Shown here: in pieces, positions 1-64,000 of the stretch
How positions within the stretch are numbered: the stretch's first letter is position 1
Layout of the letters: each line of letters starts with the position of its first letter
Assembly (NCBI RefSeq): GCF_000348785.1
Contig: NC_020520.1
Location: 930,001-994,000 of the forward strand
Direction of reading: 5' to 3'
Source of the DNA: Ilumatobacter coccineus YM16-304
Lineage (GTDB): Bacteria; Actinomycetota; Acidimicrobiia; Acidimicrobiales; Ilumatobacteraceae
Length of the DNA stretch: 64,000 nt
Notes under the pieces: generated by a model
Told to the model about the DNA's origin: nothing
Databases searched by the model: none
What the model saw: the letters and a program-made list of their open reading frames with translations, nothing else
Program-made: the position numbers and the translations under genes

Positions 1-1
1 C

Positions 2-826
2 TGCCTCTCGGTGCTCGAGGACCCGACGCTCGACTCGGGTCGGACGCTGCTGCTCGACGATCTGCGACACAGCTACGTCGACCTCGACGACCCCGAGCGG
101 CTCGAGTTCTGGTACATCCGCCGCCTCGTCGACGCGATCGAGGTCGAGACCTCCGGCCCGATCGACATCGCCTACCTCGGGGGCGGGGCGTTCACCATCC
201 CTCGCTACGTCCGTGCGACGCGGCCGGGCAGCGAGCAGATCATCCTCGAGATCGACGGTGACCTGGTCGAGGTGGTCGAGAACGAGATCGACTTCGACCG
301 CGGCGACGACGTCGAGATCATCGTGGGCGACGGACGTCTGTCGATGCGCGAGCTTCCGACCGATTCGGTCGACGTGGTGATCGGCGACGCGTTCGGCAGC
401 CGTGCCGTTCCGTTCCACTTGGCGACCCGGGAGTTCATCGAGGAGGTCGACGAGGTGTTGCGGCCCGGTGGGATCTACGCCGCGAACATCATCGACGGGC
501 CGGAAGAGCGGTTCGTCGAGGCGTATGCAGCAACGGTCGCCGAAGTGTACGAACACGTCGTCGTGGTGCGCGGACCCGGTCCGTTGCAGGGTTTCCGCGG
601 CAACTCGGCGTTGATCGCGAGCCACGAGCCGATCGATGTCGCCGCACTCGGCGAACGTCTCGCCGCCGACGTCGACCCCAGCGACACGCCCGAGCAGACC
701 GCCGACCCGGATCGCGTCGTCGGCGAGATCGTGACCGGTGACGCGCTCGTCGACTACGTGGCCGGCGCCGAGGTCATCACCGACGACTTCGCCCCCGTCG
801 ACCAACTCCTCGCCGCCTCCTCCTGA
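2..826 (+). CDS. Spermidine-synthase-like methyltransferase (5' end outside window)
   Basis: C-terminal part of a polyamine-synthase/methyltransferase-fold protein. The frame is open to the left edge (codons from base 2). The first in-frame GTG, at 11, lies inside a conserved stretch, so the real start is probably upstream. Visible motifs are LDDLRHSYVDLDDP, the SAM-type glycine loop YLGGGAFTIPRY followed by ILEIDGD, and DVVIGDAFG. In Actinomycetota such domains are often the soluble C-terminal half of a membrane-spanning fusion; whether that holds here cannot be seen. The substrate (putrescine or other) cannot be assigned. The stop at 824-826 is followed within 20 bases by the tandem repeat array. 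Confidence 0.75.
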   Translation, partial: CLSVLEDPTLDSGRTLLLDDLRHSYVDLDDPERLEFWYIRRLVDAIEVETSGPIDIAYLGGGAFTIPRYVRATRPGSEQIILEIDGDLVEVVENEIDFDRGDDVEIIVGDGRLSMRELPTDSVDVVIGDAFGSRAVPFHLATREFIEEVDEVLRPGGIYAANIIDGPEERFVEAYAATVAEVYEHVVVVRGPGPLQGFRGNSALIASHEPIDVAALGERLAADVDPSDTPEQTADPDRVVGEIVTGDALVDYVAGAEVITDDFAPVDQLLAASS

Positions 827-844
827 CAACCACCAACCGCCAAG

Positions 845-1168
845 GGTGATTTCTGCCCAGGCTCGATGTGGTCGCGTGAGGATGATTTCTGCCCAGGCTC
901 GATGTGGTCGCGTGGGGGTGATTTCTGGCCAGGCTCGATGTGGTCGCGTGGGGGTGATTTCTGGCCAGGCTCGATGTGGTCGCGTGGGGGTGATTTCTGG
1001 CCAGGCTCGATGTGGTCGCGTGGGGGTGATTTCTGCCCAGGCCAAATGTGGTCGCGTGAGGGTGATTTCTGCCCAGGCCAAATGTGGTCGCGTGGGGGTG
1101 ACTTTTTGCCAGGCTCGATGTGGTCGCGTGGGGGTGATTTTTGCCCAGGCTCGATGTGGTCGCGTGGG
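845..1168. repeat. Nine tandem 36-bp repeats
   Basis: Nine head-to-tail units of exactly 36 bp (324 bp). The unit reads GGTGATTTCTGSCCAGGC, then TCGATGTGGTCGCGTGGG. Variants are CCAAATG for TCGATG in units 6 and 7, TGSCC/TTGCC changes and GTGAG/GTGGG ends. There are no spacers. Because 36 is a multiple of three, two frames stay open through it (one reads MWSRGGDFWPGS), but neither frame shows the strong GC3 bias of neighbouring genes. The array fills the whole gap between the methyltransferase and the 4-TM gene and ends at the latter's likely start codon. Confidence 0.95.
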
Positions 1169-1171
1169 GTG

Positions 1172-1717
1172 GTGAGTACCGTTGGGGGAGTGACCCGGCC
1201 GGCCGAGCGACGTGTTGACCCGTTCGGGTTGGGCGCGCTCGTGGCCTCCGGAACGCTGGCGGCTCACGAACTGGGCTACTTCATCGGTGGACGCAGCTCG
1301 GTCTCGCACTCGTACGTCGAGTGGATCGGTCCGATCGTCGTCCTCATGGGATGCCTCGCCGCCTGGCTCGCCGCGCTCCGCATCCTGCGCAACGACCCCG
1401 GCAGACTCCCGTCGGTCGGGGTGCTGATCGCCCTGCAGACCGTCGTGTTCGCCGCCATGGAAGTGGCCGAGCGCATCACGAGCGACTCGCTGACCTCGTT
1501 GGCATCGGCGCCCGTGATCGTCGGCCTCCTGCTCCAGCCCCTCGTCGCGCTCGTGGCCAAGCAGTTGCTGGCCGTCGGTCAGCGCCTGGTCGAGGCGTTC
1601 CGCCCCACCGCTACGCCGCGTGCGTCGCACTCGCTCGTCGACACCCCACGGCCCCTCGCGGTGCTGGTGTCGAGCCCCGGACTCGTTCGTCTCCGGCTTC
1701 GTGGACCACCGGTCTGA
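1172..1717 (+). CDS. Small four-helix membrane protein, unknown function
   Basis: About 181 residues with four hydrophobic segments: near FGLGALVASGTLAAHELGYF, then IGPIVVLMGCLAAWLAAL, VGVLIALQTVVFAAMEVA and VIVGLLLQPLVALVAK. The first helix holds a His (AHELGYF) and there are a Cys and Met residues in later helices. The family is not recognised. The start is uncertain: GTG at 1169, 1172 or 1190 are candidates, and the same frame is open back to an ATG at 866 through the 36-bp repeats, so a form with an N-terminal 12-residue repeat tract is formally possible. It lies 55 bp upstream of a Met/His-rich lipoprotein gene in the same direction, which suggests a shared role, perhaps with metals; that is inference only. 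Confidence 0.6.
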   Translation: MSTVGGVTRPAERRVDPFGLGALVASGTLAAHELGYFIGGRSSVSHSYVEWIGPIVVLMGCLAAWLAALRILRNDPGRLPSVGVLIALQTVVFAAMEVAERITSDSLTSLASAPVIVGLLLQPLVALVAKQLLAVGQRLVEAFRPTATPRASHSLVDTPRPLAVLVSSPGLVRLRLRGPPV

Positions 1718-1772
1718 TCGACAACCCATCGATCACACCACACATCCACGAATTCCAACAGGAGACCAACAC

Positions 1773-2894
1773 ATGAATCCCACGACCCCCAACGTCGCGC
1801 GCCGTCTCGGCGCACTCGCCGCCACGACCGCGATCGTCCTCGCCGCCTGCGGTTCCGACGACTCGGATGCCACGGCGACCACGGACGCTCCCGCCGCGAC
1901 CACCGACACAGCCGACGAGACGGCGGACGACGCCATGACCGACATGGACGACGACGCCATGACCGACATGGACCATGACGCCATGAACATGGCCGCGCAC
2001 GACATGGGCAGCGCCGACGTCACCCCCGCCGACGAGGTGGAGGGCGCCGCGCTCGCCCGCGGCGAGTACACGCTGCTCGACACGCGCCCGGCTGGCTACG
2101 ACGACGTCGCCGGCACCGCAGTGATTGCTCGCAGCACGGCCGGCACGACGGTGACCACCGAGATCACCGGCCTCAAGCCGAACGAGGCCTACATCAGCCA
2201 CCTGCACGAGAAGCCCTGCTCCGACAACGGTGGCGACCACTTCCAGTTCGTCGACGGCACGGTCGAAGTGCCGCCGAACGAGGTGCACCTCGCCTTCATG
2301 AGCGACGACAACGGTTCGGCCGTCTGGTCGGCCGAGAACGATGCGGTCGTCGGCGAAGACGGCGTCGCCTTCGTCGTGCACCCGTTCGAGTTCATCGACA
2401 ACAAGATCGCCTGCGTCGATTTCGTCGCCGATGACGCCGACGCGGTCGCTGAGGCGATCGCGAACGGCCCGCAGTTCGATCCGTCGACGATCGCGGGCAT
2501 GGAGGGGATGAACATGAACAGCATGAGCGCGGACGACCTCTTCGCCATGCAGGACATGGATCACGGCGACCACGACGAGACGGATCACGGCGACCACGGC
2601 GACGTGGCGGACGTCGGAACCGCCGCCGACTTCGGGACGCTCGACGTCTCGGCACTGCACGCCGTCGACGATCAGCTCGCCGCCGGCACGCTCGACGTTC
2701 CGGCCCAGTCGGCCGTGGTCGACGCCGCGATCGCCGCGATCGACGAGGTCGGAGCGAACGACGGCAACGCCGCCCTCCGCGCTGCGCTCGTCGAACTGCA
2801 GGCCGCCCTCGACGCCGGCGACCTCGACGCAGCAGCGTCATCGGCCGCCACCGCCCACGACGTCGCTCACGCGATGGAAGGCCACGACGCCTGA
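1773..2894 (+). CDS. Met/His-rich Cu/Zn-SOD-like lipoprotein
   Basis: 373-residue secreted lipoprotein. The signal peptide ends in a lipobox, IVLAAC, with the acylated Cys at residue 26, then an acidic Thr/Ala/Asp linker. Two Met/Asp/His-rich stretches (such as MTDMDHDAMNMAAHDM, and MEGMNMNSM followed by DMDHGDHDETDHGDHGD) look like metal, especially copper, ligands. Between them is a domain resembling the Cu/Zn superoxide dismutase beta-barrel: GTAVIARSTAG, SHLHEKPCSDNGGDHF, a run of strands and a second Cys in KIACVDF. Whether all SOD copper ligands are present is not clear, so enzymatic activity is not claimed. The last 80 residues are Ala/Asp-rich and helical. ATG 1773 is chosen for AGGAG at 1760-1764 and because the signal peptide starts there. 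Confidence 0.75.
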   Translation: MNPTTPNVARRLGALAATTAIVLAACGSDDSDATATTDAPAATTDTADETADDAMTDMDDDAMTDMDHDAMNMAAHDMGSADVTPADEVEGAALARGEYTLLDTRPAGYDDVAGTAVIARSTAGTTVTTEITGLKPNEAYISHLHEKPCSDNGGDHFQFVDGTVEVPPNEVHLAFMSDDNGSAVWSAENDAVVGEDGVAFVVHPFEFIDNKIACVDFVADDADAVAEAIANGPQFDPSTIAGMEGMNMNSMSADDLFAMQDMDHGDHDETDHGDHGDVADVGTAADFGTLDVSALHAVDDQLAAGTLDVPAQSAVVDAAIAAIDEVGANDGNAALRAALVELQAALDAGDLDAAASSAATAHDVAHAMEGHDA

Positions 2895-2956
2895 GTGCAA
2901 GCCATGAAACACCGTGCGGTGAGCGGTCGAACACGCTGATCAGCGCCGGTGTCGGT

Positions 2957-2994
2957 CGGTGAGGTGCGAGCGTCCGATCGCTCGCACCTCACCG
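2957..2994 (+). terminator. 16-bp perfect hairpin terminator
   Basis: Left arm CGGTGAGGTGCGAGCG (2957-2972), 6-nt loop, and a perfectly complementary right arm (2979-2994). It lies 63 bp after the lipoprotein stop. There is no T-run, as is common for terminators of GC-rich actinobacteria. It separates the lipoprotein gene from the ribosomal promoter. Confidence 0.75.
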
Positions 2995-3076
2995 CGACGG
3001 GTCGAGAACTCGTCCGCCTCACCGCTCACGTGTGCCGCGAGTCACGTGGCCCCGTGAACACGCGGCACGACGCGTG

Positions 3077-3105
3077 TTGGAAGGGGTGATCGCGCTCCAT
3101 AGCAT
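3077..3105 (+). promoter_or_regulatory. Promoter of the rplC ribosomal operon
   Basis: -35 TTGGAA (3077-3082), 17-bp spacer, -10 TAGCAT (3100-3105). Transcription would start near 3112, giving a leader of about 210 nt before rplC. Very similar elements precede infA (GTGGAA-17-TAGCAT) and rplM (TTGGGC-17-TAGCCT), which supports the call. Confidence 0.6.
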
Positions 3106-3117
3106 TGCATGGCCGTC

Positions 3118-3323
3118 ATCGGAAGGCATTCCGATCACACCAGGCACCAGAAATACCGCAATCGACGTCCGACAAGGCCACCCGCATCGAATGGGATCGG
3201 AACCAGCCGGCACAACCGAGTTCTTCAGCTCCGCATGCACGTCGCAATCTTTCGTGCTGCGGAGCTTTTACGTGGAGAACGTCCCTTCCTCGGGGCGTTT
3301 GGACAACGAGAAGGAAACGCCAA
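3118..3323 (+). promoter_or_regulatory. Structured rplC leader with attenuator-like hairpin
   Basis: The 429-bp gap before rplC holds no gene. Three hairpins can be drawn in the leader. The first is ATCGGAA/TTCCGAT at 3118-3135. The second is a 14-bp stem with one bulge, 3227-3241 with 3253-3266, ending AGCTTTTA like an intrinsic terminator. The third is AACGTCCC/GGGGCGTT at 3278-3299, just before the ribosome site AAGGAAA. S10-type operons in other bacteria are autoregulated by L4 acting on such a leader; a similar role here is inference. Confidence 0.5.
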
Positions 3324-3971
3324 ATGGCACAACAAGCGATCGTCGGCGAAAAGGTCGGCATGACACAGAAGTGGGTCGACGACAAGGTCGTCCCCGTGAC
3401 TGTTGTCAAGGTCGACCCGATGCGCATCGTTCAGATCAAGACGAACGAGCGTGATGGCTACACCGCCATTCAGGTCACCTATGGCAACAAGGAAGCGAAG
3501 AAGCTGAACCAGCCCGAGGCCGGTCACTTCGAGAAGGCGGGGGTTGCCCCCGGCAAGCGCCTGCTCGAGCTTCGCCTCGACTCGGTCGACGGTCTCGAGG
3601 TCGGTCAGGAACTGACCGTCGAGCAGATCCCGAGCGGCACCAAGGTCGACGTCACCGGCACCAGCCGTGGTAAGGGCTTCGCCGGTGTCATGAAGCGTCA
3701 CAACTTCGGTGGTGCCCCTGCCTCGCACGGTGCGCACAAGAACCACCGCAAGCCTGGCGCCATCGGCCAGTGCGCCTTCCCGGCCCGTGTCTTCAAGGGC
3801 ATGCGCATGGCCGGTCACATGGGTCACGAGCAGGTCACCACGCAGAACCTCGAAGTCGTCGAGTCCGACGCCGAGCGCAACGTGCTGCTCATCAAGGGCG
3901 CCGTTCCGGGCCCCGCCGGTGGTGTCGTCACCATCCGCAACGCCGTCAAGCTCGTCGGAAAGCAGGTCTGA
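3324..3971 (+). CDS. rplC: 50S ribosomal protein L3 (uL3)
   Basis: Large-subunit protein L3, 215 residues, an early 23S rRNA binder whose loop reaches the peptidyl-transferase centre. The N-terminus [11 protein letters not shown] and the core [19 protein letters not shown] with HRKPGAIGQ are typical; the Gln in GAIGQ corresponds to the position methylated by PrmB in E. coli. ATG 3324 is chosen by homology and the upstream AAGGAAA; the frame is open further upstream but that part is not L3-like. It is the first gene of the operon here, with no rpsJ before it, and the rplD start is 2 bp after its stop. Confidence 0.97.
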
Positions 3972-3973
3972 AC

Positions 3974-4948
3974 ATGGCGACACTCACTCTCAAGAACGCT
4001 GCCGGCAAGGACGCCGGCAAGGTCGAGCTCGACGACGACGTCTTCGGTCTCGAGCCGAACGTCCCGGTCATGCACCAGGTCGTCACCGCACAGCTCGCCG
4101 CACGTCGTGCCGGCACGCAGAGCACCAAGACCCGTTCCGATGTCCGTGGTGGCGGCGCCAAGCCGTACGCCCAGAAGGGCACCGGTAACGCACGTCAGGG
4201 CTCGATCCGTGCGCCGCACTTCACCGGTGGTGGCGTGGCGCTGGGCCCCAAGCCCCGCAAGTACGACCAGAAGACCCCGAAGAAGATGGTGAAGCTCGCC
4301 ACTCGCTCGGCGCTCTCCGACCGTGCCGCCGAAGGCAAGGTCGTCGTCGTCGACAGCTGGGGCATCGACACCCCGAAGACGAAGACGGCGAAGGCCGCGC
4401 TCGACGCACTCGCCCTCGACGGTCAGATCCTGGTCGTCCTCGGCTCGGGTGACGACGCTGCCTACCTGAGCTTCCGCAACCTGCCCAACGTGCAGGTCAT
4501 CAAGGCGAGCGAACTCAACGCCTACGACATCCTCTGCAGCGACTGGGTCGTGTTCACCCAAGACGTGGTCCCCGCCGCCGAGGGCCCGAGCGCCGGTCAG
4601 CGTGCCGAGGCCGAGGCAGCGATCGACGCCGCCACCGAGCGTCTGGCCGCCGCAGGCGACGCCGACGACGACGGTGTGGCCGACCCGGTCGACCCGTCGC
4701 CGCACGGCGCCGGCAGCCACGCACCGCTGCCCGACGACGCGATGCCCGAGGGCTACCCCATCAAGGGCAACGCCGACTCGATGCTCTACCACCTGCCCGA
4801 CACCTCGTTCTACAACCGCACGGTTGCAGAGGTCTGGTTCGACACCGAGGAGTCGGCGAAGGCCGCTGGATTCACCCGGCCCGCCTCGCAGCTCAAGAAG
4901 GAAGCCGAAGCCGCTGAGGCCGACGCCAGCGAAGGAGAAGAGGCCTGA
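3974..4948 (+). CDS. rplD: 50S ribosomal protein L4 (uL4) with C-terminal extra domain
   Basis: L4, 324 residues against about 200-215 in most bacteria. Residues 1 to about 205 are a normal L4, including the long loop ([21 protein letters not shown]) that lines the exit tunnel. From about 206 there is an Ala/Glu-rich linker, an acidic [12 protein letters not shown] element (229-240, like a calcium-binding Dx[DN]xDG loop) and a small module at 261-303, [13 protein letters not shown] through AEVWFD to AAGF, followed by an acidic tail. This module resembles what databases call a 'sunset' domain (name from memory). The L22 product of the same operon carries the same linker and module. The stop overlaps the rplW start by one base. 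In other bacteria L4 also acts as operon repressor. Confidence 0.96.
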
Positions 4949-5235
4949 TGAAGGATCCTCGCGACATCATCATTGCGCCGATCGTCTCGGAGAAGAGCTA
5001 CGAGCTCATCGAGACCGGCGTCTACACATTCCAGGTGCACACCTCGGCGAGCAAGCCCGAGATCCGTGACGCCGTCGAGTCGATCTGGGGCGTCGAAGTC
5101 CGCAAGGTCAACACGCTCAACCGTCAGGGCAAGCGCAAGCGCACCCGTGGCACCAACCGCGTCGGCAAGAAGGCCGACACCAAGCGGGCCATCGTCACCC
5201 TGGCAGCGGGCGAGATCCCGTTGTTCGAGAACTAA
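4948..5235 (+). CDS. rplW: 50S ribosomal protein L23 (uL23)
   Basis: 95-residue L23, which binds 23S rRNA domain III near the tunnel exit and docks trigger factor and SRP. The N-terminus [17 protein letters not shown] and the segment [19 protein letters not shown] are characteristic, followed by the basic loop [16 protein letters not shown]. Length is normal. The ATG overlaps the L4 stop (TGATG), so translation is probably coupled. Confidence 0.97.
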
Positions 5236-5263
5236 GCCAGCGGGAAGAGAGATACGACTGATC

Positions 5264-6103
5264 ATGGCAATTCGTTCACGCAAGCCCACCAGCCCCGGCC
5301 GTCGCTTCCAGACGAGCCACGACTTCAGCGAGATCACCAAGAGCTCGCCCGAGAAGTCGCTGCTCGCCAAGAAGTCACGCACCGGCGGCCGCAACGTCTA
5401 CGGTCGCAAGACCTCCCGTCACCGTGGTGGCGGGCACAAGCAGCAGTACCGCATCATCGACTTCCGTCGCGTGAAGGACGGCGTCGTCGCCAAGGTCGCT
5501 GCCATCGAGTACGACCCCAACCGCACGTGCCGCATCGCGCTGCTTCACTACCTCGACGGCGAGAAGGCCTACATCCTCGCTCCGAAGGGTCTGAACGTCG
5601 GCGATCGCATCTCGTCGGGCCAGGGCGCCGACATCAAGCCGGGCAACGCACTTCCGCTGCGTTACATCCCCGTCGGTACCACGGTGCACAACGTCGAACT
5701 CCGTCCGGGTGGCGGTGGCAAGATCAGCCGCTCCGCCGGCATGGCATGTCGCCTCGTGGCCAAGGAAGGCGACTACGCAACCCTGCGTCTGCCGTCGACC
5801 GAGATGCGCCGCGTGCTGATCGACTGCCGTGCAACGGTCGGTGAAGTCGGCAACTCCGAGCACGAGCTCATCAAGATCGGTAAGGCCGGTCGCAACCGCT
5901 GGAAGGGCAAGCGCCCGCAGACCCGTGGTGTCGCGATGAACCCGGTCGACCACCCCCTGGGTGGTGGCGAAGGCCGTACATCAGGTGGTCGTCCGGCCGT
6001 GTCCCCGTGGGGCAAGCCCGAGAGCCGCACTCGCAACAAGAAGAAGAGCTCGCAGCAGCTCATCGTCCGTCGTCGTCGTACCGGAAAGGGTGGCCGCCGC
6101 TAA
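5264..6103 (+). CDS. rplB: 50S ribosomal protein L2 (uL2)
   Basis: L2, 279 residues, normal length; needed for subunit joining and peptidyl transferase. The basic N-terminus ([11 protein letters not shown]), the zinc-free core with [14 protein letters not shown], and the C-terminal [18 protein letters not shown] containing the conserved His are present. ATG 5264 is preceded by GGGAAGAGAG and lies 28 bp after rplW. The frame is open upstream but only the ATG at 5264 gives an L2 N-terminus. Confidence 0.97.
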
Positions 6104-6128
6104 TCGCGGCTGCCGAAGAGGATTCAAC

Positions 6129-6407
6129 ATGGCACGTAGTCTCAAAAAGGGCCCGTTCGTCGATGAGCATCTGCTCAAGAAGATCGATGCTCAGAACGAA
6201 GCAGGCGAGCGCAAGGTCATCAAGACCTGGTCGCGTCGCTCCACCATCATCCCCGACATGGTCGGCCACACGCTCGCCGTCCACGACGGCCGCAAGCACG
6301 TCCCGGTCTACGTGACCGAGTCGATGGTCGGTCACAAGCTCGGAGAGTTCAGCCCCACTCGAACCTTCAAGTTCCACGCCGGTATGGAGAGAGGCGCGAA
6401 GCGCTGA
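6129..6407 (+). CDS. rpsS: 30S ribosomal protein S19 (uS19)
   Basis: 92-residue S19 of the small-subunit head, partner of S13. [18 protein letters not shown] at the N-terminus and [29 protein letters not shown] and [11 protein letters not shown] are diagnostic. An AAGAGG ribosome site precedes ATG 6129. The stop overlaps the rplV start by one base. Confidence 0.97.
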
Positions 6408-7288
6408 TGACTGGACCAAAGCTCAACGAGAAGTCGTTCGTCGCAGGCGAACGCTCCGGAACCAAGTCGACGGCGAAGTACGTCCGCTCGTCAGCGTCGA
6501 AGGCCCGTGCGGTCCTCGACCTGATCCGCGGTCTCGACGTCACGTCGGCTGACGAAGTGCTCCGCTTCACCGACCGTCACATCGCCCACGATGTGCGCAA
6601 GGTGCTCGCCAGCGCTGTCGCCAACGCGATCAACAACGACGGCCAGGATGCGAGCGAACTCTTCGTCATCGCATGCTTCGCCGACGAGGGCCCGACGCTT
6701 CGTCGCTTCCGCCCCCGTGCACGTGGCCGTGCGTCGCGCATCAACAAGCGCACCTGCCACATCACCGTGATCGTGGCTCGCATGTCCGACGACCGCATCA
6801 GCATCGTCCAGGCTCGCCAGGAGCGCCAGGGTGGCGCCGGTGCGAGCGGACGCCCGCAGAGCTCGGCCGCCAGCCGCAAGGCCCGCGTCGACCGCTCGAA
6901 GGCCAAGGACGCTGCCGACGAGGCAGTCACCGATGAGGCAGCGACCGACGACGCAGCAGCCGAGTACGCCGCCGGCGACGCCGACAACGACGGCGAAGCG
7001 AACGCCGTCGATGCCTCGCCGCACGGTGAGGGCTCGCACGCACCGCTCGACGACGTCGACGAGATGCCCGAGGGCTACGAGATCAAGGGCAACGCACAGT
7101 CGATGCTCTACCACGAGCCCGGCTCGCGGTACTACAAGGCCACCAAGGCCGAAGTGTGGTTCGACTCCGTCGAATCCGCCGAAGCGGCTGGCTTCTCGAA
7201 GCCCGGCGCCAACAAAGAAGAAGCGGCTGACACCGAGTCAACTGCGAACGATGAAGACGTCGCCGCTGACGAGGCGGAGGAGAACTGA
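6407..7288 (+). CDS. rplV: 50S ribosomal protein L22 (uL22) with C-terminal extra domain
   Basis: 293 residues, whereas most L22 proteins are 110-130. Residues about 15-125 are normal L22 ([19 protein letters not shown], the tunnel hairpin [26 protein letters not shown]). There follow a basic Ala/Ser/Arg linker, an acidic stretch, [12 protein letters not shown] (191-202) and the module [13 protein letters not shown] through AEVWFD to AAGF (224-266), then an acidic tail. Linker and module match those at the end of L4 nearly position for position. Such C-terminal modules on L22 are known in some actinobacteria (from memory); having it on L4 too is the odd part. The ATG overlaps the rpsS stop and the stop overlaps the rpsC start. 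Confidence 0.95.
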
Positions 7289-8178
7289 TGGGTCAGAAGA
7301 TCAATCCGTACGGTTTCCGACTTGGGATCACCACCGACTGGAAGTCGAGGTGGTTCTCGGAGCGTGAGTACAAGGATTACCTCACCGAGGACTGGAAGAT
7401 CCGTGATCACATCATGGAGCTGCTGGAATCCGCTGCCATCTCGCGTATCGAGATCGAGCGCACCCGCGACAAGCTGCGCGTCGACGTCCACACCGCCCGT
7501 CCGGGCATCGTGATCGGTCGTCGTGGCGCACAGGCCGACGAGCTCCGCAAGGCGATCACCGAGATCACGGGCAACCCCAAGATCCAGCTGAACATCGTCG
7601 AGATCAAGGCCCCCGAACTCGATGCTGCGCTCATCGCGCAGGGTGTTGCCGACCAGCTCGTCAACCGCATCGCGTTCCGTCGTGCCATGAAGCGGGCCGT
7701 GCAGAACGCACAGCGCGCCGGCGCACTCGGCATCAAGGTGCAGTGCTCGGGCCGTCTCGGCGGCGCCGAGATGAGCCGCACCGAGTGGTACCGCGAAGGC
7801 CGTGTGCCCCTGCACACGCTCCGTGCCGACATCGACTACGGCATGCGCGAGGCGAAGACCACCTCCGGCCGTGTCGGCGTCAAGGTCTGGCTGTACAAGG
7901 GTGACATCACCCCGTACAAGAAGGCCAACGACGACAAGATCGCTCGCGAAGCCGCCATGGCCGTCGGTGAGACCTCGGGTCAGACCGCCGACAGCGGACC
8001 GCGCAAGGTCGTGTCGTCGGGTCGCCCCGGCGCCGAGGCCCCTGCCGCCGCGACGCAGCCGCTCGTCAAGGAAGCCGATCCCGAGTTGGAGAAGCTGATC
8101 AGCGAGGAAGAAGCAATCGCGAAGCGCACCGACGCCAGCGATACCGACGCAACGCCGCCCACCAGCGGCGAGGACTGA
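7288..8178 (+). CDS. rpsC: 30S ribosomal protein S3 (uS3)
   Basis: S3, 296 residues. [21 protein letters not shown] starts the protein; an N-terminal KH domain contains [16 protein letters not shown], and the C-terminal domain contains [21 protein letters not shown] and [21 protein letters not shown]3 lines the mRNA entry channel. About 80 residues after the core form an Ala/Pro/Glu/Thr-rich tail of low complexity, longer than in E. coli (233 aa). The start overlaps the rplV stop by one base. Confidence 0.96.
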
Positions 8179-8192
8179 AAGGCGGACCCATC

Positions 8193-8609
8193 GTGTTGAT
8201 GCCCCGCAAGGTCGCACACCGCAAGCACCATCGTGGCCGCACCCGCGGTCTTACCAAGGGCGGTTCCGGACTCAGCTTCGGCGAGTACGGAATCCAGGCC
8301 CTCGAGCCGGGTTGGATCACCGCCCGTCAGATCGAGGCCGCCCGTATCGCCATGACCCGAGCCATCAAGCGTGGCGGCAAGGTCTGGATCAATGTGTTCC
8401 CCGACAAGCCGGTCACCAAGAAGCCGGCTGAAACCCGCATGGGTTCCGGCAAGGGCAACCCCGAGTTCTGGGTCGCCGTCGTCAAGCCGGGTCGCACGCT
8501 GTTCGAGCTGTCGTTCCCCGACGAAGAGGTCGCACGAGTCGCACTCAACAAGGCGATTCAGAAGCTGCCGATCAAGGCTCGCATCATCACTCGTGAGGAG
8601 ATCGTCTGA
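8193..8609 (+). CDS. rplP: 50S ribosomal protein L16 (uL16)
   Basis: L16, 138 residues, organises the A-site region of the large subunit. Begins with GTG at 8193, giving [15 protein letters not shown], which matches the usual MLxPRK start of the family better than the ATG at 8199; AAAGGCGG lies about 8 bases upstream. The conserved [21 protein letters not shown] and [14 protein letters not shown] are present. The stop overlaps the rpmC start. Confidence 0.96.
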
Positions 8610-8824
8610 TGGCAGGCAAGAAGAACGACCTCGCCGAACTGTCGATGGGTGAACTCGTCGACGAGTTGAAGGCCACCAAGCAGGAAGCGCTCAACCTGCG
8701 TTTCCGCAACGCAACGGGTCAGCTCGAGAACACCGCCGAGATCGGCAAGGTTCGCAAGCAGATCGCCCGGATCAACACCCTCATCCGTAGCAAGGAAATT
8801 GCTGCCGCAGAGGCAGGACAGTGA
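8609..8824 (+). CDS. rpmC: 50S ribosomal protein L29 (uL29)
   Basis: 71-residue L29, a two-helix protein near the tunnel exit. [39 protein letters not shown] and [12 protein letters not shown] match the family (each part is typical on its own). ATG overlaps the rplP stop (TGATG). The stop overlaps a GTG that is an alternative start of rpsQ. Confidence 0.96.
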
Positions 8825-8826
8825 GC

Positions 8827-9105
8827 ATGAGCGAAGAAACCGCAGAAACCACCGAACGTCCGGCCCGCAAGGTCCGTGAAGGAACGGTCGTGTCGAACAA
8901 GATGGACAAGACCGCCGTCGTGGCCGTCGTGTCGCGCGTTCCGCACGCCAAGTACAACAAGATGATCCTGCAGACCACCAAGCTGCACGCTCATGACGAG
9001 ACCAACGACGTCAACATCGGCGACAAGGTTCGCCTGATGGAGACCCGGCCGCTCAGCAAGCTCAAGCGCTGGCGCATCACCGATGTGCTCGAGCGAGCGA
9101 AGTAA
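8827..9105 (+). CDS. rpsQ: 30S ribosomal protein S17 (uS17)
   Basis: S17, 92 residues from ATG 8827 (or 94 from GTG 8821, which overlaps the rpmC stop as GTGA). AGGA at 8815-8818 is 8 bases from the ATG, which favours 8827. After a short acidic N-terminus come [41 protein letters not shown] and RWRITDVLE (each well conserved), an OB-fold 16S binder. Confidence 0.95.
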
Positions 9106-9114
9106 GGGATACCA

Positions 9115-9483
9115 ATGATTCAGCAAGAATCTCGACTTCGCGTCGCCGACAACAGCGGCGCCAAGGAAGTCCTCTGCATCAAGGTGCTCGGTGGCTCGCG
9201 CCGCCGTTACGCCTCGGTCGGTGACGTCTTCGTCGCCACCGTCAAAGACGCCATGCCAGGTGCCGGCGTCAAGAAGGGCGAAGTCGTCAAGTGCGTCGTC
9301 GTCCGTACCAAGAAGGAAAAGCGCCGTCCCGACGGCAGCTACATCCGCTTCGACGAGAACGCAGCCGTTCTCATCAAAGACGACATGACGCCTCGCGGCA
9401 CCCGCATCTTCGGCCCTGTCGGCCGTGAGCTGCGTGACCGCAAGTTCATGCGCATCGTGTCGCTCGCACCGGAGGTGCTCTGA
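9115..9483 (+). CDS. rplN: 50S ribosomal protein L14 (uL14)
   Basis: 122-residue L14, near-universal length. [19 protein letters not shown] at the start, then [40 protein letters not shown] and [13 protein letters not shown]. It forms an intersubunit bridge and binds the silencing factor RsfS in other species. Preceded by AAGGGAT; first gene of the rplN-rplX-rplE trio. Confidence 0.97.
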
Positions 9484-9486
9484 CTC

Positions 9487-9789
9487 ATGAAGCTCAAGAA
9501 GGGTGACACCGTCGAAGTGATCACCGGCAAAGACAAGGGTAAGCAAGGCGAGATCGAACACGTCTACCCGAAGAAGAACAAGATCATCGTGCAGGGGATC
9601 AACACCGCCTCGAAGCACTCCAAGCCGAGCCGTGCCAACGAGCAGGGCGGCATCATCGACAAGGACATGCCGATCGACGCCAGCAACGTGATGCTGGTGC
9701 ACAAGGGCAACAAGGTCCGCGTCGGCTACAAGGTCAACGACGATGGCACCAAGGTGCGCATCGCCCGCCCGTCCGGAGATGAGATCTGA
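9487..9789 (+). CDS. rplX: 50S ribosomal protein L24 (uL24)
   Basis: 100-residue L24, an initiator of large-subunit assembly. A KOW motif is at the N-terminus ([20 protein letters not shown]), followed by [10 protein letters not shown] and [17 protein letters not shown]. The start is 3 bases after rplN and the stop overlaps the rplE ATG by one base. Confidence 0.96.
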
Positions 9790-10415
9790 TGGCTGAAACC
9801 CTCGACATCCCCCGCCTCAAGGCGAAGTACAACGACGACATCGCTGCTGCGCTGAAAGATCAGCTCGGCATCGAGAACGTCATGCAGATCCCGAAGATGG
9901 ACAAGATCGTCATCAACATGGGCATGGGACGCGCTGCCGGCCAGCCGTCGCTCATGGAAGCAGCGATCTCCGACCTCACCGCGATCTCCGGTCAGAAGCC
10001 GGTCGTCACGAAGGCGAAGAAGTCGATCGCGAACTTCAAGCTGCGTGAAGGCCAGGCCATCGGCGCCAAGGTCACCCTGCGCGGCGACCGCATGTGGGAG
10101 TTCCTCGACCGGCTCGTGTCGGTTGCCATCCCCCGTATCCGCGACTTCCGTGGGCTCCCGGCCCACTCGTGGGACGGTCAGGGCAACTACACGTTCGGTC
10201 TCAACGAGCAGTCGATGTTCGCCGAGATCAACCCCGACACGATCGACCACCCGCGTGGCATGGACATCACCATCGTCACGACCGCCGACAACGACGAGGC
10301 CGGCTACGCCCTCCTCGACGCCTTCGGTTTCCCGTTCAAGAAGGGCGAGGATGCGGCCAACGCACCTCGCAAGAAGCGCCGCAAGCGTCCGCTGTACGGC
10401 AAGAAGAGCAAGTGA
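9789..10415 (+). CDS. rplE: 50S ribosomal protein L5 (uL5)
   Basis: L5, 208 residues, 5S rRNA binder that contacts the P-site t[58 protein letters not shown] and [14 protein letters not shown] are family signatures. It is about 20 residues longer than usual because of a very basic C-terminal tail ([15 protein letters not shown]). Coupled to rplX by a one-base overlap. Confidence 0.96.
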
Positions 10416-10426
10416 ACTGAGCTGAC

Positions 10427-10612
10427 ATGGCAAAGAAAGCACTCATCAACAAAGCCAACGCGAAGCCGAAGTTCAAGGTTCGTGCCTACACGCGTTGCCG
10501 TCGCTGCGGCCGCGCCCGTTCCGTCTACCGCAAGTTCGGCCTCTGCCGCATCTGCCTGCGTGAGCTCGCTCACGCCGGTGAGATCCCCGGCCTGACGAAG
10601 TCGAGCTGGTGA
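10427..10612 (+). CDS. rpsN: 30S ribosomal protein S14, zinc type (uS14)
   Basis: 61-residue S14 of the short zinc-ribbon class: Cys24 and Cys27 ([10 protein letters not shown]) pair with Cys40 and Cys43 ([10 protein letters not shown]). The N-terminus [20 protein letters not shown] is usual. No cysteine-free zinc-independent S14 paralogue occurs in this window. Eleven bases after rplE, before rpsH. Confidence 0.97.
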
Positions 10613-10622
10613 GGAGAGACAC

Positions 10623-11024
10623 ATGCTGACTGATCCAATCGCCGACATGTTGACCCGAGTCCGCAACGCGAACACCGCGATGCACGACGAGGTCAAGATG
10701 CCCTCCTCCAAGCAGAAGGTCGCACTCGCTGCGGTGCTCCAGGCCGAGGGCTACATCGAAGGTTTCGAGACCGCTCCCTCGCCCCGTGGCGTCGGTGAGG
10801 TGCTCACCATCAAGATGAAGTACTCCGAAGAGCGCGAGCGCACGATTTCCGGCATCCGCCGTATCTCGACGCCCGGTCTTCGCGTCTACCGCAAGTCGAA
10901 CGCTGTGCCCCGTGTGCTCAACGGTCTCGGCGTTGCTGTCCTGTCCACCTCGAACGGCCTCATGTCCGACCGCGAAGCGCGCAAGCGCAAGGTGGGCGGC
11001 GAGGTCCTCTGTTACGTCTGGTGA
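10623..11024 (+). CDS. rpsH: 30S ribosomal protein S8 (uS8)
   Basis: 133-residue S8. [20 protein letters not shown] at the start, [36 protein letters not shown] and the C-terminal [20 protein letters not shown] are diagnostic. S8 organises the central domain of 16S rRNA and represses the spc operon in E. coli. GGAGAGAC precedes ATG 10623. Confidence 0.97.
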
Positions 11025-11030
11025 TCTGAG

Positions 11031-11573
11031 ATGTCTCGTATCGGAAACGCACCCATCACCGTCCCGGCCGGAGTCGATGTCAACATCGCCAACGGTCGCG
11101 TGTCGGTCAAGGGCCCCAAGGGCACGCTCGAGCGTGTCATTCCGGGCAACATCAGCATCTCGCAGGAAGGTGACACCCTCACCGTCACCCGTCCCGACGA
11201 GCAGAACAAGACGAAGGCGATGCACGGCTTGACCCGCAGCCTCGTCAACAACATGGTCCGCGGCGTGACCGAAGGGTTCCGCAAGGAACTCGAGATCCAC
11301 GGCGTCGGTTACCGTGCCGAGCAGCAGGGCCCCAACAAGCTCCGCATGAACCTCGGTTACAGCCACACGATCGACGTCGAGGCGCCCGAAGGCATCGTCT
11401 TCGAAGTGCCGCAGCAGACGTCGGTGATCGTGACCGGCATCGACAACGAAGTGGTTGGCCAGGTGGCGGCGAACATCCGCAGCCTGCGCAAGCCCGAGCC
11501 GTACAAGGGCAAGGGCGTTCGCTACGCCGGCGAGCGGATCATCCGCAAGGCCGGCAAGGCAGGAAAGAAGTAG
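11031..11573 (+). CDS. rplF: 50S ribosomal protein L6 (uL6)
   Basis: 180-residue L6, two homologous domains near the factor-binding site. [62 protein letters not shown] and the C-terminal [26 protein letters not shown] (first part conserved [11 protein letters not shown]) place it firmly. Starts 6 bases after rpsH. Confidence 0.97.
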
Positions 11574-11576
11574 CTC

Positions 11577-11945
11577 ATGACCAAGATTGCACAAGCCCGC
11601 CGCAGTGGCCGGATCCGTCGTCACCGTCGTGTCCGCAAGAAGATCTACGGCACCGCCACGCGACCCCGCCTCGCGGTGTTCCGTTCGAACAAGCACCTCT
11701 CGGTGCAGGTGATCAACGACGACGACGGTGTCACCATCGCCGCCGCCTCGACCACCGAAGCCGACATCCGTGGTGCGGGTTCGACCGCATCCGTCGATGC
11801 CGCAACCAAGATCGGTCAGCTCGTCGCCGAGCGCACGAAGGCTGCCGGTGTCACCCAGGTCGTGTTCGACCGAGGTGGATTCGCCTACCACGGTCGCATC
11901 GCTGCCGTGGCGTCTGCTGCACGTGACGCAGGACTGGAGTTCTGA
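11577..11945 (+). CDS. rplR: 50S ribosomal protein L18 (uL18)
   Basis: 122-residue L18, 5S rRNA binder. The Arg-rich N-terminus ends in [18 protein letters not shown], followed by [18 protein letters not shown] and the C-terminal [20 protein letters not shown]. Starts 3 bases after rplF; the stop overlaps the rpsE ATG. Confidence 0.97.
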
Positions 11946-12565
11946 TGGCATTCGGAGACAACAACCGTGGAGGTCGCGATGGCGGCCGCGAGCGCGCACC
12001 CGATCCCGATGGCCTGCGTGAGTCACGCGTCATCACGATCAACCGTGTCGCCAAGGTCGTCAAGGGCGGTCGTCGCTTCTCCTTCACCGCACTCGTGGTG
12101 ATCGGTGACGGCAACGGCCGCGTCGGCCTCGGCTACGGCAAGGCCAAGGAAGTTCCCTTGGCGATCCAGAAGGGCACCGAAGAAGCCCGCCGCAACCTGT
12201 TCACCGTGCCGATGGCCGGTGGCACCGTCATCCACGAAGTCCTCGGACGCACCGGTGGCGGACGCGTGATGATCAAGCCGGCATCGCAAGGTACCGGCGT
12301 CATCGCCGGTGGCGCTGCTCGTGTGATCCTCGAAGAGGCCGGCGTGCACGACGTGCTCTGCAAGTCGCTCGGCTCGGCCAACCACATCAACGTCGCCCGC
12401 GCCACCGTGCAGGGCCTCAAGTCGCTGCAGCGTCCCGACCTGGTCGCCGCTCGTCGAGGCCTCGCTCCGGAAGAGTTCGTGCCCAAGGGCCTGCTCGACG
12501 CGTACAACGAGAGCAACAAGAAGCCAGCGGCCGCAGCTGCTGACGCAACCGAAGGGACCACGTGA
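11945..12565 (+). CDS. rpsE: 30S ribosomal protein S5 (uS5)
   Basis: 206-residue S5, with roles in decoding accuracy and mRNA unwinding. A Gly/Arg/Asp-rich N-terminus is followed by [39 protein letters not shown] and [18 protein letters not shown] 30-residue tail ([18 protein letters not shown]) is low complexity. ATG overlaps the rplR stop; the end overlaps rpmD. Confidence 0.97.
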
Positions 12566-12750
12566 TGGCCGACATCACCGTCACCCAGATCAAGTCGGCG
12601 ATCGGCACGAAGCCCAAGCACCGCGGAACCCTCCGTGCGCTCGGCATCGGCAAGATCGGCCAGACCAACACACTTCCCGATCGCCCCGAGATCCGCGGCA
12701 TGATCGCCCGGGTCCCGCACCTGATCGAAGTGTCGGAAGAGGAGAGCTGA
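12565..12750 (+). CDS. rpmD: 50S ribosomal protein L30 (uL30)
   Basis: 61-residue L30: ITVTQIKSAIGTKPKHRGTL, RALGIGKIGQTNTLPD and IRGMIARVPHLIEV are typical. ATG 12565 overlaps the rpsE stop as TGATG; a GTG at 12562 is an alternative start that would add one residue. rplO begins one base after its stop. Confidence 0.95.
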   Translation: MADITVTQIKSAIGTKPKHRGTLRALGIGKIGQTNTLPDRPEIRGMIARVPHLIEVSEEES

Positions 12751-12751
12751 C

Positions 12752-13264
12752 ATGAAGGTCCATGACCTCAAGCCCGCAGCGGGCGCAACTCGCAGCCGCA
12801 AGCGCGTCGGTCGCGGTACCGGCGGCAAGGGCGGCAAGACCGCCGGCCGTGGTACCAAGGGACAGCGCGCACGCAACACCGTCGCACGCGGTTTCGAAGG
12901 TGGCCAGATGCCGCTCAAGCAGCGTGTTCCGAAGCTTCGCGGCTTCAAGAACCCGTTCCGCGTCGAGTACCAGGCAGTCAACCTGCACACGCTGTCCGAC
13001 CTGGCCGAGAAGCTCGGCTCCGGCGACATCGACATCGATGCACTCGTGGCCAACGGCGTCGTCCGCAAGGGCGCCTTCGTGAAGATCCTCGCCCGTGGCG
13101 AGATCACCACCAAGGTCAACGTCAGCGCCCACGCCGCGTCGGCGTCGGCCAAGGAAGCCATCGAGGCCGCCGGCGGTTCGATCACCATGATCACCCTTCC
13201 GTTCAAGGAAGAGGGCAAGGCCGGACGCCCGGCCTCCGCCGGCAACCAATTCATGAACCGCTGA
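12752..13264 (+). CDS. rplO: 50S ribosomal protein L15 (uL15)
   Basis: 170-residue L15. The Gly/Arg-rich N-terminus contains RKRVGRGTGGKGGKTAGRGTKG, then GFEGGQMPLKQRVPKLRGF and the C-terminal globular part with VVRKGAFVKILARGEITTKV. Last gene of the first ribosomal operon: a strong intrinsic terminator follows 120 bp downstream, so secY is transcribed separately here, unlike in E. coli. Confidence 0.97.
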   Translation: MKVHDLKPAAGATRSRKRVGRGTGGKGGKTAGRGTKGQRARNTVARGFEGGQMPLKQRVPKLRGFKNPFRVEYQAVNLHTLSDLAEKLGSGDIDIDALVANGVVRKGAFVKILARGEITTKVNVSAHAASASAKEAIEAAGGSITMITLPFKEEGKAGRPASAGNQFMNR

Positions 13265-13583
13265 TTCGGGCCAGCTTTCCGTCTCGCTGCGTCAGCCGAG
13301 CGACTCATTGACGACCAGTCAACTTCGTCGCCGGTTTCCTTGCGAGACGAAACCATGATCCCGAATCAGTGATCTGATTCTGATCGGTGGCCCGCACCGT
13401 TGGTGCGGGCCACCGTTCGTTTTCGGAGTTGACGATTCGGCTCCGACAACCGGCCGGTTGCTCAGGCCGGCTGGCTGCCGGCGCTGGGAATCGAGCCGGT
13501 CTCGCTGGTAGCCTCGGGCCGGTCTGCGGCACCGAGTGCAGCACATATTTCGACCCCACCACGTGGGAATTCAGAGGACTTTG
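13265..13583 (+). promoter_or_regulatory. rplO-secY gap (319 bp): terminator and weak secY promoter
   Basis: No gene is seen. It contains a small inverted repeat (GAATCAG/CTGATTC, 13363-13380) and the rplO terminator (separate entry). A possible -10, TAGCCT, lies at 13509-13514 with TGGGAA 18 bp upstream (13485-13490), resembling the -10 elements of the other ribosomal promoters in this window. The secY ribosome site AGAGGA is at 13573-13578. Confidence 0.4.
13385..13424 (+). terminator. Intrinsic terminator after rplO
   Basis: Perfect 14-bp stem, CGGTGGCCCGCACC (13385-13398) with its complement (13402-13415), 3-nt loop GTT, followed by TTCGTTTT. This is the clearest intrinsic terminator in the window. 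Confidence 0.85.
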
Positions 13584-14903
13584 ATGCTTTCCAATCTGCT
13601 GAACGTGTTCAAGATCAGCGACCTTCGCAACAAGTTGTTGTTCGTCGTCGCGATGGTCACCGTGTACCGCATCGGCGTCGCCATTCGCGTGCCCGGTGTC
13701 GACCCGTTCGCCATCGAGCAGCTCCGTGCCTCGGCCGACCAGCAGGGCGCACTCGGCTTCCTGAACCTGTTCTCCGGTGGCGCATTCGAGTCGTTCTCGA
13801 TCTTCGCGCTCGGCATCATGCCGTACATCACCGCCAGCATCATCATGCAGGTCCTCGGCGTGGTGATCCCCAAGCTCGAACAGCTCCAGCAGGAAGGCGC
13901 CGTCGGGCAACGCAAGATCACGCAGTACACCCGCTACGTCACCATCGGCCTCGCCACCCTGCAGGCCACCGGCCTCACGTTCATCTTCGGCACCGGCAAC
14001 GGCCAGGCGTTCTTCGGCTCGGGCAACGTGCCCAGCGTCGTCCTCCTGCCCGACGGCCTGTGGCCCCGTGCCTACCTCATCATCCCCACGCTCGTCGCCG
14101 GTACCGCCGTGCTGATGTGGCTCGGTGAGATGATCTCGCAGCGCGGCATCGGCAACGGCATGTCGATGATCATCTTCGCATCGGTCGTGGCCTCGCTGCC
14201 CGGCGGCTTCTGGGGCATTCTGCAACTGAACAAGACCTTCTGGTTCGTCGCGATGATCATCTTGACCCTGGCGATCATCGTCGCCGTCGTCTTCGTCGAA
14301 CTCGGCCAGCGACGCATCCCGGTGCAGTTCGCAAAGCGTGTCGTCGGACGCCGCATGATGGGCGGCCAGAACACCTACATCCCGCTCAAGGTCAACCAGG
14401 CCGGCATCATCCCGATCATCTTCGCCAGCTCGATCCTGCTCCTGCCGGTGATCCTGTCGAACGTGCTCGGCTCGGGCGAAGGATGGCGCGGCGACGTGGC
14501 CAGCCTCGTCGACGAGTACATCGTCAACCCGTCGAACGTGGTCTACATCACGCTCTTCGCCCTGATGATCGTGGCGTTCGCCTACTTCTACAACTCGATC
14601 GCTTTCGACCCGGTTCGCCAGGCCGACCAGCTGCGCCGCCAGGGTGGCTTCATCCCCGGTATCCGTCCCGGACCGCAGACCGAGAAGTACCTCGGCAAGG
14701 CCGTCAACCGCATCACCCTGCCGGGCGCGGTGTTCATCGCGATCATCGCGATCCTGCCCTACATCCTCCTGCTCGCCGCCGACGTCTCGACGTTCGGATT
14801 CGCTGGCACGTCGGTGCTCATCTCGGTGGGTGTCGCCCTCGAGCTGATGCGTCAGATCGACAGCCAGCTGACCCTCCGCAACTACGAGGGCTTCCTCTCA
14901 TAG
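13584..14903 (+). CDS. secY: Preprotein translocase subunit SecY
   Basis: 439-residue polytopic membrane protein, the channel of the Sec translocon with SecE and SecG. About ten hydrophobic helices. LNVFKISDLRNKLLFVVAMV at the N-terminus, GGAFESFSIFALGIMPYITA (plug/TM2 region), the cytosolic loop GQRRIPVQFAKRVVGRRMMGG and GGFIPGIRPGPQTEKYL are signatures. ATG 13584 has AGAGGA five bases upstream; the frame opens earlier but only this start gives a SecY N-terminus. adk follows 19 bp downstream, the usual neighbour. Confidence 0.97.
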   Translation: MLSNLLNVFKISDLRNKLLFVVAMVTVYRIGVAIRVPGVDPFAIEQLRASADQQGALGFLNLFSGGAFESFSIFALGIMPYITASIIMQVLGVVIPKLEQLQQEGAVGQRKITQYTRYVTIGLATLQATGLTFIFGTGNGQAFFGSGNVPSVVLLPDGLWPRAYLIIPTLVAGTAVLMWLGEMISQRGIGNGMSMIIFASVVASLPGGFWGILQLNKTFWFVAMIILTLAIIVAVVFVELGQRRIPVQFAKRVVGRRMMGGQNTYIPLKVNQAGIIPIIFASSILLLPVILSNVLGSGEGWRGDVASLVDEYIVNPSNVVYITLFALMIVAFAYFYNSIAFDPVRQADQLRRQGGFIPGIRPGPQTEKYLGKAVNRITLPGAVFIAIIAILPYILLLAADVSTFGFAGTSVLISVGVALELMRQIDSQLTLRNYEGFLS

Positions 14904-14922
14904 CGGCGGGAGATCGACTCCT

Positions 14923-15588
14923 ATGATCCCGGGCGCCCGCCTCATCATCCTCGGGCGACAGGGTGCTGGCAAAGGCACACAGTGTGTGCGGCTGAGTCGG
15001 CACTTCGTCGTACCGCACATCTCCACCGGAGACATGCTGCGCGCAGCCGTGCGCGAAGGCACGCCGCTCGGCATCAAGGCCAAAGAGGTCATGGATGCCG
15101 GCGGACTCGTGTCCGACGACATCATGATCGGCATCGTCCGTGACCGGTTGAAGGCCGCCGACGCCGACACGCGGGGCTACATCCTCGACGGATTCCCCCG
15201 CACGATCGAGCAGGCCATCGCCCTCGACCAGATCACCGACGAGCTCGGCCGCCCGATCGACGTCGTCCTCGACCTCAACGTGCCCCGCGAGATCGTGCTC
15301 GAACGCATCTCGTCACGTCGCGTCTGCCGAGACTGCGGAACCAACTACACCTCGTCGGGCGGCAACGACCCCGAACCGTGGATCTGCGACGTGTGCGGTG
15401 GCGACGTGCTGCAACGTGACGACGACACGCCCGAGTCGGTCAACCGCCGCCTCGATCTCTACGAAGAGCAGACGTTCCCGCTCATCAAGCACTACGGCGA
15501 CGCGAACCGTCTCGCCGTCGTCAACGGCGTCGGGCACCCCGACTCCGTCTTCGACCGCCTCGTGAAGGCCGTCGAGAACAACCGGTGA
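14923..15588 (+). CDS. adk: Adenylate kinase
   Basis: 221-residue long-form adenylate kinase (ATP + AMP = 2 ADP). P-loop GRQGAGKGT (11-19), AMP-site HISTGDMLRAA and LDGFPRTIEQA. The LID carries a four-cysteine zinc knuckle: Cys135/Cys138 (VCRDCG) and Cys155/Cys158 (ICDVCG). GGAGA lies 8 bases before the ATG. It follows secY as usual, but the expected map and infA do not come next. The stop overlaps the following GTG start. Confidence 0.96.
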   Translation: MIPGARLIILGRQGAGKGTQCVRLSRHFVVPHISTGDMLRAAVREGTPLGIKAKEVMDAGGLVSDDIMIGIVRDRLKAADADTRGYILDGFPRTIEQAIALDQITDELGRPIDVVLDLNVPREIVLERISSRRVCRDCGTNYTSSGGNDPEPWICDVCGGDVLQRDDDTPESVNRRLDLYEEQTFPLIKHYGDANRLAVVNGVGHPDSVFDRLVKAVENNR

Positions 15589-16025
15589 CCAGCACGCCGA
15601 GCCGCACCGACTACGGGAGCCTCCCGAGCTCGGTGCCCGGCACCGCGACGCTGGTGTTCGACGGTCACTGCGGGTTTTGTACCCGCTCGGTCGGCTGGCT
15701 GCGCAAGCTCGACCGTCACGACCGTGTCGAGGTCAGAGCCGGCCAGACCGCCGGCACACGCGACCTCACCGGCCTCACAGAGCAACAGACCGACGCCGCA
15801 GCCTGGACCGTCACGCCCGAGGGCGTGGCCGTGGGCGGAGCCCGAGCGGTTGCCCTCTACACCGCCGTGGCGTGGAACTCGAAGCTGCCGCTGCTGCCCT
15901 GGAAGGTGCCCGGCGTGCCGTGGCTCCTCGACCGCTTGTACGAACTCATCGCCCGCAACCGCCATCGGTTGCCGGGCATGTCGCCGTGGTGCTCCGAGCA
16001 CGACGGCGAGTGCGACCCCGCCTGA
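15585..16025 (+). CDS. DCC-family thiol-disulfide oxidoreductase (DUF393)
   Basis: 146 residues, DUF393/DCC family: VFDGHCGFC with a CxxC (Cys29, Cys32) close to the start of the domain, then SVGWLRKLDRHDRVEVRAG, GVAVGGARAVALYTAV and a C-terminal LYELIARNRHRLPG. The family is thioredoxin-like and probably acts on thiols, but partners are not known. GTG at 15585 overlaps the adk stop (GTGA), suggesting co-translation with adk. Last plus-strand gene before the minus-strand accessory block. Confidence 0.8.
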   Translation: MTSTPSRTDYGSLPSSVPGTATLVFDGHCGFCTRSVGWLRKLDRHDRVEVRAGQTAGTRDLTGLTEQQTDAAAWTVTPEGVAVGGARAVALYTAVAWNSKLPLLPWKVPGVPWLLDRLYELIARNRHRLPGMSPWCSEHDGECDPA

Positions 16026-16039
16026 ACCGGCGGGCGCCG

Positions 16040-16789
16040 TCAGAGGTTGGTGCGACCGCCGTCGACCTTGATGGTCTGTCCGGTCACGTAGCTCGCCTTG
16101 TCGGACGCGAGGAAGCACGCCACGTCGGCGATCTCGTCGGCGGTGCCCCACCGCTGCATCGGCACACCCTTGGTGAACGTGCTGCGGACCGCGTCCTCAC
16201 CGAGACGTTCGAACGTCGACTCCCACATCTCGGTGTCGACCAGCCCGGGCGCTACTCCATTGACGCGCACACCCTTGTTCGCCCATTCGTTCGCGAGGTT
16301 CTTCGTGAGTGTGTTCAGCCCGCCCTTGGATGCTGCGTACGCACCTTGCGTGCCACCGGCACCGGTCGACGCGATCGACGAGATGTTGACGATGGCCCCT
16401 TGCGAGGCGAACAACGACTTGGCGAACGCGCTGCTCAGCAGGAACGGCTGACGCAGGTTGACGAAGAGCGTCTCGTCGATCGCTTCGGCCGTGGCGCGGT
16501 GCGCGGGCTCGTTGCGTTCGACCGCAGCGTTGTTGACGAGGATGTCGAGGCCGCCGAACGCGTCGAGCACCGCGGTGCTGATCTGCTCGACGGACGCCGG
16601 GTCGGAGAGATCGGTGGCGAGCACCAGTGGGTCGTTGGTGAGCTCGGCGGCGATCGCCTCGAGCTTGTCGGCACTCCGGGCGACGAGCGCCACACGAGCA
16701 CCCCCGGCATCGAGTTGGCGCACGATGGCCTCGCCGATGCCACGGCTCGCACCCGTGACGACCGCGGTCTTCCCGGAGAAGTCGAACAT
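16040..16789 (-). CDS. Short-chain dehydrogenase/reductase (SDR)
   Basis: 249-residue classical SDR: cofactor loop TGASRGIG near residue 13, NNAAVERN, catalytic Ser in NISSIAS, YAASK (Tyr, Lys), and C-terminal GQTIKVDGG. The substrate is unknown; an acidic residue is not obvious after strand 2 (VARSADK), so NADP(H) preference is possible. It is the last gene of the minus-strand aco-like operon; its ATG overlaps the preceding E2 stop by one base. It may act on a carbonyl or alcohol handled by the dehydrogenase complex. Confidence 0.85.
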   Translation of the reverse strand: MFDFSGKTAVVTGASRGIGEAIVRQLDAGGARVALVARSADKLEAIAAELTNDPLVLATDLSDPASVEQISTAVLDAFGGLDILVNNAAVERNEPAHRATAEAIDETLFVNLRQPFLLSSAFAKSLFASQGAIVNISSIASTGAGGTQGAYAASKGGLNTLTKNLANEWANKGVRVNGVAPGLVDTEMWESTFERLGEDAVRSTFTKGVPMQRWGTADEIADVACFLASDKASYVTGQTIKVDGGRTNL

Positions 16790-18264
16790 CAGACGAGCGA
16801 GCTCGGGTCGGCGAGGTACTTGCAGATGGTCTGTGCGAACTCCGCAGCGGGCGCACCGTCGAACACGCGGTGGTCCCAGGTGAGGCTCAGCGTGAGGCGC
16901 TTCGTGGTGCGAACGTCGCCGTCGACGACGATGACGTCGTCACGCAGCCGACCGACGCCGAGGATCGCCGAGTTCGGCGGATTGATGACCGGGGTGAACG
17001 AGTCGACGCCGAACATGCCGAGGGCGGTGACCGAGAAGGTGCCGCCCTGGACGTCGTCGGGGCCGAGCGATCCGTTGCGTGCGCCCTCGGCGAGTCGCGT
17101 CGTCTCGGGGCCGAGTTGGCCGAGCGACAGCTTGTCGGCGTTCTTCACGACGGGGACGATCAGACCTTCGTCGAGCGCAACAGCGAGACCGACGTGGATC
17201 TCGGGAAGGAGCGCCACGCCGGCCTCGGTGATCTGTGAGTTGACTCGGGGATGGTCGCGCAGCGCTCGTGCGGAGGCCGCGATGACGTAGTCGGTGAAGC
17301 CTGGCGCGTTGCCGGCGTCTTTGCGTGCCGTGCGGTCGGCGACCACCGCGTCCATGTCGGCGTCCATGGTCAGCGTGAGCTGTGCCGTTTCCTGCAGCGA
17401 GGCGTACATGCGCTTGGCGATGGTGCCGCGCATGCCCGACAGACGAATCGTCTCGGTCGGTTCCTGCATGGCCGGGGCCGACCCGCCGGTGGCCCCGACG
17501 GAGCCTGCGGACGTCGACGACGCGGCCGATCCGCTGAGCAGACCACGAACATGAGCGGCGACTCCGTCGCGGGTGACTCGACCGTCGGTCGGGTCGGCGG
17601 GAACGGAGGCCAGGTCGACGCCGAGCAGATCGGCCAACTGCCGGGCGGCGATCGACGCCGGAACCGGGGAGCCGGCCGCTGCGGGTGCCGGTGCCGGCGC
17701 AACGGCGGCCGGAGCGGGGCTGGCCGCGGGTGCCGCTGCCGGAGCAGTAGCCACCGCAGCGACGCGGCCGTCGGCGACGTCGAGGACGTCTTCGGACGTG
17801 ATGCGCCCGTCGGGTCCGGTGCCGGTCACCGTGGCGACGTCGATGCCTCGCTCGGCGGCGACGCGCCGAGCATTCGGCGACACGAGGAGACGGCCACCCG
17901 AACCGGTTGCCGATGCTGCAGCGGGGGCGGGCGACGCGGCAACCGCGGGAGCGGCCTCGGGCTCGGCGGCCGCCGGTGTCGGAGCGGCGCTCGGAGCCGG
18001 AGCGGCAGCGGCAGCGGACGGCGCTTCACCCGGCGCCAGCACCTGCCCGATCGACGCGCCACATGCGAACGTGTCGCCCGGGGCACCGGTCTGGTGCAGC
18101 ACACCGGTCGCTGCGGCCTCGACCTCGGTCTCGGTCTTGTCGGTCTCGATGACGAGCACCGGCTGGCCGACCGTGATCTCGGACCCGTCGGCGACGAGCC
18201 ATTCGACGATGGTGCCTTCCTCCATCGTCAGGCCGAGTTTGGGCATCTGGAATTCAGTGGACAT
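16789..18264 (-). CDS. acoC: Dihydrolipoamide acyltransferase E2 (AcoC-like)
   Basis: 491-residue E2 of a 2-oxo-acid or acetoin dehydrogenase complex. Order: lipoyl domain (1-77, lipoylated Lys43 in ETDKTETEV), Ala/Pro linker, peripheral-subunit-binding domain 126-164 (SPNARRVAAERGIDVATVTG), a second one at 200-240 (ASIAARQLADLLGVDLASV), linker, then the catalytic core with DHRVFDG (His465). Two subunit-binding domains are unusual. ATG 18264 is chosen over the earlier in-frame start for AAGGAG and the MPKLGLTMEEG lipoyl start. It overlaps acoX by 11 bases. The gene symbol rests on the neighbouring acoX-type gene. Confidence 0.85.
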   Translation of the reverse strand: MSTEFQMPKLGLTMEEGTIVEWLVADGSEITVGQPVLVIETDKTETEVEAAATGVLHQTGAPGDTFACGASIGQVLAPGEAPSAAAAAPAPSAAPTPAAAEPEAAPAVAASPAPAAASATGSGGRLLVSPNARRVAAERGIDVATVTGTGPDGRITSEDVLDVADGRVAAVATAPAAAPAASPAPAAVAPAPAPAAAGSPVPASIAARQLADLLGVDLASVPADPTDGRVTRDGVAAHVRGLLSGSAASSTSAGSVGATGGSAPAMQEPTETIRLSGMRGTIAKRMYASLQETAQLTLTMDADMDAVVADRTARKDAGNAPGFTDYVIAASARALRDHPRVNSQITEAGVALLPEIHVGLAVALDEGLIVPVVKNADKLSLGQLGPETTRLAEGARNGSLGPDDVQGGTFSVTALGMFGVDSFTPVINPPNSAILGVGRLRDDVIVVDGDVRTTKRLTLSLTWDHRVFDGAPAAEFAQTICKYLADPSSLV

Positions 18265-19339
18265 CGTGGGCTCCTTCGGAGTCGGATGAGGGGGTCGGCG
18301 CATCGAACAGTTCGTCGTGCGCAGCGAGCATGAGTGTGGTCGATACGTCGATCAGACGCGGTCCGGTCCGCTCGATCGTGGCGGTCACGGTGGCGTCGGC
18401 GCCGACTGGAACGTCGCGTTCACCGTCGAAGGCGAGCACGCCGGGGCCGTGCATGGTGACGGCTTCGCCGTCGGCGACCGGCCGGACATCGGCCAGATCG
18501 AGGGTGTCGAACGTGCCAGGGGAGAGCGGCACGCGCACGCGGCGAGCGACGTTGTCGTCGCCGTGGTGGGCCAGGGTGATGAAGACACCGCCCCGGGTGT
18601 TGCGGTCGATCGGGTGGGTGCGTCCGGCGATGCTCGACAACCCGGTCGAACCGGGCTCGCCGATCGCGGCGATGACCGCCTTGATCGTGCCGGGCTCCTT
18701 GACCGCACGGGCGCCGACGAAGGTCTCGTCGACCAAGGCCAGGTCGACCAGGGCGACATCGTCGACCACCGTCGACGACCGATCGGTGGTCACCTCGACG
18801 ACGATGCGCTTGCTCGGCAGCGCCACTCGATCGATCGCGATGCGCCCGGAGGCGACGAGACCGGCAGCGACGCCGGCCGAGGTTCCGTCGATCGCCGAGG
18901 GGTAGACGTTGTTGGTGCCAGTCGAGATCGCGATCATCGGGATGTCGGGCCAACCCGTTGCCGCGTCGCGACATGTGCCGTCGCCGCCCAGCACGATGAC
19001 CACCGCAGCACCTCGCTCGCGCATCTCGACCGCCGCCGAGATCGTGTCGGCACGCGAACCGGCGATGTGATCGGAGAGCAGCTCGACCTCGGCGTGGTCG
19101 GGAAACGTCAGCCGCTCGATCGCCCGACGCGCCAAGCGGTGCGGGTCGTCGGCGAGGAGCAGCTTCGACGCGCCGGACTCGGCGGCCGCAGCCACGACAC
19201 GCCGGACGATACCCATCTTCATGGTGTCGGGCGTGTGCGTGGCTCCGGTCGAGAGCCGACGAATGTCTTTGCCGGCAACCGGATTGACGATGACACCGAC
19301 GATGCCGGATGCCCCGTCGCGCTCGGTCGGTCGGGTCAT
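18254..19339 (-). CDS. acoX: AcoX-like ATP-NAD-kinase-family protein
   Basis: 361 residues with the NAD-kinase/diacylglycerol-kinase fold: NPVAG (19-23), GGDGT (118-122) and STGTNNVYP. Proteins of this type encoded beside TPP-dependent dehydrogenase subunits are called AcoX in acetoin-utilisation clusters; their role is still unclear. Here it lies between the E1-beta gene (2-bp gap) and the E2 gene (11-bp overlap), which is the classic aco position. It is unlikely to be the cell's main NAD kinase given this setting, though that is inference. Confidence 0.8.
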   Translation of the reverse strand: MTRPTERDGASGIVGVIVNPVAGKDIRRLSTGATHTPDTMKMGIVRRVVAAAAESGASKLLLADDPHRLARRAIERLTFPDHAEVELLSDHIAGSRADTISAAVEMRERGAAVVIVLGGDGTCRDAATGWPDIPMIAISTGTNNVYPSAIDGTSAGVAAGLVASGRIAIDRVALPSKRIVVEVTTDRSSTVVDDVALVDLALVDETFVGARAVKEPGTIKAVIAAIGEPGSTGLSSIAGRTHPIDRNTRGGVFITLAHHGDDNVARRVRVPLSPGTFDTLDLADVRPVADGEAVTMHGPGVLAFDGERDVPVGADATVTATIERTGPRLIDVSTTLMLAAHDELFDAPTPSSDSEGAHDVH

Positions 19340-19341
19340 GG

Positions 19342-20403
19342 TCAGCCGGCGCCGGGCCGGGCCATCACACCCCGGATCCCGTCGGCGATCGATGCCGCGT
19401 CCGGGACGTAGTGCTCCTCCAACGCCGGGCTGAAGGGAACGGGCGAGAACGGCGCCGCCACGCGGGCGACCGGTGCGTCGAGGTAGTCGAACGCGTTCTC
19501 CTGGACTTGAGCGGCGATCTCGGCGCCGAGCCCGCCGAAGCGCACGGCTTCGTGCACCACGATGACCCGGTTGGTCTTCTTGGCCGACGCGACGATCGTC
19601 TCGGTGTCGAGCGGCTGGAGCGTGCGTGGGTCGATGACCTCGCAGTCGATGCCTTCCTCGGCGAGTCGTTCGGCAGCGTCGAGTGACTCGTTGGCCATGC
19701 GACCCCAGGCGATGACGGTGACGTCGTTGCCGGCACGGGCGACGTTGGCGACGCCGAGCGGGATCGAGTACGGCTGCTCGGGCACCTGGCCCGACATGCC
19801 GAGCAGACGCTTGTGCTTGATCATCACCGTCGGGTTGTCTTCACGAATCGAGGCCGTCATCAGGCCCTTCATGTCGTACGGGTTCGACGGGTAGAGCACC
19901 TTGAGGCCGGGGATGTGGCACAGGATCGCTTCGAGGCTCTGGCTGTGCTGCGCTGCGGCCGACAGACCGGCGCCACCGGCGAGGGTGATGGTCATCGGCA
20001 GGACGGCGTCGCCGCCGAACATGTACTTCAGCTTGGCCGCCTGGTTGACGATCTGGTCCATGGCCACGCACATGAAGTCCATGAACATCAGGTCGACGAT
20101 CGGGCGCAGACCCGACACGGCAGCGCCGACGCCGAGCCCGATGATCGCCTGCTCACTGATCGGCGTGTCGAAGCAGCGTTCTTCACCGAAGCGCTGCTGG
20201 AGTCCGGCGTAGGTCTGGAACACGCCGCCGAATGCGCCGATGTCTTCGCCCGCGCAGAACACGTTCGGGTCGGCTTCCATCTGCTGGGCGACGGCTTCGT
20301 TGAACGCCGCGACGTAGGCGACCTTGCGGTCGGATTCGATGCGTCCCTCGGTGGTGGTCGACGTGTCGACGATGATCTCGGGTGCGGATTCGATCGTGGT
20401 CAT
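19342..20403 (-). CDS. acoB: TPP-dependent dehydrogenase E1 beta subunit (AcoB-like)
   Basis: 353-residue transketolase-like beta subunit. AFNEAVAQQMEADPNVFCAGEDIG, PISEQAIIGLGVGAAVSGLRP, LMFMDFMCVAMDQIVNQAAK and HSQSLEAILCHIPGLKV are E1-beta signatures. The C-terminal half has the transketolase C-terminal domain (VHEAVRFGGLGAEI). It pairs with the alpha subunit upstream, whose stop overlaps this start by 4 bases, to bind TPP and oxidise acetoin or a branched/short 2-oxo acid. The first 30 residues form an N-terminal extension. Confidence 0.88.
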   Translation of the reverse strand: MTTIESAPEIIVDTSTTTEGRIESDRKVAYVAAFNEAVAQQMEADPNVFCAGEDIGAFGGVFQTYAGLQQRFGEERCFDTPISEQAIIGLGVGAAVSGLRPIVDLMFMDFMCVAMDQIVNQAAKLKYMFGGDAVLPMTITLAGGAGLSAAAQHSQSLEAILCHIPGLKVLYPSNPYDMKGLMTASIREDNPTVMIKHKRLLGMSGQVPEQPYSIPLGVANVARAGNDVTVIAWGRMANESLDAAERLAEEGIDCEVIDPRTLQPLDTETIVASAKKTNRVIVVHEAVRFGGLGAEIAAQVQENAFDYLDAPVARVAAPFSPVPFSPALEEHYVPDAASIADGIRGVMARPGAG

Positions 20404-21398
20404 CGGGAGGCTCCAGTCATCGTCGTCTCGCTTCCGGTGTACACACCGGTGAGTACCTGGTCGGGAGTGGGCAGGGGGCTGTCTTCGGCGAACTGGATGG
20501 CGGTCTCGATGTCGGCACGCAGTTCTTCCCAGATCGCGTCGAGGCCGGCGCGGTCGATCGTGCCGATCTCGATCATGCGGTCTTCGAACGTGAAGATCGG
20601 GTCTTGCTTGCGCTTCTCGGCGACCTCTTCGTCGGTCCGGTATTTCAGACCGAGGTTCTGCACGCCGTGGTGGTTGTAGAAGCGGTAGGTCTTGGCTTCG
20701 ACGAGCGCCGGGCCGCCGCCTTCGCGGGCTCGTTGGATCGCTTCGCCGGCGGCCTCGTAGACGGCGACGACGTCCATGCCGTCGCAGATGACGCCCGGCA
20801 TGCCGTAGCCGGCCGCGCGGTCGACGATGTCGGTGATCGCCATGGTCTTGTCACGCGGGGTGAACTCGCCGTACTCGTTGTTCTCGCAGGCGAACACGAT
20901 GGGCAGGTGCAGTGCACACGCCATGTTCGCGGCTTCGTGGAAGGCCCCGATGTTGGTGGCCCCGTCACCGAAGAACGCGACGGCGACATTGCCGTTCTTC
21001 TTGTACTTGTTGGCCATGGCGGCACCGACCGCGATGGGGGAGCCGGCGCCGACGATGCCGTTGGCGCCCAACATGCCGAGGTCGAGGTCGCAGATGTGCA
21101 TCGACCCGCCCTTGCCCTTGTTGTAGCCCGTGGACTTGCCCATGAGCTCGGCCATCATCTCGTTGAACTTGCCGCCCTTGGCGACGAGGTGGCCGTGCCC
21201 GCGGTGCGTCGACGTGATCTGATCCTCGTCGGTGAGGTTGCCGCACACACCGGCAGCCACGGCTTCTTCACCCACGTACAGGTGGAGGAAGCCGGGAAGT
21301 CGGTTGCCTTCGGCGAGTCGGCCGGCCGCCTCTTCGAAGAGACGGATCCGCACCATGCGCCGGTGCAGATCGAGTTGTTTGTCGGTGTTCAGTTCCAA
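20400..21398 (-). CDS. acoA: TPP-dependent dehydrogenase E1 alpha subunit (AcoA-like)
   Basis: 332-residue E1 alpha. TPP motif GDGAT (144-148) ending in NN (173-174), with YVGEEAVAAG, STHRGHGHLVAKG, GYNKGKGGSMHI and GANGIVGAGSPIAVGAA. The chain is short and lacks a mitochondrial-type phosphorylation loop. Acetoin dehydrogenase is favoured by the acoX neighbour, but a 2-oxo-acid substrate cannot be excluded; no E3 gene is in the operon, so a shared lipoamide dehydrogenase must serve. It lies 15 bp after the ThuA-like gene. Confidence 0.88.
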   Translation of the reverse strand: MELNTDKQLDLHRRMVRIRLFEEAAGRLAEGNRLPGFLHLYVGEEAVAAGVCGNLTDEDQITSTHRGHGHLVAKGGKFNEMMAELMGKSTGYNKGKGGSMHICDLDLGMLGANGIVGAGSPIAVGAAMANKYKKNGNVAVAFFGDGATNIGAFHEAANMACALHLPIVFACENNEYGEFTPRDKTMAITDIVDRAAGYGMPGVICDGMDVVAVYEAAGEAIQRAREGGGPALVEAKTYRFYNHHGVQNLGLKYRTDEEVAEKRKQDPIFTFEDRMIEIGTIDRAGLDAIWEELRADIETAIQFAEDSPLPTPDQVLTGVYTGSETTMTGASR

Positions 21399-21413
21399 GG
21401 GGTGCTCCAGAGT

Positions 21414-22190
21414 TCAGCTGGTTTCGCCGCGCGCCCAGCGGAGCGAGCGGCGGAGGATTTCGTAGTAGGCGGGCTGTTCCCACGAGCAGCGTTCGATCGC
21501 GGGGTAGTAGTCGAGGACGGGGACCATGTCGTAGTGGCCGCGGCAGTGTCCGAGGGTGTTGTAGAGCACCGCGCCGTCGCCGAGCGACCGCAGGTACATG
21601 ATCAGGTGCGTGTCGGTGCCGGCGGTCTCGAGCGACCAGTCGCTCTCGGCGAAGCCCTTCGCGTCACCCGTCCACGTCGTGTGCAGCAGCGGTTCGAGTG
21701 CGTCGCGATCGGCGTGTTCTTGCAGGTAGAGCTCGTCGTCGGTGTCGAACGACTCGATCCCTTCGACCAGCCAGTGGTCGGGCGCGCTGATCTGCACCGG
21801 ATAGGGCTGGATCGGCGGGTGCGCAACGAACTGGCTGCCGAGGGTCTCTGACCAGACCGGTTGGCACCGTGGCGCTTCGACGCCGTTGGGTCCGCCCATC
21901 TGGAGTGCGGCGTTGGTGCCGTGGAGTGCGACCCATCGGCCGCCTCCTTCGACCCAGGCGCGAATCGCGTGCTGAGCCTCCTCCGAGGGGCGGACGTCGC
22001 AGGTGTACGACACCAGGATCGACGATGCCGTGATGGCCTCGTGGTCTTCGTAGTCGGGTTGCACCCGGACTCGGAACTCCTCGTGCTCGGCGAGCAACTT
22101 GAGGAGTTCGAGGCGAGCGAAATCGATGTCGTGGTACTTGCCGCCGGCGACGAGCGTGACGTCGATGCGGGAACCGGTCTGGTCGGCCAT
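21414..22190 (-). CDS. ThuA-like domain protein
   Basis: 258 residues of the ThuA/trehalose-utilisation type class-I amidotransferase-like fold: VTLVAGGKYHDIDFARLELL, ILVSYTCDVRPSEEAQHAI, EGGGRWVALHGTNAAL, and the C-terminal GDGAVLYNTLGHCRGHYDM with the usual GH motif. ThuA relatives occur in sugar and polyol catabolic clusters; the exact reaction is not known. Between an SDR (14 bp upstream) and acoA (15 bp downstream), so probably one transcript and one pathway. Confidence 0.75.
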   Translation of the reverse strand: MADQTGSRIDVTLVAGGKYHDIDFARLELLKLLAEHEEFRVRVQPDYEDHEAITASSILVSYTCDVRPSEEAQHAIRAWVEGGGRWVALHGTNAALQMGGPNGVEAPRCQPVWSETLGSQFVAHPPIQPYPVQISAPDHWLVEGIESFDTDDELYLQEHADRDALEPLLHTTWTGDAKGFAESDWSLETAGTDTHLIMYLRSLGDGAVLYNTLGHCRGHYDMVPVLDYYPAIERCSWEQPAYYEILRRSLRWARGETS

Positions 22191-22204
22191 GAGAACGCCC
22201 TGGC

Positions 22205-22966
22205 TCAGTAGTTGACGCGCTTGACGAAGCCGCCGTCGACGGTGATGTTCACACCGTTGATGTGCTTCGCGGCGTCACCGGCCAGGAACGCCACGGCGTT
22301 GGCGACGTCTTGTGGCTCGCCGAGTGCGTTCTGCGGGTGGTTCTTGGCGGTGGCCTCGTAGAAGTCGGCCATGTTGTCCTTGATCATGTTCCAGTCGCCG
22401 CCTTCGACGAAGATCGGGCCGGGCGACACGACGTTGCAGCGAACACCCTGCGCGCCGAGCACCTGTGCCTGGCCGAGCGTCCAGTTGGTGACCGCGGCCT
22501 TGAACGCCGAGTAGCTGCCCGAACCCGAGGCGAAGTGCTCCATCGTGGCGGTCGTGCCGATCGAGATCAGCGACCCGCCGCCGTCGGTGAGGAACTCGCT
22601 CGCGGCCTCGACACCGTGGAGCAGCGACATGAGGTCGATGTCCATGTTGTTCTGCCACTTGTCGAGGGAGCGGGCCGGCTTGCCGGAGGTGTTGTGGACG
22701 TAGATGTCGATGCCACCGAGCGCTTCGGCCGAGCTGGCGACCCAGGCGCGGACGGCCTCGGGGTCGGCTGCATCGCAGACCGAACCGACGACCTTGCCCG
22801 ACGCGCCGGCCGACATGGCGTCGACCGCGGCGTTGACGTCGTCTTCGGTGCGCGAGCAGATGGCGACCGAGGCGCCTTCGGCGATCAACGTCTCGGCGAT
22901 CGCTCGACCGAGACCTTTCGTCGATCCGGTGATCAGTGCCTTCTTGCCGGTGAGTCCGAGATCCAT
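22205..22966 (-). CDS. Short-chain dehydrogenase/reductase (SDR), first gene of aco-like operon
   Basis: 253-residue SDR. TGSTKGLG cofactor loop, catalytic Ser in ISIGTTATME and the YSAFK Tyr/Lys pair, C-terminal GVNITVDGG. HNTSG replaces the usual NNAG. ATG 22966 has GGGAG six bases upstream; an earlier in-frame TTG at 22978 is less likely. The gene heads a seven-gene minus-strand operon. A motif shared with two other operons lies upstream at 23026-23050. Confidence 0.83.
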   Translation of the reverse strand: MDLGLTGKKALITGSTKGLGRAIAETLIAEGASVAICSRTEDDVNAAVDAMSAGASGKVVGSVCDAADPEAVRAWVASSAEALGGIDIYVHNTSGKPARSLDKWQNNMDIDLMSLLHGVEAASEFLTDGGGSLISIGTTATMEHFASGSGSYSAFKAAVTNWTLGQAQVLGAQGVRCNVVSPGPIFVEGGDWNMIKDNMADFYEATAKNHPQNALGEPQDVANAVAFLAGDAAKHINGVNITVDGGFVKRVNY

Positions 22967-23025
22967 TGGTGCTCCCAAGTTGGTGCGAGGACGTCGAGCG
23001 ACGTCGCGTGTTGAACGCTCCCGAA

Positions 23026-23050
23026 GCTAATTCACCGAGCAGTCGATTTA
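23026..23050 (-). promoter_or_regulatory. Putative operator/promoter of the aco-like operon
   Basis: Minus strand reads AAATCGACTGCTCGG, then TGAATTAGCTT; TAGCTT could be the -10. The GACTG..CG part matches sites at 36204-36227 and 33288-33309, which sit in the same place relative to a -10. It may bind the TetR-family protein encoded at 24648; this is inferred from position only. Confidence 0.4.
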
Positions 23051-23098
23051 CGCAGCGGAGGGGATCTCACGGCGCTCAGGCCCGCCCGCCAGGCTCGA

Positions 23099-24547
23099 TC
23101 AGTTGCCGAAGCCGGTCAGTTCGCCTTCGAACATCGAGCGCACGAACTCCCCGGTGTCGGGATCGACCTGATCCACGTACGACATGCCGGTGGTGGATCG
23201 TCCTTCGCCTTCGGCCGACGTGATGACCCGGCGTGACACGCTGAGCCAGACGCCCTCGGGGTCGGTCGGGATCAGTTCGGCCTCGACGAAGTCGTTGCCG
23301 TCTCCGGCGGGGATCTCGAACTGGGTGACTTCGCCCGTCGCCGGGTCGAGGCGTCGCAGCGGTTGCGCTTCGCGGATGTCCATCAGCCAGAGGTGGTCGC
23401 CGACGACCTGGAGCTGGACCTGCGACATCGCCGACAGGGTGAATCCGGTCTCCTCCTGATCGAGGAACTCGCCGATGCCGTCGTCGATCGGGAAGACCGA
23501 CACGTCGCTGGTGGCCAGGTCGAGGCGGGCGACGCCACCGATGATCGCGTTTCGCTGCTCGCCGGCCTCGTCGAGGTACGACGGTGTGCGGCTGAACACC
23601 CACCAGATGGCGTCGTCGGACACCACGACGCTGTCGCTCGAGATGACCGGCTCGTCGTCGTAGAAGAACGACGCCTGATCGTCGGGAACCGGGCTGCCGT
23701 CGTCGGTGATGGTGAACTCGGCGAGGTCGGTCGACCCGGCGAGCGTCGACAGCCACAGGTTCTCGTTGAAGCACACGCCGACGATCTCGACCGGTTCGAG
23801 CGTCTCGCTGTCGACGCGCGCCGGGATGCCACTCAGATCGACGTAGAGCGTGCCGTCGCTACCGACCCCGATCGGACGTGGTGTGGCGGTGCAGCTGCCG
23901 CCACCGTCGGTGGCGATCTCGAGGGTGTCGTTGCTGACCTCGCCGGTCGGTTCGCCCGTCGAGATCGAGTAGCGGACGATCGTCTGGGTCGTCGATCCGT
24001 CGGCGTCGCTGCTGTTCCGGCGGAGCCAGATGGAGTCGCCACCCGCACCGATGAGGTTCCACGTCGTCCGCTCGAGCGACTCGGAGCCGTCGCTGTTCGG
24101 CCCGAACGCGACGATCTCTCGGCCGGTGCCGGTGGTGAGGTCGAACTCGGCGACCGAGGTCTCGTTGACGAAGTCGAGGTCTTCGATCTCGCGGAAGACG
24201 AGGCTGTAGGCGCGATCGCCGACCACGATCGGTTGGTTGGTGCGGTCGGTGAACCAGTCGGCTTCGTACGACAGTTCGAAGCTCTCGCCGGTGTCGCGAT
24301 CGATCCCGTAGAGGCCGAGGCCGAGGTCGAGCACGCTGACGAGCGCACCGTTCACCGACTGCGAGCCGGCGGGTTGCTCACCGTCGTCGCCGTCGGTCTC
24401 CTGATCGTCCTCGGGCTGCTCGACACCGGTGTCGGCGTCGTCGTCGGGCGTCGAGTCGCCGTCGTTGACTCCGCCGCCACATGCGGCGACCGCCAACGAT
24501 GAGATCGCCAGTACACTGAGAAATCGCTTCCGTCCTGTTGCACGCAT
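23099..24547 (-). CDS. Beta-propeller-like lipoprotein, unknown function
   Basis: 482-residue predicted lipoprotein: MRATGRKRFLSVLAISSLAV is followed by a lipobox AAC (Cys23) and a long Asp/Glu/Gln-rich linker (to about 65). The rest is strand-rich with repeated W/Y and acidic patterns such as LYGIDRDTGE, VAEFDLTTGTG, VARLDLATSD and LRRLDPATGE, like six or seven blades of a PQQ/WD-type propeller that read out values. No catalytic residues are recognised. ATG 24547 is chosen because it directly precedes the signal peptide. Divergent from the tetR-type gene, with GAATTCGC direct repeats between them. Confidence 0.7.
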   Translation of the reverse strand: MRATGRKRFLSVLAISSLAVAACGGGVNDGDSTPDDDADTGVEQPEDDQETDGDDGEQPAGSQSVNGALVSVLDLGLGLYGIDRDTGESFELSYEADWFTDRTNQPIVVGDRAYSLVFREIEDLDFVNETSVAEFDLTTGTGREIVAFGPNSDGSESLERTTWNLIGAGGDSIWLRRNSSDADGSTTQTIVRYSISTGEPTGEVSNDTLEIATDGGGSCTATPRPIGVGSDGTLYVDLSGIPARVDSETLEPVEIVGVCFNENLWLSTLAGSTDLAEFTITDDGSPVPDDQASFFYDDEPVISSDSVVVSDDAIWWVFSRTPSYLDEAGEQRNAIIGGVARLDLATSDVSVFPIDDGIGEFLDQEETGFTLSAMSQVQLQVVGDHLWLMDIREAQPLRRLDPATGEVTQFEIPAGDGNDFVEAELIPTDPEGVWLSVSRRVITSAEGEGRSTTGMSYVDQVDPDTGEFVRSMFEGELTGFGN

Positions 24548-24572
24548 GGCGCTCAACGTAGACAAGCGAGCC

Positions 24573-24593
24573 GAATTCGCGTCGAGAATTCGC
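24573..24593. repeat. GAATTCGC direct repeat between divergent genes
   Basis: GAATTCGC at 24573-24580 and again at 24586-24593, 13 bp apart, each containing the palindrome GAATTC. It sits in the 100-bp divergent gap between the lipoprotein and the TetR-family gene, a usual position for an autoregulatory operator. Confidence 0.4.
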
Positions 24594-24647
24594 ACACTGT
24601 TCTGCTCCGCTGAGGTAATGGGGTGTGTCGTCCGTCATACTTTCAAC

Positions 24648-25295
24648 GTGGCGACAGATGACAAACCCGGATCCCGTCGGCGAGGCCGGCCACCGGCCAC
24701 CGACTCAGCCGCCACGCGCGAGGCGATCCTGGCGGGCGCCCGCAAGCTCTTCGGTGAGCGCGGATTCGGTCCGGTCACCAACAAAGACCTCGCCGCAGCC
24801 GCCGGCATCACGACCGGTGCGCTGTATCACTACGTCGAGTCGAAACTCGATCTGTATCTCGAGGTCAACCGAGACATGCAGAGCCAGATCTACGAGCAGT
24901 TCCAGAAGGCCGAGGCGAGCGAGCACACCTTCATCGGCAAGCTCGAGGCCGTGCTCGAAGCTGCTCACGTCATGAACAAGCAGGATCCGACGCTCGCTCG
25001 GTTCGTCGGCGTCGTGCGCACCGACATCCGGCGTCACCCCGAGATCCGCGAGCGCCTGCACAGTTCCGACGAGCGCCGCGAGGAGTTCTTCTTGCGGCTC
25101 GTCGATTGCGGCACCGAGACGGGCGAGATCAAACCCGAGCATCGACCGCTGGTGCGGGCGTTCGTTTCACTCATCCTCGTCGGCCTCACCGAAGGCAACT
25201 CGTCGTCGATCGAGCGGCACCGTCGAGCGATCGACTCGGTGCTCGGCGTGCTGCGTGGCGAACTCGTCTCTCCGCCTCCCGAACCGGCGGGCTGA
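24648..25295 (+). CDS. TetR/AcrR-family transcriptional regulator
   Basis: 215 residues. The N-terminal DNA-binding domain runs from ATREAILAGARKLFGERGFG, with recognition helix ITTGALYHYVESK, then an all-helical ligand domain (FIGKLEAVLEAAHVMNKQDP, LARFVGVVRTDIRRHPEIRE). The effector is unknown. GTG 24648 is preferred: TACTTT at 24638-24643 lies 4 bases upstream, fitting a leaderless mRNA; ATG 24618 in the same frame is an alternative. It is divergent from the propeller lipoprotein and convergent with the liv operon, so it may control the surrounding catabolic genes. Confidence 0.82.
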   Translation: MATDDKPGSRRRGRPPATDSAATREAILAGARKLFGERGFGPVTNKDLAAAAGITTGALYHYVESKLDLYLEVNRDMQSQIYEQFQKAEASEHTFIGKLEAVLEAAHVMNKQDPTLARFVGVVRTDIRRHPEIRERLHSSDERREEFFLRLVDCGTETGEIKPEHRPLVRAFVSLILVGLTEGNSSSIERHRRAIDSVLGVLRGELVSPPPEPAG

Positions 25296-25305
25296 ACTCG
25301 CGCCG

Positions 25306-27309
25306 CTAACCGGTGGTGAAGAACTCGATCTCGTCGGCGTCCGCGCTCGGCGGCGTCGGGCGGACGCGTCGCTGAGCGGCTGACCGTTCGAGTCGACGGC
25401 GTACCGCCGTGCCGACCCCAGCCAGTCCGGCGGGGAACACGATGGCCACCGCCATCAACCCGATGCCGGTCAGCAGGAACTGATCGACGGTCGATCCACC
25501 ACCGAGGAAGACGACGGCGAACGCACCTGACGGCGCTAGGAAGCCACCGATGACCGCTCCGGCGATCGACCCGATTCCGCCGAGGTAGCCCAGCGCGAGG
25601 AGTTCGAGTCCTTCCTGCGCGTCGAGGCCGGCGCCGGTGAAGGTCGTCGACTTGTAGGCGAACATGACGCCCGCGATCGCCGCGAGGAACGACGAGAGAG
25701 CTGCGGCCAGCACCTTGGTGCGCGGCACGTCGATGCCCGACGACGCCGCCGCACGCTCGTTGGACCGGACCGCCATGAACCGGCGACCCAGCGTGCCGCG
25801 TCGGATGCCGTGCACGAACAGCGCGCAGCCGACTGCGAACGCGAGCAGGACGAAGCCGAAGCGTCGATCGGGGAACTGCCCGTCGCCGTCGATGCCGAGC
25901 TCGATTCCGCCGATCGAGGGTGACTCGACGGTGGCCAGCCCGCCTCGGCCGACGAAGGTCGGGCTGCGGAAGAACAGTTCGTCGAACACGACGGCGGCCG
26001 CGAAGGTGACGATCGCGAACTGGATGCCACGTACACGCAGTGCCGGCACTCCGACCAGGGTGCCGACCGCGGTGGTGACCGCGATCGCCGCGAGCGGCCC
26101 GATCGGAAACGGCAGCACTTCGTCGAAGCGCGACAGCATGAACGCACTGAAGCCGGCGAACGACAGTTGGGCGAGCGACACCTGGCCGACGAACCCGGTG
26201 AGCACGACGAACGACAACAGCAACGTCATCACGTAGACCGACTGGATCGTGGCGAAGCGAACGGTTGCGTCCGACGACGCGAGCGCGAGTGCGGTGGCGC
26301 CGATCGTGGGCACCCACAGCAGTGGCTTCCAGCGCACACGCTCGACGGGTACGTTGCGACGCTCGAGGAGCACCGCCCGGTTGGGGAGGGTCTGGCCGAC
26401 GAGCATGACCGCAGCGATGATCACGGCGAACGGCACGAGCGAACTGACGCCACCGTGGAAGAAGCGGGGGATCTGCTGCTGGGCCACGATGTGCACGGCG
26501 AGCGCTTCGAAGGCGCCGATCGACAACCCCGCGATCACCGCCATGCGATACGACGAGAGCCGCGCAGCAAGGGCTGCACCCAGCGCGGGCACGACGTAGA
26601 AGCTGAAGTTGAGCGGGTTCACGCCGCCCAGCGACGAGGCGAGAATGCCGATCACGCCACCGACGGTCGACGCGACGATCCAGTTGTAGAGGCCGAGGCG
26701 GATCGGGTCGAACCCCAGCAGCACCGCCCCCTTCTCGTTGAGGAACGCGGCGCGAGTGGCGAGCCCGAACGTCGTGCGCGTCATGACGAGGTGGACGGTG
26801 AGCGCGAGTGCCACGACGACGCCCGCCACCCAGAGTCGGTCGATCGGATACGGGCGTCCGAGCACCGACACCACACCGTCGGGAAGCAGCGCGGGGGTGC
26901 GAATCGTGCCGCTGCCGAAGATCTTCACGGCGAGCGCCTGGAGCGCGATCGTCAAGCCGACCGTGGCGACGAGCATCGTCACCTGCGGCGCGCCGCGCAG
27001 CGGCCGGACGACGAGCAGATAGATCGCCAAGCTCACGAGAGTTCCGACGACGAGGGCCAACGCCACCGCCGGTGCCGCGGAGAGCGGTTCACCGAACGAG
27101 TAGCGGTTGGGGACCAGGACGATCGGCAGCACGAGGTCGCCCGACGACCGCAGTTCCGCGTACGTCACGGCAGGGATCATCGCCATCGCCCCGACGGCGA
27201 AGTTGACGATGCCACTGCCGCGGTACGCGACGATGACCCCGCACGCGAGGGCACCGTAGAACGCGCCGGTGCCGATGCCGAGGAGCGCGAAGAACGCCCA
27301 GGTGTTCAT
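25306..27309 (-). CDS. Fused LivH-LivM ABC permease (second copy)
   Basis: 667-residue membrane protein joining both branched-chain-amino-acid-type permeases. The LivH-like half (about 1-310) has YGALACGVIVAYRGSGIVNF; the LivM-like half (about 330-640) has GFVGQVSLAQLSFAGFSAFM, PALRVRGIQFAIVTFAAAVV, FMAVRSNERAAASSGIDV and GGIGSIAGAVIGGF. Roughly sixteen helices. It lies 51 bp downstream of livF, the last gene of the liv operon, and needs LivG/LivF for ATP hydrolysis. Its substrate may differ from that of the first fused permease. Confidence 0.85.
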   Translation of the reverse strand: MNTWAFFALLGIGTGAFYGALACGVIVAYRGSGIVNFAVGAMAMIPAVTYAELRSSGDLVLPIVLVPNRYSFGEPLSAAPAVALALVVGTLVSLAIYLLVVRPLRGAPQVTMLVATVGLTIALQALAVKIFGSGTIRTPALLPDGVVSVLGRPYPIDRLWVAGVVVALALTVHLVMTRTTFGLATRAAFLNEKGAVLLGFDPIRLGLYNWIVASTVGGVIGILASSLGGVNPLNFSFYVVPALGAALAARLSSYRMAVIAGLSIGAFEALAVHIVAQQQIPRFFHGGVSSLVPFAVIIAAVMLVGQTLPNRAVLLERRNVPVERVRWKPLLWVPTIGATALALASSDATVRFATIQSVYVMTLLLSFVVLTGFVGQVSLAQLSFAGFSAFMLSRFDEVLPFPIGPLAAIAVTTAVGTLVGVPALRVRGIQFAIVTFAAAVVFDELFFRSPTFVGRGGLATVESPSIGGIELGIDGDGQFPDRRFGFVLLAFAVGCALFVHGIRRGTLGRRFMAVRSNERAAASSGIDVPRTKVLAAALSSFLAAIAGVMFAYKSTTFTGAGLDAQEGLELLALGYLGGIGSIAGAVIGGFLAPSGAFAVVFLGGGSTVDQFLLTGIGLMAVAIVFPAGLAGVGTAVRRRLERSAAQRRVRPTPPSADADEIEFFTTG

Positions 27310-27360
27310 CGGTTCAGCGCGCCGACCGCGTCAGACGCGGCCTGACGCTGGTCGGCATGC

Positions 27361-28092
27361 CTACGAGAGCGCGGCGTCGCCGAGGTAACTGGCTTCGAGC
27401 ACGCTCCGGTTCGCCGAGAGTTCGGCGGCACTGCCCTGCATCATGACTTCGCCGTGGTTGAGGACGTAGCCGCGGTCGGCCACCTCGAGCGCCATGTGTA
27501 CGTGCTGTTCGACCACGAGCACACCGCAACCGGTCTGGTCGGCGATGTCGCGGACGATCGGCAGCAACTGCTCGACGATGATGGGTGCGAGACCCAGACT
27601 CATCTCGTCGACGAGCAGGCACTTCGGGTTCGAGACGAGCGCCCGAGCGATGGCGAGCATCTGCTGCTCACCACCCGAGAGCAGACCGGCGAGGCGCGAG
27701 CCCAGCGGCTTGAGTGCCGGCAGGAGGTCCATCGCCCGGTCGTGGGCTGCGGCACGATCGGCTTTGGCGCCGGTGAGTCCGAGCTTGATGTTCTCGTCGA
27801 CGGTCAGGTCGAAGAACAGCGACCGGTCTTCGGCCACATGCGCCAGTCCACGCCGCGGGATCATGTGCGGCTTGGCGCCGGTGACCTCTTCACCGAGCAC
27901 GGTCACCGTGCCGGCCAGCGGCTTGAGCAGACCCGAGAGCGTGAGCAGCGTGGTCGTCTTGCCGGCACCGTTGGGTCCGAGCAGTGCGACGACTTCACCC
28001 TTGCCGACGGTGAGGTCGAGGTCGCGCAGCACCGGGATGCCGCCGTAACCGGCATGCAGCTTGTTGATCTCGATCAGAAACTCATCGCTCAT
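27361..28092 (-). CDS. livF: Branched-chain amino acid-type ABC ATPase LivF
   Basis: 243 residues. Walker A GPNGAGKT (39-46), signature LSGGEQQML, Walker [14 protein letters not shown], and switch His in [10 protein letters not shown]. The LivF class is shown by the short form and by [20 protein letters not shown]. Pairs with LivG upstream, whose stop overlaps this start by 4 bases (28089-28092). Confidence 0.9.
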
Positions 28093-28907
28093 GACGTTGC
28101 CTCCGTGGTGGTTGTGGCGGCACCGAACTCGGCACCTCTCTGCGCTTGTTCTTCGCCGGCGCTCTCGCCGAGGTAGGCCGAGATGACCGCCGGGTCGGCG
28201 CGCACTTCGGCAGGCGTTCCGTGGGCGATGATCTTGCCGAAGTCGAGAACGTAGATGTAGTCACACACGTTCAGGACGAGGCCCATGTCGTGGTCGATCA
28301 GGAACAGACTCATGTCGTGTTCGAGGAACTCCCGAAGGTGCTGGCCGAGGAGTTGGCTCTCGGACGTGTCGAGACCGGCAGCGGGCTCGTCGAGCAGCAC
28401 CAGTTTCGGCTTCGCGGCCAACGCCCGAGCCACACTGATCAGCTTGCGCTGACCGTGGCTGAGGTCGCTCGGGAGCGTGTCGGCACGATCCTGCAGCCCC
28501 ATGATCTCGAGCGCCCAGTCGACCTGCTCCTTGAACTGCCGCTCGTTGCGGCCCGGCATGACGATGTCGGTCAGGAACGAATGCCACTTCGGACGTTCGG
28601 CTGCCGCCATCAGGTTGTCGCGGACGCTGAGGTCCTCGAACAGTTCGAGCGACTGGAAGGTTCGCGTGAGCCCCATGAGCGCCCGCTGATCGGGTGACAC
28701 GCCGGCGAGATCGACCCCGTCGAACGTGACCTTTCCTTCCGACACCGGCGTGAAGCCGGTGATCGCGTCGATGAACGTGGTCTTGCCGGCACCGTTCGGT
28801 CCGATCAGGCCGACCAGCTTGCCGGTGTGGCAATCGAGGTCGATGTCCTTGTTCGCGTACAGGCCGCCGTAGTTGACGGAGAGTCCGCGTGCTTCGAGTA
28901 GTGCCAT
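28089..28907 (-). CDS. livG: Branched-chain amino acid-type ABC ATPase LivG
   Basis: 272 residues. Walker A GPNGAGKT (36-43), LSHGQRK signature, Walker [13 protein letters not shown], and switch His in [11 protein letters not shown]. The LivG-specific ARTFQ-like segment appears as [20 protein letters not shown] 28907 is chosen because the earlier open frame is arginine-rich and unlike LivG. The C-terminal 25 residues ([19 protein letters not shown]) are a low-complexity tail. It starts one base after the first fused permease. Confidence 0.9.
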
Positions 28908-28909
28908 GA

Positions 28910-31468
28910 TCAGTTCGCTCCTACGAGTGCTGGTTCGTCGGTACCGGGTGAATGGTCGGGTGTTGCGCCCTCGGCGCCGTGCGGCGGCGTCTTGCCGGTG
29001 ATCCGGCGGTACAGGGAGCGGATGAACAGTGCGAGTCCGGCGCCGAGCAACGGCATCCAGACCTGACTGTAGGTGTCGACGCGCAGCGGCCAGATCAGCC
29101 AGCCGGCGATGTAACCCGCCAGTGCGGTCGGGCCGAAGCGCTTGCCCCAGTCGACCCACGCTGCGCCGGCTTCACCGAACGAGGGCGACGGCTTGCCGAG
29201 CGTGAGCGAGAAGGCGAACATCATCGCCCAGGCGAGGAACGCCGTGAACAGGATCCACAGCCACACGTTCTCGATGAACTTTGCGTTGTAGACGAAGAAG
29301 GCGGTGCCGATGACGAGTGCCGCCATGAACGCCTTCACCATCGTGCCCTTGGCGCCGCGGTAGTTCGACCGGATGGTCTCGGCTCCGGGGATCGCACCCA
29401 CGAGCCAGCCGCCGGCGTGTCTGACGCCTTCTCCGAAGAACGGTGCCACGCCTTCGGGGTGGATGATGGCGGTGACGATGATGCCGAGACCCGTGAGGGG
29501 TCCGATGTAGCTGTCGATGTTGGTGCCGTGGAACATGTAGTTCGAGAACGTCGGAACCAGGGCTCCGGCGCTCAGCAACATGCCACCGACGATGGCGCCG
29601 TTGATCGAGGTGATGCCCGCCAGGTAGGCGGTGGCCAGGATGGCGAGGCTGGCGCCGTAGACGAAGTTCGCCGACGACACTTCGACCTGCTTGAAGCCGA
29701 GCATCACGCCGCCGAGACCGGCGATGCCGGCGCTCATCGCGAAGGCCAGCAGCTTCGTGCGGGCCACGTTGATGCCCGCCGACGCAGCGGCACGCTCGTT
29801 GGCTCGCACGGCCAGGAACCGTCGCCCGACGCCGGTGCGCCGGATGTTGGCGACACCGATCGCACAGAGTGCCAGGACCACGCCGCCGAAGAGCGCGAAC
29901 AGTGGGTTCTCGTTCTGGGCTCGATCACTTCGAGCGCCGATGTCGGCACCGAGGAACGTCGGCTCCTTGACGTAGGCCGGGATGCCGGCACGGAGCTGCG
30001 TGATGACTTCGTTCTCGAGGTAGAGCGACTGGATGGCCACGGCGGTGGCGATGGTGACCACGGCGAGTTGGACGCCACGGATACGCACCGCCGGCAAGCC
30101 GACGATGATGCCGACAATGATGGCGACCACCACCCCGATCAGGCCGGCGATCGGCCAGGGGAGCGAGGGGCCGCTGACCGGGGTGAGGTTGGAGCCTCGC
30201 CCGATTCCGTCGGCCATCATGCGGGCGGTGATGAATGCGGCGATGCCGGCGAACGACATCTGCATCAGCGAGATCTGTCCGATGTAGCCGGTCAGGATGA
30301 CGAGCGACAGGAGGATGATCGCGAGGATCAGACCGTTCTGGATGGCGTTGGCGAACCGGGTGCGGTTGCCGGCGTTCTCGAACACGAAGGCCAGGGTCGT
30401 GATGACCGTGATCCAGACCAGTGCGTGTTCGTACATGCGCTTCGGTTGGGGTGCCAGCGGGAGACGCCGCTCTTCGACCGAGCCACGGATCGGGAGGCTC
30501 TTGCCTCGGACCACGAGGACCAGGACGATGACGATCAGCGGCACCGCTTGGCTCACGCCGTTCTCGATCCACGTGAGCGGACCCGAATCGAACCAGGTGG
30601 CCTTCTTGATGTCGAGCAGGGTGCGGACCGCACCGAGGCCGAGACCGCCGATGATGGCGATGGGGATCGATCGGAGACCGCCGATCAACGCTGCGGCGAG
30701 CGCCGGCACGATGAGTGCGGACAAGCCGATCGGTGTGATCTGACCTTGGAGTGGCCCGACGATGATGACGGCGAGAGTCGCGGTGACCGAGGCGATCACC
30801 CAGTTGACGGCAGCGAGCGTCTGCGGGTTGTAGCCGAGGAGCAGGGCGCCCTTCTCGTTGCCGGCCGCGGCTCGCGTGGCGAGACCGAAGCGGGTGAATC
30901 GGTAGCCGGCCCAGAGCACGAGCCCGAAGAGGATCGAGAAACCGACGACGTAGAGCGTGATGCGCGAGATCGGCTTGCCGAGACCGAGGAAGTTCTCGAT
31001 CACTTCGTCGGGAACGACGGAGCGTGGCTGCGGGAAGGAGTTGCCGAAGTTGAGCAGCGCAACACCCTGCAGATAGAGCAGGAGACCGACGGAGGCGACG
31101 ACCTTGCCGAGCGGTGCGGCGTTGCGCAGCGGTCGGAAGACCAGGAAGTGCACGGCCAAGCCGAGCAGTGCCGCCATCGCGAGTGCGATCACCAAGGCGA
31201 CGACGAACGGTGCGGAACCGTCGCTGTCGAGGGTGATCCGCACGGGGATGTTGACCGTGTGCGTGGGAAGGAAGTCGACCCAGGGCAAGAAGATCTCACC
31301 CCGATTCCATGCCGAGTCGAACGTGAACATTCCGAACATGGCGAGTGCGCCATGAGCGAAGTTGATGACGCCCGAGCCCTTGTATGAAATGACGAGTCCG
31401 GCGCCGAGCATCGCGAAGAGCGCGCCCAGACCCAGACCGCTGATGAGGAAGAAGATGATGTCCTTCAC
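28910..31468 (-). CDS. Fused LivH-LivM ABC permease with extra C-terminal helices
   Basis: 852 residues. LivH half (about 1-330: LGAGLVISYKGSGVINFAHG), LivM half (about 350-680: GYIGQISLMQMSFAGIAAFI, VRIRGVQLAVVTIATAVA, FLAVRANERAAASAGINVAR). A further 170 residues hold about four hydrophobic segments (AFMAALVIGTAFFVYNAKF, LWILFTAFLAWAMMFAFSLT) not present in the second copy at 25306. A charged tail ends the protein. It lies between the binding-protein gene and livG and forms the membrane channel of the importer. Confidence 0.85.
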   Translation of the reverse strand: MKDIIFFLISGLGLGALFAMLGAGLVISYKGSGVINFAHGALAMFGMFTFDSAWNRGEIFLPWVDFLPTHTVNIPVRITLDSDGSAPFVVALVIALAMAALLGLAVHFLVFRPLRNAAPLGKVVASVGLLLYLQGVALLNFGNSFPQPRSVVPDEVIENFLGLGKPISRITLYVVGFSILFGLVLWAGYRFTRFGLATRAAAGNEKGALLLGYNPQTLAAVNWVIASVTATLAVIIVGPLQGQITPIGLSALIVPALAAALIGGLRSIPIAIIGGLGLGAVRTLLDIKKATWFDSGPLTWIENGVSQAVPLIVIVLVLVVRGKSLPIRGSVEERRLPLAPQPKRMYEHALVWITVITTLAFVFENAGNRTRFANAIQNGLILAIILLSLVILTGYIGQISLMQMSFAGIAAFITARMMADGIGRGSNLTPVSGPSLPWPIAGLIGVVVAIIVGIIVGLPAVRIRGVQLAVVTIATAVAIQSLYLENEVITQLRAGIPAYVKEPTFLGADIGARSDRAQNENPLFALFGGVVLALCAIGVANIRRTGVGRRFLAVRANERAAASAGINVARTKLLAFAMSAGIAGLGGVMLGFKQVEVSSANFVYGASLAILATAYLAGITSINGAIVGGMLLSAGALVPTFSNYMFHGTNIDSYIGPLTGLGIIVTAIIHPEGVAPFFGEGVRHAGGWLVGAIPGAETIRSNYRGAKGTMVKAFMAALVIGTAFFVYNAKFIENVWLWILFTAFLAWAMMFAFSLTLGKPSPSFGEAGAAWVDWGKRFGPTALAGYIAGWLIWPLRVDTYSQVWMPLLGAGLALFIRSLYRRITGKTPPHGAEGATPDHSPGTDEPALVGAN

Positions 31469-31580
31469 GCAGGTGCTCCAAGTAAGTGAGTGATGGAACC
31501 GCCAGCGGCTGCCGACAGTGGTGGTGACACAGCGAGCCGGGGCAGATCGGTGATCGACCCCGGCTCGCGGTCTCAGATAT

Positions 31581-31648
31581 TCGGTTGTTCAGGTGTTGCG
31601 GGTGTTGCAGGTGTTCGGTGTTGCAGGTGTTCGGTGTTGCGGTGTTCG
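31581..31648. repeat. Short GGTGTT-rich tandem repeat
   Basis: Imperfect array of GGTGTTGC/GGTGTTC words, including two copies of GGTGTTGCAGGTGTTC-type 16-mers. It lies between the livK terminator and the first permease gene; read on the transcribed strand it is CAACACC/GAACACC-rich. It is not coding in any obvious way. Confidence 0.7.
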
Positions 31649-31650
31649 AG

Positions 31651-31682
31651 CTCGGGTGGGGCTCGTGAGAGCCCCACCCGAG
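31651..31682 (-). terminator. Hairpin after the Liv binding-protein gene
   Basis: Perfect 14-bp stem, CTCGGGTGGGGCTC (31651-31664) with its complement (31669-31682), tetraloop. It begins 14 bases after the stop of the binding-protein gene. There is no T-run. It probably protects or partly terminates the message so that the binding protein is made in excess over the permease genes, as in other ABC operons (inference). Confidence 0.7.
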
Positions 31683-31695
31683 ACGAGGTGTCGGA

Positions 31696-33195
31696 TCAGC
31701 CCGGACGGAGTTCGGTGCCGGCGACGAGGTCGAGGCCCGAGGCCTGCTCGATGACCTTGACCATCTTTTCGCCGTCCCACTGGTTGAGGCTGATGTCTGC
31801 GGTGCAGACCGCGGTGTACGGCTCCGGGGCCGCGCTGCAGTTGAGCGGCGAACCGCCGAAGGCCGGCATGCTGCCGTCGGTTGCGGCGAACGCATCCGAG
31901 ATGGCCTGGCCGGTGACTTCACCGTCGATGGTCTGAGCGATCTCCCAGATGTTCATCATCGTGGAGAAGCCGTTGCCGCCGAACCCGGTGAAGACGAGGT
32001 CTTCGGGCATGCCGTACTCGGGTGCCTTCGTCTGGTACGTCGTGGCGTTGTCGAGGTGCTGACCTTCGAGGCCCTCGGGCGGGGTGAGCACGCCGTTCTG
32101 CGTCGTGGTGACGTAGATGCCCTTGACGAGGTCGCCGGCCGCACGGATGGCGTCGAAGTCGGTGCACGAGCCCGACAGGATCAGCGGGGTCTCGTCGTTG
32201 GACCAGCCGAGGCGACCGAGCGCATCGACGAAGTTCCAGCAGTCGGCACCCTGCGCCGAGAAGATGATGACGTCGGGATCGAACGCCAGGATCTCGGTGG
32301 CCTGGGGCGTGACGTCGGGCGTGGCCGGGGCCACCGGCACACCGATGTAGGTCAGCTCGGGGCGTTCGCCGGCGCGAGCCGACTCGCCCGGCGTGGTGCC
32401 GTTGATGACGTCGAGCGGCTTCGCTTCGAGGTCGTTGTAGCAGACCACTCCGGGAGGAGTGTCGGCCCAAGGCACGCCGACCCGCTCGACGGTGATGCCG
32501 GCGAGTTCTTCGATCTCATCGGTTGCGATCTGCACGAGGCCCGTGTGGACACCCAAGCAGCCGCCACCGGCGCCGATCGCGTACACGCCCTCGGACGTGA
32601 AGTCGCCGAGCGTGACCGCCGACGAGACGACGACCGGGATGCCGGAACCCTGGTAGATGCCGAAGTGGTTACCGAAGAAGTTGATCGTGGAGATCGCCAG
32701 CTCGACGCCGGATGCCGACAGCTCGTTGGCGCAACGCTGCGAGTCGTCGGGCGAGATGACGGTCTTGCAGAGCTCGATCTCGATCGGACGGCCACCGAGG
32801 CCGCCGAGTTCGGCGTTGATGTAGTCGGCCGCCGCTTGGATGGAGGCGGAGTACTCGGGGAACGATCCGTTCGGGTCGCCCTCCGGGTTCTGCACTCCGA
32901 TGCGGATCGGCTCGCCGGTCGGCGCTTCGATCTCTCCGGCAGGCTCCTCGGCGGGAGCCGCTTCGCCCTCTTCGCTCTCTTCGGCGGGAGCTTCTTCGCT
33001 CTCCTCGGCCGGAGCCTCTTCGCCTTCTTCGGCAGGTGCCTCTTCGCCTTCTTCGGCGGGCGCCTCTGCTTCGGTCGCCGGTGGTGCGTCGCCGTCGCCT
33101 CCGTCGTCATCGCTACCGCATGCCGCCGCGACGAGTCCGAAGCTGAACGCGAGTGCGAGCACCTTCTTCGATCGTTGAGTCGATCGTGTCTTCAT
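31696..33195 (-). CDS. Liv-type periplasmic-binding lipoprotein
   Basis: 499 residues. Lipobox LVAAAC (Cys26), then a linker to about residue 90 of near-identical EEAPAEEGEEAPAEE repeats. The binding domain follows from about 95 (PIRIGVQNPEGDPNGSFPEY, a type-I ABC binding-protein fold) with NELSASGVELAI, LILSGSCTDFDAIRAAGDLV and DDLVFTGFGGN-like segments. Ligand unknown; Liv-type proteins bind amino acids, amides, urea or aromatic acids. First gene of the liv operon. GACCG motif and -10-like TAGTTT are upstream at 33288-33309. Confidence 0.87.
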   Translation of the reverse strand: MKTRSTQRSKKVLALAFSFGLVAAACGSDDDGGDGDAPPATEAEAPAEEGEEAPAEEGEEAPAEESEEAPAEESEEGEAAPAEEPAGEIEAPTGEPIRIGVQNPEGDPNGSFPEYSASIQAAADYINAELGGLGGRPIEIELCKTVISPDDSQRCANELSASGVELAISTINFFGNHFGIYQGSGIPVVVSSAVTLGDFTSEGVYAIGAGGGCLGVHTGLVQIATDEIEELAGITVERVGVPWADTPPGVVCYNDLEAKPLDVINGTTPGESARAGERPELTYIGVPVAPATPDVTPQATEILAFDPDVIIFSAQGADCWNFVDALGRLGWSNDETPLILSGSCTDFDAIRAAGDLVKGIYVTTTQNGVLTPPEGLEGQHLDNATTYQTKAPEYGMPEDLVFTGFGGNGFSTMMNIWEIAQTIDGEVTGQAISDAFAATDGSMPAFGGSPLNCSAAPEPYTAVCTADISLNQWDGEKMVKVIEQASGLDLVAGTELRPG

Positions 33196-33287
33196 GGACG
33201 TGTGTCCCCCTTGGTGAGTGATGGTCCGCCGGTCTGTTCACGTCGGACCGGCGCTCAGATCCGCTGGTGCGTGACCTGATTCACACG

Positions 33288-33309
33288 AAACTAACTCATC
33301 GGTCAATTC
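33288..33309 (-). promoter_or_regulatory. Putative operator/promoter of the liv operon
   Basis: Minus strand reads GAATTGACCGATGAGTTAG, then TTT. TAGTTT could be the -10. It shares ATTGACYG with the site before the Rieske gene but lacks four bases of the spacer. The fit is weaker than between the other two sites. Confidence 0.35.
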
Positions 33310-33394
33310 GCGATCGCAGTCGGAGCGACCCGAATTTCAACTTTCTGAACGGGGCGTCGGATTCGCTTCCGAAGGCCCGATGCAGCCGGTGCGG

Positions 33395-34432
33395 TCAGGC
33401 CCAGTTCGGGTTGACGAGGACCTTCGCCTGCTGTGTCGCCCCACCCGCGAGGTCGGCGATCGCGTCGCCGAGTCCGGCGAGGCTCGCGGTCGACGTGTGG
33501 AGCGGTTCGACGAGCACTCGTCCGTCGGCCATCATCCGCATCGCCATGTCGAACTCCTCGTGGAAGTAGGCGAGCGCAGCGGTCATGCGGATCTCCTTCA
33601 CGAGCCACACGGCGGGGCTGATCGTGGCGTCGGTGTCGGGCACGCCGATGAGGCAGATCGAGCCGCCGCGCCGAGCGAGGTCGACGGCGGTCTGGATGGC
33701 CCAGGCCCGGCCGACGCATTCGTACACGATGTCGGCGCCGAGCCCGTGCGTCGATTCTTTGATCAGCGTGCTGGCCTCGTCGCCGGGTTCGACCACGTCG
33801 GTTGCTCCGAGTGCCAGCGCGAGTGCTCGACGCTCGGCGTTCGGTTCGATCACGATGACACGTCCGGCTCCCGCGGCGCGGACCCACTGCATGGTGCCGA
33901 GTCCGATCGGGCCGGCGCCCTGGATGACGGCGGTGTCGCCGAGGCGGAGGTAGCTCTGACGCACGGCGTGGAACGCGACGGTGGCGGGTTCGACCTGCGC
34001 GGCCTGCTCGTCGGTGAGGCCCGAGTCGGTCTTGACGACGCGCGACTCGGCGACGGCGATGCGTGGCGCGAACCCGCCGTGCGGGGGCGCGAGCGGATCG
34101 CTGCCGATCGCGCTCAGGAAGGCGGCTTCGCATCGGTCGGCGAGGCCGGCCTCGCATGCCGAACACCGGCCGCAGGCCGGCGACGCGGCGACCACCACGC
34201 GGTCGCCCTCGGTGAGCGAGCGCACCGCCTTGCCGGTGGCGCTGACGGTTCCCGACCATTCGTGGCCGCAGATCGACGGGCGGTACGGGGTGCCCGACTG
34301 GTACGCGTGGATGTCGGTGCCGCAGATGCCGCAGAAGGCGATGTCGACGACGACGCCGGCGTCAGGGGGAGTGGGATCGGGGAACTCGACGAGTTCGACG
34401 GTTTCCTTGCCGGTGATCAGTGCCGCGTACAT
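33395..34432 (-). CDS. Zinc-dependent alcohol dehydrogenase (MDR family)
   Basis: 345-residue medium-chain dehydrogenase. Catalytic zinc ligands in FCGICGTDIHAY (Cys, Asp/His) and GHEWSG (His-Glu); structural zinc Cys in ACGRCSACEAGLADRC; cofactor loop GAGPIGLGTMQWVRAAGAG followed by IEPNAERR, which suggests NAD. It resembles butanediol/sorbitol-type dehydrogenases, which would fit an acetoin pathway, but the substrate is not proven. It lies downstream of a strong hairpin that separates it from the Rieske gene set. Confidence 0.82.
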   Translation of the reverse strand: MYAALITGKETVELVEFPDPTPPDAGVVVDIAFCGICGTDIHAYQSGTPYRPSICGHEWSGTVSATGKAVRSLTEGDRVVVAASPACGRCSACEAGLADRCEAAFLSAIGSDPLAPPHGGFAPRIAVAESRVVKTDSGLTDEQAAQVEPATVAFHAVRQSYLRLGDTAVIQGAGPIGLGTMQWVRAAGAGRVIVIEPNAERRALALALGATDVVEPGDEASTLIKESTHGLGADIVYECVGRAWAIQTAVDLARRGGSICLIGVPDTDATISPAVWLVKEIRMTAALAYFHEEFDMAMRMMADGRVLVEPLHTSTASLAGLGDAIADLAGGATQQAKVLVNPNWA

Positions 34433-34440
34433 GACGCAAT

Positions 34441-34490
34441 ACTGCCGATCCGAGAGCCCCCCGGACGAAGGGGAGTCTCGGACCGGCAGT
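34441..34490 (-). terminator. Long interrupted hairpin between Rieske set and ADH gene
   Basis: ACTGCCG (34441-34447) pairs with CGGCAGT (34484-34490), and CCGAGA pairs with TCTCGG further in, followed by a partly paired CCCC/GGGG top. It lies between the stop at 34556 and the ADH start at 34432 on the minus strand. It could end the upstream transcript or act as an attenuator for the ADH gene. Confidence 0.55.
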
Positions 34491-34555
34491 CGGTCGGAAG
34501 CTGGTCGGTTGTGCGTGGGCGCTGCAGCCGTCGTGTGTCGACGGCGGCCGAGCGC

Positions 34556-34774
34556 TCAGTCGCTGGTCGGCGTCGGGTCGACGCGATGATTGGCGATCTG
34601 AGGGCCGCCGACCCACCCGCACAGCTGCGGGTCGCATTCGCGCAACTCGCCGCTGATCCAGTGGCCGTCGATCCCGAAGATGCCGACCTTGCCGTCGAGG
34701 GTGACGCGGATGTTGCCCTCGCCGTCTTGTTCGTGGAGTGCACCCGTGAACGGGTGCACGATGCCGGCGCTCAC
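34556..34774 (-). CDS. 72-residue conserved-looking small protein, unknown
   Basis: GTG at 34774 overlaps the Rieske stop by 4 bases (GTGA), so translation is coupled. Sequence features: IVHPFTGALHEQDGEGNIRV, VGIFGIDGHWISGELRECDP with two Cys (ECDPQLCGW), no membrane helix. It is too short and distinct to assign; tight coupling suggests a partner or accessory of the oxygenase. An in-frame upstream start would overlap the Rieske gene by 70 bases and is less likely. Confidence 0.6.
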   Translation of the reverse strand: MSAGIVHPFTGALHEQDGEGNIRVTLDGKVGIFGIDGHWISGELRECDPQLCGWVGGPQIANHRVDPTPTSD

Positions 34775-36198
34775 TTGGTCCCCCTGCTCACCTCGACGGG
34801 CTGACCGGACGCGGCGGCCGCGGCTTCGCCGCGCTCGATCCACTCACCGAGCAGCGTGTGCAGCCAACGGATCTTCGACTCCTGGTAGTTGGAGAACGTG
34901 GCGCCGGGCTTGCTCGTGGTCTCGAGCCCCTTCTGCACCTTGGCCATGTTGAACACGTCTTGTTCGAAGACCTTGGCCAGCATGCCGAGCACCGGTGCCG
35001 ACGCCCAGATGTCGTCGACGCCGAGCTTGATCTCCTCCGCCGGCGGCGGTCGCTCGCCGGTGAACGGCGAGAGGAAGAAGCATTCCATGATCGCTGAACG
35101 GTGATCGTCGCCGTTCGGGCGGAAGCGGTAGACGATGCGGTTGAACGCTCCCCACGGATGGAAGTTGGGGAAGACGGTGTAGTCGATCGAGTCCATCATC
35201 TCGGAGTCGCTCATCTGGTCGACGCGATCGCCGACGATCGGACGCCAACGCTCGCGTGATGCCGCGGCGGCGACCGCTCGAGCGGTGGTTCCGTCGGGCA
35301 CTTCGAACGGCGCCTCCTGGTCGACGCGGACGTCGAGCATGCTGCGAAGCATCTCCTGCTCCGACAGGCCGGTGTCGTCACCGAGCAGCGGGCTCGGTGT
35401 GCCGCCGGGCGTGATGACACGCGAGCAGTTCTCGAACACGTCGACCTGGCTGTTGGTGTCGCCGAGGTACGTGAGGATCTGCGGGTGCGTGGCGTTGACG
35501 TGGTACGCCTCGCAGAACGCCTCCTGCGCGATCTTCCAGTTGGCTTCGATGACGCGCGAGACGTGGCCTTCGACGTAGCGGTTCTCGAGATCCCAGATCT
35601 CGAACTGCTCCATCGTGTCGCCGAGGTGCTCTTCGAGCGGCGCTGCGTCGGGGTCGGGGTTGATGAAGACGAAGCCGGCCCACGTGCCGACCGAGCACTC
35701 GGGCAGCGTGAAGTCGTCGGGGCGCTGGTCGACGTGCGGGAAGTCCCACGCGGCCGGGATGTCTTGCAGTTCGCCGTTCAGCTTCCAGGCGAAGCCGTGG
35801 AACGCGCAGCGCAGCTCGGAGCAGTGGCCGTCGTACTCCTTGAGCTGGCGACCGCGGTGCAAGCACGCGTTGGGGTAGGCCTTGATGCCGTCGTCGGTGC
35901 GCACCACGAGATACGACAACTCGGCGATGTCGTACTTGATGTAGTCACCGACTTCGGGGATGTGTTCCTCGCGACACGCGAACTGCCACACCTTCTTCCA
36001 GAGGTGGTCGACCTCTTTGCGGTGCCATTCGCGCGACGTGTAGCGCTCGATCGGGACGTCGTCGCTACCGAAGTAACGCGGCGATTCGAGACGCAAGACG
36101 TCGGGCACCGGGTGTGTGTCAGCGTCGAGAAGGTCTTGGTACGTGACGCCCGGAGATTTTGCTGCTGCAACTTCCGGGGGTGGTTCGATTGCCGTCAT
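34771..36198 (-). CDS. Rieske non-heme iron oxygenase, large subunit
   Basis: 475 residues. The Rieske 2Fe-2S ligands are Cys112/His114 (CLHRG) and Cys131/His134 (CAFHGF). The mononuclear iron site has His233 and His238 (EAYHVNATHP). After that the chain is longer than many family members. Such enzymes hydroxylate or demethylate aromatic or other hydrophobic substrates using electrons from a reductase; no small subunit or reductase gene is adjacent. ATG 36198 sits 6 bases after a GATAAT-like -10, so the mRNA may be leaderless. A nitroreductase-like gene and a P450 gene lie upstream on the same strand. Confidence 0.88.
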   Translation of the reverse strand: MTAIEPPPEVAAAKSPGVTYQDLLDADTHPVPDVLRLESPRYFGSDDVPIERYTSREWHRKEVDHLWKKVWQFACREEHIPEVGDYIKYDIAELSYLVVRTDDGIKAYPNACLHRGRQLKEYDGHCSELRCAFHGFAWKLNGELQDIPAAWDFPHVDQRPDDFTLPECSVGTWAGFVFINPDPDAAPLEEHLGDTMEQFEIWDLENRYVEGHVSRVIEANWKIAQEAFCEAYHVNATHPQILTYLGDTNSQVDVFENCSRVITPGGTPSPLLGDDTGLSEQEMLRSMLDVRVDQEAPFEVPDGTTARAVAAAASRERWRPIVGDRVDQMSDSEMMDSIDYTVFPNFHPWGAFNRIVYRFRPNGDDHRSAIMECFFLSPFTGERPPPAEEIKLGVDDIWASAPVLGMLAKVFEQDVFNMAKVQKGLETTSKPGATFSNYQESKIRWLHTLLGEWIERGEAAAAASGQPVEVSRGTK

Positions 36199-36203
36199 AC
36201 ACC

Positions 36204-36227
36204 GATTATCTATCGCGCAGTCAATTT
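36204..36227 (-). promoter_or_regulatory. Putative operator/promoter of the Rieske gene
   Basis: Minus strand reads AAATTGACTGCGCGAT, then AGATAAT, with GATAAT as -10 six bases before the ATG. The AATTGACTGC.CG.T part matches 16 of 23 positions with the site at 23026. This suggests an operator overlapping the promoter. Confidence 0.45.
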
Positions 36228-36297
36228 GACACGACTTGGACGACCCCTGATCTCGAAATTGCGTGGCCGGCCCGTGCCGGACACACGCGCGTCGCCG

Positions 36298-36969
36298 TCA
36301 GAGATCCCAGGCGTTCCAGCTGACGAAGTGCTCGGCCGGTGGACGCTTGGCGAGCTTGAAGTCGGTGCCGATCGTGTAGGCGACCGGGAACAGGCCCGCT
36401 TGCGTGTGCGTCTCGAACGGGATGCCGAGCACCTCGGCGGCAAGTTGCTCCTCCTGGAGGTGCAACGTGGTCCACGCGGAGCCGAGGCCGCGTTCGCGCA
36501 GCGCGAGCATGAAGCTCCACACCGCCGGGAGGATGCCACCCCATCGCGATGCCTGTCGTGACGACGGCGTGCCTTCGTCCATCTTGTCGGCGAGCACCGG
36601 GATCACGTGGACGGGGACGTGCTGCAGGTTCTCGGCGAGGTGGATCGCCGACGCGTGGACGCGCGCCTGCTGGGTGCCGGGCTCGAACTCGTTGCCGCCG
36701 GCGTAGGCGTCGAAGTTGCGCTTGTAGATCTCGGCGAGCTTCGCTCGCTTGGCGGCGTCGTCGACGATCATCCAGCGCCACCGTTGGGAGTTCGAGCCCG
36801 TCGGTGACTGGTGCGCGATCTCGATGCAGTCGATCAACACGTCGCGCGGCACCTCGCGTCCGGTGTCGAGGCGTTTGCGGACGCTGCGGGTCGTGGTCAG
36901 CACTTCGTCGGCGCTGAGGCCGAGCGTGGGACGATTGCTCTGGGTGTGCTGGTCGCTCTGGTCGCTCAC
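36298..36969 (-). CDS. Nitroreductase-family FMN oxidoreductase
   Basis: 223 residues. RSVRKRLDTGREVPRDVLID with the family's early Arg-rich FMN site, QSPTGSNSQRWRWMIVDD, and the C-terminal GLGSAWTTLHLQEEQLAAEVLGI. GTG 36969 overlaps the P450 stop by 4 bases. It reduces an unknown substrate or supplies reduced flavin to an oxygenase; the position between a P450 and a Rieske oxygenase makes a shared pathway likely. Confidence 0.82.
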   Translation of the reverse strand: MSDQSDQHTQSNRPTLGLSADEVLTTTRSVRKRLDTGREVPRDVLIDCIEIAHQSPTGSNSQRWRWMIVDDAAKRAKLAEIYKRNFDAYAGGNEFEPGTQQARVHASAIHLAENLQHVPVHVIPVLADKMDEGTPSSRQASRWGGILPAVWSFMLALRERGLGSAWTTLHLQEEQLAAEVLGIPFETHTQAGLFPVAYTIGTDFKLAKRPPAEHFVSWNAWDL

Positions 36970-38297
36970 GGTGTGGTCTCGCTCTCGGGGGTGGGGTGGG
37001 GGAGGGTGTCGAACTCGATGTGGAGTTCCTGCATGCCGCGCAGGACGAACGTGTCGTTGAACGGGAAGGTGTTGCCGTCGGCGAGGCCGATGTCGCCGAG
37101 TCGGTCGAGCACCGCCTCGGTGGCGATGCGGCCTTCGGCGCGAGCGAGGCTCGCGCCGATGCAGAAGTGCTCGCCGTGTCCGAACGCCAGATGATCGCGG
37201 AGGTTCGCCCGGCACGGATCGATCGCATCGGGGTCGGGGAAGCGCTCGTCGTCGCGGTTGGCCGACGCGTACAGCAACCAGCAGTGGTCGCCCGCAGCGA
37301 TCGACACGCCACCGACCTCGACGTCGACCTTGGCCTGGCGGAACAGTCCACCGACCGGTGCTTCGAAGCGCAGCGCTTCCTCGACGAGCCCCGGAATGAG
37401 CGAGCGGTCGGCACGAATGCGTTCCTGCAGTTCGGGTCGTTCGGCGAAGTGGCGCACGATGTTCGAGATGAGGTTGGTCGTGGTCTCGTTGCCGGCGACG
37501 AGGAACTGTTGCAACATGCTGAGCATCTCGGCTTCCGACAGTTGTTCGCCGTCGAGCTCGGCGTTGGCCACGTCGGAGATGACGTCGTCTTTGGGCTCCA
37601 CGCGACGTTCGGCGAGCTTCTCTCGGAAGTAGTCGGCGAACTCGCGGCTCGACACGAGGTAGCCGCGCACCTGCTCGACCGACGGGGAGTGGTTGCCCAC
37701 CGGCATGACGATGTCGTCGGACCAGCGCTTGAAACGAGCGAGGTCGTCGTCGCCGACACCGAGCGCCGAGGCGATGATCGTCATCGGGAACAGCACGCAG
37801 AACCGTTGGATGATCTCGGCCGAGGTTCGCTCGCCAGGCTCGCCGACGATGTCGTCGAGGAGCGAGTGGGCGACCTCGACCATGCGGTCCTCGAGCGCCT
37901 TGATGTTGCTCGGTCGGAAGGCGGCGTTGACGAGGATGCGTTGGCGGCGATGCTCGGGCGGGTCGGCGTTGAGCAGCACCGCGGCCCGGCTGCGATTGCC
38001 CATGACCACCTCGAACGTCTCGGCCATCTCCGGATCGCTCATGAGTTCGGCCATCCCGGCGGCGAGCGCGCCACCGACCGCCTGCGGGCCGGTCGGCATC
38101 AGCGACGAGAACCGCTCGGTGTCGTGGAGGATGTTGGTCACGTCGTCGTAGCGCGTGACGACCCAGGCGCCGAGCGTGTCGTTGTACGAGATCGGATCGT
38201 CGGCTCGGAGTCGTGCGAAGGCGGGATACGGACACGCGATCGCTTCTTGCTTGCGTTCGACCAGGTCGTCGATCGTGGGATGTGGTTGCTGCTGCAC
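36966..38297 (-). CDS. Cytochrome P450
   Basis: 443-residue soluble bacterial P450. Heme loop FGHGEHFCIG (372-381, ligand Cys379), K-helix EEALR, I-helix AGNETT for oxygen activation, and DPPEHRRQR in the C-helix. Substrate unknown. GTG 38297 has AGAGGA nearby. It couples to the nitroreductase-like gene (4-base overlap). No ferredoxin gene is adjacent, so electron partners must come from elsewhere. Confidence 0.9.
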   Translation of the reverse strand: MQQQPHPTIDDLVERKQEAIACPYPAFARLRADDPISYNDTLGAWVVTRYDDVTNILHDTERFSSLMPTGPQAVGGALAAGMAELMSDPEMAETFEVVMGNRSRAAVLLNADPPEHRRQRILVNAAFRPSNIKALEDRMVEVAHSLLDDIVGEPGERTSAEIIQRFCVLFPMTIIASALGVGDDDLARFKRWSDDIVMPVGNHSPSVEQVRGYLVSSREFADYFREKLAERRVEPKDDVISDVANAELDGEQLSEAEMLSMLQQFLVAGNETTTNLISNIVRHFAERPELQERIRADRSLIPGLVEEALRFEAPVGGLFRQAKVDVEVGGVSIAAGDHCWLLYASANRDDERFPDPDAIDPCRANLRDHLAFGHGEHFCIGASLARAEGRIATEAVLDRLGDIGLADGNTFPFNDTFVLRGMQELHIEFDTLPHPTPESETTP

Positions 38298-38346
38298 GGT
38301 GGTGTTCCTCTTGATGCGGGTGGTTCGGTGCGGGCTGGGACTGCGT

Positions 38347-38793
38347 TCAGACGCAGAACTCGTTGCCTTCGGGGTCGGTCATGGTGATCCAGGCGTGCGG
38401 GCCCTGGCGGCCGCCGCCGACGATCGTCGCGCCACGCTCGACCAGGGAGTCGCGGAGCGCGTCGAGCGCGGCGTCGTCGAGCCCGGTCCGCAGGTCGAGG
38501 TGCACGCGATTCTTGGTCGACTTCTCTTCCGGCACCTGTGCGAACAGGAGTCGCGGTTGGCCCGCGACGGCAGGGTCTGGTGGTCGGATCGCCGCGCCTT
38601 CGCGCCACACGAGGGCGCCCCGGTGGGTGGTGGTGTCGTCGTCGGTGGCGTGCCCTTGTTCGATCATCGAGCGGATGAAGGCTTCGTCCTGCGGTTCGAC
38701 CTCCCACCCGAGGGTCTCGGCCCACCAGTCGGCGAGCGGGTGCGGGTCGCGGCAGTCGAAGGTGACCTGCACGGTGAATGCCTGCGTCGTCAT
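38347..38793 (-). CDS. VOC (glyoxalase/bleomycin-resistance)-fold protein
   Basis: 148 residues. QVTFDCRDPHPLADWWAETL, LFAQVPEEKSTKNRVHLDL and the ending DPEGNEFCV are typical of the glyoxalase-like domain, with His/Glu metal-ligand candidates in VHLDL and NEF. A role as dioxygenase, isomerase or binding protein cannot be told. ATG 38793 is the first start that gives the domain; upstream codons are His/Glu-Gln-rich and unlike it. It lies upstream of the P450 gene by 49 bp. Confidence 0.75.
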   Translation of the reverse strand: MTTQAFTVQVTFDCRDPHPLADWWAETLGWEVEPQDEAFIRSMIEQGHATDDDTTTHRGALVWREGAAIRPPDPAVAGQPRLLFAQVPEEKSTKNRVHLDLRTGLDDAALDALRDSLVERGATIVGGGRQGPHAWITMTDPEGNEFCV

Positions 38794-38944
38794 GTGCTGT
38801 TCGTCCTGTTCGTCGTGTTCGTGACGTTGTGCGGGCGTCGAGGGGCCCGTGGCGTGAGTCTCGCGGGTCGGCGACGGCCGGTGCGACGCGGACAGCGTCG
38901 CTCCGACTCGTCGGTGAGCCGATCGGTTCTGCAACCGTCGGGGA

Positions 38945-39349
38945 ATGGCAACGCTGCTCGCACACATCACGATCAAGCCCGGCAAGGAAGAGGAGTGGGA
39001 GGCGATCTGTCGCCGACTGTGGGCGGCGACCCACGCGGAGGAACCGGCGATGCGCCGCTACGAGTACTGGCGAGGCGCCGAACCGCGCACCTATTACACA
39101 CTGTTGAGCTTCGACGACCACCGGTCGTTCATCGTCCACCAGACCAGCGACCACCACGAGGAGGCGTCTCCCAAGATCGGTGACTGCCTCGAGAAGTTCA
39201 CGCTCGAGTACGTCGACCCGGTCGGTGGCGCCAGCGACCTCGCGCCGACCGAACACCAGGATGCACCCGAGGGGGCGAGCCGGCTCGTGGCCGACTACAC
39301 CGAGCGCTTTCGAGCGCAGGTCGCCGATTGGTGGCTCGCGCTCCGCTGA
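38945..39349 (+). CDS. ABM-like (dimeric alpha-beta barrel) protein
   Basis: 134 residues. LLAHITIKPGKEEEWEAICR, MRRYEYWRGAEPRTYYTLLS and FDDHRSFIVHQTSDHHEE resemble antibiotic-biosynthesis-monooxygenase-type ferredoxin-fold proteins. No cofactor residues are evident. The C-terminal 45 residues (about LEYVDPVGGASDLAPTE on) form an extra helical part. Divergent from the VOC gene; 49 bp before an SDR gene on the same strand. Confidence 0.65.
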   Translation: MATLLAHITIKPGKEEEWEAICRRLWAATHAEEPAMRRYEYWRGAEPRTYYTLLSFDDHRSFIVHQTSDHHEEASPKIGDCLEKFTLEYVDPVGGASDLAPTEHQDAPEGASRLVADYTERFRAQVADWWLALR

Positions 39350-39398
39350 CGTCGCCCGGTCATGAGATCGCGAGCGCCGACAACTACGTTTCGACGCC

Positions 39399-40244
39399 AT
39401 GACTGAAACCGCCGGAACCAAGCCCCTCGCTGGCAAGATCGCTGTCGTCACCGGATCGAGCCGTGGCATCGGCCGCGGCACCGCGATCGCCCTCGGCGAG
39501 CAGGGCGCCACCGTCTACGTCACCGGTCGCACCACCGGCGACGGCGAGTTGAGCATCGACACCACGGTGAAGATGGTCGAAGCCGCCGGCGGTACCGGTG
39601 TCGCCGTGCAGACCGACCATGGTGACGACGCGCAGATCGAAGCGCTGTTCGCACAGGTCCGCGCCGAGCAGGGCAAGCTCGACATCCTCGTCAACAACGT
39701 CTACAAGATCCCGAACCCCCCGGCCTGGGGTGGCGGATTCTGGGATCACCCGGTGTCGATCTGGGACGACCAGGTCGGCATCGGCCTGCGCGCCCACTAC
39801 GTGGCGTCGTGGCACGCCGCCGATCTGCTGTTCGCAGCCGACCCGACGCCCGAGTCACCCGGCGCCGTGATCAACGTGTCGTCGCCCGGCGGGCAGTCGT
39901 ACCACTTCTCGTCGTCGTACGGAGCGGGCAAGGCCGGACTCGACCGCCTCGGCGCCGACATGGCGATCGAACTGAAGCCCAAGCACGTCGGCTGTTGCAC
40001 GCTGTACCCGGGTTCGGTCGGCACCGAGTTCATCATGGAGCACGTCGACGAACGCAACACCGACACGAGCCACCTGCAGACCCCGCTCGTGGTGGGTCGC
40101 GCCGCCGTGGCGCTCGCCACCGCTCCCGACCTGCTCGAGCGCAGCGGCCGGATCGAGTGGGTGGAGGACCTCGGCGAAGAGTTCGATCTGCGCGACGAAC
40201 ACGGCAACCGGCCGCCGCCCTACGCTCGTCGCGGCGAGAGCTGA
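39399..40244 (+). CDS. SDR-family dehydrogenase (DHRS1-like)
   Basis: 281 residues. TGSSRGIGRGTA cofactor loop, Arg in VTGRTTG indicating possible NADP, NNVYKIPNPPAW in place of NNAG, catalytic Ser in NVSSPGGQSYHF and YGAGKAGLDR. The RxGAHYVASW-like helix and EHVDERNT segment resemble the DHRS1-type group. TACGTT at 39385-39390 lies 8 bases before the ATG, so a leaderless transcript is plausible. Last accessory gene before infA. Confidence 0.8.
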   Translation: MTETAGTKPLAGKIAVVTGSSRGIGRGTAIALGEQGATVYVTGRTTGDGELSIDTTVKMVEAAGGTGVAVQTDHGDDAQIEALFAQVRAEQGKLDILVNNVYKIPNPPAWGGGFWDHPVSIWDDQVGIGLRAHYVASWHAADLLFAADPTPESPGAVINVSSPGGQSYHFSSSYGAGKAGLDRLGADMAIELKPKHVGCCTLYPGSVGTEFIMEHVDERNTDTSHLQTPLVVGRAAVALATAPDLLERSGRIEWVEDLGEEFDLRDEHGNRPPPYARRGES

Positions 40245-40322
40245 GTCGACGCCCCGAGCACAAGGTGCGGAGGCCCGGCGCGGCCACTAGCACATGTGAC
40301 GCGAGACGTCGTGCATTCGCGC

Positions 40323-40351
40323 GTGGAACGCGCACACAGCACCGTTAGCAT
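40323..40351 (+). promoter_or_regulatory. Promoter of the infA-rpmJ-rpsM-rpsK-rpsD-rpoA-rplQ operon
   Basis: -35 GTGGAA (40323-40328), 17-bp spacer, -10 TAGCAT (40346-40351), nearly the same as the rplC promoter. Transcription would begin near 40358, leaving a leader of about 155 nt. The rest of the 40245-40513 gap shows no gene. Confidence 0.55.
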
Positions 40352-40384
40352 GGTTGACCGGTCTGGCGACAGATCGCGAAGACC

Positions 40385-40428
40385 CATGCCGTCAGTCGTA
40401 TCCAGCTGAGCACCAAGCTGGCGGCATG
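40385..40428 (+). promoter_or_regulatory. Leader hairpin upstream of infA
   Basis: CATGCCGTCAG (40385-40395) pairs with CTGGCGGCATG (40418-40428) over 11 positions with one G-T pair. A competing inner pairing, CAGCT/AGCTG, is possible. It lies 86 bases before the infA start. No T-run follows, so it is not a plain terminator. Confidence 0.5.
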
Positions 40429-40513
40429 AAAACCGTACCCCACCAGGTGCGGAGCAAGTGAACACGAAGTATCCAAAATGGTGTGAAGCACAGATGGGTG
40501 AAGGAGCAGTCCC

Positions 40514-40738
40514 CTGCCAAAGCCAAAGGAAGATGCGATCGTCCTCGAGGGCAAGATCCTCGAGTCGTTGCCAAACGCCATGTTCAAGGTCGAACTCGAC
40601 AACGGACATGAGGTTCTGGCTCACATTTCCGGGAAGATGCGCATGCACTACATCCGTATCCTCCCTGGCGACAAAGTCCAGGTTGAACTGACCCCCTACG
40701 ACCTCACCCGAGGCCGTATCACCTACCGGTACAAGTAG
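40514..40738 (+). CDS. infA: Translation initiation factor IF-1 (CTG start)
   Basis: 74 residues: (M)[60 protein letters not shown], then [10 protein letters not shown], a complete IF-1 OB-fold. No ATG, GTG or TTG exists between the in-frame stop at 40499-40501 and the conserved core. The only fitting start is CTG 40514, preceded by AAGGAG (40501-40506) at 7-base spacing. A sequence error that changed ATG to CTG is the alternative. First gene of the operon; rpmJ follows after 9 bp. Confidence 0.93.
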
Positions 40739-40747
40739 AGAGAAACC

Positions 40748-40861
40748 ATGAAAGTACGACCAAGCGTCAAGCCGATGTGCGACAACTGCAAGGTGATTCG
40801 TCGCCACCGTCGCATCATGGTGATCTGCACGAACCCCCGTCACAAGCAGCGCCAGGGCTGA
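40748..40861 (+). CDS. rpmJ: 50S ribosomal protein L36 (bL36), zinc form
   Basis: 37-residue L36: [20 protein letters not shown], then [17 protein letters not shown]. Zinc ligands Cys11, Cys14, Cys27 and His32 are all present. AGAGAGAAAC precedes the ATG. Conserved infA-rpmJ-rpsM order. Confidence 0.97.
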
Positions 40862-40885
40862 AGAAGGAATTACAGGTAACCACTG

Positions 40886-41266
40886 ATGGCACGTATTGCC
40901 GGCGTCGACATCCCCCGCGAAAAGCGGCTGGAGATCTCGCTCACCTACATCTTCGGGATCGGTCTTCCGACCTCGCAGAAGATCTGCGCCGAGCTCGAGC
41001 TCGACCCCAACACGAAGGTCTCGAACCTGACCGAGGACGAGGTCAACAAGATCCGTTCCTACGTCGACGAGAACCTCACCATCGAAGGTGACCTGCGTCG
41101 TGATGTCCAGGGTGACATCAAGCGCAAGATCGAGATCGGCTGCCTGCAGGGTGTCCGTCACCGCAAGGGCCTGCCCGTTCGTGGTCAGCGCACGCACACC
41201 AACGCTCGCACCCGCAAGGGCCCGAAGCGCACGGTTGCCAACAAGAAGAAGGCCGTCCGGAAGTAG
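40886..41266 (+). CDS. rpsM: 30S ribosomal protein S13 (uS13)
   Basis: 126-residue S13: [33 protein letters not shown], then [29 protein letters not shown]. Head protein that contacts tRNAs and S19. AGAAGGAA lies upstream of the ATG. rpsK begins 2 bases after its stop. Confidence 0.97.
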
Positions 41267-41268
41267 TC

Positions 41269-41664
41269 ATGGCAAAACCAGCACAGACCCGTCGTCCGCG
41301 TAAGCGTGACCGCAAGAACGTCACCACTGGCGTCATCCACATCAAGAGCTCGTTCAACAACACGATCGTGTCGATCACCGACCCGCAGGGCAATGTCATC
41401 GCCTGGGCGTCGTCCGGTGTCGCCGGTTACAAGGGCAGCCGCAAGAGCACCCCGTTCGCTGCACAGCTCGCTGCCGAGAAGGCCGCACGCGCCGCACAGG
41501 AGCACGGCTTGCGCCGCGCCGAAGTGCAGGTCAAGGGTCCCGGCTCCGGCCGAGACGCCGCCGTGCGTAGCATTCAGCAGACCGGGATCGAAGTCGTTTC
41601 GATCAAGGATGTCACCCCGATCCCCCACAACGGCTGTCGTCAGCCGAAGCGCCGGCGCGGCTGA
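41269..41664 (+). CDS. rpsK: 30S ribosomal protein S11 (uS11)
   Basis: 131-residue S11: [60 protein letters not shown] and the end [18 protein letters not shown]. Platform protein near the mRNA exit. Follows rpsM immediately. Confidence 0.97.
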
Positions 41665-41687
41665 GCGCAGGAACGAAGTAGAGAATC

Positions 41688-42305
41688 ATGGCTCGTTACA
41701 CAGGACCAAAGGTGCGCATCTCCCGCCGCCTGTCCACCAACATCTTCGAGAACGAGAAGGGCCGCCAGGCGCTGGAGCGCCGCCCCTTCCCGCCCGGCCA
41801 GCACGGCCGCACCCGTCGCCGCAACGCCGGCTCCGAGTACCTCGCACAGCTGCAGGAGAAGCAGAAGGCGAAGTACATCTACGGCGTGCTCGAACGTCAG
41901 TTCAAGAAGATCTACAACGAGGCCGTCCGCCTCGACGGCCCGTCGGGTGAGAACCTGCTCAAGCTGCTCGAGCAGCGTCTCGACAACGTCGTGTACCGCG
42001 CTGGTTGGGCATCGACCCGCCCGCAGTCGCGTCAGTTCGTGAACCACGGTCTGATCCTGGTCAACGGCAAGCGTCTCGACATCCCGAGCTACACGGTCAA
42101 GCGCGGTGACGTCATCTCGCTGTCGCCGAAGGCTGCCAAGATGATCGTGATCCAGCACAACATCGACACGCTCGACCGCTCCCTCGTGGGCTGGCTCGAA
42201 CAGGGCGATGGCGGCAAGGAAGTCACGGTTCGTAGCCTGCCCGAGCGCGATCACATCGACGTTCCGGTTCGCGAATCCCTCATCGTCGAGCTCTACTCCA
42301 AGTAA
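41688..42305 (+). CDS. rpsD: 30S ribosomal protein S4 (uS4), zinc-free form
   Basis: 205-residue S4: PFPPGQHGRTRRR, YGVLERQFKKIYNEAVR, then the S4 RNA-binding domain RLDNVVYRAGWASTRPQSRQ, VNGKRLDIPSYTVKRGD. No cysteine at all, so this is the C-minus type lacking the N-terminal zinc knuckle. S4 nucleates 30S assembly and represses the alpha operon in E. coli. It is followed by a 78-bp gap with a hairpin before rpoA. Confidence 0.97.
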   Translation: MARYTGPKVRISRRLSTNIFENEKGRQALERRPFPPGQHGRTRRRNAGSEYLAQLQEKQKAKYIYGVLERQFKKIYNEAVRLDGPSGENLLKLLEQRLDNVVYRAGWASTRPQSRQFVNHGLILVNGKRLDIPSYTVKRGDVISLSPKAAKMIVIQHNIDTLDRSLVGWLEQGDGGKEVTVRSLPERDHIDVPVRESLIVELYSK

Positions 42306-42314
42306 GCCCGACCG

Positions 42315-42333
42315 CAGCGACCCTCGGTCGCTG
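42315..42333 (+). promoter_or_regulatory. Hairpin between rpsD and rpoA
   Basis: Perfect 8-bp stem CAGCGACC/GGTCGCTG with loop CTC, followed by pyrimidine-rich TTCGTCCGTTCTC and three TCTCG words. It may tune the ratio of S4 and RNA polymerase alpha, as a partial terminator or RNA-processing site. Confidence 0.45.
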
Positions 42334-42383
42334 GTTCGTCCGTTCTCTCGTCTCGTCTCGCAAGCCACCGAAAGGCAGCCCAC

Positions 42384-43316
42384 ATGCTCGTCATGCAGCG
42401 TCCCACCATCGAAGCTCTCGGTGAAGAAGTCAACAATCGTCAGCAGTTCGCGATGGGTCCGCTCGAGCCCGGCTTCGGCCACACGCTCGGCAACTCGCTC
42501 CGTCGTACGCTCCTGTCCTCGATTCCCGGTGCGGCCATCACGACCGTTCGGTTCGACGAGGCGCTGCACGAGTTCGGCACCATCCAGGGTGTGGCCGAAG
42601 ACGTCACCGACATCATCCTCAACCTGAAGGACGTCGTCGTCACCTCGGAGTCGGAAGAAGCGGTCACCGCTCGCCTCGACGTCCGTGGCGCTGCCGACGT
42701 CACCGCCGGTGACATCGAGACGTCGGCCGACGTCGAGATCCTCAACAAGGACCTCCACATCGCCACGCTCAACACCAAGGGCCGCCTGGCCGTCGATCTC
42801 ACGATCGAGCAGGGCCGTGGCTACCTGTCGAGCAAGCGCGAAGACGACAACCGCACGATCGGTGTCATCCCGATCGACGCGATCTTCAGCCCGGTGCGTC
42901 GCGTGTCGTTCACCGTCGAGCCGACCCGTGTCGAGCAGGCGACGAACTTCGACAAGCTGATCATCGAGGTCGAGACCGACGGGTCGCTCACGCCGGCCGA
43001 GGCCATCGCTTCGGCGGGTGCCACGCTCATGGCGCTGACCGAACTGGTCGCCACCATGTCCGACGAGCCGCAGGGCCTCGAGCTCGGCGAGATCGTCGAC
43101 GTCGCGGTCAGCTCGCCCGACCTCGATCTCCCGATCGAAGACCTCGACCTCTCCGAGCGTCCGAACAACTGCCTCAAGCGGGCGCAGGTCAACACCGTGG
43201 GCGAACTGCTCACCAAGACCGAAGACGACCTGCTCAACATCACCAACTTCGGCCAGAAGAGCCTCGATGAAGTGAAGGCCAAGCTCGACGAGCGCGGTCT
43301 GACGCTGCGCGGCTGA
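42384..43316 (+). CDS. rpoA: DNA-directed RNA polymerase alpha subunit
   Basis: 310 residues. The N-terminal dimerisation domain has FAMGPLEPGFGHTLGNSLRR, TLLSSIPGAAITTV and GVAEDVTDIILNLKD; the C-terminal domain has LDLSERPNNCLKRAQVNTVG, LLTKTEDDLLNITNFGQKSL. Assembles beta and beta-prime and contacts UP elements and activators. Note the segment EETETD-like acidic linker is short. CGAAAGGCAG precedes the ATG. Confidence 0.97.
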   Translation: MLVMQRPTIEALGEEVNNRQQFAMGPLEPGFGHTLGNSLRRTLLSSIPGAAITTVRFDEALHEFGTIQGVAEDVTDIILNLKDVVVTSESEEAVTARLDVRGAADVTAGDIETSADVEILNKDLHIATLNTKGRLAVDLTIEQGRGYLSSKREDDNRTIGVIPIDAIFSPVRRVSFTVEPTRVEQATNFDKLIIEVETDGSLTPAEAIASAGATLMALTELVATMSDEPQGLELGEIVDVAVSSPDLDLPIEDLDLSERPNNCLKRAQVNTVGELLTKTEDDLLNITNFGQKSLDEVKAKLDERGLTLRG

Positions 43317-43347
43317 GCCCGCAGCACGAAGAAGAAAGCCTGACACC

Positions 43348-43716
43348 ATGCCCACCCCACGCCGCTCACGCCGATTCGGTTCCTCCGCATCGCACCAGAA
43401 GCTGATGATGGCGAACCTCGCCGCGTCGCTCTTCGCCGCCGAGGCGATCTCGACCTCCGAGGCCAAGGCGAAGCACCTTCGCCCGATCGCCGAGAAGCTC
43501 ATCACCAAGGCCAAGAAGGCTCAGGAAGAAGGCCCGATGCAGGTTCACCGCATCCGCCAGATCCAGAGCCAGCTCGGTGACCGTGAAATGACCTACAAGC
43601 TGGTCCACGACATCGCTCCCCGCTACATGGAGCGCAACGGTGGATACACCCGCATCCTGAAGCTCGGCACCCGTCACGGCGACAACGCCGAGATGGCGCG
43701 CATCGAGCTCGTCTGA
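43348..43716 (+). CDS. rplQ: 50S ribosomal protein L17 (bL17)
   Basis: 122-residue L17: PTPRRSRRFGSSASHQKLMM, ANLAASLFAAEAISTSEAKA, RPIAEKLITKAKK and the end GYTRILKLGTRHGDNAEMAR. Slightly shorter than actinobacterial forms with acidic tails. Last gene of the operon; a terminator follows 38 bp after the stop. Confidence 0.97.
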   Translation: MPTPRRSRRFGSSASHQKLMMANLAASLFAAEAISTSEAKAKHLRPIAEKLITKAKKAQEEGPMQVHRIRQIQSQLGDREMTYKLVHDIAPRYMERNGGYTRILKLGTRHGDNAEMARIELV

Positions 43717-43753
43717 CGTCAGCGCTCCCGACGGAGCGATGAATTCGACTCGG

Positions 43754-43783
43754 AAGGCCCCTGCCATCGGCGGGGGCCTTTCC
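43754..43783 (+). terminator. Intrinsic terminator after rplQ
   Basis: AAGGCCCCTGCC (43754-43765) pairs with GGCGGGGGCCTT (43769-43780), 12 bp with one G-T pair, loop ATC, followed by TCC. It lies before the proper truA start at 43799 and so rules out the upstream in-frame ATG at 43739 as truA start. Confidence 0.75.
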
Positions 43784-43798
43784 GCGTCTGCGCCCGAG

Positions 43799-44626
43799 AT
43801 GCGCAACGTCAAACTGGTCGTCGCCTACGACGGGACCGACTTCCGCGGGTTCGCCGAGTCCGATGGCGTGCGCACGGTGATGGGGGAGTTGCGGGTCGCT
43901 GCCGAACGTGTGGCGCGGGTGCCCCTCGAGCTCACCGGCGCGGGGCGCACCGATGCAGGGGTCCACGGCTGGGGCCAGGTCGTCACCGGCCGCATTCCGG
44001 CCGAACTCGACCCGGCGCGCGTGCAGCACAGCATCAATCGCATGTGCGGTCCGGCCATCTCGGTGCGATCGGCCGAGTGGGTCGACGACGACTTCGACGC
44101 CCGCTTCTCGGCCACGTCACGGTCGTACCGCTACGACGTGTGGAACGACCGAGATCCGCACCCGTCGCTCGCCCGAGTGACCTGGCACGTGCCGCAGCCG
44201 CTCGACGTCGAGGCGATGAACACCGCCGGCGCAGCGCTGCTCGGAGAGCACGACTTCGCGTCGTTCTGTCGCCGAGCGAAGGTCGGTGAGGGCCACCCGG
44301 AGAAGTCGATGGTGCGAATCCTGCAGCGTGCCGAGTGGCATCGTGTCGGCCTCGAAGGCGTCGCTCCGGTCGAGTCGTCGCCGCTGCTGCGATTCGAGAT
44401 CTCGGCGTCGAGCTTCTGCCATCAGATGGTGCGCAGCATCGTCGGCACGCTCGTCGAGGTCGGCATCGGGAAGCGCGCCCCCGACTCGCTCGACGCGACG
44501 CTCGCGGCGCTCGATCGTGCGAGCGCGGGCAAGGTCGCACCGCCCACTGGCCTGACGTTGTGGCACGTGGGCTACGACGGCGTGCGCTGGGACGCCGACC
44601 GTCCCGTCGGCTGGTCCGTCAGTTGA
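43799..44626 (+). CDS. truA: tRNA pseudouridine(38-40) synthase TruA
   Basis: 275 residues from ATG 43799. NVKLVVAYDGTDFRGFAESD, catalytic Asp in GAGRTDAGVHGWGQV, and SFCHQMVRSIVGTLVEVG are TruA signatures. Modifies U38-U40 of the tRNA anticodon stem. Commonly follows rplQ. An in-frame ATG at 43739 would place the terminator hairpin inside the gene, so 43799 is chosen. The 3' end overlaps by 8 bp the convergent acyl-CoA synthetase gene. Confidence 0.93.
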   Translation: MRNVKLVVAYDGTDFRGFAESDGVRTVMGELRVAAERVARVPLELTGAGRTDAGVHGWGQVVTGRIPAELDPARVQHSINRMCGPAISVRSAEWVDDDFDARFSATSRSYRYDVWNDRDPHPSLARVTWHVPQPLDVEAMNTAGAALLGEHDFASFCRRAKVGEGHPEKSMVRILQRAEWHRVGLEGVAPVESSPLLRFEISASSFCHQMVRSIVGTLVEVGIGKRAPDSLDATLAALDRASAGKVAPPTGLTLWHVGYDGVRWDADRPVGWSVS

Positions 44627-46130
44627 TCGCGGTGTCGTGGCCGTCCCAGAACGGTTGGCGCAGCACTCGTTTGAGCACCTTCCCCGGACCCGACTTCGGC
44701 AACGGCTCGGTCTGGAAGGTGATCGACTTCGGCAGTTTGTAGCCGGCGATCTTGCCCTGGCAGTGAGCGATCAGCTCGGCGTCGGTGAGCGCGTGCCCGT
44801 CGCGCAGCACGACGACGGCGTGGACGGCTTCGCCCCAGCGTTGGTCGGGCACGCCGAACACGGTCGCTTCGAGCACGGCGTCGTGCTCGTACAGCACGTC
44901 TTCGACCTCGGTGCAGTACACGTTCTCGCCGCCGGTCACGATCATGTCCTTCGCTCGGTCGACGAGGAACAGGTAGCCGTCGTGGTCGAGTCGTCCGATG
45001 TCGCCGCTTCGGTACCAGCCGTCGTCGCTCAACACGTCGGCGGTCTGCTCGGGCTTGTTCCAGTAGCCCTTCATGACGTTGGGCCCCTTGATGGCCACTT
45101 CGCCTGCCTCGCCGACCGGCAGGGGCACTCCGTCGGGGCCTTCGATCCGGATCGCGATGCCGGGCGTCGCGGTACCGCAGCTCTTGCCCCGTTCGGTGTC
45201 GAGGAACCGTTCCTCGTGTCGGAACACGGTGGCGAGCGGTGCGGTCTCGGTGGCGCCGTACAGGTGGATGAGTTCGCAGCCGAACAGTTCGTACGCTCGC
45301 CGCAGGACTTCGAGTGCGGCGGGCGACGCCCCGTGTGAGATCCACGACAGCGACGACACGTCGCGTGGTGACGCGGCCTGCGACTCGTTGAGCGCCGCGA
45401 GCATGGTCGGCACGGCGATCAGCGAGGTGATCGACTCGGAGACGATCGTGTCGAGCGCGAGCTCGGGGTCGAAGCCGGGCAGGATGACGTTGGCGGCGCC
45501 GACCCAGGGCAGCACGAGCGCCTCGTACAGGCCGGCTGCGTGGAACATCGGCGCCATCGTGAGGTAGCGATCGTCGAGCACGAAGGGCTGGGCGAGTTGT
45601 GCGTGGACGGCGTTGGCCATGAGGTTGCCGTGCGTGAGCACGACACCTTTCGACGTGCCGGTGGTGCCGCCGGTGTAGAACAGCCCGGCGATCGTGTCGG
45701 GGGTGACGGGGTCGGCTGGTTCGAGCGGAGCGGCCGCGTCCATCAGCTCGTCGTACTCTCCGGTGTCGATGCGGATGACCCGGTCGACCACGCGGTCGAG
45801 GCCGCCGGGATCGCGGTCGCAGATCAGGATGCGAGCGCCGGAGTCCTCGGTTGCGTAGATCAGCTCCGGCTCGGCCCAGCGGGTGTTGTGCGGCACGATG
45901 GCCCGGCCGGCGGCGGGGACACCGAAGAACAGTTCGAGGAATCGGTCGGAGTTGAGCGACCAGAGCGCGACGCGGTCACCGCGGGCGCTGATCGACTCGA
46001 GCATCCCGGCCACTCGGCGCACGCGGTCTGCCATCTCGGCGTGCGTGCGGCGGACATCTCCGCACACCACCGCCTCTCGGTCGCCGAACAGCTGCTCGGC
46101 CCGGCGGACGGGTTCCCACATCGTGTACAC
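44619..46130 (-). CDS. Acyl-CoA synthetase (AMP-binding, ANL family)
   Basis: 503 residues. P-loop-like motif YTGGTTGTSKGV, YGATETAPL, the hinge GWYRSGDIGRLDHDGYLFLV and VDRAKDMIVTGGENVYCTEV; the catalytic Lys lies in PLPKSGPGKVLKR. Forms acyl-adenylate then acyl-CoA from an unknown carboxylic acid. GTG 46130 is chosen because TAGTCT (46142-46137, minus strand) lies 6 bases upstream, fitting a leaderless transcript; ATG 46121 is the alternative. No other enzyme genes adjoin it. Confidence 0.87.
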   Translation of the reverse strand: MYTMWEPVRRAEQLFGDREAVVCGDVRRTHAEMADRVRRVAGMLESISARGDRVALWSLNSDRFLELFFGVPAAGRAIVPHNTRWAEPELIYATEDSGARILICDRDPGGLDRVVDRVIRIDTGEYDELMDAAAPLEPADPVTPDTIAGLFYTGGTTGTSKGVVLTHGNLMANAVHAQLAQPFVLDDRYLTMAPMFHAAGLYEALVLPWVGAANVILPGFDPELALDTIVSESITSLIAVPTMLAALNESQAASPRDVSSLSWISHGASPAALEVLRRAYELFGCELIHLYGATETAPLATVFRHEERFLDTERGKSCGTATPGIAIRIEGPDGVPLPVGEAGEVAIKGPNVMKGYWNKPEQTADVLSDDGWYRSGDIGRLDHDGYLFLVDRAKDMIVTGGENVYCTEVEDVLYEHDAVLEATVFGVPDQRWGEAVHAVVVLRDGHALTDAELIAHCQGKIAGYKLPKSITFQTEPLPKSGPGKVLKRVLRQPFWDGHDTAIN

Positions 46131-46171
46131 GTGTGCAGACTACGCGGTCGGCCGGACCGCGGACGGTGCCG

Positions 46172-48295
46172 TCAGGCGTCGGCGGTGACGGGGACGGCGT
46201 CGATGCGGGGGAGCAGTTCGATGAGCTCGTCGGGGGCGACGGCCGGAGCGAACAGCCAGCCCTGGAATGCGTTGCAGCCGAGTGAGGCCAGGCGCTCGAG
46301 CTGGTACGGCTGCTCGACGCCTTCGGCGACGCAGCCGAGCTGCAGGCTCTCGCTGAGGCCAAGGATCGCCGTGGTGAGGTTGGTCGCTGCCGGGTCGACG
46401 TCGATGCCGGCCACGAAGCGCCGGTCGATCTTCACGCCGTCGACGGGGAGTTCGAGCAGGTGCGAGAGCGACGAGTACCCGGTTCCGAAGTCGTCGATCG
46501 AGACGTGGATCCCGGCCCGACGCAGGTCTTGCATGTTGTTGAGCGACGTGGCGCCGGGGGCGAGCAGGTCGGTCTCGGTGAGTTCGATGACGATCTGCGC
46601 CGAGTTGGCACCGAACTCGGCGCACTTCTCGAGGAACTTCGTGGCGAACGAGGCCTGCGAGATGACCTTGGGGTCGACGTTGACGTGCACTTCGATGTAG
46701 CCGAAACCGGCGAGGTCGAGCTGCGCGGCGAACGCGAGCGACTGTTCGAGCACGCGATCGTCGACGGCGCCCATGAGGCCCGCCATCTGAGCGAGCGGCA
46801 AGATCTCGCCGACACCGAGGACGCCGCGGACCGGATGCACCCAGCGGACGAGGGCTTCGACGGCGGTGACGGTGCCGTCGGCCGACACGATCGGCTGGAA
46901 GAACGGCTGGATCTCGCCGGCGTCGAGTGCGGCTCGGAGTTGATCGAGCTGCTGACGGCGTTCGTTGATCGCGTCGAACGAGATGCCGCCGGTTTCGGGG
47001 TCGGCGTTGCGCTTGACCCGCATGAGTTCGTTGCTCGCGCTGGCGAGCAACGATTCGAGGCGGGGTTGGGGCTCGAAGGCAGTGGCCGTTCGTACGCCGA
47101 TGTTGATCTCTTGATCGTCGACGAGCACGGCTTGGGCGACTTCGCGACGGACGCGTTCGCGCAGCATCTCGATGGCCGAATCGCTCGACGAGCGAACCGC
47201 GAGCACGAACTCGTCGCCACCGAATCGTGCCGTGATGAGGTCGGGCCAGCGGATGAGGTCGATGCGATCGGCGACGGCGGCGAGCACGCGGTCTCCGACG
47301 CGTTCGCCGTACAGCTCGTTGATCGACCGGAACTGCACGACGTCGATCACCATCAGGCCGAGACCGCCACCGGCTCGCATCAGTTCGCGTGCCGACTTCA
47401 TGAACCCGTCTCGGTTCAGGAGGCCGGTGCGGCTGTCGTGATCGGCGAGGAAGTCGACGCGTTCGCGTGCGTCGGAGAGTGCGGCGGCGACCTGGCCCGA
47501 CACGACGAAACCGCCGAGTGTCGGGTCGTCGGTGAGGTTGTTGACCGTGAACTCGCAGGTGACGAAGTCGTCGCCGCCGGCCGTGAGGAATCGGGCGTCG
47601 AGCGCAGCCGAGTCGTACGAACCGAGGTTCGACACGATGTCGAACACCTGGGCGCGGTCGTCGGGATGGACGAACCTGAGGAAGCCCTGGCCCGGCAACA
47701 CTTCCGGGTCGTGGCCGAGGATGCGGGTGACCGCTCCGTTGATCGAGCGCACGCGCCCGTCGGCGTTGACGATGGCGATCATGCCGTGCATGTTGGCCAT
47801 CACCGCGCGCAGCACGGCGACCTCGCCCTGGTCGAGGTCGAGTCGGTGGCGGAAGGTGGTGTCACGGCAGATCATCACCGTCATCGGTTCGCCGTCGACG
47901 AGATGTTGCGCGCCGCGGACCTCGAGCGACTTCCATTCGCTGGTGCCCGTGCGGACGCGTACGGCGATGAGGTCGCCCACCGACTTGTCGCCGACCGTGC
48001 CGAGCGAGGCGATGGCGAGATTGAGGTCGTCGGGATGGACCAGTTCGAGCACGCTGAGTCCCAGCACGTCGCGTTCGCTCCACGCCATCGTGGCCGTGGC
48101 CGTGGTGTTGACGTACTGGATCAACCCGTTCGCGTCGACAGCGATGACGGGGTCTCCGAGATGATCGATCTCCGGAACCGGGCGAACGCCCGACATGTGC
48201 GTCACACCGGTGTGTCGGCGCGAAGGTGTCCGAGCTTGAGCACTTTCTTCTGAAGTGCCGGTGGGTTCGGTGGTGGGTGTCATCAGCGTGCTCAT
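46172..48295 (-). CDS. PAS-PAS-GGDEF-EAL cyclic-di-GMP protein
   Basis: 707 residues, no membrane segment, hence cytosolic. Two PAS-like sensor domains (about 44-150 and 160-270), then GGDEF domain with intact GGDEF (359-363) and EAL domain with EALVRW (480-485), ELTET (571-575), DDFGTGYSS (601-609), Lys622 and EGVE. Both diguanylate cyclase and phosphodiesterase motifs look intact. The inhibitory RxxD site is one residue out of register (RWPD at 349-352), so product inhibition may be lost. Start ATG 48295; ATG 48283 is possible. The gene is divergent from rplM. Confidence 0.9.
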   Translation of the reverse strand: MSTLMTPTTEPTGTSEESAQARTPSRRHTGVTHMSGVRPVPEIDHLGDPVIAVDANGLIQYVNTTATATMAWSERDVLGLSVLELVHPDDLNLAIASLGTVGDKSVGDLIAVRVRTGTSEWKSLEVRGAQHLVDGEPMTVMICRDTTFRHRLDLDQGEVAVLRAVMANMHGMIAIVNADGRVRSINGAVTRILGHDPEVLPGQGFLRFVHPDDRAQVFDIVSNLGSYDSAALDARFLTAGGDDFVTCEFTVNNLTDDPTLGGFVVSGQVAAALSDARERVDFLADHDSRTGLLNRDGFMKSARELMRAGGGLGLMVIDVVQFRSINELYGERVGDRVLAAVADRIDLIRWPDLITARFGGDEFVLAVRSSSDSAIEMLRERVRREVAQAVLVDDQEINIGVRTATAFEPQPRLESLLASASNELMRVKRNADPETGGISFDAINERRQQLDQLRAALDAGEIQPFFQPIVSADGTVTAVEALVRWVHPVRGVLGVGEILPLAQMAGLMGAVDDRVLEQSLAFAAQLDLAGFGYIEVHVNVDPKVISQASFATKFLEKCAEFGANSAQIVIELTETDLLAPGATSLNNMQDLRRAGIHVSIDDFGTGYSSLSHLLELPVDGVKIDRRFVAGIDVDPAATNLTTAILGLSESLQLGCVAEGVEQPYQLERLASLGCNAFQGWLFAPAVAPDELIELLPRIDAVPVTADA

Positions 48296-48378
48296 TCCAA
48301 CGTACGTCAGCCGAAATCGCCGGGACGCGATGGTGGGCTCAATGTTAGGGACGCATCTGGAGGCCGTCGAGTCGCGAG

Positions 48379-48407
48379 TTGGGCTCGAGGCCGCGTCGCC
48401 GTAGCCT
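48379..48407 (+). promoter_or_regulatory. Promoter of rplM-rpsI operon
   Basis: -35 TTGGGC (48379-48384), 17-bp spacer, -10 TAGCCT (48402-48407). It resembles the rplC and infA promoters in sequence and spacing. Start near 48413, leader about 100 nt. Confidence 0.55.
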
Positions 48408-48416
48408 TGCGGGGTT

Positions 48417-48513
48417 CCATCGGGCGACCTCGGTCGCCGGTGGATGCTGCTTCGGCAGTCGGAAACAACGTGATCTCCGCCGCGGCGGGGTCCAGAAAAC
48501 CACGAGGTCCATC
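48417..48513 (+). promoter_or_regulatory. Structured rplM leader
   Basis: Hairpin CCATCG.GCGACC with GGTCGCCGGTGG (48417-48443), a small CTGC-TTCG-GCAG tetraloop hairpin (48447-48458), and a palindrome CCGCCGCGGCGG further on. L13 leaders that bind the protein are known in other phyla; function here is inference. No gene is seen in the 48296-48513 gap. Confidence 0.4.
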
Positions 48514-48960
48514 ATGGCCACCTATTCACCCAAAGCAAGCGAGATCACCCGCGACTGGCACGTCGTCGACGCCGAAGGACTCGTCCTCGGCCGCATGTGC
48601 ACCGAAGTCGCTCGCGTCCTGCGCGGCAAGCACAAGGCGATGTACGCGCCGCACATCGACACCGGCGATCACGTCATCATCATCAACGCCGACAAGATCG
48701 TGATGACCTCGGGCAAGGCCGAGCGCACGTTCAAGTACCGTCACTCGGGCTACCCGGGCGGCATCAAGTCGGAGTCGTTCGCCAAGCTGCACGCTCGCAA
48801 GCCCGAAGAAGCAGTGCGCCAGTCGGTGCGCGGCATGCTGCCGAAGGGCCCGCTCGGCCGTCAGCAGCTCACGAAGCTCAAGGTCTACGCCGGGTCTGAG
48901 CACCCGCACGGCTCGCAGAAGCCCACGGCCATGCCCATCGATCACGCGAAGGCCCGCTGA
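48514..48960 (+). CDS. rplM: 50S ribosomal protein L13 (uL13)
   Basis: 148-residue L13: TRDWHVVDAEGLVLGRMCTE, VARVLRGKHKAMYAPHIDTG, DHVIIINADKI, YRHSGYPGGIKS and GMLPKGPLGRQQLTKLKVY. ATG 48514 is chosen by homology; CGAGGT upstream. Paired with rpsI as in nearly all bacteria. Confidence 0.97.
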   Translation: MATYSPKASEITRDWHVVDAEGLVLGRMCTEVARVLRGKHKAMYAPHIDTGDHVIIINADKIVMTSGKAERTFKYRHSGYPGGIKSESFAKLHARKPEEAVRQSVRGMLPKGPLGRQQLTKLKVYAGSEHPHGSQKPTAMPIDHAKAR

Positions 48961-49003
48961 GCCGGCTCGCTGACCACACACGACTGACGAGAACGAGAAG
49001 AAC

Positions 49004-49396
49004 ATGACTGCACCACTCACCCAGACCACCGGCCGCCGCAAGCGCGCCGTCGCCCGCGCCTCGCTTCGCCCGGGCACCGGCCAGTTCACCATCAACGGCA
49101 AGTCGCTCGAGGCGTACTTCCCGACCGCTGCGTCGCAGATGGTCGTCGCCGAGCCGCTGGTCGTCACCGACACCCGCGAGTCCTACGACATCGCCGCCAG
49201 CATCCACGGCGGCGGCGCGAGCGGCCAGGCCGGCGCACTGCGCATGGCGATCGCCCGTTCGCTGGTCGAGCTCGACCCCGAGAGCCGCAACGACCTCAAG
49301 GCCGCCGGCCTGCTCACGCGTGACCCGCGTAAGAAGGAGAGCAAGAAGTACGGCCTCAAGAAGGCCCGTAAGGCCCCGCAATTCACCAAGCGCTGA
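49004..49396 (+). CDS. rpsI: 30S ribosomal protein S9 (uS9)
   Basis: 130-residue S9: [51 protein letters not shown] and the C-terminal [24 protein letters not shown] whose tail touches P-site tRNA. The glmM start follows 13 bases later. Confidence 0.97.
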
Positions 49397-49409
49397 GTTC
49401 GGCCACGCG

Positions 49410-50726
49410 ATGAAGTTCGGCACCGATGGTGTTCGTGGCGTCGCGTACGAAGAATTGACGATCGAGTTCGCCGCACGCCTCGCGCGTGCGGCGTCTCGCG
49501 TTCTGGGGGCGGATGGCGCCTCGACCGTCGTGATCGGAGGCGACACGCGTGAGTCGACCGACGACTTCGCCGACGCCCTGACCGACGGTTTCGTCGAGTC
49601 GGGGCTCGACGTGATCCGGTTGGGCGTCGTTCCGACGCCGACGGTTGCGTTCGAGGCGCAGCGACTCGGTGCGATCGGCGCCGTGGTCTCGGCGTCGCAC
49701 AATCCGTTCCACGACAACGGGATCAAGTTGTTCGCCGCGGGAGGCACGAAGCTGCCCGACGACGTGCAGGCCGAGATCGAAGCCGAGCTCGAATCGCCGT
49801 CGGATGCGCGGTCGACCGCGGCCGGTTCGGTCGTCGCAGCGTCCGACGTCGGCGCGTACAGCGACCACGTGCTCTCGCTGCTCGAGGGACGCGATCTCAC
49901 GGGCCTCAAGGTCGTGCTCGACACGGCGAACGGCGCGGCCGTCGGTCTCGCTGCCGACGTGTTGCGTGCTGCGGGTGCCGGTGTGATCGTCATCGCCGAC
50001 GAGCCCGATGGTCGCAACATCAACGCCGACTGCGGCGCCACCCACCCCGAAACGGTTGCCGCCGCCGTCTTGCAGCACGGCGCCGACGTGGGCATCGCAC
50101 TCGACGGTGATGCCGATCGTCTGATCGCGGTCGATCATCGCGGCGAGGTGGTCGACGGCGACCATGTCATCGCGATCTGCGCCGACGATCTCCGAGCGCG
50201 TGGGCGCCTCGCGCACGACACCGTCGTCGTGACCGTCATGACCAACCTCGGATTCCGGTTGGCCATGCAGCAGGCCGGCATCGAAGTGGTCGAGACCGGT
50301 GTCGGCGACCGGTACGTGCTCGAAGCGCTCGCCGACGGCGGCTACTCGCTCGGCGGGGAGCAGAGCGGTCACATCATCTTCGCCGACCATGCGACGACCG
50401 GTGACGGGCTCCTGAGCGCGATCGCGCTGCTCGACATCGTGAAGCGCACCGGTCGACCGCTCGCCGAGATCGCCGCGGCGGCGATGACCTCGCTGCCGCA
50501 GGTGTTGGTCAACGTGAAGGTCGGTGAGAAGGTGCCCGACGTCGCCGAACTCCTCGCCGACGACATCGCTCGCGTCGAGCACTCCTTGGGCGAGACGGGC
50601 CGTGTGCTCGTGCGCGCCAGTGGTACCGAGCCACTCATCCGGGTCATGGTCGAAGCCGCCACCGCGTCCGACGCCCGATCCGCCGCCGACGACCTCGCCG
50701 CCATCGCCCGCAACCGATTCGCCTGA
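49410..50726 (+). CDS. glmM: Phosphoglucosamine mutase
   Basis: 438 residues. Converts glucosamine-6-P to glucosamine-1-P. MKFGTDGVRGVAYEELTIEF, the phosphoserine loop VVSASHNPFHDNG (Ser96), metal loop ALDGDADRLIAVD, sugar loop GGEQSGHIIF and phosphate site VRASGTEPLIRVM. It follows rpsI, a common arrangement in Gram-positives, and lies in the same direction as the glmS-like gene that makes its substrate. ATG 49410 gives the canonical N-terminus although no strong ribosome site is visible. Confidence 0.95.
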   Translation: MKFGTDGVRGVAYEELTIEFAARLARAASRVLGADGASTVVIGGDTRESTDDFADALTDGFVESGLDVIRLGVVPTPTVAFEAQRLGAIGAVVSASHNPFHDNGIKLFAAGGTKLPDDVQAEIEAELESPSDARSTAAGSVVAASDVGAYSDHVLSLLEGRDLTGLKVVLDTANGAAVGLAADVLRAAGAGVIVIADEPDGRNINADCGATHPETVAAAVLQHGADVGIALDGDADRLIAVDHRGEVVDGDHVIAICADDLRARGRLAHDTVVVTVMTNLGFRLAMQQAGIEVVETGVGDRYVLEALADGGYSLGGEQSGHIIFADHATTGDGLLSAIALLDIVKRTGRPLAEIAAAAMTSLPQVLVNVKVGEKVPDVAELLADDIARVEHSLGETGRVLVRASGTEPLIRVMVEAATASDARSAADDLAAIARNRFA

Positions 50727-50758
50727 CTCGGGAACCCGAGGCCTGCGCCGGACGTCGA

Positions 50759-51445
50759 ATGTCCATGAGGCAGTTCCTGACCGCTGGTCTGCTCGTGCTG
50801 GGCGCCTGCACGTCGGGTGGCGAAGCCGCCGAGCCGACGGTGCCCGACGCGACGGTGGTGGTGACGACGACGTTGCCGACTCGCCTCGACCGGCCGCAGG
50901 GTGCCACTGACACGGTGATCGTCTTGGAACAGCGCCATCGGCCGTTCTACGGACCGGTCGGACGGATCGAGTTCGCCCTCTACGGCGACCGGACGTTCGT
51001 TGCCGAAGAACGTGGGGACGACGACGTCGAACTCGTGACCGGAGAGTTCGACGAACTGCAGGTCCAAGACCTCCTACGCCGGGCGTTGGCAGCGGGGCTC
51101 TTCGAGGTGCCGACGAGTCCGACCACCGCGCCGGTCCAGTCGTGTACCGACAGCGCTCCGACCTACCTGACGCTGACGATGCCGGGCGCTGCGATCGAGC
51201 GCCGCGCCGACCTGTGCGCCGACCCCGATGCGTTGGCCGGATTCGAGTCGACGCTCCGTGACGCAGTCGACGACGTATCGGTCACGGAGTGGACGCCCGC
51301 CCGGTGGATCACGACGAGCGAGACCGATGCGACATGCGTGTTCAGCGATGAGCGCGTCGATCGATGGGTGAGCCGACCGGTGTTTCCGCACGAGGAGTTC
51401 CTGCCCATCGAGCAGATCATTCCCGGCTGTGAACCGCTGACCTGA
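50759..51445 (+). CDS. Small lipoprotein, unknown function
   Basis: 228 residues. MRQFLTAGLLVLGACTSGG shows a lipobox LGAC (Cys17 from ATG 50759; ATG 50765 also possible). After a Thr/Val/Pro linker the domain has FALYGDRTFVAEE, LQVQDLLRRALAAGLF and four Cys that may form two disulfides (SCTDS, DLCADP, ATCVF, IPGCEP). Not recognised. Between glmM and glmS in the same direction, so probably co-transcribed. Confidence 0.7.
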   Translation: MSMRQFLTAGLLVLGACTSGGEAAEPTVPDATVVVTTTLPTRLDRPQGATDTVIVLEQRHRPFYGPVGRIEFALYGDRTFVAEERGDDDVELVTGEFDELQVQDLLRRALAAGLFEVPTSPTTAPVQSCTDSAPTYLTLTMPGAAIERRADLCADPDALAGFESTLRDAVDDVSVTEWTPARWITTSETDATCVFSDERVDRWVSRPVFPHEEFLPIEQIIPGCEPLT

Positions 51446-51478
51446 GCCGGGCGGCGGAGGTCGATAGCGTGGACAGCC

Positions 51479-54400
51479 ATGTGTGGAATCATCGCGGTCG
51501 TCGGTCGGCCTCCAACCCGCCCGGTCCCTTCGGCTGAGAACCTCGTCGGAGGGCTCGACGCTGCGCTCGAGGTGCAGCCCGACCTCCCGGCGATGACCTC
51601 CGCGGTCCGTACGGTCGACGCAGCGTTGCACGGCCTGCCCGGCGTGTTGGCGCTCACGGGGCTCGTCGACATCGTGGCGTCGCTCACGTCGCGCCTCGAC
51701 CGACTCGACGCGTTCGCCGCCGAGCGTGAGGCCGAACTCGACCAGAACGACGCCGGCCTCGTCGGCGATGCGCTCGAGACCGCCAACGCCGAACTGATCG
51801 ACCTGAAGGATGCGCTGTGGGCGGTGCGCAACGATCGATTCCGCACGGTCAGGGAAGTCGAGGCGCTCGCCGGGCGTGACGCCAACCGGTCGGCGCTCGC
51901 CGCGTACCTCGTCGCGCAGCAGGCATTCTCGGCACTCGATCGCCTCGAAGTGCGCGGACGCGACTCCGCCGGTATCCACCTCTACGTCCGCAACCACGAC
52001 ATCGCTCCCGACGCACTGGCCACACTGCTCGCCGAGCGGGGTCACGACCCGCTGTTCGAATCGGGCTCGGTCGTAGCGACCGACACGCCCGAGGGGCCGG
52101 TGCTGTCGTTCGTGTACAAGAAGGCAGCCGAGATCGGCGAACTCGGCGACAACACCGCCGCGTTGCGTGCCGCACTGGCCCGAGACCAACTGTTCCGGCG
52201 AGCGGTCTCGTCACCGGATGCTCAGGCGACGTTGCTCGGCCACACCCGTTGGGCCAGCGTCGGCATCATCTCCGAACCCAACACGCACCCGCTGAACTCC
52301 GAGGAGTCGGAGCGGTCGGGCGGCGACGCCTGCCCGTACGTCGTCGGCGCGTTGAACGGCGACGTCGACAACCACGGCGACCTCCGCATCGAACACAGCC
52401 TCTCGATCCCCGGTCAGATCACCACCGACGCCAAGGTGATCCCCACCATCACGGCGCATCACCTCGCCGACGGCGTCGAACTCGTCGACGCGTTCCGTCG
52501 CACCGTGGCGACGTTCGAGGGTTCGGTGGCGATCGGCGTGATGGCCGCCGACCACCCGTCGACCCTGCTGCTCGCACTGCGCGGCAGCGGTCAGGGTCTG
52601 TACATCGGTCTCGGCGACGACTGCTATGTCGTGGCCTCCGAGCCGTACGGCGTGGTCGAGGAGACCTCTCGCTACGTGCGCATGGACGGCGAACACGGTG
52701 GCGAGATCGTGGCGCTCGACGCTTCGCTCGCCGGCGAAGTCGGCGGTGTGAGCCGCTTCTCGTACGACGGATCACCGCGGCCCGTCATCGACGACGACGT
52801 CAGCTCCGCCGAGGTGACCACCCGCGACATCGACCGCGGCGACGCCCCGCACTTCCTCCTCAAGGAGATCTCCGAGGCGCCCGACAGTTTCGCGAAGACG
52901 CTCCGCGGCAAGATCGCGGCGACCGGCGACGGCAACCTGCGCGCCGTGGTCGGCGCCCGCGCGTTGCCGCAGACCATCGCCGAGAAGCTGGCCGACGGCA
53001 CGATCACCCGCATCCGGGTCATCGGCCAGGGCACGGCGGCGGTCGCCGGGCAGAGCACCGCGGCCATCCTCGACGAGTTGACCGACAGCAGCCTCGACGT
53101 CGACGCGATCACCGCCACCGAACTCTCGGGGTTTCACCTCCGGCTCGACATGAGCGACACGCTCGCCATCGCGGTGAGCCAATCGGGCACGACGACCGAC
53201 ACCAACCGAACCGTCGACCTGATCCGCAGTCGTGGCGGCATGGTCATCGGCATCGTCAACCGCCGCGGCTCCGATCTCACCGACAAGGCCGACGGCGTGA
53301 TGTTCACCTCCGACGGTCGTGACGTGGAGATGAGCGTCGCCTCCACGAAGGCGTTCTACGCCCAGGTTGCCGCCGGGGCGCTGCTCTCGTGTGCGATCGC
53401 CGAGGCCGCAGCGGGCGACGACGGTGGCGACATCCGCCGCCGGACGCAGCTCCTCGGATCGCTCCGGGCGATGCCCGACGCGATGCGCACGACCCTCGCT
53501 CGCCGAGACGTCGTCGCCGACGCCGCCCGCCGCCTCGCGCCGCCGAAGCGCTACTGGGCCGTGGTCGGCAACGGGCCGAACAAGGTCGCCGCCGAAGAGG
53601 TTCGGATCAAGCTCAGCGAGCTCTGTTACAAGTCGATGGCCTGCGACTCGACCGAAGACAAGAAGCACATCGACCTCAGTTCCGAACCGCTGATCCTGGT
53701 CTGCGCCGCAGGTCTCGAAGGCTCGACGGCCGACGACGTGGCGAAGGAGGTGGCGATCTTCAAGGCGCACAAGGCGACGCCGATCGTCTTCGCGACCGAG
53801 GGCGAGACGCGCTACAACGCGGCAGCCGTCATCGAGGTGCCGCAGGTCGACCCGACGCTGGGCTTCGTCCTGTCGGCGATGGTCGGCCACCTGTTCGGCT
53901 ACGAGGCAGCCCTCGCCATCGACGCCTCCGCGCACCCGTTGCGGCACGCCCGCGAGGAGATCGAACGCGTCGTCGGCGACGGGCTGTCGGGCGACGCCGC
54001 GCTGGGCCGGTTGCGTCGCGATCTCGCTCACGCCGCCGACCGCTTCGACGACGGACTGCGATCGAATCTGTTCGACGGCCACCTCGAAGCGTCCACGGCG
54101 GTGCGGTTGAGCGGCATCTTCCGTGACCTGCTGTCCGACCGTCCCCTCGAGTCGTACCAGCGGTCGTCGGGCAAGGTCGTCACCCCGTCGTCGTTCGTCG
54201 ACGACCTCGTCGCCGCGTTGACCGCGGCGATCGAAGAACTCACCCGGCCGGTCGACACGATCAAGCACCAGGCGAAGACCGTGACGGTGGGCATCTCTCG
54301 CAGCGACGAGGGCATCATCGACCGTCCGCTCGTACAGGCGGTCTTGGAGGCCGGTGCCGGCCGTGACGTGCTCAGCTACCGCTCGCTCAAGGTGCTCGCC

Positions 54401-54865
54401 GACCTCGACCCGGCGGTGGCCGGCGTGCGCGGTTTCACCCGCTACGACATCGATGGCGACGCGATCAACGTGATCGACCGGGGCGGCATTTCACGAGATC
54501 TGCCGAGCCGTGTCGAAGGCGTCGGTGTCCTCCGTGGCACCAAGCACCGTGTCGCGTCCGAGCAAGAGGTGCTGGTCGCCGCCGGACGCAGTGACGGGCG
54601 CCTGCTCATCTTCGTTCCCGAGGTGAAGAGTGGCGAGACCACGGGCCTGGTGCTGCTGCACGTCGCCTTCCACGACACGCTTCCGGCCGACGTGATGCGC
54701 GGTGTGCTGCAGGGGTACGACACGCGCTACGACCGTCTCGTCGACTGGGTCAACGAGACCGAGGGGGCGTTCGACGAGTCGCTCCTCGGCACGATCTCGG
54801 TCGAGGAGTTGCTCATCGGTCCGATCTCGGCGACGGCCGATCACTGGAGAGAATCGAATCGATGA
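51479..54865 (+). CDS. glmS: Oversized glutamine--fructose-6-phosphate aminotransferase-like protein
   Basis: 1128 residues against about 610 for GlmS. Catalytic Cys2 (MCGIIAVVG) is present, but the next motif RGRDSAGI comes at 160-166 rather than near 30, so a helical insertion of about 130 residues splits the glutaminase domain. LGHTRWASVG (253-262) and ALNGDVDNHGDLR follow. The first SIS domain has SQSGTTTDT and VASTKAF; the second has EEVRIKLSELCYKSMACDST and EDKKHIDL where typical GlmS has the EGALKLKEIS and GELKHGP motifs. A tail of about 300 residues after the second SIS domain (from about 820) is not recognised. Substrate should be Fru-6-P plus Gln, but several motif changes leave room for another ketose. 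Its stop overlaps acpS. Confidence 0.85.
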   Translation: MCGIIAVVGRPPTRPVPSAENLVGGLDAALEVQPDLPAMTSAVRTVDAALHGLPGVLALTGLVDIVASLTSRLDRLDAFAAEREAELDQNDAGLVGDALETANAELIDLKDALWAVRNDRFRTVREVEALAGRDANRSALAAYLVAQQAFSALDRLEVRGRDSAGIHLYVRNHDIAPDALATLLAERGHDPLFESGSVVATDTPEGPVLSFVYKKAAEIGELGDNTAALRAALARDQLFRRAVSSPDAQATLLGHTRWASVGIISEPNTHPLNSEESERSGGDACPYVVGALNGDVDNHGDLRIEHSLSIPGQITTDAKVIPTITAHHLADGVELVDAFRRTVATFEGSVAIGVMAADHPSTLLLALRGSGQGLYIGLGDDCYVVASEPYGVVEETSRYVRMDGEHGGEIVALDASLAGEVGGVSRFSYDGSPRPVIDDDVSSAEVTTRDIDRGDAPHFLLKEISEAPDSFAKTLRGKIAATGDGNLRAVVGARALPQTIAEKLADGTITRIRVIGQGTAAVAGQSTAAILDELTDSSLDVDAITATELSGFHLRLDMSDTLAIAVSQSGTTTDTNRTVDLIRSRGGMVIGIVNRRGSDLTDKADGVMFTSDGRDVEMSVASTKAFYAQVAAGALLSCAIAEAAAGDDGGDIRRRTQLLGSLRAMPDAMRTTLARRDVVADAARRLAPPKRYWAVVGNGPNKVAAEEVRIKLSELCYKSMACDSTEDKKHIDLSSEPLILVCAAGLEGSTADDVAKEVAIFKAHKATPIVFATEGETRYNAAAVIEVPQVDPTLGFVLSAMVGHLFGYEAALAIDASAHPLRHAREEIERVVGDGLSGDAALGRLRRDLAHAADRFDDGLRSNLFDGHLEASTAVRLSGIFRDLLSDRPLESYQRSSGKVVTPSSFVDDLVAALTAAIEELTRPVDTIKHQAKTVTVGISRSDEGIIDRPLVQAVLEAGAGRDVLSYRSLKVLADLDPAVAGVRGFTRYDIDGDAINVIDRGGISRDLPSRVEGVGVLRGTKHRVASEQEVLVAAGRSDGRLLIFVPEVKSGETTGLVLLHVAFHDTLPADVMRGVLQGYDTRYDRLVDWVNETEGAFDESLLGTISVEELLIGPISATADHWRESNR

Positions 54866-55233
54866 TCGTCGGCATCGGCATCGACCTGGTCGACATCGAC
54901 CGGTTCCGCCGGTCGCTCGAACGAACGCCGTCGATGCGCACCCGGCTCTTCACCGAGTCGGAACTCGCGTACACCGAGCCACAGATCGACCCGGCACCCT
55001 CGCTCGCCGCACGTTTCGCGGCGCGCGAGGCCGTGATGAAGTCGCTCGGCCTCGGACTCGGCGCGTTCGGGTTCCACGACGTGTGGGTCGAACGTGCCGA
55101 GTCCGGTACGCCATCGCTCATGGTCGTCGGGCGCGCCCTCGACCTGGCGGCCGAGGCGGGCGTTGCCCGCTGGCACCTGTCGTTGACGCACTCGGCGACG
55201 ACCGCCGGAGCGTACGTCGTCGCCGAAGGCTGA
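54862..55233 (+). CDS. acpS: Holo-[acyl-carrier-protein] synthase
   Basis: 123 residues. MIVGIGIDLVDIDRFRRSLE contains the catalytic Asp, with LFTESELAYTE, SLAARFAAREAVMKSLGLGL, and WHLSLTHSATTAGAYVVAEG at the end. Transfers 4'-phosphopantetheine from CoA to ACP. ATGA overlap with the glmS-like gene. Convergent with the collagen-like gene 12 bp downstream. Confidence 0.94.
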   Translation: MIVGIGIDLVDIDRFRRSLERTPSMRTRLFTESELAYTEPQIDPAPSLAARFAAREAVMKSLGLGLGAFGFHDVWVERAESGTPSLMVVGRALDLAAEAGVARWHLSLTHSATTAGAYVVAEG

Positions 55234-55245
55234 CGTCTCCGACGA

Positions 55246-57726
55246 TCAGCCGTCGATGCAGACCGCGTAGGCCGTGACTCGATAGTTGCTGGTGATGACG
55301 CCGGCGCGGGTGGCGATCGTCCACGTGTCGGGTGCCGTCAGCCGGCTCTCGAGGATGAACGGTGGCTCGCTGCCACCGCCGCTCAGCATCTCGATGAGAT
55401 GACCGCCGGCAACCGCGAGCTTCCCGCTCGGACAGCTTGCCGTGACCGTCTTGCTCCCGCTTCCGGTGCTCGACGGCGTACCTGACTCGAACGAGACGCC
55501 ACTCACGCCACCCACCGGCCCAGCAGGCCCCATCGGCCCAGCAGGTCCCTGCGGCCCAGGCGCACCATCGACGCCGTCAGCCCCTGCGGGTCCAGCAGGC
55601 CCTTGCTCACCTTGCGGTCCGGGTGCGCCGTCGACGCCGTCAGCCCCTGCGGGTCCAGCGGGTCCTTGTTCACCCTGTTCGCCTTGTTCGCCCTGTGGTC
55701 CTTGGGGTCCTGCGGGCCCGACGGGACCTGCGGGTCCGTCGGGTCCCATGGGTCCGGTCGGCCCGGTCAAGCCGGTCTCGCCTTGTTCTCCCTGTGGTCC
55801 AGCAGGCCCTTGCTCACCCTGTGGTCCGGGTGCGCCGTCAGCGCCGTCAGCGCCTGCGGGTCCGGCTGGGCCCTGTTCGCCCTGTTCGCCCTGTGGTCCT
55901 TGGGGTCCTGCGGGTCCGACGGGTCCTGCGGGTCCGGCGAGGCCGTCGGGTCCCATGGGTCCGGTCGGCCCGGTCAGTCCGGTTTCACCTTGGGGTCCCT
56001 GTTCGCCTTGCGGTCCTTGTTCGCCCTGTGGCCCAGCAGGTCCTTGCTCACCCTGTGGTCCGGGTGCGCCGTCAGCGCCGTCAGCGCCTGCGGGTCCGGC
56101 TGGGCCCTGTTCGCCCTGTTCGCCCTGTGGTCCTTGGGGTCCTGCGGGTCCGACGGGTCCTGCGGGTCCGGCGAGGCCGTCGGGTCCCATGGGTCCGGTC
56201 GGCCCGGTCAGTCCGGTTTCACCTTGGGGTCCCTGTTCGCCTTGCGGTCCTTGTTCGCCCTGTGGCCCAGCAGGTCCTTGCTCACCCTGTGGTCCGGGTG
56301 CGCCGTCAGCGCCGTCAGCGCCTGCGGGTCCGGCTGGGCCCTGTTCGCCCTGTTCGCCCTGTGGTCCTTGCGGTCCTGCGGGTCCGACGGGACCTGCGGG
56401 TCCGGCGAGGCCGTCGGGCCCCATGGGTCCGGTCGGCCCGGTCAGTCCGGTTTCGCCCTGGGGTCCCTGTTCACCTTGCGGTCCTTGTTCGCCCTGTTCT
56501 CCCTGCGGTCCGGGTGCGCCGTCGGCGCCTGCGGGTCCAGCGGGTCCTTGTTCGCCCTGTTCACCTTGTTCGCCCTGTGGTCCTTGTGGTCCTGCGGGTC
56601 CGGCGAGGCCGTCGGGTCCCATGGGTCCGGTCGGTCCGGTCAGTCCGGTTTCGCCTTGGGGTCCTTGTTCACCTTGCGGTCCTTGTTCGCCCTGTTCTCC
56701 CTGCGGTCCGGGTGCGCCGTCGGCGCCTGCGGGTCCAGCGGGTCCTTGTTCGCCCTGTTCACCTTGTTCGCCCTGTGGTCCTTGTGGTCCTGCGGGTCCG
56801 GCGAGGCCGTCGGGTCCCATGGGTCCGGTCGGTCCGGTCAGTCCGGTTTCGCCTTGGGGTCCTTGTTCACCTTGTGGTCCGGGTGCGCCGTCGAGTCCGT
56901 TGGCGCCTGCGGGTCCGGCGGGTCCTTGTTCGCCCTGAGGTCCCTGTTCGCCTTGTTCACCTTGTGGTCCGGCTGGGCCCTGTTCGCCTTGCGGTCCGGG
57001 TGCGCCGTCGAGTCCGTCAGCGCCTGCGGGTCCAGCGGGTCCCTGCTCACCTTGTGGTCCGGGTGCGCCATCGGCGCCCGGCGAGCTGGCAGGCCCTGCG
57101 GGTCCCGCCGGTCCAGCAGGACCCTCCGGCCCGGCCGGACCGACCGGTCCAGCAGGACCCTGGGGTCCCGTCGCGCCACCCGAGCCGCTCGACTCGGTGT
57201 AGTACGCGAGCACGTCGACGGTGACGTTGGTCGTGCCGGCAGCGTTGAACATGGCGAACTCACCACTGGTCGACAGCGTCACACCGGTGCTGTTGCCGCT
57301 CACGGCCTGACCGGGGCTCGGGTTCAGCTGCGAGATCGTCGGACGGCTCGCAGCATCTGCCGGATACATCGTGATGTACGACTGCGCGGTCGCGCCGATC
57401 GCCGCGATGTTCACGTCGATGGCGGTCGCGGTCGAGGGGATGGAGCAGTTGCCGTTGTCGCCGAAGACCTCGAAGACGATGGTCTCCCCAGGTCCGATCG
57501 GCGTCGTGCGCGGTCCGACCGACTGATTTGCTCGAGTGTCGATCAATCGACACGGCACGATGGGGTTGACCGTCGAGGCCGGCTGGTCTGCCGCGTTGAC
57601 GAGTCCCAGGCCGCCTGCGCCGAGCGACACGGCCACCGCCGCACCGATCGCGGCCCAGCGGCTTCGATTGAGCCGGCCCGGTCGATCGCCAGGGCCAGCA
57701 ATCCGGTTCCTGCTCCGATTGCTCAT
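55246..57726 (-). CDS. Collagen-like surface or secreted protein
   Basis: 826 residues. Signal peptide or anchor at the N-terminus ([20 protein letters not shown], residues about 24-43). Residues about 48-178 form a strand-rich domain of a type common in actinobacterial exoproteins ([52 protein letters not shown]). About 183-738 is a nearly unbroken Gly-X-Y collagen-like tract, then a C-terminal globular domain with two Cys ([30 protein letters not shown]). No sortase motif. ATG 57726 is chosen for the upstream AAGGGGC and signal peptide. It may form a rod-like cell-surface fibre; that is inference. Confidence 0.88.
55509..57178 (-). repeat. Collagen-repeat DNA (66/78-codon higher-order units)
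   Basis: Within the collagen-like gene, six long units start at [16 protein letters not shown]. The first two are 22 triplets (198 bp) and units 3 and 4 are 26 triplets (234 bp, for example from 55981 to 56215). Units of the same length are almost identical in DNA as well as protein, pointing to recent duplication or gene conversion. One break, PASSPGADG, interrupts the Gly-X-Y pattern near its start. Confidence 0.9.
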
Positions 57727-57751
57727 GCCCCTTGATCGGCATGTCTTGTCA

Positions 57752-57769
57752 AAGTCTTGAGAAAGACTT
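57752..57769. promoter_or_regulatory. AT-rich inverted repeat between divergent genes
   Basis: AAGTCTT (57752-57758) and AAGACTT (57763-57769) around GAGA, with further CTTG words on both sides (57743-57775). This 119-bp gap between the collagen-like gene and the acyl-CoA synthetase gene is much more AT-rich than its surroundings, which fits promoters or an operator serving both. Confidence 0.45.
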
Positions 57770-57845
57770 GAGTTTGAACTTCGCCGAATCGGGGAAGAGC
57801 GACGTGGATTCGGTGTGCGAACCCGATCGCTGCGATCATGTCGGC

Positions 57846-59576
57846 ATGATCGAAGAGTACGCAGCGGCGTGGGATGAACTGACGGCTCCGGGAGCGCAGT
57901 TCGCGATGAGCGAGATCGAGGTGCGCGGTGTGCCGATCCGTGTGTTCGATGCGGCACCACCGTCGATGCGGTTCGTGTGGGAACTCGCTGCGCTGCACGG
58001 CGACAAGGACTACATCGTCTTCGAAGACGAGCGGCTCACGTATGCCGAGGCCGACGCTCGCGTCAAAGCACTGGCGCACCATCTCGTCGACGTGCACGGC
58101 GTGGGGTCGGGCGACCGCGTCGCCGTGGCCATGCGCAACTATCCCGAGTGGGTGCTGTCGTACTGGGCGATCGTGTCGATCGGCGCTGCGTGCGTCGGGA
58201 TGAACGCGTGGTGGACCTCCGACGAGATGAAGTACGGGCTCGCCGACTCGCGGCCCAAGGTGCTCATCGCCGACGACGAGCGGGTCGAACGCGTGCTGCC
58301 GATTCTCGACGACCTTCGCAACGGCGACGGCGGGGCGCCGCTGCACCTGATCAGCGTGCGCTACGACGGTGACCTGCCCGACGACGCAGCTCGCTGGAAC
58401 GACGTGATCGATCCGAGCGCCGCTCCGGCCACGCTGCCCGACGCCACGATCGACCCCGACGACGACGCCTGCATCTTCTACACCTCCGGCACCACCGGGT
58501 TCCCGAAGGGCGCGCAGCTCACGCACCGCGGTTCGGTGCACAACCTGATGGACCTCGGGTTCATGGCCGCGGTGAGCGCCGCAGCCGCCGCCAAGGCCGG
58601 GGTGCCGTCGAAGGCCCCCGACCTCACGCCCGACGGCGAAGCGAAGCAGCTCGCGTTCATGGCGCCGACACCGCTCTTCCACGTCACCGCGAACAACTGC
58701 CTGCTCCACCCGGCCACGTTGAGCGGCGCCAAGCTGGTCCTGATGTACAAGTGGGATGCTGCGCGTGCGATCGAGCTGATCGAGCGGGAAGGCGTCACCA
58801 ACTTCTCCGGCGTGCCGACCATGAGCCGCGAGATGCTGCTGCATCCCGACTGGGAGACGCGCGACACGTCGACGCTCGCCGGTCTCGGTGGCGGCGGTGC
58901 GCCGCTGCAACCCGACCTCGTCGACAAGATCGACAAGAACCTCAAGGGTGGGGCGAGCACCGGATACGGGCTCACCGAAACGCACGGCATCGTCACCGCC
59001 AACTCGGGTTCGCTGTACGTGTCGAAGCCGGCGTCGTGTGGCCGGGTCGTGCCGTGCCTCGACTACAAGCTGATCGACGACGCCGGCAACGAGGTGTCGG
59101 GCCCGGGCGCTCGCGGTGAGCTGTGCGTGCGCGGCGCCGTCGTCATCAAGGGCTACCTCAACCGTGAAGAGGCGACCGCCGACGCCATCCAAGACGGTTG
59201 GTTCCGGACCGGCGACATCGCCGAGATCGACGACGACCAGTTCGTGTTCATCGTCGACCGTGCGAAAGACATGGTGCTGCGCGGCGGCGAGAACGTGTAC
59301 TGCAGCGAGGTCGAGGCCGCGATCTACGAGCACGACGCGGTCGCCGAAGCCGCGGTGTTCGGCGTTCCCGACGACCGCCTCGGCGAGATCGTCGGCGTGG
59401 CGATCGTGCTGGTCGACGGGCACACGCTCGACCAGGACGGTCTCACCGAGTTCCTCAGCGAGAAGCTGGCGAAGTTCAAGATCCCCGAGCGCGTGTGGAT
59501 CCTGAACGAACCGCTGCCACGAAACGCGAGTGGCAAGTTTCTCAAGCGCGAGCTGCGTGATTCTCTCGCTGGTTGA
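57846..59576 (+). CDS. Long/medium-chain acyl-CoA synthetase (ANL family)
   Basis: 576 residues. [80 protein letters not shown] and catalytic Lys in [13 protein letters not shown] fatty or other carboxylic acid is activated to acyl-CoA; chain-length preference is not visible. ATG 57846 is chosen because upstream codons ([12 protein letters not shown]) do not look like the family; the usual N-terminus [15 protein letters not shown] starts here. nnr follows after 15 bp. Confidence 0.88.
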
Positions 59577-59591
59577 TGCCAAGCTGACGGC

Positions 59592-60971
59592 ATGATTCCT
59601 GTCGTCACCCCCGTCGAGATGGCGGCGATCGACGCATCGGCTCCCGAGCCACTCGACGTGCTCATCGAGCGCGCGGGTCGTGCGGTGGCCGCGGCGGCAA
59701 TCGACCTGCTCGGCGGCACGTATGGCCGGGTGGTCAACGTCGTGGTCGGCAAGGGCAACAACGGCGCCGACGGGCGCGTGGCGGCCCGCCGCCTCGAAGC
59801 CCGTGGCGTCAAGGTGCGGGTGATCGATGCGGCGATGCGTCCACCGGTCCTGCGCCGCAGTGATCTCGTGATCGACGCCGCCTACGGCACCGGTTTTCGT
59901 GGCGAGTGGATCGCTCCAGAGGTCGGCGATGCACTCGTGCTCGCGGTCGACATCCCCAGCGGCGTCGACGCGCTGACCGGTGAGGCCGGTGCCGGCGTGC
60001 TGCCCGCCGACCGAACCATCACGTTCCAGGCGCTCAAGCCCGGCCTGCTGTTGGGAGACGGTGCACGTCTCGCCGGCCACATCGACGTCGCCGACATCGG
60101 CCTCGACGTGTCGGGCGCGTCGCAGCACCAGGTGACGGTCGACGACGTCGCCGAGTGGTGGCCGACGCGAGCGATCGACGCGCACAAGTGGAACGGCGCC
60201 GTGAAGGTGATCGGTGGCAGCCCCGAGATGCCCGGTGCTGCCGTGCTCGCATCGACCGCGGCAGCACGCGCCGGTGGGAGCCTGGTGTCGCTGTCGGCCC
60301 CCGGCGTCACCGTGGCGACGCCGCCCGAGATCGTCCAGCGCCATGTGGCCGCCGACGACTTCAGCGCCGACGCCCTCGTCGACATCCATCGATTCGGCGC
60401 GCTCGTGATCGGGCCCGGACTCGGTCGCGCCGACGAGGTGCTGATGGCGACTCGCGCCTGCATCTCCGACGCGACGGTGCCCGTGGTGATCGACGGCGAC
60501 GGCCTGTTCGCGAGCGCGTGGAGCGCCGAGGGCCCGGCGCCGCTGCTCCGCGACCGAGAACTCGCCACGGTGCTCACTCCGCACGACGGCGAGTTCGGCG
60601 TGCTCACGGGCTCGCCGCCCGGCGCCGACCGGGTCGCGTCGGTGCGCGCCGCGGCAGCCGACCTCGGATGCACCCTGCTGCTCAAAGGACAGACGACGAT
60701 CGTCGCGTCACCGCCCGAGGCCGAGGCCGACCCGCTCGGCGGGCACGTGTGGTTCGTCACGAACGGCGATCAACGCCTCGCCACGGCCGGTAGCGGCGAC
60801 GTGCTCGCCGGCATGATCGGTTCGGCGCTGGCGATGGGTCTCGATGCCGACAAGGCCGCAGCGGCGTCGGCGTGGCTGCACGCCGATGCCGCCAATCGCA
60901 CACCCGCCGACGGCCTGCTCGCGAGCGACATCGTCGACGCGATCCCCGCAGCGATCGGAGCCATCCGATGA
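59592..60971 (+). CDS. nnr: Bifunctional NAD(P)H-hydrate epimerase/dehydratase
   Basis: 459 residues in two domains. N-terminal epimerase (1 to about 200) with GKGNNGADGRVAARRLEARG and AVDIPSGVDALTG; C-terminal ADP-dependent dehydratase with NGAVKVIGGSPEMPGAAVLA, IGPGLGRADEV, LTPHDGEFGVLTG and TAGSGDVLAGMIG. Repairs damaged NADHX/NADPHX. The epimerase part is shorter than in E. coli. The stop overlaps the alr start by 4 bases; alr and tsaE next to nnr is common in actinobacteria. Confidence 0.93.
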   Translation: MIPVVTPVEMAAIDASAPEPLDVLIERAGRAVAAAAIDLLGGTYGRVVNVVVGKGNNGADGRVAARRLEARGVKVRVIDAAMRPPVLRRSDLVIDAAYGTGFRGEWIAPEVGDALVLAVDIPSGVDALTGEAGAGVLPADRTITFQALKPGLLLGDGARLAGHIDVADIGLDVSGASQHQVTVDDVAEWWPTRAIDAHKWNGAVKVIGGSPEMPGAAVLASTAAARAGGSLVSLSAPGVTVATPPEIVQRHVAADDFSADALVDIHRFGALVIGPGLGRADEVLMATRACISDATVPVVIDGDGLFASAWSAEGPAPLLRDRELATVLTPHDGEFGVLTGSPPGADRVASVRAAAADLGCTLLLKGQTTIVASPPEAEADPLGGHVWFVTNGDQRLATAGSGDVLAGMIGSALAMGLDADKAAAASAWLHADAANRTPADGLLASDIVDAIPAAIGAIR

Positions 60972-62095
60972 GAGGCGATCTGCGTTGGGCCTGGGCCGAG
61001 ATCGATCTCGACGCCGTGCGCCACAACATCCGCACCATTCGCGAACGCGTCGCTCCCTCGGCTGTGTGGGCCGTGGTCAAGGCGAACGGCTACGGACATG
61101 GTTCGGTCGACGTGGCCCGCGCCGCGATCGAGGCGGGAGCCGAAGGGCTCTGCGTCGCACTCGTACAGGAGGGGATCGACCTGCGTCGCGCCGGGGTCGA
61201 TGCGCCGATCCTGCTGCTGAGCGAACAACCACCGGAGTTGGCGTCGGCGATCATCGAATACCGCCTCACTCCGTCGGTGTACCGTCGCGAGTTCCTCGAA
61301 GCGTTGGCGCGCGAAGCTCCGTCGGGACTGCCGGTCCACCTGCTCGTCGACACCGGCATGCAGCGCGTCGGCACCCATCCGCATGCCGCCGCATCGATGG
61401 CCGCGGCGATCGCCCAGCGGGCGCCGGCCGTCCGTCTCGCCGGTGTGTTCACGCACCTCGCGGTCGCCGACGACCCGAGCCCGGCCTCGGTCGAGTTCAC
61501 CGATCGACAATTGAGCAAGTTCGCGAAGGTGCTCGAACAGCTCCCGCCGGTTCCGCTCGTGCACATCGCCAACTCCGCGGGCGCGCTCGCCCACCCGGCG
61601 GCTCGCCAGTCGATGGTGCGCGTCGGCATCGCGATGTACGGCATCGCGCCGAGCGACGCGCTCGACGATCTCTGCTCCGATCTGCGCCCCGCGATGGAGC
61701 TGCGGTCTCGCGTGTCGTTCGTCAAACAGGTCCGGTCGGGGAGTGCGATCTCGTACGGGTTGAAGCACACGTTCAGCCGTGACACCACGGTGGCCACCGT
61801 GCCGCTCGGCTATGCCGACGGGGTCCCGCGGCGTCTGTCGGAGGTCGGCGGCGAGGTCCTCATCGCCGGACGACGCTGTCCGATCGTCGGCGTCGTCACC
61901 ATGGACCAACTGATGGTCGACTGCGGTGATCACGACGTTCGCGTCGGCGACGACGTGACGCTGATCGGCGAGCAGGGCGGCGAGACCATCCGCGCCGAGG
62001 ACTGGGCTCGGCGACTCGGCACGATCGGCTACGAGATCGTGTGCGGGATTTCCGAGCGCATCCCGAGAGTTCCGCGCCGTAGCATCGACAACTGA
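60968..62095 (+). CDS. alr: Alanine racemase
   Basis: 375-residue fold-type III PLP enzyme. RWAWAEIDLDAVRHNIRTIR and VVKANGYGHG with the PLP Lys38; VDTGMQRVGTHP; HIANSAGALAHPAARQSMVR; catalytic Tyr region in AMYGIAPSD-type and TVPLGYADGVPR motifs, and TMDQLMVDCGDHDVRVGDDV. Supplies D-Ala for peptidoglycan. ATG 60968 overlaps the nnr stop; the stop overlaps the tsaE start by one base. Confidence 0.95.
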   Translation: MRGDLRWAWAEIDLDAVRHNIRTIRERVAPSAVWAVVKANGYGHGSVDVARAAIEAGAEGLCVALVQEGIDLRRAGVDAPILLLSEQPPELASAIIEYRLTPSVYRREFLEALAREAPSGLPVHLLVDTGMQRVGTHPHAAASMAAAIAQRAPAVRLAGVFTHLAVADDPSPASVEFTDRQLSKFAKVLEQLPPVPLVHIANSAGALAHPAARQSMVRVGIAMYGIAPSDALDDLCSDLRPAMELRSRVSFVKQVRSGSAISYGLKHTFSRDTTVATVPLGYADGVPRRLSEVGGEVLIAGRRCPIVGVVTMDQLMVDCGDHDVRVGDDVTLIGEQGGETIRAEDWARRLGTIGYEIVCGISERIPRVPRRSIDN

Positions 62096-62631
62096 TGACC
62101 CTCGAGCTCCGATCGGCCTCGATCGCCGACACCCACGCCGTGGCAGCAGCCATCGCGTCGCTGTCGCGCCCCGGCGACATCATCGTCCTCGCGGGGGAGA
62201 TGGGCGCCGGCAAGACCGCGTTCGCACAGGGCTTCGGGCGAGCGCTCGGCGTGACCGACCCGATCACCTCGCCCACCTTCACGCTCGTACACAGCTACGA
62301 CATCGAGACCGGCCCGCGTGCCGGCAAGCTCACGCTGCACCACGCCGACCTCTACCGCCTCGAACGCACCGCCGAGGTCGCCGACCTCGCGCTCGTCGAA
62401 CTCGCCGAGTTCAGCGGCATCGTGCTGGTCGAATGGGGCGACGTGGTCGACAACACGTTCGGCGATCACCTCGTCGTGTACCTCGAACAAGACCTCGACG
62501 ACGATGACGATGACGACGCCGCGTTGCTGAGCCTCGACGGGCGGCGGCGCATCGAGGTCGCCGGAGTCGGCCCGACCTGGGCCGGTCGCTGGGACCGCCT
62601 GACCGACCACCTGGAGCCCTATCGATGCTGA
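62095..62631 (+). CDS. tsaE: tRNA threonylcarbamoyladenosine ATPase TsaE
   Basis: 178 residues. P-loop GEMGAGKT (34-41), SPTFTLVHSY, HHADLYRLER and VLVEWGDVVDN. Helps TsaB-TsaD make t6A37. A run of eight Asp/Glu-type acidic residues (LDDDDDDDAA) near 143 and a C-terminal LDGRRRIEVAGVGPTWAGRW extend beyond the core. Overlaps tsaB by 7 bases. Confidence 0.94.
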   Translation: MTLELRSASIADTHAVAAAIASLSRPGDIIVLAGEMGAGKTAFAQGFGRALGVTDPITSPTFTLVHSYDIETGPRAGKLTLHHADLYRLERTAEVADLALVELAEFSGIVLVEWGDVVDNTFGDHLVVYLEQDLDDDDDDDAALLSLDGRRRIEVAGVGPTWAGRWDRLTDHLEPYRC

Positions 62632-63320
62632 TCCTCGGAATCGAAACCGCTACCGAGCGGGTGAGCGTCGCGATCGGCGGGCACGAAGGTGTGATCGGAC
62701 TCTTCGAGATCACCAAGGGCCGTCGCCACGCCGAGACGCTCGTCCCGGCGATCCAGTTCACCTGCCAGCAGGCCGGAATCGAACTCGACGAGATCAGCGT
62801 GGTCGCCGTCGACATCGGCCCGGGACTGTTCACCGGCATGCGCGTCGGCCTCGCGTCGGGCAAGGCGATCGCACAGGCGCTGCGCATCCCGATGATCGGC
62901 ATCTCCTCGCTCGACCTGCTGGCCTTCTCCAGCCGTCACGCCGACAAGGTCGTGGTGCCGGTGATCGACGCACGCAAGGGCGAGGTCTTCTACGCCATGT
63001 ACCGGCAGGTGCCGGGCGGCATCCAGCAGATCGCCGATCCGGCGGTCGGCCCCGTCGACGAGCTCGTCGCCGACCTGATGGCCCGCAATCAAGACGTGTT
63101 GTGCGTCGGCGACGGTGCGCGTCGGTATCGCGACGAGATCATCGAGGGCTACCACTGCGAGGTGGGCGGCGACGACCATCCGTCGGCGTCACCACTGGTG
63201 CAGCTCGCCCACGCCCGTGCGCTGCGCGAAGACTGGGTCAACGCTCGCGAGATCGAACCGATGTACCTCCGAGCACCCGACGCCGTCATCAACTGGGCGA
63301 CGAGGGCGAGTCGCGGATGA
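62625..63320 (+). CDS. tsaB: tRNA threonylcarbamoyladenosine protein TsaB
   Basis: 231 residues. LILGIETATERVSVAIGG, AVDIGPGLFTGMRVGLASGK, VVPVIDARKGEVFYAMYRQ and the C-terminal REIEPMYLRAPDAVINWA. Inactive ASKHA-fold partner that stabilises TsaD. The stop overlaps rimI by 4 bases. Confidence 0.94.
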   Translation: MLILGIETATERVSVAIGGHEGVIGLFEITKGRRHAETLVPAIQFTCQQAGIELDEISVVAVDIGPGLFTGMRVGLASGKAIAQALRIPMIGISSLDLLAFSSRHADKVVVPVIDARKGEVFYAMYRQVPGGIQQIADPAVGPVDELVADLMARNQDVLCVGDGARRYRDEIIEGYHCEVGGDDHPSASPLVQLAHARALREDWVNAREIEPMYLRAPDAVINWATRASRG

Positions 63321-63871
63321 GCGTGATCGAGCGCATGCTGCGCCGCGACGACCGCCCCGCCGACGGCGAGGGCCTCGTCATCGAGAAGATGCGCAAGCGC
63401 GACCTCAAGGCCGGCGTGTTCGAGATCGAGCGGAGCGCCTACCCCAAGCCCTGGTCGGCCGGTGTCTTCCAGAGCGAGATCGAGCAGATGAAGGCGGGCA
63501 CCCGGCACTACGTCGTCGCCCGCCTCGACGGCCGCATCGTCGGACACGGCGGGCTCTGGTTCACCGCCGACGAGGCGCACGTCACCAACGTCGCGGTGCA
63601 TCCCGATGCCCGTCGGACCGGGGTGGCGACGCAACTGATGTTGGTGTTGGCCGACGAGGCGATCCGCCGCGGCTGCAACGCCTGGACGCTCGAGGTCCGC
63701 GTGTCGAGCACCGGGGCGCAGGCGCTCTACCGCAAGTTCGGGTTCGCACCGGCCGGCATCCGACAGCGCTACTACGAGAACAGTGAGGACGCGATCGTCA
63801 TGTGGTGTCACGACATCGGAACCGACGAGTACCGCGCCCGCCTCGACGCGGTGAGGGAGGGCTCGTCATGA
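63317..63871 (+). CDS. rimI: Ribosomal-protein-alanine N-acetyltransferase RimI
   Basis: 184-residue GNAT enzyme. After a 20-residue N-terminal extension comes [20 protein letters not shown], then [20 protein letters not shown], the acetyl-CoA loop [32 protein letters not shown] and [15 protein letters not shown]. Acetylates the S18 N-terminus in E. coli. Overlaps tsaB and tsaD by 4 bases each. Confidence 0.92.
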
Positions 63872-64000
63872 GCGACCACGACCTCGTCGTCGACGAATCG
63901 ACCTTGGTGCTCGGCATCGAGACCAGCTGCGACGAGACCGCTGCGGCGCTCGTGCTCGGCGGCAACGACGTCGTGTCGAACGTCGTCTCGACGCAGATCG
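63868..64000 (+). CDS. tsaD: tRNA threonylcarbamoyltransferase TsaD (3' part outside window)
   Basis: First 44 residues visible: after [12 protein letters not shown] comes [20 protein letters not shown], then [12 protein letters not shown], the ASKHA nucleotide-binding start of TsaD. ATGA overlap with rimI. The gene continues past the right edge. Confidence 0.93.

Follow-up and report, generated by a model that had tools for sequence, protein, structure and literature searches.

A long-form glmS in the 64,000-nucleotide stretch of the Ilumatobacter coccineus YM16-304 genome analyzed here (the window, to which positions refer unless another contig is named) encodes a protein of 1128 residues that very probably functions as glucosamine-6-phosphate synthase. 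Genome searches, alignments, and a phylogenetic tree indicate that this protein is the only GlmS of its host, that its active sites and its locus are conserved, that its family is ancient, and that it carries a private C-terminal domain. Whether the enzyme is regulated through this extra domain is, in our estimate, an evenly balanced question. Cell-wall amino-sugar synthesis begins with GlmS, an antibacterial target.

The long-form gene and its genome

A first-pass annotation, made from the DNA letters, had described the gene as GlmS-like and about twice the normal size, and a single open reading frame of 1128 residues was indeed found (Table 1). The same annotation placed it between glmM and acpS; acpS overlaps the stop codon, but a 228-aa ORF separates the gene from glmM. 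This small ORF has a lipoprotein-like start (LLVLGACTSGG) and ends only 33 bp before the long-form glmS. Directly after acpS, the minus strand carries a 904-aa ORF with long collagen-like Gly-x-y repeats (55246-57960). No element was matched in an Rfam search of positions 48000-56000, and this result, together with the 33 bp between the ORFs, ruled out a riboswitch or ribozyme such as the glmS ribozyme.

Table 1. Features of the long-form glmS and its neighbors, in window coordinates
Feature	Position	Strand	Basis or remark
glmM (phosphoglucosamine mutase), next pathway step	49410..50726	+	PGM_PMM domains I-IV
228-aa small ORF between glmM and long-form glmS	50759..51445	+	no Pfam match
Long-form glmS	51479..54865	+	1128 codons open, 1128 aa
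N-terminal strand with nucleophile Cys2 (E. coli Cys1)	51479..51505	+	invariant in 49/49 long forms
Insert 1, residues 10-136, all helical, long hairpin 63-89/97-131	51506..51886	+	AlphaFold2 model
R-loop segment RGRDSAG, R159 = E. coli Arg26	51887..51994	+	alignment
Insert 2, residues 173-247, conserved FVYKxAxEIGELGDN	51995..52219	+	homologue comparison and model
Class-II glutamine amidotransferase core: R257, W258, N293, G294, D317	52220..52723	+	PF13522 over cut-off, alignment
SIS lobe 1, phosphate loop SQSGTTTDT (567-575)	52814..53548	+	PF01380, alignment
SIS lobe 2, catalytic E707/K711/E714/K729/H730 = E. coli E481/K485/E488/K503/H504	53549..53920	+	alignment
Insert 3, residues 815-917, helical, from SIS lobe 2 to C-tail	53921..54229	+	AlphaFold2 model
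Catalytic C-tail RPVDTIKHQAKTVTVG, Schiff-base lysine K933 (codon 54275-54277)	54230..54304	+	alignment
Private C-terminal domain, residues 943-1128, weakly GAF/PAS-like fold	54305..54862	+	model, Foldseek
acpS	54862..55233	+	overlaps long-form glmS stop codon

A Pfam scan of the 1128-aa protein detected GATase_6 (PF13522, over cut-off) and SIS domains (PF01380). The protein matched the GlmS models NF001484 (E=2.8e-71, 240.7 bits; curated cut-off 381) and TIGR01135 (E=1.8e-65, 221.6 bits; curated equivalog cut-off 418), and by its score below the TIGR01135 cut-off it is best classed as a distinct GlmS-like subfamily rather than as canonical GlmS. Since the family falls below the curated GlmS cut-offs, automatic annotation may call GlmS missing in such genomes.

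The host genome is a single contig of 4,830,181 bp. A search for a normal glmS, proposed in the first-pass annotation, found no other full-length protein with the GlmS models, and SIS domains were over cut-off in this gene only. The other strong GATase match was PurF, and a second GlmS in the complete genome was ruled out; a third GATase match was partial, within a 329-aa frame. The earlier suggestion that this may be the only GlmS is thus borne out, also by the mutual exclusion of long and canonical forms in 296 genomes (see below), and the 1128-aa protein is predicted to be the sole GlmS of the cell.

Domain anatomy and active sites

The AlphaFold2 model of the 1128-aa protein (pLDDT 86.5, pTM 0.75) matched the structures of E. 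coli GlmS and human GFAT-1, and both Pfam and model comparison placed a GATase-II plus double-SIS fold in the long form. The spacing read from the letters, ~130 residues between Cys2 and RGRDSAGI and a second gap of ~50 before GHTRWA, agrees with the alignment, in which R159 lies 157 residues on from Cys2, a distance ~130 residues greater than that in E. coli GlmS, and H255 is preceded by about 50 extra residues. The ~300 residues said to follow the last SIS domain were also found (~314 after the lobe end near 814), but they contain the catalytic C-tail. Structure prediction of the insert and the tail, which had likewise been proposed, gave a helical Insert 1 and divided the tail into the likewise helical Insert 3, the catalytic C-tail, and a domain of 186 residues. 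The C-tail, which includes IKHQAKTVTVG, is internal, at residues 918-938 of 1128, and its Schiff-base lysine K933 (E. coli Lys603) had been missed inside the "tail." To our knowledge, the C-tail ends the protein in all GlmS/GFAT enzymes of known structure. Residues 927-944 had low pLDDT, which suggests that this part of the C-tail is a mobile loop. The best conserved domain of the long form is SIS lobe 2, and the fastest-evolving parts are Inserts 1 and 3, for which homologue searches (for Insert 1, of the PDB) gave nothing beyond chance resemblances to helical bundles and histones.

To check the active sites, 49 long proteins were aligned to E. coli GlmS. All 49 keep Cys1, Arg26, Arg73, Trp74, Asn98, Gly99, and Asp123, as well as Gln348, Ser349, Thr352, Glu481, Lys485, Glu488, Lys503, His504, and Lys603 (E. 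coli numbering); the catalytic set named by PMC9272926 is Cys1, Glu488, His504, and Lys603. Cys2 of the 1128-aa protein, rightly read as kept from the first, corresponds to Cys1, and the SIS catalytic residues Glu488, His504, and Lys603 correspond to E714, H730, and K933. The motif EDKKHIDL does stand at 726-733 in place of GELKHGP, as had been noticed, but the catalytic histidine is retained within it (H730 = His504). The phosphate-site residues are nearly all kept. Three substitutions relative to E. coli GlmS, Cys300 to Gln, Ser303 to Ala, and Thr76 to Ser, occur in all 49 long forms, and His77 and His97 are mostly replaced by hydrophobic residues. With the catalytic and nearly all phosphate-site residues kept and glmM nearby, the new substrate that had been suggested finds little support.

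The C-terminal domain, modeled alone, reached a pLDDT of 93.4 and a pTM of 0.89. Its residues S1010, R1011, G1020, K1022, G1036, D1039, R1041, P1047, and H1061 are invariant, and its conserved charged residues persist down to 28-39% identity. The top Foldseek matches of residues 945-1128 were mostly sensor domains of the GAF, PAS/LOV, and Cache types, from which the long-form domain is set apart by weak scores (best E 1.9e-3, TM below 0.5) and by Pfam and PDB sequence searches with nothing above chance; we therefore speak of a resemblance to GAF/PAS only, and of a weak one. Nothing significant was found in a viral fold library. Of 197 Actinomycetota genomes searched, 19 have a single copy of the domain; in 17 of these it lies in a frame of about 1120-1260 aa and in the other two in a shorter one, and across the set it appears to be restricted to the long GlmS family.

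Distribution and phylogeny of the long form

Searching genome contigs with the 1128-aa protein yielded 53 loci with 27-79% identity, most of them full length; together with the spread of the long form through the class, they show that the long frame is a product neither of chance nor of a frameshift. About 119 of 296 Acidimicrobiia genomes, some of them incomplete, carry the long form (roughly 40%, tallied by eye from two tables), and canonical GlmS over the family cut-off is present in 159; no genome has both, and each family of the class has either the long or the short GlmS. Long and short forms share the locus rplM-rpsI-glmM-glmS, in most cases followed by acpS. The long form without canonical GlmS was also found in six Acidobacteriota genomes and in one unclassified genome, where glmM is adjacent. 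In two more distant carriers, L054 (a "Micrococcales" MAG) and L061 (a "Rhodobacteraceae" MAG), canonical GlmS is present as well; in these genomes the long protein may have another role, or the bins may be mixed. The first-pass annotation had named a long form common to all Acidimicrobiia and already characterized as the case against it; the share of the class given above differs from this, and a literature search for long GlmS found no describing paper, so that the branch is apparently undescribed.

A tree was built by a quick method from 594 columns common to nearly all rows; with several long branches and unsure deep joins, it separated the long and short proteins into two deep clades, with ~3.8 changes per column on the branch leading to either. 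The long form is therefore not a recent insertion into a local glmS, and the long GlmS subfamily is, as far as sequences can tell, ancient. The Acidobacteriota rows formed one fully supported group, and because this group is nested among the Acidimicrobiia rows, the Acidobacteriota appear to have acquired the long form by transfer from Acidimicrobiia. The nearest named relative of the 1128-aa protein is from I. nonamiensis.

The distant relative in L061 (1382-5332) is a 1317-aa protein in which SIS lobe 2 lacks the catalytic Lys-His (Asn735-Ala736) and a third SIS-like copy with HKHIDM lies at the C terminus. Because His504 of GlmS is normally supplied by the partner subunit, this protein may be a covalently fused pseudo-dimer. 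Its cassette (L061:445-7238) encodes an NAD-dependent epimerase, the GlmS-like protein, a phosphohexomutase, and an NTP transferase; a normal GlmS is encoded elsewhere in this genome, and the cassette is possibly a dedicated nucleotide-amino-sugar pathway. The GlmU of the I. coccineus genome (G000:C1:3679811-3680866; L128:1303-2388) has 361 aa. GlmU scores fall in the reduced range or lower in all genomes of the window's order, where a separate GlcN-1-P (or GlcN-6-P) acetyltransferase would therefore be needed, and in the full-length range in most others of the class.

Role of the extra domains and comparison with known systems

The explanation that we favor, at a shade better than even, is that the protein works as a GlmS and carries an allosteric control of its own, exerted via the C-tail; we infer its catalysis, sensor role, ligand, and C-tail coupling as follows. 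Cys2 would release ammonia from glutamine, the ammonia would pass the Trp258 gate, and in the SIS half E714, H730, and K933 would aminate and isomerize fructose-6-P. The C-tail, a mobile element common to both active sites, is held at both ends by new modules. The C-terminal domain might bind a small metabolite via its invariant Arg, Lys, and His residues and, via the C-tail, might set the ease with which the sugar site and the ammonia channel close. New regulation by a weakly GAF/PAS-like domain attached to the mobile catalytic C-tail is thus plausible.

The inserts and the C-terminal domain of a working GlmS could instead be purely structural, fixing the oligomeric state, adding stability, or offering a surface for protein docking, and would then sense no metabolite. 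We consider this possible, if somewhat doubtful: the helical make-up and fast evolution of Inserts 1 and 3 are common in scaffolds, and the GAF/PAS resemblance is weak, but S1010, R1011, K1022, D1039, R1041, and H1061 are invariant across phyla and point to a pocket more than to a scaffold. It is improbable that the long form takes some other sugar or nitrogen donor as its substrate and yields an amino sugar other than GlcN-6-P. The three substitutions found in every long form are compatible with such a change, as is the distant L061 protein in its epimerase, mutase, and nucleotidyltransferase cassette beside a normal GlmS; however, more than 100 genomes have no GlmS but the long form, which stands at the glmS place beside glmM and keeps all of its catalytic and glutamine-binding residues. 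A bifunctional fusion, with the C-terminal part a GlcN-6-P N-acetyltransferase that replaces a missing GlmU half, is very improbable. The GlmU of the genome does end before the region of the E. coli acetyltransferase active site, but its truncation tracks the taxonomic order, whichever GlmS is present: within the order, families with a canonical GlmS have equally low GlmU scores, and outside the order, GlmU is full length even in families with the long GlmS. Nor did any match of the C-terminal domain belong to an acetyltransferase family or fold, and the fusion was largely ruled out accordingly. An assembly error or accidental fusion of neighboring ORFs, for which only the unusual size speaks, has a negligible probability, since homologues of 1100-1300 aa occur at full length in about 119 genomes of Acidimicrobiia and also among the Acidobacteriota.

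A working GlmS under allosteric control can be set beside two known systems. With canonical bacterial GlmS (E. coli GlmS, TIGR01135, PDB 4amv/2j6h), the long form has in common the domain order, the nucleophile Cys with the SIS catalytic Glu, His, and Lys, and, within Acidimicrobiia, the position beside glmM. It differs in its twofold length, three inserts, and private C-terminal domain, in an internal C-tail where invariant Gly938 replaces the terminal Glu608, and in forming a separate deep clade with scores under the TIGR01135 and NF001484 cut-offs.

GlmS control is post-transcriptional in bacteria and by UDP-GlcNAc feedback in eukaryotes (PMC9272926), a feedback that constitutes the main difference between the eukaryotic and prokaryotic enzymes (PMC7000685). 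The long form has the same catalytic core as eukaryotic GFAT-1 (PDB 6r4e) and, like it, is likely to be regulated, but its extra parts lie at different places. The UDP-GlcNAc contacts Thr447, Thr458, Gly461, and His463 of GFAT-1, named in PMC7000685, align with V593, A604, V607, and F609; a eukaryote-type UDP-GlcNAc site was ruled out because the contact residues are not kept, and any control of the long form would therefore be of another design. We tentatively propose, at somewhat less than even probability, an ancient GlmS subfamily, the sole GlmS in much of Acidimicrobiia and transferred to Acidobacteriota, in which an allosteric sensor private to the family is attached to the catalytic C-tail and would give protein-level feedback control of amino-sugar synthesis unlike the UDP-GlcNAc switch. 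If the C-terminal domain is a sensor, bacteria would possess a protein-level feedback control of GlmS other than the eukaryotic one.
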